A stretch of DNA of 43,227 nt, from assembly GCA_021789495.1 (NCBI GenBank), contig JAJYJM010000018.1, positions 1-43,227 of the forward strand, in the 5' to 3' direction. The notes below the pieces were generated by a model. That model had not been told where the DNA came from. It saw nothing but the letters and a program-made list of their open reading frames with translations, and made no database searches. This DNA comes from Nitrospirota bacterium (GTDB lineage Bacteria; Nitrospirota; JACRHJ01). The position numbers and the translations under genes were made by a program. Below, piece by piece: positions 1-43,227 of this stretch (the stretch's first letter is position 1; each line of letters opens with the position of its first letter).

Positions 1-2
1 CA

Positions 3-659
3 GGTAACCAGCATATCACTACCAAGCCGCACGAGACGGTCTCGGATATGGGCACGATAACCGTCGATCTCTTCAGGAGGGAAGTGGACTATAATGGCGG
101 AAGTTGGTCCGCCGCCACTGCTCAGAGGCAGCAGGGAGACTTCCATAACGTCGCTGAACTTGCCCGCAGCCAGAGCAGCAGCCAGTCTGCCGATTATAGT
201 GTGGGTCCGGCTGGTGTTGTCTCGAACGAAGCCCAGACTAATTTCGCCGGCGCCACCGATACAACGGCAGAAACAAACAACTATCCCCTGGCGCATTACT
301 ATAGATGGGGCGTTAACCCGTACGGTACCGGGCTGCAAGGCTCTCCCGGCCAGGGTGATGTGGGCTTTATTCAGCCGAAGTACCACCAGTTCCCGTGCGC
401 GAAGTGCCACACCCCGCACGTCGCCAGACTGCCGAGGCTTATGAAGACGAACTGCCTCGACAACGAAGGCGTGGGCAAGACACCGCACACCACGCAGGCG
501 TATGCGACCAAGTCGTCTCCCACGCTTAACACTGCGGCTGATGGAATGGGCGCGCTATTCAGGAATATGGCCTGCCACAGCACGAAGATCCAGTCGTGGG
601 ACGGCTATAACAATACCTGGGAGTCCGGCGGCGGCTGGAACAACAAGACGCCGTGGTAA
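3..659 (+). CDS. C-terminal part of a secreted multihaem c-type cytochrome (5' end outside window)
   Basis: The frame is open from base 3, so the gene starts upstream and only about 218 C-terminal residues are seen. One complete haem c motif is present (CAKCH, followed by TPH). Two further positions look like eroded haem sites: TNCLDNEG, and NMACH, which has the second Cys and His but Asn in place of the first Cys. The protein ends in a Gly/Trp-rich tail (GGGWNNKTPW). From family knowledge this arrangement resembles the last segment of large CxxCH/CxxxxCH cytochromes of metal-reducing bacteria, which act in the periplasm or on the outer surface in extracellular electron transfer. Role and haem number cannot be judged from this fragment. 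A repeat cluster follows the stop. Confidence 0.75.
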   Translation, partial: GNQHITTKPHETVSDMGTITVDLFRREVDYNGGSWSAATAQRQQGDFHNVAELARSQSSSQSADYSVGPAGVVSNEAQTNFAGATDTTAETNNYPLAHYYRWGVNPYGTGLQGSPGQGDVGFIQPKYHQFPCAKCHTPHVARLPRLMKTNCLDNEGVGKTPHTTQAYATKSSPTLNTAADGMGALFRNMACHSTKIQSWDGYNNTWESGGGWNNKTPW

Positions 660-696
660 GCCGGGGCAAGTGTAGGCGCAAGACGACTAAGTTCTA

Positions 697-744
697 CCCT
701 CTCCCCGCGGTGGGAGAGGGTGGCCGAAGGCCGGGAGAGGGTGA
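697..744. repeat. Dispersed palindromic repeat, CCCTCTCCC/GGGAGAGGG family (copy 1)
   Basis: CCCTCTCCCC is followed at once by its complement GGGAGAGGG and then by a second GGGAGAGGGTGA. Related copies lie at 35987-36024 and 41106-41144. This copy follows the cytochrome stop codon and does not precede a gene closely. Confidence 0.8.
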
Positions 745-774
745 ACCCGGCGCGCCGGGAAAATAAAGGAGGGA

Positions 775-802
775 CGGGGGCCTCTTAAGGAGGAGGCCCC
801 CG
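775..802. repeat. GC-rich hairpin
   Basis: CGGGGGCCTC (775-784) and GAGGCCCCCG (793-802) form a perfect 10-bp stem with an 8-base loop. No T-run follows on either strand, so it is not a textbook intrinsic terminator, but it could act as a 3' barrier for the cytochrome mRNA. Confidence 0.6.
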
Positions 803-813
803 CCAACGTTGCC

Positions 814-891
814 TGTCATTCCCGAATGTCTTAATCGGGAACCCAGTGGCTTTAAAAAGTCGCTGGGCCCCCGTTTTCACTGGGGCGACGA
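814..891. repeat. Dispersed repeat, GTCATTCCCG...CCAGxxxCTTTAAA family, two inverted units
   Basis: A unit TGTCATTCCCGAATG...CGGGAACCCAGTGGCTTTAAA is followed by an inverted, diverged unit ending in CCCCGTTTTCACTGGGGCGACGA. Related copies occur at 1115-1190, 3570-3608, 26719-26752, 38059-38156 and 39793-39829. All lie in spacers between genes. Confidence 0.8.
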
Positions 892-930
892 ACACATCAA
901 TAAACCTATAAATCCAGAAAGGAGGAAGAC

Positions 931-990
931 ATGAAGATAAAGTACACCGCGCCGAAAGTGGTGGCGTCCTCCAGCGTCCACCCCTGCTAA
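931..990 (+). CDS. 19-residue micro-ORF with strong RBS, possible small peptide
   Basis: The reading frame encodes MKIKYTAPKVVASSSVHPC and stops at TAA. An AGGAGG (920-925) sits five bases before the ATG, the best Shine-Dalgarno in this part of the window, and a strong terminator lies 60 bases downstream. The peptide is basic at the N-terminus, has no signal peptide or membrane segment, and ends in His-Pro-Cys. It follows a multihaem cytochrome gene and is flanked by dispersed repeats. No function can be assigned. Possibilities are a modified-peptide precursor, a leader peptide or a small cytochrome-associated peptide. The chief caution is its length; the evidence is the RBS, the clean stop and the terminator. 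Confidence 0.45.
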   Translation: MKIKYTAPKVVASSSVHPC

Positions 991-1001
991 AAAGGCCCGC
1001 T

Positions 1002-1028
1002 TGTCATTCTGAGCGGAGCGAAGAATCC
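1002..1028. repeat. Dispersed repeat, TCATTCTGAGCGnAGCGAAG family (copy 1)
   Basis: The 27-base block from TGTCATTCTGAGC to GAAGAATCC matches the block at 38019-38044 at all but one or two positions. It lies between the micro-ORF and the terminator. Confidence 0.75.
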
Positions 1029-1050
1029 ACCTTCAAGTATTGAAATCAGA

Positions 1051-1093
1051 AAGGGCCAGTGATGTAATCCATCACTGGCCCTTATTCTTTTAA
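1051..1093 (+). terminator. Strong intrinsic terminator
   Basis: AAGGGCCAGTGATG (1051-1064) pairs perfectly with CATCACTGGCCCTT (1070-1083), a 14-bp stem with a 5-base loop, followed by ATTCTTTT. It should end plus-strand transcripts carrying the micro-ORF and possibly the cytochrome. On the minus strand the stem is followed by TCTGATTTC, which is a poor U-tract. Confidence 0.85.
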
Positions 1094-1114
1094 CCTTACC
1101 TTCGCGTTCTCTGC

Positions 1115-1190
1115 CCGTCACCCCCGTGAAAACGGGGGCCCAGAGACTTTAAAGTTGCTGGATTCCCGATTAAACCATTCGGGAATGACG
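1115..1190. repeat. Dispersed repeat, GTCATTCCCG family, inverted pair
   Basis: It starts CGTCACCCCCGTGAAAACGG and ends with the inverted unit ATTCCCGATTAAACCATTCG followed by GGAATGACG. It is the same family as 814-891, in opposite order, so the two copies bracket the micro-ORF and its terminator. Confidence 0.75.
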
Positions 1191-1207
1191 AACAATGACA
1201 TGCCGTA

Positions 1208-2317
1208 CTACCTCCTGATATTCGCCGCGAACTTCTCCGCCTCGGCGGCCTTCCCGCCCTTCCTCAGCGCCGATGCGTAATCCATATAACCCAGCTTGTA
1301 TACCGGATCAAGCTTCGCCGCCGCCGCAAGCTCCTTCATGCAGGATTCCATATCCCCGGTCTTGAAATAGGCATACGAGAGGTCGTATAGGCTCGCGGCG
1401 TCCTGCGGGTAATTCCTGACTATGTCCTTGTAAATCGGCACGGCGTCCTTGAAGGACACCTGTTCCGTCTTCCATGCCTCGGCGCGTTCCTTCCAGAGCG
1501 CGGGCGGAGCCTCGTTTATCATATCCGGGGCGGCAAAAAACTGGCATAAATACGTCACAAGGAACCTGAATTTCAGGGGTACAACGCCGTCCGCATTGGA
1601 CGCGCTCACGGATACCATGTCGGAAGAAAGCCCGCAATTCCGCAGGGTTGAGAAGAATCCGGAAATAAACGACAGCATCCGCGTCCTTGTTTCGTCCTTG
1701 TAAAGGGCTGTTAAATAAGAGAGATCGATTTCCACGAGCGCCGGCCCGGTTATATGCGGCATGTGTTCAAGCGCAACAATCCTCAGGGGGACGCCGTTTA
1801 TAGTCCCACGGGCGACATCACCGCTCAGGGTCATGGCGTCAATCTCCGCCGTCTGGTTTGGGAAGCGCTTCTTCATAAAGTCCTTGAATCCCTGAAGATC
1901 GCCCTCGGAGAGCCTGCCGAAAACGGGAACCACCCAGTATATTTTGCTTGCCGCGCCAAGATTTTTTGCAAGCCAGGTTGTGCTCCCGGAGTCATACAGG
2001 CCGTCCGGAGCGATTTTTTCGGCCATTGCCCGGAAATCCTTCTGTGCCGCCAGCTTGCGCAGTTCATCCAGAGCCTGCGGTTTAAGTGGCATAAGACCGT
2101 CATTGGCGGAAAAAATAACCGCTGTGCGCCCGGACGCTCCGTTCGCAAGCCAGTATGGCACGGCCTGCGCCGCGTATTCCAGGGGCTGAACCTCTATCTT
2201 GTCCCGGCCAATCTTCAGGGCCGGTTTTGCCGGTTTTGAGGCAGGTTTTGAGCATGCAGACAAAAGAAACGCCGACGCAGAGATTACCAGGACAGAAAGA
2301 ATTATATTTTTCTTCAC
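1208..2317 (-). CDS. TPR-containing lipoprotein of unknown function
   Basis: The 369-residue protein begins with a lipoprotein signal (MKKNIILSVLVISASAFLLS, then AC); the lipobox LSAC puts the lipidated Cys at residue 22. Residues 30-270 form an unrecognised domain. The C-terminal 90 residues have the TPR pattern (DAVPIYKDIVRNYPQDAASL, then CMKELAAAAKLDPVYKLGYM), suggesting protein-protein contacts at the inner or outer membrane. The start codon is GTG, seven bases after GAAGG. The gene follows xseA by 47 bases on the same strand and may be co-transcribed with it. No specific role is visible. Confidence 0.75.
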   Translation of the reverse strand: MKKNIILSVLVISASAFLLSACSKPASKPAKPALKIGRDKIEVQPLEYAAQAVPYWLANGASGRTAVIFSANDGLMPLKPQALDELRKLAAQKDFRAMAEKIAPDGLYDSGSTTWLAKNLGAASKIYWVVPVFGRLSEGDLQGFKDFMKKRFPNQTAEIDAMTLSGDVARGTINGVPLRIVALEHMPHITGPALVEIDLSYLTALYKDETRTRMLSFISGFFSTLRNCGLSSDMVSVSASNADGVVPLKFRFLVTYLCQFFAAPDMINEAPPALWKERAEAWKTEQVSFKDAVPIYKDIVRNYPQDAASLYDLSYAYFKTGDMESCMKELAAAAKLDPVYKLGYMDYASALRKGGKAAEAEKFAANIRR

Positions 2318-2364
2318 TGAGTTACCTTCCGAATTCTGGGATAGGACGACTAAAAAAGCAACGA

Positions 2365-3564
2365 CTATTTTATCACTTCGACTTGGATTTCTCCATCGCT
2401 AAATTGAAGCATAAGTCTCCCTGCGGCCATTGCCTCGACCGCAGACCTTATTATCCGGCCATCCGGGGGCCTCTTTACGATAACAAAACCGGCCTTCAGG
2501 GGTGCGAGAGGCTCCAGGATGGATAGGGCGCGGGATAGCGAAACAACCTTGGCGCTCAGGGTCTGTATATGCCGGGCTTGCGCCGTGGACAGCCGCCCGA
2601 ACAGCTCGTCAAGCCGGAGCGCATAGTCCTGTAGGCGCCTCATGGGGTTTACCAGGGCGCGCTCCTCGGAAGACAGCCTCGACCGGAAATTCCTTAAACG
2701 CTGAAGCGCGGCATACGTAAGCCTGCTTCGCAGGCCGCGAAGGGCGTCTATTAAGTCCTCCTCGCTCTTTGCGACAATCTCCGCGGCGGCGGAGGGCGTC
2801 GGGGCGCGCAAATCTGCGGCGAAATCGGCAATGGTGAAATCCGTCTCGTGTCCAACGGCGGATATTGTTGGAATACTTGACGAGGCGATGGCGCGCGCCA
2901 CAATTTCCGTATTGAACGCTGCGAGGTCCTCGATTGACCCGCCGCCGCGCCCGGCAATTAGGACATCCACGCCGCCGATTTTATTCAGGTCGGCTATCGC
3001 GGAGGCAATCTCCGCCGGGGCCGAGTCTCCTTGTACCGTCGCCGGGGCGATTAATATATTTACGCCCGGCGCGCGCCTTCCGAGGACGTTCAGGATGTCA
3101 CGTATTGCCGCCCCGGAGGGCGACGTTACGACGCCGATACGCCTTGGGCGGGCGGGGAGGGGGCGTTTTCTGGCCGGATCGAAAAGACCCTCTTTTTCCA
3201 GTTTCTCTTTTAATTGGAGAAATGCAAGTTGGAGCGCGCCGATTCCCTTCGGCTCCATATATTCCGCGACTATTTGGTATTCTCCGCGCGGGTCGTAGAC
3301 AGTTAGGCGTCCGCGCAGGATTGCCTCCAGCCCGTCCTTCGGGGCAAATTTCAGGAATCGGCTCCCGGAGCGGAAGAACACAACTTTTATCTGCGCGTTC
3401 TTGTCTTTCAGGGTGAAATACAGATGTCCGGAGGAGGGGACGCGAAGCCCGGATATCTCGCCGGTAATCCATACGTCGGAGAAACCGGATTCCAGCTTCT
3501 CCCGTATTCGGCGGGTAAGTTCGGAAACGGTAATCGGGCCGCTAAAAGATAAATCGAGCTGCAT
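2365..3564 (-). CDS. xseA: Exodeoxyribonuclease VII large subunit
   Basis: The 399-residue product matches the XseA family. An N-terminal OB-fold for single-stranded DNA (ITVSELTRRIREKLESGFSD, then VWITGEISGL) is followed by the catalytic domain with RRIGVVTSPSGAAIRD and the loops AGRGGGSIEDLAAFN and SAVGHETDFTIADFAADLRA. It degrades single-stranded DNA to oligonucleotides together with XseB; no xseB is seen in the window. The frame extends upstream to 3609, but those 15 codons read through a dispersed repeat, so I start at the ATG giving MQLDLSFSGP. No clear Shine-Dalgarno precedes it. The C-terminal coiled-coil part is shorter than in E. coli XseA (456 residues). Confidence 0.93.
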   Translation of the reverse strand: MQLDLSFSGPITVSELTRRIREKLESGFSDVWITGEISGLRVPSSGHLYFTLKDKNAQIKVVFFRSGSRFLKFAPKDGLEAILRGRLTVYDPRGEYQIVAEYMEPKGIGALQLAFLQLKEKLEKEGLFDPARKRPLPARPRRIGVVTSPSGAAIRDILNVLGRRAPGVNILIAPATVQGDSAPAEIASAIADLNKIGGVDVLIAGRGGGSIEDLAAFNTEIVARAIASSSIPTISAVGHETDFTIADFAADLRAPTPSAAAEIVAKSEEDLIDALRGLRSRLTYAALQRLRNFRSRLSSEERALVNPMRRLQDYALRLDELFGRLSTAQARHIQTLSAKVVSLSRALSILEPLAPLKAGFVIVKRPPDGRIIRSAVEAMAAGRLMLQFSDGEIQVEVIK

Positions 3565-3569
3565 AGGGG

Positions 3570-3608
3570 TTATAAAGTCGCTGGATTCCCGCCTTTGCGG
3601 GAATGACA
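3570..3608. repeat. Dispersed repeat (GTCATTCCCG family) between xseA and the ymdB-type gene
   Basis: A single unit, reading on the minus strand TGTCATTCCCGCAAAGGCGG and then GAATCCAGCGACTTTATAA, fills the 45-base spacer. It extends the xseA frame upstream with the translated-repeat residues MSFPQRRESSDF, which should not be taken as protein. Confidence 0.8.
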
Positions 3609-3609
3609 T

Positions 3610-4401
3610 CTATGAGTTTTGTTCCCGCACGCTTAATCGCTGTATCTTCGTCGCCTTCCCGGTTAGCGGGTCGGCGGAAATAATCACCACCTCGAAGGTT
3701 CCGGGGCCTTTTGCCGTATCGAATCTTGCGGGCATTTGCGTTAAGAACCTGCCGATGGCAATCTGTGATGTGACGCCGATGACGGAGTCGTGCGGCCCGG
3801 TCATGCCGACGTCCGTGATATATGCCGTGCCTCCGGGAAGTATCTTTTCGTCCGAAGTCTGGACGTGCGTGTGAGTTCCGACTATCGCCGCGACCTGTCC
3901 GTCGAGATGCCGGGCAAGGGCGACTTTTTCAGAGGTGGCCTCCGCATGGAAATCGATAAGAATGACCTCCGCGCCCCTGCCTTTCAGCTTCTCTATTTCT
4001 TCCTTGGCCCTCCTGAATGGGCAGTCGGACGGGGTCATAAAAATGCGGCCCATGAGGTTAATTACGCCAACTTTCGTACCCTCGGATGCCTTGAATACCG
4101 CGCTCCCAGTGCCGGGCACTCCGGGCGGGAGGTTCGCAGGCCGGAGAAGTTTATCCGTCCTGTCGATGTATTCGTATATCTCTTTCTTGTCCCAGATGTG
4201 GTTGCCCGAGGTGAGGAGGTCTATGTCAAGTGCAAGCAGCTCTCCGGCGATTTTCGGAGTGATTCCGAAGCCGCCGGCGGCGTTCTCTCCGTTGGCGATA
4301 ACCGCCTGTATGCCGTAATCCTCGCGCACCTTCGGGAGAAATTTCTCCACGACCCTGCGTCCCGGTTCTCCGACTATGTCGCTTATAAACAGTAGTTCCA
4401 T
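3610..4401 (-). CDS. YmdB-type metallophosphoesterase (TIGR00282 family)
   Basis: The 263-residue protein matches the YmdB/TIGR00282 family of dinuclear-metal phosphodiesterases. Metal-binding motifs are visible in order: ISDIVGEPGR at the N-terminus, ANGENAAGGFGI, TSGNHIWDKKEI, IDFHAEATSEK and GTHTHVQT. In Bacillus the homologue hydrolyses cyclic nucleotides and affects biofilm versus motility decisions. It lies directly downstream of rny (79 bases), the same pairing seen in many bacteria, which supports co-transcription with RNase Y. Length is normal for the family. The substrate cannot be derived from sequence. Confidence 0.88.
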   Translation of the reverse strand: MELLFISDIVGEPGRRVVEKFLPKVREDYGIQAVIANGENAAGGFGITPKIAGELLALDIDLLTSGNHIWDKKEIYEYIDRTDKLLRPANLPPGVPGTGSAVFKASEGTKVGVINLMGRIFMTPSDCPFRRAKEEIEKLKGRGAEVILIDFHAEATSEKVALARHLDGQVAAIVGTHTHVQTSDEKILPGGTAYITDVGMTGPHDSVIGVTSQIAIGRFLTQMPARFDTAKGPGTFEVVIISADPLTGKATKIQRLSVREQNS

Positions 4402-4480
4402 TCAGTCAACAAATCCCGTCCTGCCGTGACCGCTTATGAAGAAAATCCCAGTTTACCGGAAGATACGCCTCCCGCCCAGG

Positions 4481-6040
4481 TTACTTTGCGAATTCCACGT
4501 AGCGCGATTCGCGTATAACCGTGACCTTTATCTGTCCCGGATAGGCCATCTCCTCTTCTATCTTCTTGGCTATCTCGCGTGAAATCTGCGCCGCGGTGAT
4601 GTCGTCCACGTCCTCCGGCTTCACGACAACCCTTATCTCGCGGCCCGCCTGGATTGCGTAGCATTTCTCCACGCCCTTGAAGGACGTCGCCACCTCTTCG
4701 AGCTTCTCGAGGCGCTTGACGTATGTCTCAAGCGTCTCGCGCCTCGCCCCGGGCCGGGCGGCGGACAGCGCGTCGGCTGCCGCGACAAGGACGGACTCCA
4801 CGCAGGAGAACGGTTCGTCCCCGTGGTGCGCCATTATTGCGTTTAAGACCTTCTGGTTCTCACCGTATTTCTTTGCGAGGTCGTATCCTATGCTCGAATG
4901 CGTTCCCTCTATCTCGTGGTCAACCGCCTTGCCTATGTCGTGCAGAAGCCCGGCGCGCTTTGCGAGCTTAGTGTCTACTCCAAGCTCCGAGGCCATTACG
5001 CCGGAGAGGAACGCGACCTCGCGCGAGTGCATGAGGACGTTCTGGCCGTAGCTGGTACGGTATTTCAGACGCCCGACGAGCTTGATTATCTCCGGGTGTA
5101 TGCCGTGGAGCGCAAGGTCGAAGGCCGCTTTTTCCCCTTCCTCGCGCATGGCGTCTTCCAGCTCCTTACGCACCTTGTCCACGACTTCCTCTATCCTGCC
5201 GGGATGTATGCGCCCGTCGGCCATGAGCCGCTCTATGGAGATCCTGGCAATCTCGCGCCTGACGGGGTCGAATCCGGAGACTATCACCGCCTGCGGGGTG
5301 TCGTCGATTATCAGGTCTATGCCTGTCGCGGCTTCGAGCGCGCGGATGTTCCTGCCCTCGCGGCCTATGATGCGCCCCTTCATCTCGTCGTTCGGGAGGT
5401 TCACAAGAGACGTCGTGGACTCCGCGACGTAGTCGCTCGCGTATCTCTGTATGGCGAGCGCCATAATTTCCTTTGACTTCTTGTCCGCCGTGCCCTTGGC
5501 CTCGTCTTCGATGCGCTTTATCATCTTCGCGCCTTCGAGCATGGCCTCTTCTTCCATGCGGGCCAGGAGTTCCTTCCTGGCCTCCTCGGAGCTCATGCCC
5601 GCGATGCGCTCAAGACTCCGCGCCTGTTCCGCCAGGCCATCGTCGTAGCGTTTCTCTTTTTCCGCGAGCTGCCGCTCGCGGTTCGCCATATCCTTTTCCT
5701 TCCTTACAAGGTCGCCCTCACGCTTGTCGAAGGAGTCGGTCTTTTTATCGAGATACTCCTCTTTCTGGATTATGCGCTTCTCAAGGGTATTTATCTCGGC
5801 GCGCCTGTCCTTTATCTCCTTTTCAAAGTCAGACCTCTGCTGGTAGAGCTTGTCTTTCGCTTCGAGCAGAAGCTCCTTCTTCTTCGTCTCCGCATCCCGC
5901 TCCGCGTCCTTTAGTATCTTCTTTGCGTCCTCTTCCGCTTCCCGTATCTTCGATTCGGCCATTCCCCTTTTTATCAGCATTCCGACTGCAAAGCTCACTA
6001 TGGCCGCTACCGCTATCCAGACTATGTTCATCAAGTTCAT
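4481..6040 (-). CDS. rny: Ribonuclease Y
   Basis: The 519-residue protein has the standard RNase Y layout: an N-terminal membrane anchor ([18 protein letters not shown]), a long charged coiled coil (about residues 25-200), a KH RNA-binding domain ([20 protein letters not shown]) and an HD domain with the metal pair in LLHDIGKA plus IMAHHGDEP. It is an endoribonuclease starting mRNA decay at the inner membrane. The start ATG overlaps the rarA stop (ATGA, 6037-6040), implying translational coupling. Length and motifs are complete. Confidence 0.95.
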
Positions 6041-7416
6041 GGCGCTGTATTCCCTCCCTTGGGATTTATCATGAAGCTCTGTTTTTTCCCTTTACGCGAA
6101 TTAAGCCTTTGTTTCATCTCAACCTCGAAGCCCTGGTCGGACGGCTTGTAATATTCTCTTTTTTCCGGCAGGTAGTCCTGCTCCACCCAATGCCCCGGAT
6201 AGTCGTGCGGATATTTGTATCCCTTGCCGCGCGCGAGCCTCCCGGCACCCTTATAGCTTGCGTCGCGGATATGGTCCGGAACCGGCATGACCTTGCCATC
6301 CCGGATGTCGCCCATTGCGGCTTCCAGCGCCATGTATGAGGCGTTGGATTTAGGCGCCGAGGCTATGTATATAGTCGCCTGGGCGAGGGCGATTCGCCCC
6401 TCAGGCATCCCGACATGCTCAAGCGCACTAAGCGCCGCCACGGCGACGGACAGCGCGTCCGGGTCGGCATTGCCCACGTCTTCCGAAGCGGATATGATAA
6501 GCCGCCTGGCTATGAACAGCGGGTCTTCGCCCGCATAAATCATCTTGGCAAGCCAGTATATTGAGGCGTCCGGGTCGCTCCCGCGCAGGCTTTTTATAAA
6601 GGCGGAGATTGTGTCGTAATGCTCGTCTTCTTCGTAGACAACCGCCTTTTTCTGTATGGATTCCTCCGCGACTTCCATACCGAAATCTATAAACCCGTCC
6701 GGGCCGGGTTTTGTGGTTAAAACACCCACCTCAAGCGCATTCAAGACCCTTCTTGCGTCCCCCTCGGAGCGGGAAATTATGAACTCCCGAGCATCATCGG
6801 CCAGACGGACATTATATCCGCCAAGACCCCGCTCCCTGTCGGATAACGCCCTGTCGATAAGCAGGCTTAAGTCCTTATCCGAGAGCGGTTTAAGCTCGAA
6901 TATCTGCGAGCGTGAGGATAGCGCCGGTATAATCGAAAAAAAAGGGTTTGCCGTTGAAGCCCCTATCAATACGACCACGCCCTTTTCCACGTCCGGCAGG
7001 AGCGCGTCCTGCTGCGCGCGGTTGAACCTGTGAATCTCGTCGATGAAGAGTATGGTTTTCCTGCCGCTCCTTTTAAGCTCCTGCGCCGCCTGCGAGACAA
7101 TCCGCCTGATATCCGCCACGCCTGAGGTTACGGCGTTTATGGAATCGAACGCCGCCTTCGTCCTGTTCGCTATTACATGCGCCAGCGCGGTTTTTCCGGA
7201 ACCGGGAGGGCCGTAAAGGATTACGGAGTTTAAGCTGTCCGCCTCAATCATCCGGCGGAGCATCTTTCCCTCTCCGACAATATGCTCCTGCCCGACGAAC
7301 TCGCCCATATCACTCGGCCTCATGCGCCAGGCAAGGGGCCAGCCGGCAGGCAAAGACCTGTTGTCCGGCTGATGAGAGTCGCCCTGGTCCCCCAGTGAAT
7401 ACAAGAGGTCCGACAT
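6037..7416 (-). CDS. rarA: Replication-associated recombination protein A (RarA/MgsA), AAA+ ATPase
   Basis: This clamp-loader-like AAA+ ATPase acts at stalled replication forks. Visible are [16 protein letters not shown], Walker A GPPGSGKT, the Walker B region [20 protein letters not shown], and the sensor region [12 protein letters not shown]. The C-terminal part carries the MgsA tetramerisation motifs ([20 protein letters not shown], then [17 protein letters not shown]). The frame opens at 7479, but ATG at 7416 ([10 protein letters not shown]) has AAGGA at good spacing and is preferred, giving 459 residues. It ends in a four-base overlap with rny. Confidence 0.93.
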
Positions 7417-7592
7417 GGATTTTTCCTTTTGGGGCGATGCGCCCCCGCAAGCGGATAAGACGGGGAAAACCGGGGTCAAAAAGGGGGCTTTTTACCGGCC
7501 AGGGCACAAAAGGGAACATGTTACACCCCTGCCCGGAAGGCCCGCTCCCGCCTGTAAAGAAGGGACTTAAGGAGAAGAAAAGCTGAGAGATA

Positions 7593-7796
7593 TTAGGACT
7601 TTTGGCACATCCGAGAGCATCCCGGCGGCGGCGAATAACTCCCCGGTGGACCGTGGTGATTCGGAGAGACCGCGCAGAACAAGGCGCTGCATTCGGTCAG
7701 GTTATGAACGGTATACGCCTGCGCCGGGAACTCCGGGGTTAGCCTGAGTGTTGCCGTGCAGATGAAGGCGATACCGATTAGAAGCCCAAAAGTCAT
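7593..7796 (-). CDS. Small putative secreted cysteine-rich protein
   Basis: A 67-codon frame has AAGGA about six bases before its ATG. The N-terminus is hydrophobic and ends in an AxA-like site (MTFGLLIGIAFICTATL, then PAQA), suggesting export. The remaining 40 residues hold four Cys and a His/Pro/Gly-rich stretch (NHHGPPGSYSPPPGCSRMCQ). No family is recognised. It lies 176 bases upstream of rarA on the same strand. The composition and small size leave a real chance that it is spurious. Confidence 0.35.
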   Translation of the reverse strand: MTFGLLIGIAFICTATLRLTPEFPAQAYTVHNLTECSALFCAVSPNHHGPPGSYSPPPGCSRMCQKS

Positions 7797-7847
7797 GTAA
7801 GTCCTTGTAATCTCTAAGTTCTTTTGTTTCTGCCCAAGTCCCTATGC

Positions 7848-7918
7848 AGCCGTTTCCGCTTAGTCTGGCCGCCGGAAAATGTCTTAAAGCGCGGGTAATT
7901 AAGTGATGGGAAACGGCT
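7848..7918. repeat. Inverted repeat in gene-poor region
   Basis: AGCCGTTTCC (7848-7857) and GGAAACGGCT (7909-7918) are perfect complements 51 bases apart. No reading frame explains them. They lie 80 bases upstream of the pseudoknot-capable element on the plus strand and could be part of the same transcript. Confidence 0.5.
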
Positions 7919-7997
7919 TCCGCAACTACTCCCGCGCCTCAGGAAATCCGGCTCCCGCTTCCCTTCCTGCTACAAAATCGGCCCCCGCCCATGCCGT

Positions 7998-8109
7998 GTC
8001 GGGTAGTGTTTTTGAACCTGGTTGAACCAGGTGGGCGCCAGGATGGAGAGTTAAGGCTTCCCTGGCGGGCATGCACACCCTCTCCAGATGACCCGGCTCC
8101 CTATTTTTT
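7998..8109 (+). ncRNA. Candidate structured RNA with a 7-bp pseudoknot
   Basis: Four helices can form together. GTCGGGT (7998-8004) pairs with ACCCGGC (8091-8097). A hairpin CCTGG/CCAGG spans 8017-8031. CGCCAGG (8036-8042) pairs with CCTGGCG (8061-8067). The loop of that last hairpin holds TGGAGAG (8044-8050), which pairs with CTCTCCA (8080-8086), giving an H-type pseudoknot. One closing pair is G-U only if the plus strand is transcribed. Six T's follow at 8104-8109. It ends about 215 bases before the secreted-protein gene at 8325, so it may be that gene's leader or a separate small RNA. I do not recognise a known riboswitch class. Structure is inferred by hand. Confidence 0.45.
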
Positions 8110-8324
8110 AACGTTGGTCAAAAAACCCCCGGTAACCACGCGCCGGGCAGGGGATAAATAGAACATTAACCAATATAAAAATACTTTATTTTACTGAAAA
8201 ATTCAAGGGAAAAATCAGCCGCAACAGGACGGCCAATGAAAAACAAAAATTAATTGACGATCACAATTATTTATATTAAAAAGGTTCTAAATTAGAAAAC
8301 ATTCTTCCAAGGAGGCGGGTGATT

Positions 8325-9071
8325 ATGAAAAAGAATAAGCTGATAATTTTTATCCTCATTGTTTGCCTTGCACCAATATTTCCGGTTCTTTATGCCCAGG
8401 CGGGGACGCGGGTCTGGGGGCCGGTGAAGTTCGTGCGTGGGACGGGCGCGCCAACTACGCAATTCGCCAACTTCACAACGAATCCCAAGGGCGAGTTCTG
8501 GATAACCATCGACAACGGAGGATCGGTCCAGAAGCCGGGCGCAGAACCTGGTATTGTAGAACCGGTAAATCTGGTCAGCAGCGCGGTCGTGATGTTAAAC
8601 AACACCGCGATAGCCACGCCGAATAATTTTAACCAACAAGCAACTTTTATTCAGAAGGATATATCACTTCAGGCGCAGAACACAATTTCTGTGGAACTGG
8701 CTGGCGCGCCCGGGGGCTATATCACGCTTCAGATATGGAGGAAGTCGGAAGAGAACCTTAATGGGGACATAAACAACGCAACCGGGGATGTGTGGGCGGA
8801 GAACTTTAAAGACTCAATTGCACTTTGGTGGGTACCGGAAGATAAAGCAGATCAATACGTGATTTACAGGGCATATTCGAAGGATGGTCCGTGGACTGAA
8901 TTGTTCCATTTTCCTAAAGAATGGCCGCTGCCTGCCATGAATGGAACTTCGGAAGCGGCAACAACAGATTTATATTATCGGATTGAGGCATTGGACAGCA
9001 ATGGCGATGTAATTAAGCGATATGCACCTTTATGCGTCCCGAAATATAAGACAGTGGAGGACGGTCAATGA
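8325..9071 (+). CDS. Secreted protein with N-terminal beta-rich domain and Fn3-like C-terminal domain, unknown function
   Basis: A 248-residue protein with a clear signal peptide (KKNKLIIFILIVCLAPIFPV, then LYAQA). Residues 30-140 form a beta-rich domain beginning VWGPVKFVRGTGAPTTQFAN. The C-terminal part (SIALWWVPEDKADQYVIYRA, later DLYYRIEALDSNGDVI) has the strand pattern of a fibronectin type III-like domain. I start at ATG 8325, nine bases after AAGGAGG (8309-8315), not at GTG 8319, which is too close to it. The last four bases overlap the next start (ATGA), so the two secreted proteins are probably translated together. DNA here is visibly AT-richer than in the flanking housekeeping genes. 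Function unknown. Confidence 0.7.
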   Translation: MKKNKLIIFILIVCLAPIFPVLYAQAGTRVWGPVKFVRGTGAPTTQFANFTTNPKGEFWITIDNGGSVQKPGAEPGIVEPVNLVSSAVVMLNNTAIATPNNFNQQATFIQKDISLQAQNTISVELAGAPGGYITLQIWRKSEENLNGDINNATGDVWAENFKDSIALWWVPEDKADQYVIYRAYSKDGPWTELFHFPKEWPLPAMNGTSEAATTDLYYRIEALDSNGDVIKRYAPLCVPKYKTVEDGQ

Positions 9072-10759
9072 AAAACATGCGCCGTTTGACCACAACGTTG
9101 TTTTTTATTGCGGTTTTTCTTCTTTCCATGCGCGTGATTTCGAACGCGGATGAAATCTACAATACCATGTGCCTGTGCGACAGCGATTTCACGGCCACAG
9201 ATGCGATGGATAAGCAAAGCATCGAATATTTCCTGCAAATGGAGGGAAGCTTTTTACAGAACGAAAAGCTTGTTGACACCGATGGCACTATAATAGACCC
9301 CGCAGATATAATATATGAGACAGCGATGGCAAACGGGATTAACCCGCAGGTGCTCTTGGCCCAATTGCAAAAAGAAAGTAGCGCCTGCAAAACCTCCGTG
9401 CGCGAACCAACGAGCGAATTAAAGTTTATACTTGGGTGCAATCCCGCAAGCACTATAGCCGGCCAGATAGAGTGCGCCGCCGATACTATGGGGGACGATT
9501 ATAAGCTTATAAGCGAAGGCCTGCCGCCGATAGACAACGCAAGATGGCAGTGTGTAGGGCAAGGCGAATACAGCGACGATTTCTCGCCTGACCACGGCAT
9601 GCTGGTCACGCCCTCATCCGTTGCGGTGGCTTGCCTCTATGACTACTGTCCCTTTGTTGGAAAAGGTTGGGGTGGGGAAAAAGGCGGCAATTACCTCTTC
9701 TGCAACGCATGGTGCGGGTTCAAGTTCGGCCAGCGCGATTTGATTATCGACGACTTCGAGAACGGGCTGAACTGGTGGTCGGATAACCCCTGGATGGACG
9801 CATCCCTATCGAACCAGTCAGAGCTTGGCAATTATTCTATGGAGATAGACGTAGCGGCGGGAAGCGACCCGGAAGAGGTAATATATAATCGGGTGCCGAC
9901 GCATCAACATTATTGGTTTTGGGGTTGGGATGACACGGATGGTTACTATTATATGGACGAAATTGGTCAGAGATTGCTCAACGGACCTGGCAAGAACGTT
10001 ACAAAGTTCACTCTTTATTTATGCGATTTTGATTCTCAGGATTCTTATACGGTAAATCTTCAGCCGAGGATTTATAAAAATGTAGGCGCTCTGCCGGGGC
10101 AATTATTCGCCACAGGCGAAGAATCTTCAGTGTCCAGTTCACAACTGCCCTCTGTTGATTATGCCGAATACTATAATAGCTATACACCCGTTACATTTAA
10201 TTTCCAAAATGGCGGAGTGTTCCTGCCGAATGATGGCAGTGTGTATAATATTTCCGTGAAAGCCTTGAGTTTTTCTAACGTAGTTGACCTCTACCCGCAA
10301 CGGGGCCCTGGTGATGACGCAAATCCCTCAATGCCGATAATGCCGGACGTAAGTTCTTATTTCTTCGGGGATGAACAGAACACCCCTGGAATACAAACGT
10401 ACTATCAGTATCCCAGTTGCGGTTTAGCCGCTCAAATCTACGCCAAAGCGGGTTTAGTCAGCCGCACTTTTGCAACGCCGTTTGATTGCTCAAAATACAC
10501 CAAATTTAAAATAACAGCCGAATCGGCCATTTCCGGGAACGTTCTGGATTTTATCTATGGCACCGATAAGGATTATACGGTTGATGTGCCGATAACGCTG
10601 AGCAATGGCTGGCAGGGGGCAGAAGTGCCTATATCGAACTCTGTCGATACGTCCAAGCTTGCTTATTTCGCTTTCGAGCTTGGGTCGGATGGAATCGACA
10701 GCACAACGGGCTTGTCAAAGCAGAACACCACCTACATTGACCAGATCGAGGCTGAGTAG
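9068..10759 (+). CDS. Large secreted protein with lysozyme-like N-terminal motif and carbohydrate-binding-like C-terminal region
   Basis: This 563-residue protein has a signal peptide ending near residue 27. At residues 82-105 the sequence IYETAMANGINPQVLLAQLQ followed by KESS resembles the helix carrying the catalytic Glu of lysozyme/lytic-transglycosylase-fold proteins (candidate E103). The 115 residues after it carry ten or more Cys, suggesting disulfides. The remainder is beta-rich: IDDFENGLNWWSDN begins a segment that looks like a CBM11-type carbohydrate-binding domain, completed by the tail TYIDQIEAE. Translation is coupled to the preceding gene by an ATGA overlap. A role in cell-wall or surface polysaccharide binding or turnover is inference only. 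Confidence 0.65.
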   Translation: MKNMRRLTTTLFFIAVFLLSMRVISNADEIYNTMCLCDSDFTATDAMDKQSIEYFLQMEGSFLQNEKLVDTDGTIIDPADIIYETAMANGINPQVLLAQLQKESSACKTSVREPTSELKFILGCNPASTIAGQIECAADTMGDDYKLISEGLPPIDNARWQCVGQGEYSDDFSPDHGMLVTPSSVAVACLYDYCPFVGKGWGGEKGGNYLFCNAWCGFKFGQRDLIIDDFENGLNWWSDNPWMDASLSNQSELGNYSMEIDVAAGSDPEEVIYNRVPTHQHYWFWGWDDTDGYYYMDEIGQRLLNGPGKNVTKFTLYLCDFDSQDSYTVNLQPRIYKNVGALPGQLFATGEESSVSSSQLPSVDYAEYYNSYTPVTFNFQNGGVFLPNDGSVYNISVKALSFSNVVDLYPQRGPGDDANPSMPIMPDVSSYFFGDEQNTPGIQTYYQYPSCGLAAQIYAKAGLVSRTFATPFDCSKYTKFKITAESAISGNVLDFIYGTDKDYTVDVPITLSNGWQGAEVPISNSVDTSKLAYFAFELGSDGIDSTTGLSKQNTTYIDQIEAE

Positions 10760-10790
10760 GAATAATAAAATAAATCAACAAGTTAGAAAA

Positions 10791-11066
10791 TCAGCCGTCC
10801 TCCAGGATGTCGAAGAGGTCGGAGGTCTTCTTCTGGATGATGTTTTCCACCTCCGTCTGCCTTCTGCGGAGCTTGAAGAGCTCGTCGGCGATATTCATGG
10901 CGGCAAGCACGGCGATTTTCTGCGCGCTGACCGTGGAAGGGCTTTTTTTCTGGAGGGCGCGCATTTTCTCGTCTACATACCGGGCGAGGCTTTGCGCGTA
11001 TTCCGGGTCTTCTTCCCCTTTGACGGTATAAGAAGTCCCGAATATTTCCACCTCGGCGTTCTTCAT
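10791..11066 (-). CDS. zapA: Cell division protein ZapA
   Basis: The 91-residue protein has the ZapA pattern: EVEIFGTSYTVKGEEDPEY at the N-terminus, ARYVDEKMRAL, KIAVLAAMNIADELFKLRR, then a C-terminal coiled coil. ZapA crosslinks FtsZ filaments at the Z ring. It follows a ZapB-like gene by two bases and converges on the secreted-protein gene, with only 31 bases between the stops and no obvious terminator there. Confidence 0.9.
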   Translation of the reverse strand: MKNAEVEIFGTSYTVKGEEDPEYAQSLARYVDEKMRALQKKSPSTVSAQKIAVLAAMNIADELFKLRRRQTEVENIIQKKTSDLFDILEDG

Positions 11067-11068
11067 GG

Positions 11069-11293
11069 CTATACCGCCAGGCCATCTACGGATTTAAGAA
11101 GCCGCTCCAGCCTGTCTCGCACCTGCTCTTTTTCGGCCCGAAGCCTCTGTGTTTCCTCTTCCAGCATCTGCCTGGATTCCCCCATCCGGGACAACTCCTC
11201 CTGAAGGCGGGACTTTTCCTCCTTGAGGGTCTTTACCATCTCGATTATCCTGAATATTCCGTCTTCCAGCGCGTCTATCTTCTCAATGGACAT
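11069..11293 (-). CDS. zapB: ZapB-like coiled-coil cell division protein
   Basis: A 74-residue, almost entirely coiled-coil protein (MSIEKIDALEDGIFRIIEMV, then repeated E/K/R/L heptads). Size, composition and position directly upstream of zapA fit ZapB, which bridges ZapA and MatP at the Z ring; similarity in such coiled coils is weak evidence alone. The frame extends to a TTG at 11308, but the ATG at 11293 has AAGGAG five to six bases upstream. A sigma70-type promoter precedes the pair. Confidence 0.72.
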   Translation of the reverse strand: MSIEKIDALEDGIFRIIEMVKTLKEEKSRLQEELSRMGESRQMLEEETQRLRAEKEQVRDRLERLLKSVDGLAV

Positions 11294-11324
11294 CCTGTCT
11301 CCTTTCAATGAATAAAACTGCGCT

Positions 11325-11354
11325 ATTATATAGCACGAAAAAGCCCTTCTTCAA
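11325..11354 (-). promoter_or_regulatory. Predicted sigma70-type promoter of zapB-zapA
   Basis: Read on the minus strand: TTGAAG (11349-11354), an 18-base spacer and TATAAT (11325-11330). It lies about 32 bases upstream of the zapB start codon. Confidence 0.65.
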
Positions 11355-11459
11355 GCATTTTCGGAACTGTTTCGGGAGCGCGGCTTTTCAAAACGGAAAT
11401 ATATGCTATACTTGCAGGAAATGAATCAGAAAATAAATTAGAAAACTCAAATTTCTTAG

Positions 11460-11488
11460 TTGACAAAGAGATTCTGTTTGACTAAACT
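11460..11488 (+). promoter_or_regulatory. Predicted sigma70-type promoter of the mini-lipoprotein gene
   Basis: TTGACA (11460-11465), a 17-base spacer, then TAAACT (11483-11488), about 60 bases upstream of the ATG at 11549. Together with the divergent zapB promoter it accounts for most of the 255-base gap. Confidence 0.6.
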
Positions 11489-11548
11489 CTTTGCAACCGG
11501 CTGGCCCGGTAGGTTAATACTTGACTCTAATGAAAGGAGACGAAGAAA

Positions 11549-11743
11549 ATGAAGAAGTTGATTGTCCTGTTGGCATCCGGTGCTCTCGTTATTTCCTTGG
11601 CCGCTTGCGGCAAAAAGGCAGAAGAGACCGCACCTGCACCCGCACCCGCTCCGGCGGCTCCTGCTGCCCCTGCTGCTCCGGCAATGGGCGGTGCGACCAC
11701 GGCGGCTCCTGCTCCTGCACCTGCGCCTGCTCCGGGTCAGTAG
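11549..11743 (+). CDS. Ala/Pro-rich mini-lipoprotein
   Basis: A 64-residue protein. Residues 1-20 are a lipoprotein signal with lipobox LAAC, so the mature protein is only about 45 residues, nearly all Ala and Pro repeats (APAPAPAPAAPAAPAAPA) after a short acidic-basic start (CGKKAEET). Such a chain has no fold of its own and probably serves as a flexible tether or spacer at the membrane. AAAGGAGA precedes the ATG, a promoter lies at 11460-11488 and a strong terminator at 11839-11873, so it forms its own transcription unit. Partner unknown. Confidence 0.75.
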   Translation: MKKLIVLLASGALVISLAACGKKAEETAPAPAPAPAAPAAPAAPAMGGATTAAPAPAPAPAPGQ

Positions 11744-11838
11744 TTCCGACCGCAAGGAAGGAAGCGATCTACGAAGTCATAACCGCGCGGAAAATGTTTT
11801 TAGAAGTTGTCAGCTAATATAGCCGTATTGGATCCATC

Positions 11839-11873
11839 GCCCGTTTTCGAAAGGAAGCGGGCTTTTTGTTTTA
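11839..11873 (+). terminator. Intrinsic terminator of the mini-lipoprotein gene
   Basis: GCCCGTTTTC (11839-11848), GAAA tetraloop, GGAAGCGGGC (11853-11862): a 10-bp stem with two G-U pairs, followed by TTTTTGTTTT. Confidence 0.88.
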
Positions 11874-11906
11874 TTAATCGACGGCAAAATCAAGGAGGTA
11901 AACCGT

Positions 11907-12218
11907 ATGCGGGGGAAAATAATCGTAATGTCACTTGGCCTTGTCCTTATCGCTTCCGCGGCGCAGGCCGCGGCCCCGAACGGGAAGGCGCTCTTCCGGA
12001 AGAACTGCGCCGCCTGCCATGTCAATGGCGGCAATGTCGTAAACCCGAAATTTACTCTGTCGAGGAAAGACAGGTATGCGCACGGCGTAAAAACCGTGGG
12101 CGACATAGTGAAAAAAATGCGCAACCCCGGCCCCGGCATGACCAAATTCACAAAGAAGATGGTCTCGGACAAGGACGCTATGGCAATCGCAAAGTATATA
12201 ATGAAGACGTTCAAATAA
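11907..12218 (+). CDS. Small soluble periplasmic cytochrome c (class I)
   Basis: The 103-residue precursor has a signal peptide ending at AAQAAA (about residue 22) and one haem c site, CAACH (C34, C37, H38). A likely distal ligand is M78 in NPGPGMTKF, and AIAKYIMKTF is the usual C-terminal helix. This is a monohaem electron carrier of the periplasm, about 80 residues when mature, close to cytochrome c6/c553-type size. AAGGAGG lies nine bases before the ATG. It is its own unit, converging on nuoN. The redox partner is not visible; the multihaem cytochrome at the window start is a candidate by inference. Confidence 0.88.
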   Translation: MRGKIIVMSLGLVLIASAAQAAAPNGKALFRKNCAACHVNGGNVVNPKFTLSRKDRYAHGVKTVGDIVKKMRNPGPGMTKFTKKMVSDKDAMAIAKYIMKTFK

Positions 12219-12222
12219 AGCC

Positions 12223-12247
12223 CGGAGGCTGCTTCCGTCTGTTTTTA
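12223..12247 (+). terminator. Possible weak terminator of the cytochrome c gene
   Basis: CGGAG/TTCCG stem (12223-12237, one G-U) followed by TCTGTTTTTA. It overlaps the last bases of nuoN on the other strand. Short stem, so tentative. Confidence 0.4.
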
Positions 12248-13696
12248 CACCGTCAGCCGCGTCAGGGAAGCGATGAGGTTCAGGAGTCTTTCGGGGAATA
12301 TCCCAAGATAGATGACTATAACGGAAAGGGCCGCAAGCGCGAGACCGGAGGGAATATCGACCGCCGGGAACGCGGCGGCCTTTTCCGTTTTTCCCTCCCC
12401 GCGCATGTAGAGATATACCACCACGCGCAGGTAATAATATACCGAAACTATCGCCGTCAGAATGCCTGTTATCGACAGCCAGACATAACCGGAATTCATG
12501 GCCGAATAAAATATCCCGAACTTGCCGATGAACCCGGCTGTTGGAGGAAGCCCGGCCAGGGAAACCAGGGCTATGGAAAGAGCCGCGCTCCTTACGGGAT
12601 ATTTAAACCCCGCGCCCCGCAAATCACGTATGTCGCCAAGCTCCCCGTCTTTGCCTGAGAACGCCGAAATCGCCCCGAATGCGCAAAGTTCCATCGCGGC
12701 GTAAGCCACAAGGTAGAATATCGCTGCGGACTGCCCGCTCCCCGGCGCGGCAATCAGCGCCACCAGCACGTAGCCCATCTGGGCAATCGAGGAGTATGCA
12801 AGGAGCCGCTTGATGTTGTTCTGCGTAAGGGCGGCGATATTCCCGAATATCATCGTCAGGGCGGCCATGACCCAGAGGACATGGGACAGCTCGGCCCACG
12901 GCGCGCCGGCGGCCCCGGTAAACTTCAGGAAAACCGCGAATACGGAGGCCTTGGAGGCCGTGGAGAGAAAGCCTACTGCAGGCGCGGGGCCGCCCTGGTA
13001 AACGTCCGGTACCCAGAGATGAAACGGGAAAAGGGACGTCTTGAACCCCAGGCCGACTATCAGCATGGCCCATCCGGCGAGGCCCACGCCGGTGATTTTT
13101 GCCGCCCCCGCCCCTCCGGAAAGCGCGGAAATCGAATCCGCGAGTGAAAGCGTTCCGGAATCCGCATAAATAAGCGCGAGGCCGTATGCGAAGAATGCTG
13201 TGGAAATCGCGCCGATTACAAGGTATTTAAGGCCGGACTCCCCGGAGAGCGGGTCGGACTTGTTGGCCGCCAGCATTACGTAAAACGAAAGGGACATGCT
13301 CTCCAGGCCCAGGAACACGCCAAGGAGGCTTGTTGAAGACGCCAGAAGCGACATCCCGAACGCCGCAAACAGGGCAAGGGAAGGGAATTCCTCGTGCCCA
13401 ATTGGCCTTCTTGTGGAATAGCCGGACGCAAATAAAAGGGATATGCAGGCCATGAAGGAGGCGGCGGCTGTAAAGAACCTGCCGAAGGCGTCGTAGGCAA
13501 GGAGATTTCCGATGTCGGCCTGCGAGGGCTTTATGTATATCGCCGAAACCCCGGCGGCAAGCGCGATAATCGCGCCCAGGATATTCAGCGCCCTGGCGCT
13601 TGGCCTTCGCATGAACGCTCCGACAAGGAGCAGAAGACATGCCCCCATAGAGAGCAGTATGTATGGCAGTAGGTTATGGAAATCCATAAGCGTCAC
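12245..13696 (-). CDS. nuoN: NADH-quinone oxidoreductase subunit N
   Basis: A 483-residue polytopic membrane protein of the Mrp-antiporter-like family. Signature segments are visible: KYLVIGAISTAFFAYGLALIY, FKTSLFPFHLWVPDVYQGGP, NNIKRLLAYSSIAQMGYVLV and GLPPTAGFIGKFGIFYSAM. It is one of three proton-channel subunits of the complex I arm. The start is GTG with GGAGGAG seven bases upstream inside the end of nuoM; the two genes overlap by four bases. It is the last gene of the operon. Confidence 0.95.
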   Translation of the reverse strand: MTLMDFHNLLPYILLSMGACLLLLVGAFMRRPSARALNILGAIIALAAGVSAIYIKPSQADIGNLLAYDAFGRFFTAAASFMACISLLFASGYSTRRPIGHEEFPSLALFAAFGMSLLASSTSLLGVFLGLESMSLSFYVMLAANKSDPLSGESGLKYLVIGAISTAFFAYGLALIYADSGTLSLADSISALSGGAGAAKITGVGLAGWAMLIVGLGFKTSLFPFHLWVPDVYQGGPAPAVGFLSTASKASVFAVFLKFTGAAGAPWAELSHVLWVMAALTMIFGNIAALTQNNIKRLLAYSSIAQMGYVLVALIAAPGSGQSAAIFYLVAYAAMELCAFGAISAFSGKDGELGDIRDLRGAGFKYPVRSAALSIALVSLAGLPPTAGFIGKFGIFYSAMNSGYVWLSITGILTAIVSVYYYLRVVVYLYMRGEGKTEKAAAFPAVDIPSGLALAALSVIVIYLGIFPERLLNLIASLTRLTV

Positions 13697-15189
13697 GGTA
13701 TTACTCCTCCGGCGGAACTTATCGAAACCGCGCTCACCATGTCCCTGACCGGCGTATCCAGAATCCGCAGGAGCGCCGCCGGATATACGCCTATGAATAC
13801 CACGAGAACGGCCAGGGGGATGAGTATCGCCAGCTCCCGCCCGGAGAGGTCGGAGAAGCCGTGATATTCCTTTGACGGGCCGAAAAGGACCTTCTGCGCA
13901 AGCGACAGCAGGTATATTAGCGTAGCGACCATACCAACGAACCCTGCCGCGCAGAGCCAGGGATGCGCCCGGAAAAGCCCGGTGAGGATGAGGAACTCCC
14001 CGGCGAAGTTATTCAGGCCCGGAAGCCCGAGCGACGAAAGAATAAAAAACAGAAAGAAAGCCGACATCGCCGGGGCCTTCGACCACAACCCCCCGTATGC
14101 CGAAATATCGCGCGTGTGCATACGCTCGTCCATCATGCCGACCATTATGAAAAGCGCGCCGGTTGTGATGCCGTGGTTTACCATCTGAAGCACCGAGCCG
14201 GCAATGGACACCTCGTTCCAGACGGCTATCCCCAGCACCACGTATGCCAGGTGCGAGACGCTCGAATACGCTATAAGCCGTTTCATGTCCTTCTGGGCGA
14301 ACGCAATCCACGCGGCATAGAATATGCCTATTACGGAGATTGTGAATATAAGGGGCATGAAGGCCGCCGCCGCGCGCGGGAAAAGCGGAAACGCCACGCG
14401 AAGAAGCCCGTACGCGCCTGTCTTGAGCAGAAGCCCGGCGAGGATTACGCTGCCTGCCGTGGGGGCGTCGGTGTGTGCGTCCGGCAGCCATGTATGAAGC
14501 GGGAAAAGCGGCACCTTGACGGCAAAGCCGAGCAGGAACCCCAGGAACAGGACGGCTGAAATCGCTGGGGACGCCGGGGTGTGCGCGAGGTCCCGCAGCA
14601 TGAAGCTGTAAACACCCGTCTGTCTTCCGTGAATGATATAAATGCCGATTATCGAGAGAAGCATAAGCAGGCTTCCCGTGATGGTGAAGACGAAGAACTT
14701 CACCGCCGAATATACGCGCCGCCCGTGCCCGAAGACCCCTATCAGGAAGAACATCGGGATGAGCATTACCTCCCAGAAGAGATAAAAAAGAAAAAGGTCG
14801 GCCGAGAGGAACACGCCCATTATGCCCGTCTCAAGGAAGAGCAGCATGGCATGGAAGAGCGAGACCCGCTCGCTTACCTGTCTCCAGGATACCAGGGTGC
14901 AAAGCGCGAACAGAAGGGCGGTGAGCGTTACGAGCAGCAGGCTTATGCCGTCCATCATAAGCGCGTAATGTATTCCGAAGCGGGCAATCCAGGGATAGTC
15001 AGTCTTGAGTAACGCCCGTCCGGTAAATATCCCCTGCCGGCAAAGCCGGTAAATGAGAAGGCTTATTGCCAGTTCGCAAGAAGTGACAAAAAGGGTGAAC
15101 CACCTGACGGCCTTCGGGTTCTTCTCGAAGAGCAGAGGAATCGCGCTTAAGGCCGGCAGGAAAATGAGAAATGTAAGCGCCCCGTTCAT
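13693..15189 (-). CDS. nuoM: NADH-quinone oxidoreductase subunit M
   Basis: A 498-residue antiporter-like membrane subunit. Key segments are FLYLFWEVMLIPMFFLIGVF (with the conserved transmembrane Glu), AVKVPLFPLHTWLPDAHTDA, KDMKRLIAYSSVSHLAYVVL and GLPGLNNFAGEFLIL. The frame extends to GTG 15204, but ATG 15189 overlaps the nuoL stop as ATGA and is preferred. It forms a proton-translocating module between NuoL and NuoN. Confidence 0.95.
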   Translation of the reverse strand: MNGALTFLIFLPALSAIPLLFEKNPKAVRWFTLFVTSCELAISLLIYRLCRQGIFTGRALLKTDYPWIARFGIHYALMMDGISLLLVTLTALLFALCTLVSWRQVSERVSLFHAMLLFLETGIMGVFLSADLFLFYLFWEVMLIPMFFLIGVFGHGRRVYSAVKFFVFTITGSLLMLLSIIGIYIIHGRQTGVYSFMLRDLAHTPASPAISAVLFLGFLLGFAVKVPLFPLHTWLPDAHTDAPTAGSVILAGLLLKTGAYGLLRVAFPLFPRAAAAFMPLIFTISVIGIFYAAWIAFAQKDMKRLIAYSSVSHLAYVVLGIAVWNEVSIAGSVLQMVNHGITTGALFIMVGMMDERMHTRDISAYGGLWSKAPAMSAFFLFFILSSLGLPGLNNFAGEFLILTGLFRAHPWLCAAGFVGMVATLIYLLSLAQKVLFGPSKEYHGFSDLSGRELAILIPLAVLVVFIGVYPAALLRILDTPVRDMVSAVSISSAGGVIP

Positions 15190-17051
15190 CGCCCAAGGCC
15201 CCACAGGAAGTATGCGAGGATTAAAGCCGCCCCGGCGGCGACTGACGAGATATATGCGGCTGCCCTGCCGTTAACCCCGCCGCGAAGCCATGTCCCGAAT
15301 GCGGCGAAGCCCTCGGCGGTCTTGTCGAGGAAATCGTCGATCGACCCCTCGTCGATCTGCTCCCAGAGGATGTCCGCCATTTTTCGGTAGGGCCTGACGA
15401 AGAGCCGGTAATAAAGCCCGTCGATGCGCCAGGCATTCTCGAAGAACCCGGCAAGGCGCGCGTGTTTTGAAACGAGGGCCAAGCGTCTCTCAGGACGCAT
15501 GATGTAAAAATAATACGAGGCTGCAAGTCCAAGAACGAAAACGAGCGCGGTAATGGCCGGCAGGCCGGCGCCGGACGGTTTCGAGGACAGATTGCCTGCC
15601 GGCCCCTGCGCCATTAAAAAGCCTGTAAGCCTCTCCGAACCGCCGAAGGCTGCGGGGAAGTCGAGCGCCCCGCCGACAATGCTGAGCACGGCGAGCGGCA
15701 CGAGTATTGCCGGCATGGCCGCCGGTATCGGGGCGGGGGCTTTTTTCTCGAGGCCGAAAAATACCAGGAACACGACGCGGAATACATACAGCACCGTAAT
15801 CAGCGCGGTAAGCTCCGAGAGCGCGTAAACGGAGTAGTAGAACCACCCGCCGCGCATAAAGGCCGCCGCGAGTATGGCGTCCTTGCTGAAGAATCCGCCC
15901 GTGCCCGGCGCGGCGGACAGTGCGAGCGCCCCGGCCAGAAAACACCCGAACGTGAGAGGCATACTCTTTCCCAGGCCGCCCATTTTGAATATATCGTGCT
16001 CCTCGCCCATAGCCTGGATGACGCATCCCGCCGTCATGAAGAGAAGGCTCTTGAAGAATGCGTGGACTATGAGATGAAACAGCGACGCGGAGACGCTGCC
16101 CGCACCCACGGCAACGACCATATACCCTATCTGGCTGATAGTGGAATATGCCAGAATTTTCTTGATGTCCCTCTGGAAAAGAGCCGCCGCCGCGGCGTAA
16201 AAAGCCGTAACGGCGCCAAGACCCGCGATTACCATCATTGCCGTGGCGGATATTTCTATTACCGGGAACATCCTCATCAGGAGATACGCCCCAGCCGTGA
16301 CCATCGTCGCCGCGTGTATCAGGGCGGAGACGGGCGTAGGGCCGGCCATTGCGTCCGGTAGCCACACGGTAAGCGGTATCTGCGCGGACTTGCCCGCCGC
16401 GCCTGTAAGCAGCAGGATGGAAATTATAAACGCGGTCTTCCCCGGCATGGAGGCCGCGGCTATGGTGTTTATGGCCGATATATCCGTTGTCCCGGCGAAA
16501 TAAAAAAGCCAGATCAGCGCAACCCCGAAAGCCGCGTCCCCCAGCCTTGTAACGACAAACGCCTTCCTGCCGGCGTCAGCGTTTTTCGGGTCGGCATACC
16601 AGTGCCCGATGAGGGCGTATGAGCAGAAGCCGACCCCTTCCCAGCCGACGAACATAAGCGGCAGGCTCGATGCCGTGACAAGCAGGAGCATGGAGAACAC
16701 GAAGAGGTTCAGGAAAGAGAAATAACGGGCGTACGAGGCGTCGTCCCGCATATACCAGACGCTGTAGAGATGAATAAGGAAGGACACGCCCGATACCATG
16801 ACGGACATCGAAAGCGAGAGCGCGTCGAGCCTCAGCGCAAAGGGAGCCGAGAACCACGCAAACGAGAGCCAGTTGTATACAAAGACTTCCTGCCGGCCGC
16901 TTGTGAACGCAATTACCGAGAATATAAACGACAGCCCAACCGATGCGCAGGCAATGATTTCCGATAGCCTGCGGGGAAGCTTCCACCCGAGGACTGCGTT
17001 TATGGTCCCGCCCACAAGCGGGAGCGCAAGCATGTAAAGAGAAGGCTGCAT
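15186..17051 (-). CDS. nuoL: NADH-quinone oxidoreductase subunit L
   Basis: A 621-residue subunit, the most distal antiporter-like module. Visible are FVGWEGVGFCSYALIGHWY, AGKSAQIPLTVWLPDAMAGP, RDIKKILAYSTISQIGYMVV and GGFFSKDAILAAAFM. The C-terminal region holds the segment expected to form the long lateral helix and the last membrane helix (ISSVAAGAALILAYFLWGLG). Translation starts one base after the nuoK stop, with AAGGA inside the nuoK end. Confidence 0.96.
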   Translation of the reverse strand: MQPSLYMLALPLVGGTINAVLGWKLPRRLSEIIACASVGLSFIFSVIAFTSGRQEVFVYNWLSFAWFSAPFALRLDALSLSMSVMVSGVSFLIHLYSVWYMRDDASYARYFSFLNLFVFSMLLLVTASSLPLMFVGWEGVGFCSYALIGHWYADPKNADAGRKAFVVTRLGDAAFGVALIWLFYFAGTTDISAINTIAAASMPGKTAFIISILLLTGAAGKSAQIPLTVWLPDAMAGPTPVSALIHAATMVTAGAYLLMRMFPVIEISATAMMVIAGLGAVTAFYAAAAALFQRDIKKILAYSTISQIGYMVVAVGAGSVSASLFHLIVHAFFKSLLFMTAGCVIQAMGEEHDIFKMGGLGKSMPLTFGCFLAGALALSAAPGTGGFFSKDAILAAAFMRGGWFYYSVYALSELTALITVLYVFRVVFLVFFGLEKKAPAPIPAAMPAILVPLAVLSIVGGALDFPAAFGGSERLTGFLMAQGPAGNLSSKPSGAGLPAITALVFVLGLAASYYFYIMRPERRLALVSKHARLAGFFENAWRIDGLYYRLFVRPYRKMADILWEQIDEGSIDDFLDKTAEGFAAFGTWLRGGVNGRAAAYISSVAAGAALILAYFLWGLGR

Positions 17052-17357
17052 CTATTCCTTCATCTCGTCGAAGTGGTCGATGTTGACCGTTTTCTTTTTT
17101 TTGTGCAGGTAGACTATCATCGCGAGGCCGACCGACACCTCGGAAGCGGCCATAGCCGCAAGAAAGAGCACGAATATCTGCCCCTCCGGCATGTTCCAGC
17201 GCAGGCTTCCCGCCACGAACGCAAGCCCTGCGGCGTTTATTATTATCTCAACGCCGATGAGTATCATAATGAGATTCCTGCGCACAGCCACGCAGACGAC
17301 ACCCAGGCCGAAAAGGATCGCTGAGAGCACAAGGACATATGAAAAAGGAGGCATCAT
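17052..17357 (-). CDS. nuoK: NADH-quinone oxidoreductase subunit K
   Basis: 101 residues with three membrane helices, the normal size. The conserved membrane glutamate of the proton path is in LIGVEIIINAAGLAFV, and a second acidic site is in AAMAASEVSVGLAMIV. The C-terminal tail is longer and more charged than in many homologues (HKKKKTVNIDHFDEMKE). The start overlaps the nuoJ stop by four bases. Confidence 0.95.
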   Translation of the reverse strand: MMPPFSYVLVLSAILFGLGVVCVAVRRNLIMILIGVEIIINAAGLAFVAGSLRWNMPEGQIFVLFLAAMAASEVSVGLAMIVYLHKKKKTVNIDHFDEMKE

Positions 17358-17851
17358 GGATTATTGTCTCTTTTCCCGAGGTATAGCGCCCCGACAAGCG
17401 CGAACAGCAGCAGAAGAGACACCGCCTCCACCGCGAGATAATATTTCGTGTAAAGCGCCTGGCCGAACCGGCGGGGCGATACGAACGCTGTCATGGGAGA
17501 GACTGCCGTCTGTGGCGTTCCGAAAAAGAGAATCGCCATGCTGAAAAATATCACGGCGGCGATAACGACAGCCGGCCCCCATACCTTCCGGAACGGCGTC
17601 AGGGGAATCTTTGCCGCGCCCATCTCAAGCATCATCACGATAAAAAGAAAGAGCACCATTATCGCGCCCGCGTAAATCAGCACCTCCAGCGCGGCGATAA
17701 GCGGCGCGCCCATCATAAAGAATATAAGCGCGAGCGAGAAGAACGAGAGCACGAGATATACGACGGCGTGTATCAGTTCCCTTCTCGAAATCGCCATCAG
17801 GGTCGAGAATATGGCCGCCGCAGAAAGGAGATAGAATGCAAGCGCGTTCAT
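17354..17851 (-). CDS. nuoJ: NADH-quinone oxidoreductase subunit J
   Basis: 165 residues, five predicted membrane helices. Family segments are [40 protein letters not shown] and [10 protein letters not shown], which includes the pi-bulge helix region. It overlaps nuoI upstream and nuoK downstream by four bases each. Confidence 0.94.
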
Positions 17852-18372
17852 GGCATGTTGCTCCTGATGTCCACGGGGCCGTATTCGTCGGGGTTTTTGC
17901 CCTTGGGGTTTACGACGCCTATCCCGGCGTGCTTATAGAAATTATACTCCCGGTCCTTTCCCGTCCCGTCGATAAGCAGGTCCTCCTTCTCGTAGACCAT
18001 GTCGAGCGCCTTGTATTTGCAGAACTCGTAGTCCGGCGTAAGCTGAATCGCGAGCGTGGGGCAGGCCTCCTCGCACATCCCGCAGAGTATACAGCGTCCG
18101 AAGTTTATCCTGAACCACTCCGGGTATCGCCGCCCGTCGCCCCTGTCGGCGGACTGCATGGAGATGCACGACACCGGACAGACCGCCGAGCAGAGGTAGC
18201 ATGCCACGCATCTCTCCTCGCCTTCAGGGTCGCGCGTAAGGACTATTCTCCAGCGCGCCCTGGCCGACAGCGGCTTCTTCTCCTCCGGGTATTGTATCGT
18301 CACGGGCTTCCTGAACATCTCACGGAGAGTTGTCGCAAACGCCTCGAAAAGCCCCGTCAGCAGACCGCTCAT
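17848..18372 (-). CDS. nuoI: NADH-quinone oxidoreductase subunit I
   Basis: 174 residues with two 4Fe-4S sites, [15 protein letters not shown] and [15 protein letters not shown], which hold clusters N6a and N6b of the peripheral arm. The frame runs on upstream inside nuoH to 18564, but ATG 18372 ([10 protein letters not shown]) overlaps the nuoH stop as ATGA and gives the usual amphipathic N-terminus. The C-terminal tail of about 45 residues after the second cluster is ordinary for the family. Confidence 0.95.
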
Positions 18373-19376
18373 ACGTTTCTCCAATGAAACATGAGGGCAA
18401 GGAAGCCCGTCAGCAGGACATTGGCCAGGGAGAGCGGCACAAGGAACTTCCAGCCCAGGTGCATGAGCTGGTCGTAGCGGAGCCTTGGCAGCGTCGCCCG
18501 CATCCATATGAAGAAGAACGCAATCACCGCCGCCTTGAGGAAGAACCAGAAAAAGGAAAGCCACAGTGGCCCCGGCCCGTGCCAGCCGCCTAAGTAGAAC
18601 GTCACGGCGAGCGCGGAAAGGACGATGATGTTTACATATTCGCCGATATAGAAAAGCCCGAACCGCATCCCGCTGTATTCCGTGTGATAGCCCGCGACAA
18701 GCTCGTTCTCCGCCTCGGCAAGGTCGAAGGGTATCCTCCTGGACTCCGCCGCGACGCTAATGAGGAATATCGCGAATGCGAGCGGGGAGTATACGACGAA
18801 TGGCACGCGGGACTGTGCGGCGACAATGTCGTTCAGACTGAACGAGCCCGCCAGCATCACCGCAGGGACGAGCGCAAGGCCCATTGACAGCTCGTATGAG
18901 ATCATCTGCGCCGAGCCGCGTATGCCGCCGAAGAGGCTGTATTTCGACCCGGAAGACCATCCCGCGAGGGCCACGCCGTATACGCCGAGCGACGACATTG
19001 CAAGGAAATAAAGCGCGCCGACGTTTAAGTCGATTACAGGCATCTGCACAGTAACGCCGTCAATCTTCACGGGCGCGCCGAACGGCACGACGGCGAACGT
19101 CAGGAGCACCGTCCCGGCGACGACACCCGGCGCAATGAGATATATGAACTTGTCCGCCTGGGTCGGCAGGATGTCCTCCTTCGTGATGAGCTTTATGACG
19201 TCCGCGAGAGGCTGCAGGAGGCCGAAAGGCCCCACGCGGTTAGGGCCGTAGCGGTCCTGCATCCTGGCCAGAAGTTTCCGCTCCGCCAGCACCATGTACG
19301 CCGCGAGCGTAAGGGTTACGAAAAGGATAAGGAACGCCTTTATTATGATAATGAGCCACGGTGCGCAACTATTCAT
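18369..19376 (-). CDS. nuoH: NADH-quinone oxidoreductase subunit H
   Basis: 335 residues. Conserved loops that line the quinone chamber are seen: [54 protein letters not shown] and [15 protein letters not shown]. The frame extends upstream inside nuoG to 19529; ATG 19376 ([10 protein letters not shown]) overlaps the nuoG stop as ATGA and is preferred. Confidence 0.95.
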
Positions 19377-21754
19377 ACGCGCTCTCTCGTAATCCTGATG
19401 GTCTTCCCGGACAAGGCCGCGGCGTCGAAACCCGTGAGCCTCGGCGCGAACGCCGCGCCCTTGGCGCAGGACGCGCTCGTTTTCAGGGCGCAGGATATGC
19501 CCAGGCTTCCTGAAGCCACTTTCACCCAATCCCCGTCATTAAGTCCCAGTTCCTTTGCATCTTCCCTGTTTATCATCACATACGGCTCAGGCGCGCGAAG
19601 CTGAGTCTTGTCGGAGTATACCGAAATCTCTTCCGTGCCAAAGGTCAGGTCTGTGGCATAAAGGAGCAGCCGGTCAACCGGCTTCAGTCCTTCGCCCGCA
19701 TCCGGCTTCTCTCCGGCAGGGAACGGCCCGTAAGCCTGAAGCCGGTCTACAGGCCCGGCGGTTATCAACGCTCCCTCGGATTCCGGATAAAGCCCGGCTA
19801 TGGCCGCGAACCGAGGATCATGCGACAATGAGGCCCTTATCGCGCTCAGCGTCTCCATCTCGCAGCAATCGAGGCCCATCTCGCGGGCAATATCCCCCAG
19901 ATATTCCCACGCCGGGAACGACCGCCCCGGAACCTCCGGGGAAAATTCCCGCGGCGGATGAAGTTCAGGCGGCTTAAGCTTCGGCCCCATGTAGTTCACC
20001 GGGATGCCGGGAATATATGCGCGCGAAAAGCATTGAGCCCGGCCTTCGTTGTTTATAAAAATGCCGTCCATTTCCGCATACGCCGCCGTTGGAAACAGCG
20101 CATTTGCGGCATTAACCGTCTCTGTCGGCAGGTAGTCCATGACGATGAGCGAATCCAGTTTTTTCAGCGCCCGCGAGGCCCTTTCCTCGCCGGAATATCG
20201 CCCCAGGGGGTCTGATTCAAGCGCGATCAGGACCCGTATGCCGCCGCTTTCAATCCCGGACAGTATGTCCTCGAAATCCGGGCCTTCGCCGGCCAGGACT
20301 GCGGCCCCGAACGAGTTCGCGGAGGAAAGCGTATAAAAGAGGCCGCAGTTTAATCTCCCGGCAGCCTCCGAGCAGGCGTCTATCGCGTCGATACCGGGAA
20401 TGTTCGTGCCGCAGATTATCAGGGGATTTTTAGAATCCCCGGCTGCTTCATTTAAAAGCCCCGTAAGTTTTTCCGCGAACTCCTCCGGCCTTGCCGGTAT
20501 ATGCGTGAAATCAAACGGGAGCTTTACCGGACGCGGGTCGATTACTGCTGTCCGCGCGCCCTTCAGGGACGCTTGGCGCATCATAAGCGCCAGCATAGGC
20601 GCCTCGTTTACGGGGTCTGTCCCGACGACGATTATGAAATCGGAGAACGCCACGTCCTGAAGCGAGCGGCTATCAGCCGCATCAAGCAGGGAAATCGCGC
20701 GCCTCTCCTTCCTGTCCCGGAGCGGGTCTATGGAGAAACATATATTTCCCGTATTCAGAAGCGAGGCGAGTTTTTTCAGGGCGAAGTTATTCTCAAGCGA
20801 CGTGCGCGGCGAGCCTGCCAGCGCGACCGAGCCGGGGCCGTATTTTGCGACGGCGTCGGATATTATCCCAACTGCCGCCTTTGTCGCTTCGTCGCGGGAC
20901 TTCTCCTGCCCGTTTAAGGTGAACTTCCGGGGTCTGTCGGGTCGGGACGCGAATCTGTAGCCGAACCGCCCCCGGTCGCAGATGAACCAGCCGTTGACTT
21001 TCAGGTTCTCCCGCGCCTTTATGACGAGCAGTTCACGAAGCTTTGCGCCGGGGATAAGGTTGCAGCCCAGCGAGCAGTGCGGGCATACGGACGGCGCGGT
21101 CTCAAGCTCCCAGGCCCGCGCCCTGAAATGATAAGTTTTGTCCGTGAATACGCCTGTCGGACATACGTCGGCCAGGTTCCCCGCAAACTCGCTCTCAAGC
21201 CAGCCGTCTTTAAACCGCCCGAAGAAGGTCCGGTTAGCGATTCGCTTTGTCCCGAAATCATCCCCCCCGGCGTAGTCGCGGTAGAAGCGGTGGCACCGGT
21301 AGCACTGTATGCACCGGTTCATCTCCTGCTCGATGAACTCGCCCAGATACTGTGAGATATAAGTCCTTTTTTTACCTTTATAGCGTCTTATCCCGTGGCC
21401 GCCCGCTATGGTGTAGTCCTGGAGCAGGCACATGCCGCCCTCGTCGCAGACGGGGCAGTCGTGCGGGTGGTTCGTCATAAGCCACTCGATTACCATCCGA
21501 CGCGCGCGCATTGCGTCCGGGTCGGCGGTCTCGACCACCATGCCGTCCTGGGCCTTTATCATGCAGGATACCTGCACGCCCTTTACCGGCCCTTCGACGA
21601 ACTTCATCGCGCACAGTCGGCACGCGCCGACAGCGCCCATCGCGCTGTGGTAGCAGAAGTGCGGGATGACGATTCCCAGCTTCTTCGCCGCCTCCAGCAC
21701 GTTCGTCCCTTCCGGGACTTCCACTTCCAGGCCGTCAATTATCAGTTTAGGCAT
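19373..21754 (-). CDS. nuoG: NADH-quinone oxidoreductase subunit G (with N7 cluster ligands)
   Basis: A 793-residue peripheral-arm subunit. In order: 2Fe-2S N1b ligands (HFCYH, GACRLC, VSC), the His-Cys site for N5 (HPHDCPVCDEGGMC), the N4 site (NRCIQCYRC with DVCPTG), and the additional N7 motif (CPHCSLGCN ... WFICDRG), which many complexes I have lost. The rest is the molybdopterin-oxidoreductase-like domain, without visible cofactor chemistry. Near the C-terminus the motif PVDRL occurs twice, encoded by GCCGG-type palindromes (19669-19682 and 19741-19759). ATG 21754 lies 13 bases inside the nuoF end; a GTG six bases upstream is less likely. Confidence 0.94.
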   Translation of the reverse strand: MPKLIIDGLEVEVPEGTNVLEAAKKLGIVIPHFCYHSAMGAVGACRLCAMKFVEGPVKGVQVSCMIKAQDGMVVETADPDAMRARRMVIEWLMTNHPHDCPVCDEGGMCLLQDYTIAGGHGIRRYKGKKRTYISQYLGEFIEQEMNRCIQCYRCHRFYRDYAGGDDFGTKRIANRTFFGRFKDGWLESEFAGNLADVCPTGVFTDKTYHFRARAWELETAPSVCPHCSLGCNLIPGAKLRELLVIKARENLKVNGWFICDRGRFGYRFASRPDRPRKFTLNGQEKSRDEATKAAVGIISDAVAKYGPGSVALAGSPRTSLENNFALKKLASLLNTGNICFSIDPLRDRKERRAISLLDAADSRSLQDVAFSDFIIVVGTDPVNEAPMLALMMRQASLKGARTAVIDPRPVKLPFDFTHIPARPEEFAEKLTGLLNEAAGDSKNPLIICGTNIPGIDAIDACSEAAGRLNCGLFYTLSSANSFGAAVLAGEGPDFEDILSGIESGGIRVLIALESDPLGRYSGEERASRALKKLDSLIVMDYLPTETVNAANALFPTAAYAEMDGIFINNEGRAQCFSRAYIPGIPVNYMGPKLKPPELHPPREFSPEVPGRSFPAWEYLGDIAREMGLDCCEMETLSAIRASLSHDPRFAAIAGLYPESEGALITAGPVDRLQAYGPFPAGEKPDAGEGLKPVDRLLLYATDLTFGTEEISVYSDKTQLRAPEPYVMINREDAKELGLNDGDWVKVASGSLGISCALKTSASCAKGAAFAPRLTGFDAAALSGKTIRITRERV
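19669..19682. repeat. In-gene palindrome GCCGGTCAACCGGC (nuoG)
   Basis: A 14-base near-perfect palindrome inside nuoG, translated as KPVDRL. A diverged relative starts at 19741 in the same gene (GCCGGTCTACAGGCCCGGC, translated GPVDRL). It is the same core as the elements in nuoA, nuoBCD and rpiB. Confidence 0.6.
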
Positions 21755-23010
21755 GGACACCGTTTTAACTTTATATGCTCCTCCACCTCGTCTTTGAAGA
21801 GTCGCAACATGCTCCTGACCGGGTCCACCGCGCCCGGCGCGAACGCGCAGAACGAGTTCGAGTAAATCGTCTCGCAGTTCTCATCAAGCACGTTAAGCTC
21901 GTCCATCTCCGCGACGCCGGCCTCGATACGCTGAAGGATGTCGTAAACGAACGGAAGACCGTCGCGGCACGGAGTACACCAACCGCAGGACTCGCGAGTA
22001 AAGAAAAGTAGATTGTTAATCATCGCCCGCACGATGCAGCAGGTGTCGTCGAATACGGTTACGCAGCCTGTTCCCATGCGGGAGCCGATTTTGGAGACCG
22101 TATCGAAGTCCATCGGGACGTTCAGGTTGTTGGGCGTGATTATGGGTGTCGAGGCCCCGCCGGGCAGACACGCCTTGAAGGAATATCCGTCCTGCATACC
22201 GCCGCCGTGCGTCTCGATTATCTCCTTGAGCGGCGTCCCCGTCGGGAGCTCGAAAAGCCCCGGATTTTTTACCCTGCCGGAGATGCCGTAGAGCTTGGTC
22301 CCGGCCCCGCCCTCGTATGCCGCAAGCGTTTTCCATGCGCTCCCGCCCATTTTTATTATGTGCGGGACATCTGCCACCGTCTCGGCGTTGTTTATGGTCG
22401 TGGGCCTCATCCGGAATCCCTTAGAGGCGGGGTAGGGGGGCTTCGAGCGCGGATTTGCGCGTTTGCCTTCAAGCGCGTTCATAAGCGCCGTCTCCTCGCC
22501 GCACTCGTACCGTCCCGCGCTCCTGTGGACGGATATTTCCATGGAAAACCCGCTCCCCAGGATGTTTTTGCCGATAAAACCCGCGCCCTTCGCCTCTTGT
22601 ACTGCCGTCTCAAGCGCCCGTGCGGCCTCGGTGTATTCGTAGCGGATGAAGATATATCCCTTTCCCGCATCCGTGGCGTAGCCGCTTATCAGAAGACCCT
22701 CGATGACCTGGTGTGGGTCTCGCTCCATCAGGAAACGGTCCTTGAACGTACCCGGCTCCATCTCGTCCGCGTTTACAATGAAATACCTCTGCCCGGGGCT
22801 TTTCCTGTCTGTCAGGCTCCACTTCCTGCCCGTAGGGAATCCCGCTCCGCCGCGGCCCCGGAGTCCTGAGTCGATGACAGCCTTTATCACGTCGTCGGGA
22901 GTCATTTTAAGCGCGGCGCGCAGGCCTTCGTATCCACCGGCGGCCTCGTATTCTTTCAGAGACGCCGGACGGCCGTAATGGAAATTTTTTGTTAGCAGCG
23001 GCTGAAACAT
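21742..23010 (-). CDS. nuoF: NADH-quinone oxidoreductase subunit F
   Basis: 422 residues, the NADH- and FMN-binding subunit. Visible are GLRGRGGAGFPTGRKWSLTD (NADH/FMN), FIVNADEMEPGTFKDR, and the N3 cluster ligands ESCGWCTPC with the fourth Cys in NSFCAFAPGA. In NuoF the Asp/Glu pair near NADEMEPG contacts the nucleotide. Upstream is an 82-base spacer occupied by an AT-rich inverted repeat, and no Shine-Dalgarno is seen before the ATG, unlike most other genes of the operon. The 3' end overlaps nuoG by 13 bases. Confidence 0.95.
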   Translation of the reverse strand: MFQPLLTKNFHYGRPASLKEYEAAGGYEGLRAALKMTPDDVIKAVIDSGLRGRGGAGFPTGRKWSLTDRKSPGQRYFIVNADEMEPGTFKDRFLMERDPHQVIEGLLISGYATDAGKGYIFIRYEYTEAARALETAVQEAKGAGFIGKNILGSGFSMEISVHRSAGRYECGEETALMNALEGKRANPRSKPPYPASKGFRMRPTTINNAETVADVPHIIKMGGSAWKTLAAYEGGAGTKLYGISGRVKNPGLFELPTGTPLKEIIETHGGGMQDGYSFKACLPGGASTPIITPNNLNVPMDFDTVSKIGSRMGTGCVTVFDDTCCIVRAMINNLLFFTRESCGWCTPCRDGLPFVYDILQRIEAGVAEMDELNVLDENCETIYSNSFCAFAPGAVDPVRSMLRLFKDEVEEHIKLKRCPCLN

Positions 23011-23018
23011 AGTTAAAA

Positions 23019-23091
23019 AAATTAATTAATGGGTGAACGTACTTTACATTTACCCGAAGGAGCCAACGGGAGCGAACCCATTAATTAATTT
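23019..23091. repeat. 16-bp perfect inverted repeat between nuoE and nuoF
   Basis: AAATTAATTAATGGGT (23019-23034) and ACCCATTAATTAATTT (23076-23091) are exact complements around a 41-base loop. The element fills nearly the whole spacer and ends one base before the last codon positions of nuoE. It is very AT-rich compared with the surrounding operon, which suggests a mobile or inserted repeat. Confidence 0.8.
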
Positions 23092-23092
23092 C

Positions 23093-23563
23093 TTATCTCT
23101 CCTTTTCCAGGATTTCGTCGATTCTCTCCGGCGTGAGGTTACCGTATAATTTATCGCCCACCAGCATCGCCGGGGCGACATGGCACGCGCCAAGGCAGCA
23201 TATCGGGAGCAGGGTAAACGCCCCGTCGGTCGTAGTTTGGCCTATGTCGATTCCGAGTCTCGCTTTCAGGTGCTCGAATAGGTTCTCCATCCCCATGACC
23301 CAGCAGGAGATGCTGTCGCAGACGAAGATGACCTTCCTGCCGACGGGTCTTCTGAAGATGAGGTTGTAAAACGTCGCAAGCTCCTCCACCTTTATCACCG
23401 GAACGCCCGCTATTTCCGCAACGGCCTCCGCCGCCTCGTCCGAGAGGTAGCCGTAGGTTTCTTGAGCCTCGTGCATGAGGTCAACGAGGGCCTCTTCCGG
23501 GTGTTCCAGGGAGGAGACATATTCGCGGAGTTCTTTTATGCGGTCTTCTGATAACATGGCCAT
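23093..23563 (-). CDS. nuoE: NADH-quinone oxidoreductase subunit E
   Basis: 156 residues, thioredoxin-like fold holding the 2Fe-2S cluster N1a: ligands in VCDSISCWVMG and CCLGACHVAPAMLV. The N-terminal helical bundle (EEALVDLMHEAQETYGYLSD) is typical. Start ATG 23563; an in-frame ATG two codons later is also possible. Repeats lie on both sides, so this gene is separated from both operon neighbours by palindromic spacers rather than overlapping them. Confidence 0.95.
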   Translation of the reverse strand: MAMLSEDRIKELREYVSSLEHPEEALVDLMHEAQETYGYLSDEAAEAVAEIAGVPVIKVEELATFYNLIFRRPVGRKVIFVCDSISCWVMGMENLFEHLKARLGIDIGQTTTDGAFTLLPICCLGACHVAPAMLVGDKLYGNLTPERIDEILEKER

Positions 23564-23574
23564 CTTTCATGCAT

Positions 23575-23632
23575 TGTAGCTGCCTGATTTATCAGGCGGT
23601 TTTAAATGCGCCCCATAAATGGGGCAGCTACA
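23575..23632. repeat. Dispersed repeat, TGTAGCTGCC family, between nuoBCD and nuoE
   Basis: TGTAGCTGCC (23575-23584) and GGCAGCTACA (23623-23632) frame two small hairpins (GCCTGATTTATCAGGC and GCCCCATAAATGGGGC). Same family as 33988-34010 and 36502-36588. Confidence 0.8.
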
Positions 23633-23658
23633 AATGATTTTTTCCCTTTCCCCCCGCT

Positions 23659-26139
23659 TTACCTGTCTATGTCCGCCATGACGTAATCCAGTGCGCCCAC
23701 GACGGCTATCAAATCCGAGATGAACCAGCCCCTGACGAGCATCGGCGTCATCTGCATGTGCGGGAACGACGGTGCGCGCACCCGCACCCGGTAGGGATAA
23801 TTCAGGCCGTCCGAGACGACGTAGTAGCCGTATTCCCCTTTCGGGGACTCTATGCTGAAATACGCCTCGCCTTTTGGCGGCGTAAGGCCGCGCGTCACGT
23901 TCACGAAGTGGTGTATGAGGCTCTCGATGTCGTGCAGGGTGTCGCGTTTCTGCGGTATGCAGTAGCGGTAGTCCTCGGATACCCACCGCCCCGGCGGCAT
24001 CTCCCTGGCCGCCTGTTCGATTATCCTGACGCTCTGGCGCATCTCCTCCAGCCGGACGAGGTAGCGGTCGTAGCAATCTCCGGTATTCCCTACCGGAACG
24101 TCGAAGTCGAAGGACTCGTAGCCGGAATAAGGCATTTTCTTCCTTAAATCCCACTCCAGGCCGCACGCCCTGAGGTTCGGCCCCGTCATGCCCCAGTCTA
24201 TCGCCTGGGCAAGCTCCAGGCCGCCGACGCCCTTCGTCCTGGCCTTGAATATCGCGCTGTCGGTAAGGAGTCTTGAGTATTCCGTTATCCTGGACGGAAA
24301 CTCGCGGATGAAGTCATTCACCATCTCCTTCCAGCCTTCGGGCAGGTCGTCGGCAACTCCGCCGATGCGGAACCACGACGGATGGAGCCTCCCGCCCGTG
24401 ATATGCTCGACTATGTCCATTATCTTTTCGCGGTCACGGAAGCAGTAGAATACCGGGGTCATGGCGCCGACGTCGTGCGCGAATGTACCAAGCCAGACAA
24501 GGTGGCTCGAAATCCTGAAGAGCTCGCAGAGCATCACGCGGATATACTGCGCGCGCTCCGGGACGTTTACTCCCAGGAGCTTCTCCACCGAGCCTAAGTA
24601 GGCCATGTTGTTGTTTGAGCCGATTAAGTATTCCACCCGGTCGGTATAGACGATGTATTGATGCCAGGACTGCCGCTCCCCGGTCTTCTCCGCCGCGCGG
24701 TGGTGGTATCCTATGTCCACCGCCATGTCGAGGATCTCCTCGCCCCGGAGTTTAAGCGTGTAGCGTATAATCCCGTGCGTCCCGACGTGGTGCGGGCCAA
24801 GGTTCAGGTATGCGACGTCGAACTCCTCGTCGCCGCCTTTGTCCCGGCTGAAATAGTCCTTTATGTCCCGAGGCTCGTGCCGGGCGGCGTCGTACGCGGT
24901 ATACGGCTTCATGTCCGTCGCCCGGTAGGGGTGGGATTTCCGGAGCGGATAGCCCTCCCAGTCGTCCGGCATGATGAGTCTTTTCAGGTACGGGTGGCCC
25001 TCGAAACGTATCCCGAACATGTCGTAGGCCTCCCGCTCGTACCAGTTGGCCGACGGCCAGATCCCGGTTATGGACGGCACGGAAGGAACGTCTCCGGAAA
25101 GCTCAGACTTTATTCTTATGTGTCCTGGGGCGTCGTAGGAAAACAGCGTGTGAACGAGCGTGAAGTCTTTATATTTTGTACTGTCCCCGTTGCCGGCCGA
25201 CCGGCGGCGAGCAGACTCGTCCACGGCGGTTAAGTCCTCAAGCCTCTGGAACCTGACAGGAGCCTTTCTTTTCAGGTATGCGAGCACGTCCGGGATACGC
25301 TCCGGCGGTATCTTTATCGTCGCCATGTCAGAGGCCGAGGCGTCTTCCGCGACAGCATCGCCGAATTCCTGTTTCAGATTCCCGACAACGGCTGAGATTT
25401 TTCCCGATATTGACGCCGGTCGACCGGCTGCCGCCGGCGGAGTCCACATATGCGGCGCGCGGCTTCCCCACAGCTTAGGCGGGGTAACCTCCGTGCCGCG
25501 CATTTTCGTCCCTTCGTATCCTGGGCCTCTGCCGTCCCTGGACTTGGTTTTCCCGTCCACGAGCGGCCCGCCCGCAGTCCCCTGGCTCCCGCCCTTCATG
25601 TGCAGGACGGGGCGAAGCGGTTTTTCCTCGCGCGTTATTTTATCCTGTAGCATGGTCAGCGCTTGTAGAACTTCTTCCGGGCGCGGCGGGCATCCCGGGA
25701 TGTAGGCGTCCACGGGAAGTATCTGGTTTATCCCCTGCACGACGCTGTAGACGTCGTACATCCCGCCGGTATTGGAGCACGACCCCATTGACACTACCCA
25801 GCGCGGCTCGGCCATCTGCTCGTAAAGCCGCAGGATTGCGGGGGCCATTTTCTTGAACACCGTCCCGGCGACGAACATGACGTCCGCCTGCCTGGGTGAG
25901 CCCCGGAGCACCTCCGCGCCGAAACGCGCAATGTCGTAGCGGGGCGTCGCTGTGTTGGTGAACTCTATAAAGCAGCAGGAAAGCCCGAAGAACATCGGCC
26001 AGAGGCTGTTCTTCCTGCCCCAGTTAAGGCCGTAGTTCAAGACGTCCTCGACGGACGCAAGCGCTATGCCGCCGCCTTCGACGCCGGTCGCCCGGCTTAC
26101 TTTTCTCTTGGCCCCCACTGAAGCCCTTTCTTTTTCCAT
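23659..26139 (-). CDS. nuoBCD: Fused NADH-quinone oxidoreductase subunits B, C and D
   Basis: One 826-residue frame covers three subunits. Residues 25-175 are NuoB with all four N2 ligands (C55, C56, C121, C150). Residues 176-243 are a Gly/Pro-rich linker. About 244-415 is NuoC ([39 protein letters not shown]). About 425-826 is NuoD with the quinone-site histidines in [11 protein letters not shown] and GYHHRAAEK. NuoCD fusions are common and BCD fusions are known in some lineages. The frame is uninterrupted, so this is a true fusion. The first 20 residues overlap nuoA by 43 bases and the start codon is uncertain. Three GCCGG palindromes occur inside: at the N-terminus, the linker and within NuoC. 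Confidence 0.95.
25192..25205. repeat. In-gene palindrome GCCGGCCGACCGGC (nuoBCD, NuoC part)
   Basis: Read in the coding strand it gives RRRSAG, within a segment ([18 protein letters not shown]) that looks like a loop insertion in the NuoC domain. Same 14-base core as 25415-25428, but in another reading frame. Confidence 0.55.
25415..25428. repeat. In-gene palindrome GCCGGTCGACCGGC (nuoBCD linker)
   Basis: A perfect 14-base palindrome at codons 238-242, translated AGRPA(S), exactly at the NuoB-NuoC junction. The identical palindrome in the identical frame occurs in rpiB at 33626-33639. Confidence 0.7.
26083..26096. repeat. In-gene palindrome variant GCCGGTCGCCCGGC (nuoBCD N-terminus)
   Basis: It abuts the nuoA stop codon (26097-26099) and is read in nuoBCD as SRATGV, the third frame of the element. 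Confidence 0.5.
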
Positions 26140-26561
26140 ATGTAGACAAGTCCTATCAGGAGCGCTCCGATGAAGAAGGAAATATAGGCGAATCCCTGCC
26201 GGCCCAGCAGGTCGAAGGCGACAGCCCAGGAATACACGAATACCGCCTCAAGGTCGAATATTATGAAGAATATCGCAACGAGGTAGAACTGCACCGGGAG
26301 CCTGAGGCGCGCGCTGCCGGTCGGGATTACGCCGGACTCGTAGGGCATGTCTTTCTCAGGCGAGGGTTTTCTGCCGCCAAGCCAGGTGGTGAGGAACATC
26401 AGAAGTCCAAGTATGACGAGCACCATCAGGGCGTATACGCCGAACGACGCAAGCTCCGGCAGCCCCGTCGGCCTCTCGCCGGAAAGGCCGGTTGTCCGGC
26501 TTCCCGCAAGCAGGCCGCCGCTTAAGCTCATTCCCGTCTGCGCAATGGCGGTTAATATCAT
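26097..26561 (-). CDS. nuoA: NADH-quinone oxidoreductase subunit A
   Basis: 154 residues with three membrane helices. Family motifs are [20 protein letters not shown] (the cytoplasmic loop with the conserved E-S-G), [20 protein letters not shown] and the end KKKGLQWGP. The N-terminus is extended by about 40 residues relative to compact homologues and contains [14 protein letters not shown], encoded in part by a GCCGG palindrome (26487-26500). ATG 26561 is chosen because GGAG lies seven bases upstream; ATG 26567 is the alternative. First gene of the nuo operon. Confidence 0.92.
26487..26500. repeat. In-gene palindrome variant GCCGGTTGTCCGGC (nuoA)
   Basis: Read in nuoA as SRTTGL, inside the N-terminal extension before the first membrane helix. 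Outer arms GCCGG/CCGGC are intact while the centre has diverged. Confidence 0.5.
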
Positions 26562-26575
26562 ATCCATTCTCCACA

Positions 26576-26606
26576 TGCAGGGACGCAAGTTAATCGCGCC
26601 CCTGCA
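26576..26606. repeat. Hairpin repeat in the nuo leader
   Basis: TGCAGGGACGC and GCGCCCCTGCA pair with one mismatch around AAGTTAATC. It resembles the 20-base palindrome after rnfG (39763-39782). It lies between the predicted nuo promoter and the nuoA ribosome binding site, so it would be in the 5' leader of the mRNA. Confidence 0.65.
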
Positions 26607-26629
26607 ATAACTTATGCATATCTCGATAA

Positions 26630-26658
26630 AATTTACCGGCATGAGAGGGGTTTGTCAA
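26630..26658 (-). promoter_or_regulatory. Predicted sigma70-type promoter of the nuo operon
   Basis: On the minus strand: TTGACA (26653-26658), a 17-base spacer and TAAATT (26630-26635). The start point would be near 26623, leaving a leader of about 60 bases that holds the 26576-26606 hairpin. Confidence 0.7.
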
Positions 26659-26679
26659 GAAAATGCGGCATGTCGGGAC

Positions 26680-26708
26680 AAAAAAGGAGGGGCAAACCGC
26701 CCCTCCTT
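26680..26708 (-). terminator. Intrinsic terminator of the FadL-type porin gene
   Basis: AAGGAGGGGC (26684-26693) and GCCCCTCCTT (26699-26708) form a perfect 10-bp stem; on the minus strand it is followed by TTTTTT. It separates the porin transcript from the nuo promoter. Confidence 0.9.
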
Positions 26709-26718
26709 GAAATATCCA

Positions 26719-26752
26719 GTCATTCCCGTGAAAGCGGGAACCCAGAGGCTTT
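26719..26752. repeat. Dispersed repeat (GTCATTCCCG family) at the porin gene 3' end
   Basis: GTCATTCCCGTGAAAGCGGG followed by AACCCAGAGGCTTTA. Its last bases overlap the stop codon of the porin gene (TAA at 26751-26753). Confidence 0.75.
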
Positions 26753-27977
26753 AGAATATGATATTCAGGCCCACTTCATAGGAGTCCTCGTGGAGCTTGC
26801 TCTCATAGGTGATTGCGCCGCCCGCGGAGGTCTCCGTGATGCTGTTCTCGAAGCCGTGCATATAACCTAAGTTGACAGAGACCTTTTTGTTTAGGTTCAC
26901 GCCGATGCCGGCAGTAAGATGGTGCTCGATTATGGCCGGAAATCCTACTACCTTGAAGCCCTCTAACTGCGCTGTCGGAACAGCTGTGCCCTGGATGTAA
27001 GACTTCCCGGCGGGGTTCCAGCCGTTACTTGTCCTGACGGGGTTTCTGCCGTAGTTGTAACCCATGCGGAGCGCAAGCCAGTTCATAGGCTTATACTGGA
27101 CGCCGAGCGCCGTAACATACTGGTCCCTCCAGTCAAAGTCCTTGTAGCCGTCTGCATTCGCCCAGTTTATCCACTTCTCGTTGACTTCTACCAGAAGCTT
27201 GTTCGGTATCACGTCATAGCCCACGCCCAGGACTACCTGCTGCGGCTGTTCGAGCTTTAGGGTATCAAAGGTTGTACTGCTATAGGCGGCGTCAAAATTG
27301 TATACCCTCCTGAACCTGTTCATCTGCGGGCTCTGATAAGTGACGCCGATGGAGAGCGGGTCGACTGGCTTGTATATCGCGCCAAGCTGGGTGCCGAAGC
27401 TGAAGGTGTGCGCGGAACCCTCTCCCAGGTCGAGCTGGGCCCAGTTTATCTGGAGCGCCGCGCCGACGGAGAAGTTCGGGAGTATCCTGTAGGCCAGGTT
27501 CGGGGAGAACTTCATTATCTGGAGGTCGGTTTTGATGTCGAATGGGCCGACCCCGGAATTCTTGAGGATGGTGTCTTTGTAATCCACGCCCATGCCGCTG
27601 ACGCCGTAGGCGGCGAGACCGAATCTCAAATTCGGCGTAATAGGTGTATAGATACCTATTGCCGGGAAGGCGTAGGGGAGTCCCATGCCGTTCGCCGAAA
27701 CACTCGATGGTGCGGCGGTGGCAACCTGCGCGCTTACCTTAGGCACGAAGAGCGTAGCCGCGAAATCCACCTCCGATGACTGGCAGGGGATGTAGCACAT
27801 GGCTGCGGGGTTGCCGAAGACCGCCGAGATGGCGTCCTGCGGGTCGGCGGCGCCGACGCCGCCCATGGAGCGCGAAACTGCTCCGACACCGATGATATTG
27901 TCGCCGTTTGTAGCGAAAGCGGGAACCGAGAAGCAAAACACGGCCAGCACTGCCGCAAGAGCAAAAAACTTCCTCAT
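26751..27977 (-). CDS. Outer-membrane transport protein, OmpP1/FadL/TodX family
   Basis: 408 residues with a signal peptide (FALAAVLAVFCFSVPAFA). The mature N-terminus is the FadL-type hatch region (TNGDNIIGVGAVSRSMGGVG, then FGNPAAMCYIP). The rest has alternating strands of an outer-membrane barrel and ends in an aromatic residue (SYEVGLNIIF), the usual signal for barrel assembly. The family takes up long-chain fatty acids or other hydrophobic compounds; the substrate here is unknown. It is flanked by its own terminator and by a leader hairpin. Confidence 0.88.
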   Translation of the reverse strand: MRKFFALAAVLAVFCFSVPAFATNGDNIIGVGAVSRSMGGVGAADPQDAISAVFGNPAAMCYIPCQSSEVDFAATLFVPKVSAQVATAAPSSVSANGMGLPYAFPAIGIYTPITPNLRFGLAAYGVSGMGVDYKDTILKNSGVGPFDIKTDLQIMKFSPNLAYRILPNFSVGAALQINWAQLDLGEGSAHTFSFGTQLGAIYKPVDPLSIGVTYQSPQMNRFRRVYNFDAAYSSTTFDTLKLEQPQQVVLGVGYDVIPNKLLVEVNEKWINWANADGYKDFDWRDQYVTALGVQYKPMNWLALRMGYNYGRNPVRTSNGWNPAGKSYIQGTAVPTAQLEGFKVVGFPAIIEHHLTAGIGVNLNKKVSVNLGYMHGFENSITETSAGGAITYESKLHEDSYEVGLNIIF

Positions 27978-28003
27978 ACTCTCCTCCCTTCGGTTATGCC
28001 CTG

Positions 28004-28027
28004 TAAAAGCGCGAGAACCCCCGCGCT
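28004..28027 (-). terminator. Terminator-like hairpin between the DsrE-like gene and the porin gene
   Basis: AGCGCG (28008-28013) and CGCGCT (28022-28027) form a 6-bp stem followed on the minus strand by TTTTA. It lies 96 bases after the DsrE-like stop and 31 bases before the porin start, so it could end the first transcript or attenuate the second. Confidence 0.5.
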
Positions 28028-28070
28028 CTCTGCCGGGGCCAGTGTTACAGTAAGCTACATCGGATACTGC

Positions 28071-28124
28071 AAATCCCCCTGCCTTCGGTTTCCCCCTTTG
28101 ATAAAGGGGGAATGAGGGGGATTT
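28071..28124. repeat. Palindromic repeat AAATCCCCC...GGGGGATTT, two nested stems
   Basis: AAATCCCCC (28071-28079) pairs with GGGGGATTT (28116-28124); inside, TTCCCCCTTT (28090-28099) pairs with AAAGGGGGAA (28103-28112). The last bases form part of the stop codon of the DsrE-like gene (TAA, 28123-28125). Confidence 0.85.
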
Positions 28125-28596
28125 AAACGAACAGCGGGATCTGCGCGCCCTGGGCGAACTCCAGGTACATCGCCGCCCCGCCGAAATCCACCCCGTCGAT
28201 GAAGTCGGACTGCTTCATCCCGAAGAGGTCTATGGTCATCTGGCAGGCTATCATCTTCACGTCCGCCATCTGGCACATCTCGATGAGTTTTGGTATCGGC
28301 ATGACGTTCTGCTTCTTCATCATGCCCTTCATCATCATCGTCGCCATCGAGGGCATTCCCGGCAGGGTGCCCAGGAAGCCCTGGAAAAGCCCGGGCATCC
28401 CCGCGTTCCCATGCGGGAACACCTTCATGGTGTGCATCTTCTGCTTGTGTATTATGTTCAGCCCGTAAAAGGTGAAGAAAATCTGCGCCTCCATGTCGAG
28501 CGCGGCGGCGGCGGTGGCCAGGATTAGCGGCGGATAGGCCATGTCGAGCGTGCCCTTGGAGGCTATTATGGCAATTTTTGAAGTTTCTTCGGACAT
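28123..28596 (-). CDS. DsrE/DsrF-like (DsrE2-type) sulfur-relay family protein
   Basis: 157 residues. KIAIIASKGTLDMAYPPLIL begins a Rossmann-like DsrE fold; FFTFYGLNIIHKQKMHTMKV, a Met-rich stretch (MATMMMKGMMKKQNVMP) and CQMADVKMIACQMTIDLFGM follow, with the family Cys in IACQMT. DsrE2-type proteins carry sulfane sulfur with TusA and rhodaneses, often at the membrane; none of those partners lies nearby. ATG 28596 is chosen because AAGGAG lies eight bases before it; the frame extends further without an RBS. The stop codon lies in a dispersed repeat. Confidence 0.82.
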   Translation of the reverse strand: MSEETSKIAIIASKGTLDMAYPPLILATAAAALDMEAQIFFTFYGLNIIHKQKMHTMKVFPHGNAGMPGLFQGFLGTLPGMPSMATMMMKGMMKKQNVMPIPKLIEMCQMADVKMIACQMTIDLFGMKQSDFIDGVDFGGAAMYLEFAQGAQIPLFV

Positions 28597-28688
28597 TTTG
28601 GAGACTCCTTCCCTGAAAAAACCGAGTTTAAAACAAAAAACCTTCCCCAAGGCCTTCACGGGCCAAGAGAAAGGCTTCCCGGCCTTTC

Positions 28689-28715
28689 TATAAAAGAGCC
28701 TCCGTCAGGAGAGGC
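28689..28715 (-). terminator. Possible terminator of the ANTAR regulator gene
   Basis: On the minus strand GCCTC, an 8-base loop and GAGGC (28698-28715), followed by TCTTTTATA. Only five base pairs, so moderate. Confidence 0.5.
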
Positions 28716-28724
28716 GTAAGCAGA

Positions 28725-29300
28725 TTATATCAGTTCGGCGGCGGTGATTATCGACTGGGCGATCTTTTCCATGGAGACGTTGGAGTCCCTGGAGAGCTTC
28801 TGTATCCTTAAAAAGGCCTCTTCCTCGTTCAACGAGTTCCTCTTCATCAGGATACCCTTCGCCCGCTCGATAATCTTTCTAACCCTGAGCGCTTCCTTGC
28901 AGTCCCCGACCTCTTCTCTTAGGGCCTGGCACTGCCTGAAACGCGATATTCCAAGCTCTACCGAGCCAAGCAGGTTCTCCCGCGTAAGCGGCCCGAAAAA
29001 ATGGGCCGAAACCCCAAGCCCGTCGGCCCTGACGGCGTCGGATAGCTGCTCGAAATTATAGTGCATCACTACCGGGACGGGACGCTCGGAGATGAGCCTG
29101 TCGACAATCGAAAGCGGCTCTCCCTCCGGCAATTCCTGTCCGTCCAGGACGATTACGTCCGGCTCGGCCTTCACCGCCATGCCCAGCGCTGTTTGTATAT
29201 CGTGCGCCACGGCAATCCTCGTATAACCTTCTTTTTTCAGTAAACCCGTAATCTTCCGGCACCGCGCCGGACTGCCGATAATCAGGAACTTGCGCGTCAT
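28725..29300 (-). CDS. Response regulator with ANTAR RNA-binding output domain
   Basis: 191 residues. Residues 1-120 form a receiver-like domain with a candidate phospho-acceptor D53 (VIVLDGQELPEG). The paired acidic residues normally found after the first strand are replaced by IIGSPARC, so phosphorylation may be weak or absent. The C-terminal ANTAR domain (RKIIERAKGILMKRNSLNEE, EAFLRIQKLSRDSNVSMEKI) binds paired RNA hairpins and prevents transcription termination in known systems. Target RNAs are not identified here. ATG 29300 is preferred to GTG 29306. A strong promoter lies 120 bases upstream. Confidence 0.87.
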   Translation of the reverse strand: MTRKFLIIGSPARCRKITGLLKKEGYTRIAVAHDIQTALGMAVKAEPDVIVLDGQELPEGEPLSIVDRLISERPVPVVMHYNFEQLSDAVRADGLGVSAHFFGPLTRENLLGSVELGISRFRQCQALREEVGDCKEALRVRKIIERAKGILMKRNSLNEEEAFLRIQKLSRDSNVSMEKIAQSIITAAELI

Positions 29301-29420
29301 TCTCACCTGCTTGGAACTTCAGACTGTAGATAACCAAGGCCGTAGAACTTACTGTAATTGCAGAACAAACCCGCCACCCGCGCAATCACAGGAGTGTAAC
29401 TTTTGTCACAGTCCGGTATC

Positions 29421-29449
29421 AATATAGTATTTTTGAACGATATTGTCAA
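29421..29449 (-). promoter_or_regulatory. Predicted sigma70-type promoter of the ANTAR regulator gene
   Basis: On the minus strand TTGACA (29444-29449), 17 bases, TATATT (29421-29426). The leader would be about 110 bases. The -35 begins only seven bases past the stop of the DUF2723 gene. Confidence 0.75.
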
Positions 29450-29455
29450 GATTCT

Positions 29456-31414
29456 TTATTTCTGGATATTGCCTATATCCTGAACGTTGCCCATATATGG
29501 AGCAAGCGACGGCCCCAGTTCCGGCGCATACTGCACCGCCTTGACGAATTCCTGTTGCGCCAGGGGAGAAAGCCCTATCTGCATGTATTTTCTGCCGAGG
29601 TCGGCATGTATGTAGCCGTATATACTGACGGCCTTGGTTTCGTCCAGGTCGAGGGCCATCTTCGGGTATGGAAGCCCCCTTGTAACGAGATAAGACCACT
29701 CCCTGAAGTTTTCGTCGGCAAAGTTGTTTTTATCGAACTTCTGATACGTTATCCCATACGGATATACCTTGTAAGGCATGGATATGGAATACCTCGATGA
29801 ATAATCGAAGCAGTACTGTCTGTTCGGGTTCATGTCTATTATCTGCCCGATGAGGTCGGGCGGGTCGCGGAAGTCCTCCGGAATGGCCAGCAGCTGCGGA
29901 ATCCCCATCACGCCGTTGTAGTTCCGGAGCATACGGTAATTCCGCATCTGAGACGGGTCCCCAAGCACCGGGGCCTCGCGGCTTATGCTCTCAAGGAACC
30001 ACCGAAGCGGCAGATGGGGCGTATGGACGAGCAGGACGTCCGGACGCTTCCTCTCCACGTCCTGGAGATACCACATCGGGAAGGCCCCGGAATCGCCCCA
30101 GGTGAAGAGCACGGAGAGCTGCGGCGCGAAGTTCAGTTCCGCGTTGCCCATGTCGTATGCGACAAAATTATGGCTCCTGTCGTTTTCCCAGTAATGCGCC
30201 TTCAGCTCGGAGGCTGGATACAGGATAACCAGGAGCACAATCAGGGCGGACAATATCAGGTTCTTCGGGCGTATCTTCAGGGCCATGTAAATCGCGCCGC
30301 CCATGATTACGCAGAGGAAGATGTATACGGGGATGTAGAACTGCTGCAAAAGAAATATGTTCTCCTCAGGCGGGTTGCCGCCTATTATGACGGCGGCGAC
30401 AAGGAGGACGGAGCCGAAAACGAGTATGGTGAAATTGCGCCAGTCCCTCTTGAAATGGCCCCAGAGACCGATGAGTATAATGGGAATGCCGGCCCAGGTG
30501 AACTCCCGGACGAGGTTGAAGCTCTTCAACTGGTCCCAGAAAAGACTCCAGGATCTCTCCCCGCCGACTGTCGGATAGCCCTCGCGGTTGTATATCCACA
30601 CGAACTGCTTCCAGTCCGTACCCAGGCCCCAGTTTATAAGCGGGAGCCTCGACGCCCTAAGCGGCACGTGCAGGTATATGGAATGCCCCAGCCCTATGAA
30701 GAAGAGCATTATGAGGAGGGTCTTGATATGCAGCCTTCTGAGAAGCGCCGCCGGGGATTTGGAGGAGCCCTTCTTCATGAGGTCCTTGAAGTCGTAGAAC
30801 ACGCTTCCGTCCACAATGAGTATGTAGAGTATGTATACCGGTATCAGGATGAACTGGGAGATATGAACGACCAGTGCGATGCCGAAAATAAACGCGATGG
30901 TGTAGAGATACGCCAGTGAGTGCCCGCCGCCGGCCTCGCCTTCCTCCAGCCGGGCGCGCCGCCAGCGTATGAGGAGCATCAGGATACATGCCACGACGAA
31001 TGCGTTCAGGGTGTAGAACTTCGATACGACGGACCATGCCCAGAGATTGTAGGAGAACGCGAAGGAAAGCGCGGCGAGTATTCCGGCAAGGTCGGCGAAC
31101 GTAAGTTTTTTAAAAAGAATGAACTTCTCGTTGCCCTTGTCGATTAACATCGCGCGGGTGATATAGTAGATCATGACGGACGTCATGGAGGCGAAAAAGG
31201 ACGACATGAGGTTTACCCGGAATGCTACGTTCCCCAGGGGCAGGAACGTGAAGAGCTTGCCGAGCGTAACGTATACGGGGTATCCGGGCGGATGGGCGAC
31301 GCCAAGGGTATACGACCCGGAGATCATCTCTCCGCTGTCGAAGAACGAGAGCGTCGGCGCGATGGTCATAAGGTAGACCAGCATTGTTACGAAGAAAATG
31401 AATAACGCTATCAT
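29456..31414 (-). CDS. DUF2723 family polytopic membrane protein (GT-C-like)
   Basis: 652 residues. The N-terminus is the DUF2723 signature: a first membrane helix, then TLSFFDSGEMISGSYTLGVA and HPPGYPVYVTLGKLF, a luminal loop with the acidic pair typical of GT-C glycosyltransferases. About ten further membrane helices reach residue 400, followed by a soluble C-terminal domain ending in a TPR-like stretch (LGRKYMQIGLSPLAQQEFVK). The family is related to protein mannosyltransferases and may glycosylate exported proteins with a lipid-linked sugar; that is family inference. The ATGA overlap with the flippase-like gene upstream suggests joint function. Confidence 0.82.
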   Translation of the reverse strand: MIALFIFFVTMLVYLMTIAPTLSFFDSGEMISGSYTLGVAHPPGYPVYVTLGKLFTFLPLGNVAFRVNLMSSFFASMTSVMIYYITRAMLIDKGNEKFILFKKLTFADLAGILAALSFAFSYNLWAWSVVSKFYTLNAFVVACILMLLIRWRRARLEEGEAGGGHSLAYLYTIAFIFGIALVVHISQFILIPVYILYILIVDGSVFYDFKDLMKKGSSKSPAALLRRLHIKTLLIMLFFIGLGHSIYLHVPLRASRLPLINWGLGTDWKQFVWIYNREGYPTVGGERSWSLFWDQLKSFNLVREFTWAGIPIILIGLWGHFKRDWRNFTILVFGSVLLVAAVIIGGNPPEENIFLLQQFYIPVYIFLCVIMGGAIYMALKIRPKNLILSALIVLLVILYPASELKAHYWENDRSHNFVAYDMGNAELNFAPQLSVLFTWGDSGAFPMWYLQDVERKRPDVLLVHTPHLPLRWFLESISREAPVLGDPSQMRNYRMLRNYNGVMGIPQLLAIPEDFRDPPDLIGQIIDMNPNRQYCFDYSSRYSISMPYKVYPYGITYQKFDKNNFADENFREWSYLVTRGLPYPKMALDLDETKAVSIYGYIHADLGRKYMQIGLSPLAQQEFVKAVQYAPELGPSLAPYMGNVQDIGNIQK

Positions 31415-32427
31415 TTTACTCCCCTCAGGCTTTCAGCCGATTTAAGACTCGACAGCGTGAGGTTCTCCCTCGACAGGCAGACAAGCCCCACGATTACGAC
31501 CGGTATGTATCCCATTGCCCACATCACTATGGATATTGCGACCGCCTCTTCCTTCTGCACTCCAAGCACCACAAGCGCCGCCGCAACTGCGACCTGGAAA
31601 GTCCCTATGAAACCCGGTGTGGACGGAAGCGCCACGGCGAACGCAATCACGACGAACGTAAAGGCCGACGCCCAGACGCCGAGGTTCAGCCCGTATCCCT
31701 TGAATATTATGTAGACCGGCATCCAGAGAATTCCCCAGTGTATGGCGGACAGGAGGATAATCGGGACAAGCAGGCGAGGCCTTTTTATAACGCTCAGGCC
31801 GTGAACGAACTTGTCGATAAGCCCGGTCGCCTTTTCCGCAAGCTTTGAGGATACCCGCCTTAAGACCGCTCCGGAGATGTTCATAAGGCTCTCCCGCCTG
31901 CTCATAAGCACCGCGAGAAAAGCGACAAGGACTATCCCGCCTATGAGCGAAACGGTCCTCGTCCGGCGTATGGTCTCCGCCAAATGCCCGCCGGAGAGCG
32001 ACTGCGGCATGAGCGCCAGGACTACGAGGAGCATCACGAATACCGAAATGCTGTCGAAGACCCTCTCCACGACTATCGTGGCGAACGCGGAGCTTTTTGG
32101 GACGCTCTCCCGCCTGCCGATTACGTAAGCCCTGACTATCTCGCCCAGCCTAGCGGGCAGGAGGTTGTTCGCCATGAAGCCTATCATCGTCGCGGAGTAT
32201 AAATGAGACAGCTTCACCCGTTTCTTTACCGGGTCCATGAGGTAGCGCCACCTGAGCGCCCGGATTATGTAGATTCCGAGGTTTATGACCACCGACGCCA
32301 GGAGATACCAGGGATTAACGCCCTTCGCCGCATCCCAGAGGCTCCGGAAGTTGAACCCTGTCCACCAGAACATCAGCGCAAGAAGTCCCGCGCTTACGAA
32401 AATGCCTATCCAGAACTTAAGACGCAT
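31411..32427 (-). CDS. Flippase-like integral membrane protein (UPF0104 / lysylphosphatidylglycerol-synthase TM family)
   Basis: 338 residues, about eight membrane helices. Family segments are IYIIRALRWRYLMDPVKKRV, GFMANNLLPARLGEIVRAYV, ATIVVERVFDSISVFVMLL and ALPSTPGFIGTFQVAVAAAL. Related proteins include the AglD/YbhN group and the membrane part of MprF. Given the downstream coupled DUF2723 gene, a role in moving or using lipid-linked sugars is plausible but unproven. Confidence 0.83.
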   Translation of the reverse strand: MRLKFWIGIFVSAGLLALMFWWTGFNFRSLWDAAKGVNPWYLLASVVINLGIYIIRALRWRYLMDPVKKRVKLSHLYSATMIGFMANNLLPARLGEIVRAYVIGRRESVPKSSAFATIVVERVFDSISVFVMLLVVLALMPQSLSGGHLAETIRRTRTVSLIGGIVLVAFLAVLMSRRESLMNISGAVLRRVSSKLAEKATGLIDKFVHGLSVIKRPRLLVPIILLSAIHWGILWMPVYIIFKGYGLNLGVWASAFTFVVIAFAVALPSTPGFIGTFQVAVAAALVVLGVQKEEAVAISIVMWAMGYIPVVIVGLVCLSRENLTLSSLKSAESLRGVK

Positions 32428-32443
32428 AGCTACCTGTAGGGGC

Positions 32444-33367
32444 TCAATAAAGCACTGACCTTACAAGCTCCAGGTCCTTCTTTATTCTCTCCTTGAGCTC
32501 TTCCGCAGACTCGAACTTGACCTCGTCTCTTACCCGCTTTATGAACTTCATCTTGAGGAACTTTCCGTAGAGGTCGCCCCCGAAGTCGAAGAGGTGCGCC
32601 TCGTAGGAGACGCTTGAGTCCCCGAAGGTCGGGTTGCTCCCGATGTTAGCCGCGCCCTTGTAGAGCTTTCCTTCCACCTCTACCGTCACGGCATAAACGC
32701 CTTCCTTCGGGGCGAGTTCGTTCGGGGTGGTGATATTCGCCGTCGGGAAGCCTATCTCCCGCCCGCGGGAGTGGCCGGGGATAACCGTCCCTTCTATGGA
32801 ATAGGGCCTGCCCAGGAGCTTTGAGGCGAGGCAGACCTCGCCGTCCATGACGAGTTGGCGGATCTTCGTGGAGGATACGATTATTCCCTCCACCTTTACC
32901 GGGCCTATTACATGCACCTCGAAACCGTATCTCGCCCCGGCCTCCCGGAGGAAGTTTATGTCGCCCCGCCTGTCCTTTCCGAAGGCGTAATCGTGCCCTA
33001 CGTATATAGCTTTTGCGCCTATGGCGCCCGCCAGGACGTCCCGGACGAAGTCCTCCGGGTTCTGGGAGGCGAACTCCGGCGTGAATTTCGCGCAGATTAC
33101 GGCGTCCATGCCGGCCGCCTCTATCTGCTCCATCTTCTCCCGGAACGTGGAAAGAAGCTTGGGCGAGCGGTGCGGGGCAAGGACCTTCAGTGGGTGCGGC
33201 TCGAAGGTGAAGGCCGCGGACGACCCTCCGGTCTCCAGCGCGCGGGCCACGACCTGCCTGAATATGGCCTGATGCCCCAGGTGGACTCCGTCGAAATTGC
33301 CGAGCGTCAGGACGGGGCTTGAAAGCCCGCTTCTGGATATATCTCCAAGGCTCCTGATAATTTTCAT
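32444..33367 (-). CDS. ribF: Bifunctional riboflavin kinase / FAD synthetase
   Basis: 307 residues. The N-terminal nucleotidyltransferase domain has TLGNFDGVHLGHQAIF and IIVSSTKIRQLVMDGEV; the C-terminal kinase domain has GRPYSIEGTVIPGHSRGREI, FPTANITTPNELAPKEGVYA and the later YEAHLFDFGGDLYGKFLKMK. It makes FMN and FAD, cofactors needed by NuoF and by RnfC, D and G. Start ATG 33367 (MKIIRSLGDI); the upstream extension has no support. No FMN riboswitch is visible. The gene is divergent from rpiB. Confidence 0.95.
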   Translation of the reverse strand: MKIIRSLGDISRSGLSSPVLTLGNFDGVHLGHQAIFRQVVARALETGGSSAAFTFEPHPLKVLAPHRSPKLLSTFREKMEQIEAAGMDAVICAKFTPEFASQNPEDFVRDVLAGAIGAKAIYVGHDYAFGKDRRGDINFLREAGARYGFEVHVIGPVKVEGIIVSSTKIRQLVMDGEVCLASKLLGRPYSIEGTVIPGHSRGREIGFPTANITTPNELAPKEGVYAVTVEVEGKLYKGAANIGSNPTFGDSSVSYEAHLFDFGGDLYGKFLKMKFIKRVRDEVKFESAEELKERIKKDLELVRSVLY

Positions 33368-33447
33368 AAGAGTAAAATACTCGCACAGAGGCCCCTTCTT
33401 TGTCAACAGTTTTAGGGGGTTTTGAGGGTTTTAGGGGCCTTTTCCTC

Positions 33448-33477
33448 TTGACAGCCGCTCCCCCCGGACGGTAAGAT
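33448..33477 (+). promoter_or_regulatory. Predicted sigma70-type promoter of rpiB
   Basis: TTGACA (33448-33453), an 18-base spacer, TAAGAT (33472-33477); the start would be near 33484, leaving a leader of about 20 bases. Confidence 0.7.
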
Positions 33478-33505
33478 ACAACATTCTGCAAGGGAGGGTG
33501 TCATC

Positions 33506-33979
33506 TTGAAGGTTGCAATAGGCTGCGATCACGGCGGGCTGGAGCTGAAGGAAGGCATCGTTGTGCTCCTGAACTCCCAGGGCACGGAAATAATCGACAT
33601 GGGGACGGGGGACTGCTGCTCTGAAGCCGGTCGACCGGCCTCGGTGGACTATCCCGATTACGGCGCGAAGGTGGCGAAAGCCGTATCCGCCGGAGAGGTG
33701 GACTGCGGCATCCTCGTCTGCGGCACGGGGATAGGCATGTCCATAGTTGCCAACAAGTTCCCCGGCGTCCGGGCCGCGCTCTGCCACGACGCCTTCACGG
33801 CGAAGATGTCCCGCATGCACAACGACGCCAATATACTGGCCATCGGAGGCCGGGTCACAGGCCGGGAAGTTGCGCTCGATATGGTAGGCATATGGCTTTC
33901 CACCCCCTTCGAGGGCGGGCGGCACCAGAGGCGGCTGGACAAGATATCGGATATAGAAAAAACGTCCCTTTCGGTATAA
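33506..33979 (+). CDS. rpiB: Ribose-5-phosphate isomerase B
   Basis: 157 residues. Active-site segments are [46 protein letters not shown] (C72 as the catalytic thiol) and [13 protein letters not shown]. It interconverts ribulose-5-phosphate and ribose-5-phosphate. The start is TTG with GGGAGG about nine bases upstream. Residues 35-46 ([12 protein letters not shown]) are about six residues longer than in usual RpiB, and the extra part is encoded by the palindrome at 33626-33639. Followed by glyA after a repeat. Confidence 0.94.
33626..33639. repeat. In-gene palindrome GCCGGTCGACCGGC (rpiB)
   Basis: A perfect 14-base palindrome read as AGRPA (residues 41-45) in a loop that is longer than in other RpiB proteins. 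It is identical in sequence and frame to 25415-25428 in nuoBCD. Confidence 0.7.
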
Positions 33980-33987
33980 AATAGCAA

Positions 33988-34010
33988 TGTAGCTGCCCGA
34001 TTAATCGGGC
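33988..34010. repeat. Dispersed repeat, TGTAGCTGCC family, between rpiB and glyA
   Basis: TGTAGCTGCC runs into the perfect palindrome GCCCGATTAATCGGGC (33995-34010), followed by GATTTTGGATTTT. It could act as a weak terminator or mRNA stabiliser between two co-directed genes. Confidence 0.75.
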
Positions 34011-34034
34011 GATTTTGGATTTTAACGAGGTTAT

Positions 34035-35297
34035 ATGATGCGTTCGCTCAGGGAGTCGGACCCGGAGGTCTGGCAGGCAATCGAAGACGAAAAGAGGCGC
34101 GAGGGGGAGAAAATAGTCCTCATCGCTTCGGAAAACTACGCCTCCCAGGCCGTCCTTGAGGCCCAGGGGTCCGTCCTTACAAATAAATACGCGGAAGGCT
34201 ATCCCGGCAGACGCTACTATGGCGGGTGCGAATTCGCCGATATTATAGAAGACCTGGCGATACGGCGGGCGAGGGAGCTTTTCGGGGCCGCGCACGTGAA
34301 CGTCCAGCCGCACTCCGGCTCTCAGGCCAACATGGCCGTATACTTCGCCGCCCTTGAACCCGGCGACACCATCCTCGGCATGAAGCTAACCCACGGAGGC
34401 CACTTAACCCACGGGGCATCGGCCAGTTTCTCCGGGAAGCTATATAAATCCGTAAGTTACGGCGTAAGACGCGACAACGGCCACATAGATTACGATGAAG
34501 TCGAGGCCCTGGCAAAGGAGCACAGGCCCAAGATGATAGTCGTCGGGGCCTCGGCATATCCAAGGATAATAGACTTCAGGCGGTTCCGCGAGATTGCCGA
34601 CATGGTCGGCGCGTATCTCATGGCCGATATGGCCCACATTGCCGGGCTTGTCGCCGCCGGGGTGCATCCGTCCCCGGTTCCGTATGCGCATTTTGTCACC
34701 AGCACCACGCACAAGACCCTTCGCGGCCCTAGGGGCGGGCTTATAATGTGCAACGACGAAGAGCTCGGCAAGAAAATCGACCACGTCATCTTCCCCGGCG
34801 TCCAGGGCGGGCCGCTCATGCACGTCATCGCGGCGAAGGCCGTGGCCTTCAGGGAGGCCTCCGAGCCTGAGTTCCGCTCCTACCAGGCCCAAGTCGTTAG
34901 GAACGCCTCGGCCCTTGCGGAAGAGCTTGCCGCGCGGGGCTTCGACTTGGTCTCCGGCGGGACGGACAACCACCTCATGCTTGTGGACCTTACGAACAAG
35001 GGCGTAACGGGCAGGGAGGCGGAGGCCGCGCTCGACCTTGCCGGTATAACGGTTAACAAGAACGGCATCCCGTTCGACCTTAAGCCCCCGACGGTAACCT
35101 CCGGCATAAGGATCGGCACGCCGATAGTTACGACGCGGGGCATGAAGGAGCCGGAGATGGCCGAGATTGCCGGTCTGATAGCCTCGGTAATACACGATAT
35201 TAACGACGCCGGGAACCTTGAGAGAGTCCGCGAGCGCGCAAGGGCGCTCTGCTCCCAGTTTCCCGTCTACGAGGGCCACGGGGCGTCCGCGCTGTAA
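34035..35297 (+). CDS. glyA: Serine hydroxymethyltransferase
   Basis: 420 residues, normal length. Visible are [69 protein letters not shown] and the PLP-lysine motif [14 protein letters not shown] (K227). It converts serine and tetrahydrofolate to glycine and methylene-tetrahydrofolate. Two consecutive ATGs begin the frame after a short AGG-containing leader. It lies between rpiB and a dCMP deaminase, an order met in Geobacter-like genomes. Confidence 0.96.
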
Positions 35298-35315
35298 TTA
35301 TAACGGAAGGGCGGA

Positions 35316-35412
35316 GGAGGTGTTTTTCGAGGGAACTCATCTTGAGCGTAAAATAAAAATTTACGGTTGAGATCCGGTTGCGAATAATGAGCGTCCCGAG
35401 AAAAATTCCTCC
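35316..35412. repeat. Long imperfect inverted repeat with nested hairpin between glyA and dCMP deaminase
   Basis: The 25-base arm at 35316-35340 pairs imperfectly with 35387-35412: GGAGG/CCTCC, TTTTTC/GAAAAA, GGGA/TCCC and CTCAT/ATGAG in register. Inside, CGTAAA (35347-35352) and TTTACG (35360-35365) form a second hairpin. It fills most of the 142-base spacer and has the shape of a miniature element; no second copy was seen in this window. Confidence 0.6.
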
Positions 35413-35439
35413 GAGCCGGAAATTAATTTAAGGTATTTT

Positions 35440-35901
35440 ATGACCCGCCCTACATGGGACGAATACTTCATGGAAATCGCGCACCTGGTGAAGAAGCGCT
35501 CCACGTGCCTGAGACGCCAGGTGGGCGCTGTGCTCTCCAAGGACAAGAACATCCTCGCCACCGGCTATAACGGCCCGCCGTCGGGCACGTCCCACTGCAT
35601 CGACGTCGGGTGCCTGAGGGAGAAGCTCGGCATCCCCTCCGGCGAGCGGCACGAGATATGCCGCGGCCTGCACGCCGAGCAGAACGCCATCATCCAGGCC
35701 GCAAAACACGGCACGGCCATCAAAGACTCCGTCCTCTACTGCACCAACCTCCCGTGCGTCATCTGCTCGAAGATGATAATAAACGCCGGGATAACCAGGA
35801 TAATCTACGACGTGGGCTACCCCGACAAGCTTGGGGCCGAGATGCTCGCCGAGGCGGGTATTGTCGTAGAGCAGTTCCAGGCCAAAAGCCCCGTCCCGTA
35901 G
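35440..35901 (+). CDS. Deoxycytidylate (dCMP) deaminase
   Basis: 153 residues, zinc-dependent cytidine/dCMP deaminase family. Zinc ligands and catalytic Glu are H78 and E80 in LHAEQNAI, and C106 and C109 in [28 protein letters not shown] and [14 protein letters not shown] are typical of the dCMP-specific (ComEB-like) branch. It makes dUMP for thymidylate synthesis, which fits the neighbouring glyA (folate C1 supply) and nrdR (deoxynucleotide control). Confidence 0.93.
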
Positions 35902-35933
35902 GGCCGCCGCCCTGGCCTCCGGTTTAAAAACCC

Positions 35934-35962
35934 TTGACAAACACCGTTATAATCTGCATAAT
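35934..35962 (+). promoter_or_regulatory. Predicted sigma70-type promoter of nrdR
   Basis: TTGACA (35934-35939), 17 bases, CATAAT (35957-35962). The dispersed repeat at 35987-36024 lies between this promoter and the nrdR start. Confidence 0.65.
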
Positions 35963-35986
35963 CTTTAGGTTTTTTCTCTATTTTTC

Positions 35987-36024
35987 CCCTCGCCCTTTCA
36001 TGGGAGAGGGGCTGGGGGTGAGGG
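35987..36024. repeat. Dispersed palindromic repeat, CCCTCTCCC family (copy 2), upstream of nrdR
   Basis: CCCCTCGCCCTTTCATGGGA then GAGGGGCTGGGGGTGAGGG. Its last bases (GGTGAGGG) sit six bases before the nrdR ATG and are the only Shine-Dalgarno-like sequence there. Confidence 0.8.
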
Positions 36025-36030
36025 TTCCGT

Positions 36031-36507
36031 ATGAAATGCCCTTTCTGCGGCCACATCGAAGACAAGGTTGTTGACTCCCGGCTCTCCACGGACGGCGAGG
36101 CCATACGCCGCAGGCGCGAGTGCGAGAAGTGCGGCAAGCGCTTCACAAGCTACGAGCGCGTCGAAGAGATCATGCCGGTGGTCGTGAAGAAGGACGGCAG
36201 GCGTGAGCCTTACGACCGCCAGAAGATACTCGGCGGCCTCAAGAAAGCCTGCGAGAAGCGGCCAATCTCCACCCTCGCGCTCGAAGCCACGGTGGACGAG
36301 ATAGAGAAAAAGCTCCTCGAAGGCGCGCAGAAGGAAGTCCAGGCGAGCCAGATAGGCGAGGAGATAATGAAGCGTCTCCAGGAACTGGACAAGGTGGCGT
36401 ACGTGCGTTTCGCCTCGGTATACAGGGATTTCAAGGACATAAACGAGTTCGTGAAGGAGCTTGCCGACCTCCTCGGCACGGAGAAAAAGAGGGGAAAAAC
36501 CGCCTGA
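36031..36507 (+). CDS. nrdR: Transcriptional repressor NrdR
   Basis: 158 residues. The N-terminal zinc ribbon ([17 protein letters not shown] ... [13 protein letters not shown]) is followed by the ATP-cone domain ([20 protein letters not shown], then [20 protein letters not shown]). NrdR senses ATP/dATP and represses ribonucleotide reductase genes. The ribosome binding site is supplied by a dispersed repeat and the stop codon lies in another one. In Geobacter-like genomes rib genes often follow; here rnfC does. Confidence 0.95.
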
Positions 36508-36588
36508 CGAATCAGGCAGCTACAATGGCGGGCATATTTGTAGCTGCCCCATTTATGGGGCGCTTTTAAAAGTAGGGCGCGACGCCCT
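36502..36588. repeat. Compound palindromic repeat between nrdR and rnfC
   Basis: GCCTGA/TCAGGC (36502-36517) overlaps the nrdR stop codon. GGCAGCTACA (36515-36524) and TGTAGCTGCC (36539-36548) are complements. GCCCCATTTATGGGGC (36546-36561) and AGGGCGCGACGCCCT (36574-36588) are further hairpins. No Shine-Dalgarno is left before the rnfC ATG at 36599. Confidence 0.8.
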
Positions 36589-36598
36589 TTAATAAACC

Positions 36599-37999
36599 AT
36601 GCGTATTACAAGCTTTAAAGGCGGGGTTCATCCCCCCGACAACAAAAAGGCGACGGCGTCTCTGCCGATTGTGGACGCAGCTCTCCCGGAGCGCGTGGTA
36701 ATCCCCATGTCCATGCATATAGGCGCGCCCGCGAAGCCGATTGTGGGGGTGGGCGACCTCGTGAAGAAAGGCCGGAAGATAGGCGAGGCGCAAGGGGCCG
36801 TCTCGGTTCCCGTCCACGCCTCCATATCCGGCAAGGTAATGGCCGTCGGGAATTTCCCGTCGCCGATGGGAGTTGACGCCCAGGCAGTGGTTATAGAGTC
36901 GGACGGCAAGGACGAATGGGCGGACGACATAAGCGGACATGACGACTACCTCTCGCTCAATCCGGACGTCCTGCGCAATATCATAAAAGAGGCCGGCATT
37001 GTCGGCATGGGCGGCGCGACGTTCCCCTCGCATGTCAAGCTCTCCCCGCCCAAGGAAAAGAAGATAAGGTACGCCATATTGAACGGCGCGGAGTGCGAGC
37101 CGTATCTCACGGCGGACGCCCGCCTGATGGAAGAGAATCCGGGCGATATAATCGAGGGCCTGAAGATTATAATGACCATCCTCAGGGTTACGGACGGTTT
37201 TGTCGGCATAGAGGACAACAAAAAGGCCGCCATAAAGGCCATGTCCGCAGAGGCGGGCAAGGTGGCCTGCGAGCTTATGGTGGAGACGTATTACGAGCGG
37301 GACGGCATACAGTACGAGGTGCCGAAGGGATGCAAAATGGGGGTGAAGGTCATCCCGCTCCCGGTGAAATACCCGCAAGGGTCGGAAAAGCAGCTTATAA
37401 AGGCGGTAACGGGCCTTGAGGTGCCGCCGGGACACCTGCCGATGGACGTCGGCGCTGTCGTCCAGAATGTTGCGACAGCCGCGGCGATATACCAGGCGGT
37501 GCGTTTCGGCAGGCCGCTCATCGAGCGCGTCCTGACCGTTACCGGGCCGGGGATAAACGAACCGAAGAACCTGCGCGTCCGTATCGGGACGCTCTTCGAG
37601 GACGTTATCTCCCAGTGCGGCGGGATAAACAAAAAGGCCGCGAAGGTCGTCATGGGCGGGCCTATGATGGGAATAGCCCAGGCGGACTTCGGCGTTCCGG
37701 TTATAAAGGGCACGTCCGGGATTGTCGCTCTCTCGGAAAAAGAAGCTGTCAACGTCATGGACTTCGGCCCCTGCATACGCTGCGGGCGGTGCATAGACGT
37801 CTGCCCGATGGGCTTAAATCCAAGCGTGCTGGGCCGGCTTATCGAGAAGGGGCGCTTCGAGGAGGCGAAGGAATACGGACTTCTCGACTGCTTCGAGTGC
37901 GGCTCGTGCTCGTTCGTCTGCCCGTCCGGAAGGCCGATGGTCCAGTTCACAAAATGGGCCAAGAGGGAACTGGCAAGAAAAAAGGCGAAGGCGTCGTAA
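36599..37999 (+). CDS. rnfC: Electron transport complex subunit RnfC
   Basis: 466 residues. The N-terminus has the RnfC barrel region (FKGGVHPPDNKKATASLPI); the NADH/FMN domain has KEAGIVGMGGATFPSHVKLS and ILNGAECEPYLTADARLM; two 4Fe-4S sites follow, CIRCGRCIDVCP and CFECGSCSFVCP. RnfC is the peripheral NADH-binding subunit of the ferredoxin:NAD oxidoreductase. It is the first gene of rnfCDGEAB. The ATG follows a repeat and has no clear ribosome binding site. Confidence 0.95.
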   Translation: MRITSFKGGVHPPDNKKATASLPIVDAALPERVVIPMSMHIGAPAKPIVGVGDLVKKGRKIGEAQGAVSVPVHASISGKVMAVGNFPSPMGVDAQAVVIESDGKDEWADDISGHDDYLSLNPDVLRNIIKEAGIVGMGGATFPSHVKLSPPKEKKIRYAILNGAECEPYLTADARLMEENPGDIIEGLKIIMTILRVTDGFVGIEDNKKAAIKAMSAEAGKVACELMVETYYERDGIQYEVPKGCKMGVKVIPLPVKYPQGSEKQLIKAVTGLEVPPGHLPMDVGAVVQNVATAAAIYQAVRFGRPLIERVLTVTGPGINEPKNLRVRIGTLFEDVISQCGGINKKAAKVVMGGPMMGIAQADFGVPVIKGTSGIVALSEKEAVNVMDFGPCIRCGRCIDVCPMGLNPSVLGRLIEKGRFEEAKEYGLLDCFECGSCSFVCPSGRPMVQFTKWAKRELARKKAKAS

Positions 38000-38018
38000 G
38001 CGGAATGTAGCAGCAAGA

Positions 38019-38156
38019 TGTCATTCTGAGCGTAGCGAAGAATCCGCTTTCTTTGTTCGTCATTCCCGCCCCGGCTTTATACATACCGGGGCAGGCTCCG
38101 GCGGGAATCCAGGAATTTTTAAAGTTGCTGGGCCCCCGTTTTCACGGGGGTGACGG
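38019..38156. repeat. Dispersed repeats between rnfC and rnfD
   Basis: A TCATTCTGAGCG-family block (38019-38044) is followed by a GTCATTCCCG-family pair (38059-38156) ending CCCCCGTTTTCACGGGGGTG. The 189-base spacer contains no gene. The rnfD start lies in AT-rich sequence (TATTATAACTTAAAATG) without a Shine-Dalgarno. Confidence 0.8.
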
Positions 38157-38188
38157 TTTAACGAACTACCGCTCTATTATAACTTAAA

Positions 38189-39193
38189 ATGGACACCGAA
38201 AAAAATCCTCAAGTGGAGGCAAGGGTTTTTCGCGCCTCGGTAGGCCCGCATATCAGCTCGGGCGAGAGTGTGCCGCATATAATGTGGACGGTCTCGGCGG
38301 CCCTGCTGCCTGCGGCGGGGCTTTCGATTTATTACTTCGGCCTCCCCGCGCTTTCAGTCCTCGTCCTCTCTATCGTCTCGGCGATTGTCTTCGAGGCGCT
38401 CGCACAGAAACTCGCCGGGGCGAAGATTACCATAAGCGACGGCAGCGCAATCCTCACCGGCCTTCTCCTTGGGATGAACCTGCCCGCATCGGTGCCGTTT
38501 TATCTTCCGGTAATAGGCTCCGCGGTCGCCGTAATAATTACGAAACAGCTCTTCGGCGGCCTGGGCTACAATATTTTCAATCCCGCCCTCATTGGCCGCG
38601 CGTTCCTCATGGCCTCGTTTCCGAGGTTTATGACGACATGGCCTCTCCCGCAGGGCTCGCTTTCGCTTGCAAGACCCGACGCCGTTACCGGCGCCACGCC
38701 CCTGGGTATCCTCAAGGAAGAGGGCTACCGGAAGCTTTTATCCCATTTCGCAAGCCGGCACGACATGTATGTCCAGCTCCTGCTCGGACACAGAGGCGGC
38801 GCGATGGGCGAGACGGGCATTGTAGCGCTTCTCTTCGGCGCGGCATACCTGCTCTACAAGGGCTATATCACCTGGCACATACCCGTAACTTTCATTGCGA
38901 CCGTCGCCGTCCTGACCGCCGTCTTCGGGGGAGACCCGTGGCTTGCCATGCTCTCCGGCGGGCTTGTGCTCGGCGCGTTTTTCATGGCGACGGACTACGT
39001 TACCGTCCCGCAGCTGAAGCGCGCGCAGGTGGCCTTCGGCCTGGGCTGCGGCATAATCACGGCGCTTATAAGGCTTGAGGGCGGTTATCCCGAAGGCGTC
39101 TGCTACGCGATACTCCTTATGAACTGCTTCACCCCGCTCCTCGACAGGGCGTTCAAGGCGAAGAAGTTCGGAGAGGCATCGGCGAAGGCATGA
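38189..39193 (+). CDS. rnfD: Electron transport complex subunit RnfD
   Basis: 334 residues, nine to ten membrane helices. The covalent FMN site is in DAVTGATPLG (T170 as the flavinylated Thr). FGGLGYNIFNPALIGRAFLM and VCYAILLMNCFTPLLDR are family segments. It forms the membrane ion-pumping core with RnfE, A and G. The stop overlaps rnfG by four bases. Confidence 0.95.
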   Translation: MDTEKNPQVEARVFRASVGPHISSGESVPHIMWTVSAALLPAAGLSIYYFGLPALSVLVLSIVSAIVFEALAQKLAGAKITISDGSAILTGLLLGMNLPASVPFYLPVIGSAVAVIITKQLFGGLGYNIFNPALIGRAFLMASFPRFMTTWPLPQGSLSLARPDAVTGATPLGILKEEGYRKLLSHFASRHDMYVQLLLGHRGGAMGETGIVALLFGAAYLLYKGYITWHIPVTFIATVAVLTAVFGGDPWLAMLSGGLVLGAFFMATDYVTVPQLKRAQVAFGLGCGIITALIRLEGGYPEGVCYAILLMNCFTPLLDRAFKAKKFGEASAKA

Positions 39194-39762
39194 ACTCCAA
39201 GGACATCATAAAAATAACCCTGAACTTAGTCGCCATCTGCGCCGTGGCGGGCGTTATACTCTCCGTCGTCTGGGCTGTTACGAATCCCGTCAGGCTTGAG
39301 AAAAAGGCGGAGGAACTCCGGGCGGCGCAGAAGGCGCTCGTTCCCCAGGCGCAGAACATAACCGAGGCATTGAAGTTCGTCTCCGCCGGCGGCAAGGAAG
39401 GGGTTATCTACAAGGCGACCGCAGACGGGAAAACCGTGGGATACATTATTAAGGCGTACGCCAAGGGCTACTCAAGCTTCATCGAGATGCTCGTCGCCGT
39501 GGACATCGACTACAGGATCATCGGAATACAGATACTCTCGGAGCAGGAGACGCCGGGACTGGGCGCCGAGATGGAGAAGAAGTGGTTCAAGGACCAGTTC
39601 AGAGGCAAGACGGAAGACCACCTGATTGTGATGAAGGGCGAGACGAAGACGGACATCCAGGCCATCTCCGGCGCGACGATTTCGTCCCGCGCGGTAACGA
39701 ACGGTGTGAAGGCCGCGGTGGACGCGCTCCGGGCGGAAAGGGCGAAGGACAGGGCGCTGTAG
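39190..39762 (+). CDS. rnfG: Electron transport complex subunit RnfG
   Basis: 190 residues. One N-terminal membrane helix (ITLNLVAICAVAGVILSVVW), then the periplasmic FMN-binding domain with IQILSEQETPGLGAEMEKKW and the flavinylation motif SGATISSRAVTNGV (T163). It passes electrons between covalent flavins across the membrane. The stop codon is followed directly by a 20-base palindrome. Confidence 0.95.
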   Translation: MNSKDIIKITLNLVAICAVAGVILSVVWAVTNPVRLEKKAEELRAAQKALVPQAQNITEALKFVSAGGKEGVIYKATADGKTVGYIIKAYAKGYSSFIEMLVAVDIDYRIIGIQILSEQETPGLGAEMEKKWFKDQFRGKTEDHLIVMKGETKTDIQAISGATISSRAVTNGVKAAVDALRAERAKDRAL

Positions 39763-39829
39763 GGGCGCGATTAATCGCGCCCGGCACTCGCTCGTCATTC
39801 CCGTGAAAACGGGAATCCAGGGACTTTGA
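39763..39829. repeat. Palindrome plus dispersed repeat between rnfG and rnfE
   Basis: GGGCGCGATTAATCGCGCCC (39763-39782) is a perfect 20-base palindrome beginning right after the rnfG stop. A GTCATTCCCG-family unit follows at 39793-39829. Confidence 0.85.
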
Positions 39830-39845
39830 AACAGGAAGTGAAAAC

Positions 39846-40475
39846 ATGGCGGCATCCTACAAAAAATTAATCTTAAACGGCATATTCTCGGAGAACCCGG
39901 TCTTCCGGCTCGCGCTCTCGCTATGCCCCGCCGTGGCCGTAACGACCTCCGTAAGGAACGGATTCCTGATGGGAGTGGCCGTTCTGTGCGTAATGACGAT
40001 GGTGAACATCACCGTCAGCATACTTCGGAACCTCATCAACCCGAAGGTGCGCATCCCCGCGTATATATTGATAATAGCGACCTACGTGAGCATTACGGAA
40101 ATGATGATGAGGGCATATTCCCGCACGGCCTACAAGCAGATGGGGCTCTACATCCAGCTTATCGTCGTCTTTGCGATAATCATCTCCCGCGCGGAGCTTT
40201 TCGCAAGCAGGAACAAGGTCCTGCCGTCGGCGGCGGACGGCTTCGGCATGGGGCTTGGCTTCCTGGGCGCGCTCGTGCTTGTCGGCGCGGTCAGGGAATT
40301 AATCGGCAAGGGGAGCATCGCGGGTTTTCACATTACCGCATCGAGTCCCCTGCTCATCATGGTCCTGCCGACCGGCGGCTTCTTCGTCATAGGGCTTCTG
40401 ATGGGGCTTTTCAACTGGATTGACCAGAGGTATTACGGCGGCAGGCCGGGCGGCGGGGGCGGGGGACATCACTGA
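39846..40475 (+). CDS. rnfE: Electron transport complex subunit RnfE
   Basis: 209 residues, six membrane helices. Typical segments are NGIFSENPVFRLALSLCPAV, VTTSVRNGFLMGVAV and LGFLGALVLVGAVRELIGKG. It pairs with RnfA in an inverted two-subunit core that holds a membrane iron-sulfur site. It overlaps rnfA by one base (TGATG). Confidence 0.95.
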   Translation: MAASYKKLILNGIFSENPVFRLALSLCPAVAVTTSVRNGFLMGVAVLCVMTMVNITVSILRNLINPKVRIPAYILIIATYVSITEMMMRAYSRTAYKQMGLYIQLIVVFAIIISRAELFASRNKVLPSAADGFGMGLGFLGALVLVGAVRELIGKGSIAGFHITASSPLLIMVLPTGGFFVIGLLMGLFNWIDQRYYGGRPGGGGGGHH

Positions 40476-41059
40476 TGTTCAAGGACCTTTTCACGATATT
40501 CATAGCGTCGGCAATCATAAACAACTTCGTGTTCACGCGCTACCTGGGGCTTTGCATATTCTTCGGCGTGTCGAAGAAGATGGAGACCGCCCTGGGCATG
40601 AGCATGACCTTCACCGCCGTAATGGTCATCTCCGCCGCGCTCTCATGGCTCGTATACAACCTCGTGATGCTCCCGCTGCACATAGAGTTCCTGAAGATTG
40701 TCCTGTTCATCGGCATCGTCGCGGGGTTTGTGCAGTTCGCCGACACGCTCCTTAAAAAGCTGAACCCGACGCTGTACTACAAACTCGGCATATACCTTGT
40801 GCTTATTACCACGAACTGCATAATCCTGGCCGTGCCGTTACTCAACACGGACAATAACTACAATTTTCTGCAGAGTATTACGCTGGGCCTGGGTTCCGGA
40901 GCCGGGTTCTCCCTGGCGCTCATAATCATGGCGAGCATAAGAGAGCGCCTGGAGCTTGCGAACATCCCGAAGCCCTTCCAGGGCATGCCGATTGCGTTTA
41001 TCGTCACCGGTCTTATCGCGCTGGCGTTCCTCGGATTTTCCGGTATGATAACCATATAG
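40475..41059 (+). CDS. rnfA: Electron transport complex subunit RnfA
   Basis: 194 residues, six membrane helices. Segments typical of RnfA are IIAS-like INNFVFTRYLGLCIFFGVSK, TNCIILAVPLLNTDNNYNFL and IRERLELANIPKPFQGMPIA. It starts on the last base of the rnfE stop. A repeat separates it from rnfB. Confidence 0.95.
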   Translation: MFKDLFTIFIASAIINNFVFTRYLGLCIFFGVSKKMETALGMSMTFTAVMVISAALSWLVYNLVMLPLHIEFLKIVLFIGIVAGFVQFADTLLKKLNPTLYYKLGIYLVLITTNCIILAVPLLNTDNNYNFLQSITLGLGSGAGFSLALIIMASIRERLELANIPKPFQGMPIAFIVTGLIALAFLGFSGMITI

Positions 41060-41105
41060 TTAGTAGAAATTATCATTAAAGAATGTTAAAATATATCGAT
41101 GCCCT

Positions 41106-41144
41106 ACCCTCTCCCTTCGATGGGAGAGGGCGGGGGAGAGGGTG
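41106..41144. repeat. Dispersed palindromic repeat, CCCTCTCCC family (copy 3), upstream of rnfB
   Basis: CCCTCTCCCTTCGATGGGAG followed by AGGGCGGGGGAGAGGGTGA. The final GAGAGGGTG lies about eight bases before the rnfB TTG start and is its only Shine-Dalgarno-like sequence. Confidence 0.8.
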
Positions 41145-41152
41145 AATAAAAA

Positions 41153-42052
41153 TTGCAGGAAGCCATCCAGCCTAATCTGATTAGCATCGTCCTTAAAAGC
41201 CTCGCCTTCATGGGCGGCATAGGCGCGGTATTCGGCCTGGGCCTGGCCTATGCGGCCAAGAAATTCGCCGTGAAGACGGACCCGAAGGTGCAGGCCGTGC
41301 GCGACGCACTTCCGGGGGCGAACTGCGGCGCGTGCGGGTTCGCAGGGTGCCAGGGCTATGCCGAGGCCGTCGTGGGAGATGCGAACCTCTCTCCCGGGCT
41401 TTGCGCGCCCGGAAAGGCCGACGTCGCCGCACTCGTGGCGAAGATTACCGGCAAGCTCGCGCCGGAGGTCATCCCTATGGTTGCTACGGCGTTCTGCCGT
41501 GGCGACGAATGCAAGGCGTCCAGGCGCTTCAAATACGAGGGCGTGAAGGACTGCCGGGCGGCGATACTCGTCGCCGGAGGGGACAAGACCTGCGTTTACG
41601 GATGCCTCGGCTACGGCACCTGCGGGAAGGCCTGCCCGTTCGGGGCCATAACGATGAGCCGGGAAAACCTGCCCATAGTAGACCGCGAAAAATGCACCGC
41701 CTGCGGCGTATGCGTGGCGGCCTGCCCGAAGGGCATAATCCACCTCACGCCCGCACCCAGGAAGGTCCACATACTTTGCAGCTCGCACGACAAAGGCCCG
41801 GCGGTAAAGAAAGCCTGCGAGATCGGCTGCATCGGCTGCGGACTGTGCGCGAAGGGCTGCCCCGAGGGCGCGATTTCCATGGACGACAACCTCGCCGTCA
41901 TGGACTACGCCAGATGCACGCACTGCGAGACGTGCGTGCTTCTCTGCCCGCAGAGGACGATCAAGGACATGCTCGACCCCGCGAAGGAACAGGCCGAACG
42001 CATAAAGCTCCCCAAGAAGGAGCCGCAGGCAAAGGCCGCCGGCGGGAAGTAA
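41153..42052 (+). CDS. rnfB: Electron transport complex subunit RnfB
   Basis: 299 residues. One membrane helix, then the N-terminal 4Fe-4S domain (NCGACGFAGCQGYAEAVVGD, then GLCAPG) and four further Cys clusters: CLGYGTCGKACP, CTACGVCVAACP, CIGCGLCAKGCP and CTHCETCVLLCP. This long multi-ferredoxin form is like those of clostridial Rnf. It takes electrons from reduced ferredoxin. The start codon is TTG; no in-frame ATG exists before the membrane helix is complete. Last gene of the operon. Confidence 0.94.
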   Translation: MQEAIQPNLISIVLKSLAFMGGIGAVFGLGLAYAAKKFAVKTDPKVQAVRDALPGANCGACGFAGCQGYAEAVVGDANLSPGLCAPGKADVAALVAKITGKLAPEVIPMVATAFCRGDECKASRRFKYEGVKDCRAAILVAGGDKTCVYGCLGYGTCGKACPFGAITMSRENLPIVDREKCTACGVCVAACPKGIIHLTPAPRKVHILCSSHDKGPAVKKACEIGCIGCGLCAKGCPEGAISMDDNLAVMDYARCTHCETCVLLCPQRTIKDMLDPAKEQAERIKLPKKEPQAKAAGGK

Positions 42053-42076
42053 ACCGGCCAAACCATTCCAGCCGGT
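42053..42076 (+). terminator. Hairpin after rnfB, possible 3' end
   Basis: ACCGGC (42053-42058) and GCCGGT (42071-42076) begin right after the stop codon. No U-tract follows, so termination is doubtful. Confidence 0.3.
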
Positions 42077-42155
42077 ATTAATGGCGGGAACGTCGAATCA
42101 GGTATGGAAGTTCGGGGGAATTGGGCAAGGGCATTTGAAAGGACAAACGGAAGGA

Positions 42156-42539
42156 TTATTTACTTTTATCCTTATGGCCGATTAAATAAACACCTGCTAA
42201 GCCAGTTATTGCAATGCTCGCTATTGTAGCTCCGGCCCAGGGTTGTCCATGCAATGCCATGTAACCGCCTACAGCAATAGCTGCGAGGCCAATCAGGAAC
42301 GCAAAAACTTGTCCGAATATGCGCTCAATAAATATGAAGGTATTTACACGTGTACTCTCGCTACGCCTATGTTCTCCTTCTGCTTGGGTTTGTTTTATAA
42401 CCCAGTCGACAATATCGGGCCTGAATTGATGAAGCCGCTCAAGATGAGCGATGGGGATGATTGGACTATCCGTTTCATTCAGTTGAATGCTTTGGTCGCC
42501 GTCCTTGTTTTTGTTTGCCGTAATCGACTTATTTGACAT
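42156..42539 (-). CDS. DUF2335-like small membrane protein
   Basis: 127 residues. A soluble N-terminal half with HLERLHQFRPDIVDWVIKQT and AEGEHRRSEST, the pattern of DUF2335, is followed by two membrane helices (VFAFLIGLAAIAVGGYMALH and TIASIAITGLAGVYLIGH). Function is unknown. It overlaps the small upstream ORF by 11 bases, so the two are probably co-translated. Base composition is clearly more AT-rich than rnf and nuo, which suggests horizontal transfer. Confidence 0.7.
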   Translation of the reverse strand: MSNKSITANKNKDGDQSIQLNETDSPIIPIAHLERLHQFRPDIVDWVIKQTQAEGEHRRSESTRVNTFIFIERIFGQVFAFLIGLAAIAVGGYMALHGQPWAGATIASIAITGLAGVYLIGHKDKSK

Positions 42540-42705
42540 ATTTCTTGGTGTTGTTTCTTAAATCTTTCGCAACATAACCAGCGTCGCGTCTGAGGGCGGA
42601 AGCGTCCTTTTTGAATCCCGACCTTGTAGGACGCTGATAATCATCTGGAGGCGACAAAACAAAAATCTGACTAGCCCCTGCAATTGCATTCTTTAGATGT
42701 TTCAT
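42529..42705 (-). CDS. Small partner protein of the DUF2335-like gene
   Basis: 58 residues: MKHLKNAIAGASQIFVLSPP, then DDYQRP, and a charged C-terminal half (ALRRDAGYVAKDLRNNTKKY). An AGGGA lies about five bases before ATG 42705; the frame continues upstream without a better start. From memory, small proteins with this MK.L..A..G.....SP.DY pattern accompany DUF2335 genes, so I treat it as real; a database check is needed. Confidence 0.55.
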   Translation of the reverse strand: MKHLKNAIAGASQIFVLSPPDDYQRPTRSGFKKDASALRRDAGYVAKDLRNNTKKYVK

Positions 42706-42733
42706 TATTCCCTTTCTTCTTTTATGCGTAGTT

Positions 42734-42761
42734 TTTATCATATGTAAACCGTCATTGTCAA
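42734..42761 (-). promoter_or_regulatory. Possible promoter of the DUF2335 cassette
   Basis: On the minus strand TTGACA (42756-42761), 16 bases, GATAAA (42734-42739). The -10 matches only partly. Confidence 0.4.
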
Positions 42762-42894
42762 ACAAATTAAAAAATGCCAAGATATAAACCTTAAATAAAT
42801 TATACCATTTTTTGAGTTGTAATAAGGTTATCCCAAACCGGGCACGCCTTCACTATATGCCGGTTTTGTACGGCGGCCCACCCATCCTAATCAG

Positions 42895-42923
42895 TTGATT
42901 TTTTGCCGAAGGCGGGTTATTAT
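42895..42923 (+). promoter_or_regulatory. Predicted promoter of the PIN-PhoH gene
   Basis: TTGATT (42895-42900), 17 bases, TATTAT (42918-42923), about 45 bases before the TTG start codon. Confidence 0.6.
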
Positions 42924-42968
42924 AAGCTGCAATTTGATTTTTAGTGTTTCCCACCGAGGAGGCCGCTT

Positions 42969-43227
42969 TTGAGAAAGACATTCGTTCTTGATACAAACGT
43001 CCTGCTTCACGACCCCAATTCCATTTTTTCCTTCAAAGACAACGACGTCGTAATACCGATTGTCGTCATAGAGGAGCTCGACCGCTTCAAGAAGGGCCTG
43101 GACGAGATAGGCCGTAACGCCCGCCAGGTCTCAAGGCACTTGGACGAACTCCGCATGAAGAACAAGCTATCCGCCGGGGTGGACTTGGACAACGGCGGCA
43201 GGCTGACTGTGGAGCTGAACCACAACC
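42969..43227 (+). CDS. PhoH-family protein with N-terminal PIN domain (3' end outside window)
   Basis: 86 codons are seen. KTFVLDTNVLLHDPNSIFSF begins a PIN nuclease domain (acidic residue in VLDTNVLLHD, then PIVVIEELDRFKKGLDEIGR). This is the N-terminus of PhoH2/YlaK-type proteins, in which a PIN nuclease is joined to a PhoH ATPase. The start is TTG, six bases after AGGAGG (42957-42962). The ATPase part lies beyond the window, so the PhoH assignment rests on the N-terminal style. Confidence 0.82.
   Translation, partial: MRKTFVLDTNVLLHDPNSIFSFKDNDVVIPIVVIEELDRFKKGLDEIGRNARQVSRHLDELRMKNKLSAGVDLDNGGRLTVELNHN

Follow-up and report, generated by a model that had tools for sequence, protein, structure and literature searches.

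The GeoRSP system is described in NCBIfam by three protein families: a PqqD-type chaperone (TIGR04302, curated cut-off 100 bits), a radical SAM/SPASM enzyme, GeoRSP_rSAM (TIGR04303, 400 bits), and a further SPASM protein (TIGR04304, 300 bits). Families of this kind were reportedly named in a paper from 2011. To our knowledge, the families received their names before any GeoRSP target had been identified, and we know of no substrate. In the literature searched, no mention of GeoRSP in the sense of radical-SAM peptide chemistry was found, and a full-text search disclosed no link between this chemistry and multihaem cytochromes or exported proteins. With regard to recognition of precursors, YxxP has been characterized as an RRE-binding motif in leader peptides (PMC13381572, PMC10368454), and in lasso and LPP pathways the leader YxxP determines binding to discrete PqqD-like recognition proteins (PMC13381572).

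Here we describe a micro-gene located near the beginning of a 43,227-nucleotide stretch of DNA from a Nitrospirota bacterium (the window, contig C8 of the source genome G000). The peptide it predicts would provide GeoRSP with a concrete candidate substrate of 19-20 residues, conserved in dozens of genomes, and would tie radical-SAM peptide chemistry to defined multihaem cytochromes as well as to other exported proteins.

Micro-gene and peptide family

The micro-gene, its signals and related features in other contigs are presented in Table 1. The sequence is as the first-pass annotation had described it, with AGGAGG at a five-base spacing, a frame of 19 residues, a stop codon and a terminator-like stem of 14 pairs. 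The stem has the arms AAGGGCCAGTGATG and CATCACTGGCCCTT, continued by ATTCTTTTAA. The ribosome binding site, considered in that annotation the best of the region, is indeed unusually good but not unique, because AGGAGG is located 4-9 bases upstream of a start codon in only 10 cases in the 43 kb, both strands included. Terminator-like sites in the same stretch number 3, compared with 1.0 expected by shuffling, and the stem is therefore weak evidence by itself. Since both stems and AGGAGG-start pairs recur in the 43 kb, the anatomy alone would not decide the matter; the decisive evidence is conservation.

Table 1. Positions of the micro-gene, its signals and associated genes. Plain coordinates refer to the window; G000 is the source genome, and C and L numbers denote contigs and loci, respectively.
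Feature	Position	Strand	Remark
Multihaem c-type cytochrome, C-terminal 218 residues	3-659	+	Gene upstream of the peptide
C-terminal cytochrome domain	396-656	+	C[SA]KCHxPHxxxLPRLxxTNCLD ... CH ... WNxxTPW
Shine-Dalgarno AGGAGG	920-925	+	5-base spacer AAGAC (926-930) before ATG at 931
Putative precursor peptide gene	931-990	+	19 codons, MKIKYTAPKVVASSSVHPC, TAA at 988-990
YxxPxV motif, Tyr5-Thr-Ala-Pro8-Lys-Val10	943-960	+	Leader part; proposed docking site of PqqD-type chaperone
Val-His-Pro-Cys C-terminus	976-987	+	Proposed modification site
Terminator-like stem, 14 pairs and T-rich tail	1051-1083	+	61 bases past the stop codon
Second peptide gene copy, MRKIKYSKPQVVGSSSVHPC	G000:C52:29277-29339 (= L050 9278-9340)	-	Between response regulator and HEAT-repeat protein
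GeoRSP_rSAM	G000:C34:26422-27444	-	TIGR04303, 460.8 bits for 26434-27402 (cut-off 400)
PqqD-type protein	G000:C34:27413-27724; L058:8414-8800	-	TIGR04302, 102.1 bits for L058:8414-8800 (cut-off 100)
GeoRSP clusters with YedE-family or ArsP-type transporters	L128 5311-15005; L131; L137		

Short dispersed repeats of the types CGCTGGGCCCCCGTTTTCACTGGGG and GTCATTCTGAGCGGAGCGAAGAATC flank the peptide gene (850-893, 999-1040 and 1116-1150). The same repeats were detected at more than 30 further sites in the genome, and they look like small mobile palindromic intergenic repeats.

When 61 relatives were searched, an identical peptide was found in a genome of the same genus (G002) and in one of a different genus of the same family (G005). 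Compared with G005, 8 of the 20 codons are changed, all of them synonymously, and no amino acid is altered. In G002, neither the ORF nor its ribosome site differs, although divergence is seen in the downstream flank. The first-pass annotation had proposed checking conservation in relatives and named loss of the peptide alongside persisting flanks, or substitutions without codon bias, as the outcome that would refute it; the peptide being kept, codon changes being synonymous and the G002 flank having diverged, the opposite was observed. These comparisons indicate that the micro-ORF is almost certainly a real, translated gene.

The source genome contains two copies of the peptide gene, one in the window and one on C52. 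The C52 version is present in four same-genus relatives as well, and homologues from other families, such as MRKVKYVKPSVVGSSSVHPC and MKKLTYVKPRVVGTANVHPC, were also found among the 61 relatives. A family profile constructed from six members and applied to 396 genomes drawn from the phylum (E < 0.01) matched 73 places in 29 genomes. The loci read comprise 62 distinct peptides of 18-20 residues, with one start uncertain, and their consensus is M-[KR]-K-x-x-Y-x-x-P-x-[VI]-[VI]-G-[ST]-x-x-[VI]-H-P-C-stop. Tyr and Pro are invariant in all 62, each of which also carries YxxPx[VIL], and VHPC is near-invariant. The pattern suggested in advance from the window sequence, Y.AP.V.AS..VHPC, proved right in outline, the family being represented by Y..P.[VI].....VHPC. 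Strong ribosome sites were found in front of 66 of the 69 homologous genes.

Because the HPC ending was demanded by the first pattern, the search was repeated without it, requiring only a ribosome site and YxxPx[VILM] in 1.29 Mb of loci. One VQPC and one VHPCQGKL variant were gained in this way; the remaining hits were two known members read from a start further upstream and two ORFs attributable to chance. Copy numbers extend up to 15 (n = 15 in G263, n = 14 in G323), and the core hardly varies between the genes of one genome, even if 15 of them are located next to different partners. The core C-V-H-P-C was observed in G323:C1 and G263:C29 (L142-L146), mostly in the neighbourhood of exported proteins of the carboxypeptidase-regulatory-like type, one of which has NHL-like repeats.

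No NCBIfam or Pfam model matched the peptide in our scans. Likewise, NCBIfam gave no match to the MftA and PqqA models at E up to 10, and the C-terminal motifs of these precursors are absent by inspection. The peptide had been regarded as too short for annotation, in accordance with this result, and at this length the entire family probably escapes the pipelines. A signal sequence is absent from the peptide.

GeoRSP maturase pair and its association with the peptide

The first-pass annotation noted the lack of a modifying enzyme, which is correct for the window itself but misleading as to the organism: a maturase pair exists on C34, where the PqqD gene overlaps the start of the radical-SAM gene. 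The enzyme carries the cysteine motif CxxxCxxC and the SPASM pattern CX10GX4C ... CX2CX5CX3C ... C. The nearest solved sequence is that of PqqE (6c8v), followed by SkfB (6efn). The closest named NCBIfam relatives are AhbD, NirJ2 and the mycofactocin maturase (173 bits), and next to them are PqqE and sactipeptide maturases. TIGR04304 was not found in the source genome, in which only weak matches to the SPASM halves of two radical-SAM proteins were obtained; this genome therefore holds a two-protein form instead of the full three-protein set. A TIGR04304-type protein occurs in G329 with 211 bits, below the cut-off, and relatives contain the three GeoRSP proteins with the peptide nearby.

Peptide genes (C8, C52) and maturase (C34) are located on separate contigs in the source genome. 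In G025, the peptide gene starts only 78 bp downstream of the GeoRSP_rSAM gene (TIGR04303, 446 bits), which is itself preceded by a PqqD-type gene with a TIGR04302 match below the cut-off. Of the 25 enzyme-bearing genomes, 12 have a peptide gene no more than 15 kb from the enzyme gene, compared with about 0.6 expected.

The distribution of enzyme and peptide was assessed in the 396 genomes. Both were detected in 24, the enzyme only in 1, the peptide only in 5, and neither in 366 (Fisher p 1.7e-32, a value that ignores relatedness). Thus, the peptide is present in 24 of the 25 enzyme-bearing genomes and in 5 of the 371 without it, which served as the comparison within the phylum. Two pairs of genomes differ within a genus, G026 (both) and G009 (neither), and G018 (both) and G047 (neither); relatedness therefore does not easily explain the co-occurrence. 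In a class-level sample, the peptide was found in 30 of 32 enzyme genomes, including 13 of 14 among those outside the first sample. Here the exception is G435, 66% complete, in which the enzyme was found and no peptide was detected, and no new peptide-only genome appeared.

Exceptions to this pattern were inspected individually. The single enzyme-only genome is G299, in which a variant peptide near the enzyme was looked for and not found. Completeness of the peptide-only genomes is 93% (G005), 83% (G062), 74% (G083), 94% (G375) and 94% (G387), three of the five being drafts of 74-93%, and several of these exceptions may be due to missing assembly. In G375, the beginning of a protein encoded two genes from the peptide resembles the GeoRSP SPASM family, suggesting that the enzyme was lost or remained unassembled and was not replaced. 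G005 could have a diverged maturase.

Some further components were observed in these neighbourhoods. A divergent pair of PqqD-like and radical-SAM genes is located in G005:C4 (L189 4799-6066), G005 being the only relative in the family with the peptide and without GeoRSP_rSAM. In G321 and G375, a peptide gene is directly preceded by a gene for a 492-residue CxxxCxxC protein (L132 upstream of 3053; L154 6428-7906), possibly a radical-SAM protein of the cobalamin type. GeoRSP clusters also encode right-handed beta-helix proteins, a phosphonate-type binding protein, a ResB-like protein, a cupin, a YedE-family putative selenium transporter and an ArsP-type permease resembling SaoE. The YedE, ArsP, phosphonate-type, ResB-like and cupin content hints at sulfur, selenium or metal handling. 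A dedicated leader peptidase was not noticed in the clusters.

Putative exported partners and proposed pathway

The cytochrome upstream of the micro-gene is represented in the window only by a 218-residue tail, because the contig begins inside the gene. The tail contains a single CxxCH, and its description as a multihaem cytochrome in the first-pass annotation is borne out by the syntenic full-length genes, with 24 CxxCH in G002 and 41 in G005, rather than by the tail itself. The G002 cytochrome is composed of MtrC/MtrF-like and cytochrome c7/c3 domains. The LPRLxxTNCLD...WNxxTPW domain, to which no Pfam family corresponds, sits at or near the very C-terminus and is common to cytochromes preceding peptides. 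It was detected in 23 of the 396 genomes, and 22 of these 23 have the peptide. Cytochromes bearing the domain were noted in the window, in A2 and in loci L049, L051, L052, L057, L137, L148-L151, L166-L168 and L170.

Large multihaem cytochromes upstream of peptides contain 10-41 CxxCH, as determined for those read to sufficient length. Other upstream genes encode exported proteins of about 250-650 residues that contain a carboxypeptidase-regulatory-like domain and, in at least one case, NHL-like repeats as well. The C52 copy follows a response regulator gene whose cluster also encodes a sensor kinase and pseudopilins. The link with cytochromes is real as a gene neighbourhood; its functional meaning is presumed.

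Conservation, the exclusively synonymous changes, co-occurrence with maturase and chaperone, and linkage in relatives support the interpretation of the micro-gene as a precursor gene. Co-occurrence and linkage, combined with YxxP, make the peptide most likely a GeoRSP precursor. We consider it highly probable that the peptide is the substrate of GeoRSP_rSAM, and very probable that the micro-gene supplies a RiPP pathway of the GeoRSP type with its precursor peptide. Of the roles guessed previously, that of a precursor or cytochrome-associated peptide is supported by conservation, co-occurrence and linkage.

According to the pathway proposed here, the strong ribosome site would drive synthesis of the peptide, whose gene is evidently under coding constraint, behind the multihaem cytochrome gene, with which co-transcription is presumed. 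The N-terminal half, MK.KYxxPxVV, is the putative leader and would dock through YxxPx[VI] on the PqqD-type protein of C34, as expected from the published motif. The neighbouring radical-SAM/SPASM enzyme would then modify the short predicted core S-x-x-V-H-P-C, likeliest at the invariant terminal Cys, which we regard with moderate confidence as the modified residue. Two reactions are candidates. One is oxidative decarboxylation at the C-terminal Cys, in line with the chemistry of AhbD and the mycofactocin maturase, which take off a carboxyl group by oxidation; the other is formation of a thioether or other cross-link. The product, or the whole modified peptide, may subsequently act together with exported partners, typically multihaem cytochromes with the common C-terminal domain or secreted proteins of the carboxypeptidase-regulatory-like/NHL type, the most plausible role being that of a cofactor that is redox-active or binds metal.

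A near-constant core beside different partners argues for one common product, for example a cofactor, provided along with every partner, and not for partner-specific peptides. Assignment of the product as a cofactor of an exported partner is, all the same, tentative. A more specific version, in which the GeoRSP product is a His-Pro-Cys prosthetic group or ligand, installed in the tail-domain extracellular cytochromes or exchanging electrons or metal with them, must be considered speculative and rather doubtful. If true, it would be a cofactor for extracellular electron transfer that derives from a peptide and is dosed through the placement of a precursor gene behind every partner gene.

Alternatively, the peptide might be a small conserved protein working unmodified, as an assembly factor or as a haem or metal ligand of its exported neighbours, in which case co-occurrence with GeoRSP would be indirect, due to a shared cytochrome lifestyle. 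Its position immediately after genes for multihaem cytochromes that share a C-terminal domain, its presence in nearly all genomes with that domain (22/23), the suitability of His and Cys for metal or haem binding, and the five genomes having the peptide without the enzyme are all consistent with such a function. However, the peptide agrees with the enzyme better than the domain does (shared and one-sided genomes 24/1/5 vs 19/4/6), and G263 and G323 carry 14-15 peptides and the enzyme with no such cytochrome. Furthermore, the G025 peptide gene directly follows the PqqD and radical-SAM genes, YxxPx[VI] is an RRE-docking motif, and a signal peptide is absent, so that we hold an unmodified peptide to be unlikely. 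Maturation by a different radical-SAM enzyme, with GeoRSP acting on some other substrate, is quite improbable. It could account for G005, which has peptides and the divergent PqqD/radical-SAM pair and no GeoRSP_rSAM, and for the 492-residue CxxxCxxC protein that G321 and G375 encode immediately before a peptide gene, but not for the almost one-to-one match between the peptide and GeoRSP_rSAM in particular, nor for how often the two are linked, while the SPASM-like protein in G375 points to an enzyme lost or unassembled.

Two explanations dispense with a functional peptide product or with its maturation altogether, and both have hardly any probability left. A chance ORF with a good ribosome site could be envisaged in an intergenic stretch rich in dispersed repeats, which are also found at dozens of other genome sites, and in a window with ten good AGGAGG-start pairs. 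It is already refuted by conservation: the amino acids are fully kept as far as another genus across 8 synonymous changes, the G002 flank diverges next to an identical ORF, and homologues exist in dozens of genomes. An attenuation or regulatory leader peptide, listed among the earlier guesses, is suggested by a short ORF followed by a terminator-like stem. Yet conservation concerns the amino acids and not a run of codons, and the nearest downstream gene (1208-2317) is on the opposite strand, convergent with the micro-gene, leaving nothing to attenuate. A precursor peptide of GeoRSP_rSAM is the explanation we prefer.

Comparison with known systems

Cobopep CbpA/CbpB resembles the proposed system in combining a tiny precursor with a radical-SAM enzyme. 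This assignment was rejected, as TIGR04164 does not match the peptide and TIGR04163 gave nothing over the cut-off in the source genome. Sactipeptides and ranthipeptides (SkfA, six-Cys peptides) share a core Cys and a radical-SAM/SPASM maturase; the peptides described here differ in the single C-terminal Cys of most members and in their tiny core.

The leaders of lasso and LPP precursors have YxxPx[VIL] in a similar place and are served by a discrete PqqD-type RRE (PMC10368454, PMC13381572). They differ in the processing enzymes, a cyclase or B2 peptidase there and a radical-SAM enzyme here, and neither cyclase nor B2 peptidase was recognised in the clusters examined. A lasso precursor was also considered and rejected, because the approximately 9 residues that follow YxxPxV are too short for a lasso core.

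The PQQ (PqqA/PqqD/PqqE) and mycofactocin (MftA/MftB/MftC) systems share with the locus a short precursor, a PqqD-type recognition protein and a SPASM-type radical-SAM enzyme. The peptide ends in His-Pro-Cys, whereas PqqA has a Glu/Tyr pair and the mycofactocin precursor ends in Val-Tyr. A further difference is multiplicity: many genomes here have more than one peptide gene (as many as 15), and each of these genes lies next to one for an exported protein. Differing from the described GeoRSP system in having no detected TIGR04304, the source genome shares with it TIGR04303 and TIGR04302, both over their cut-offs and encoded side by side.
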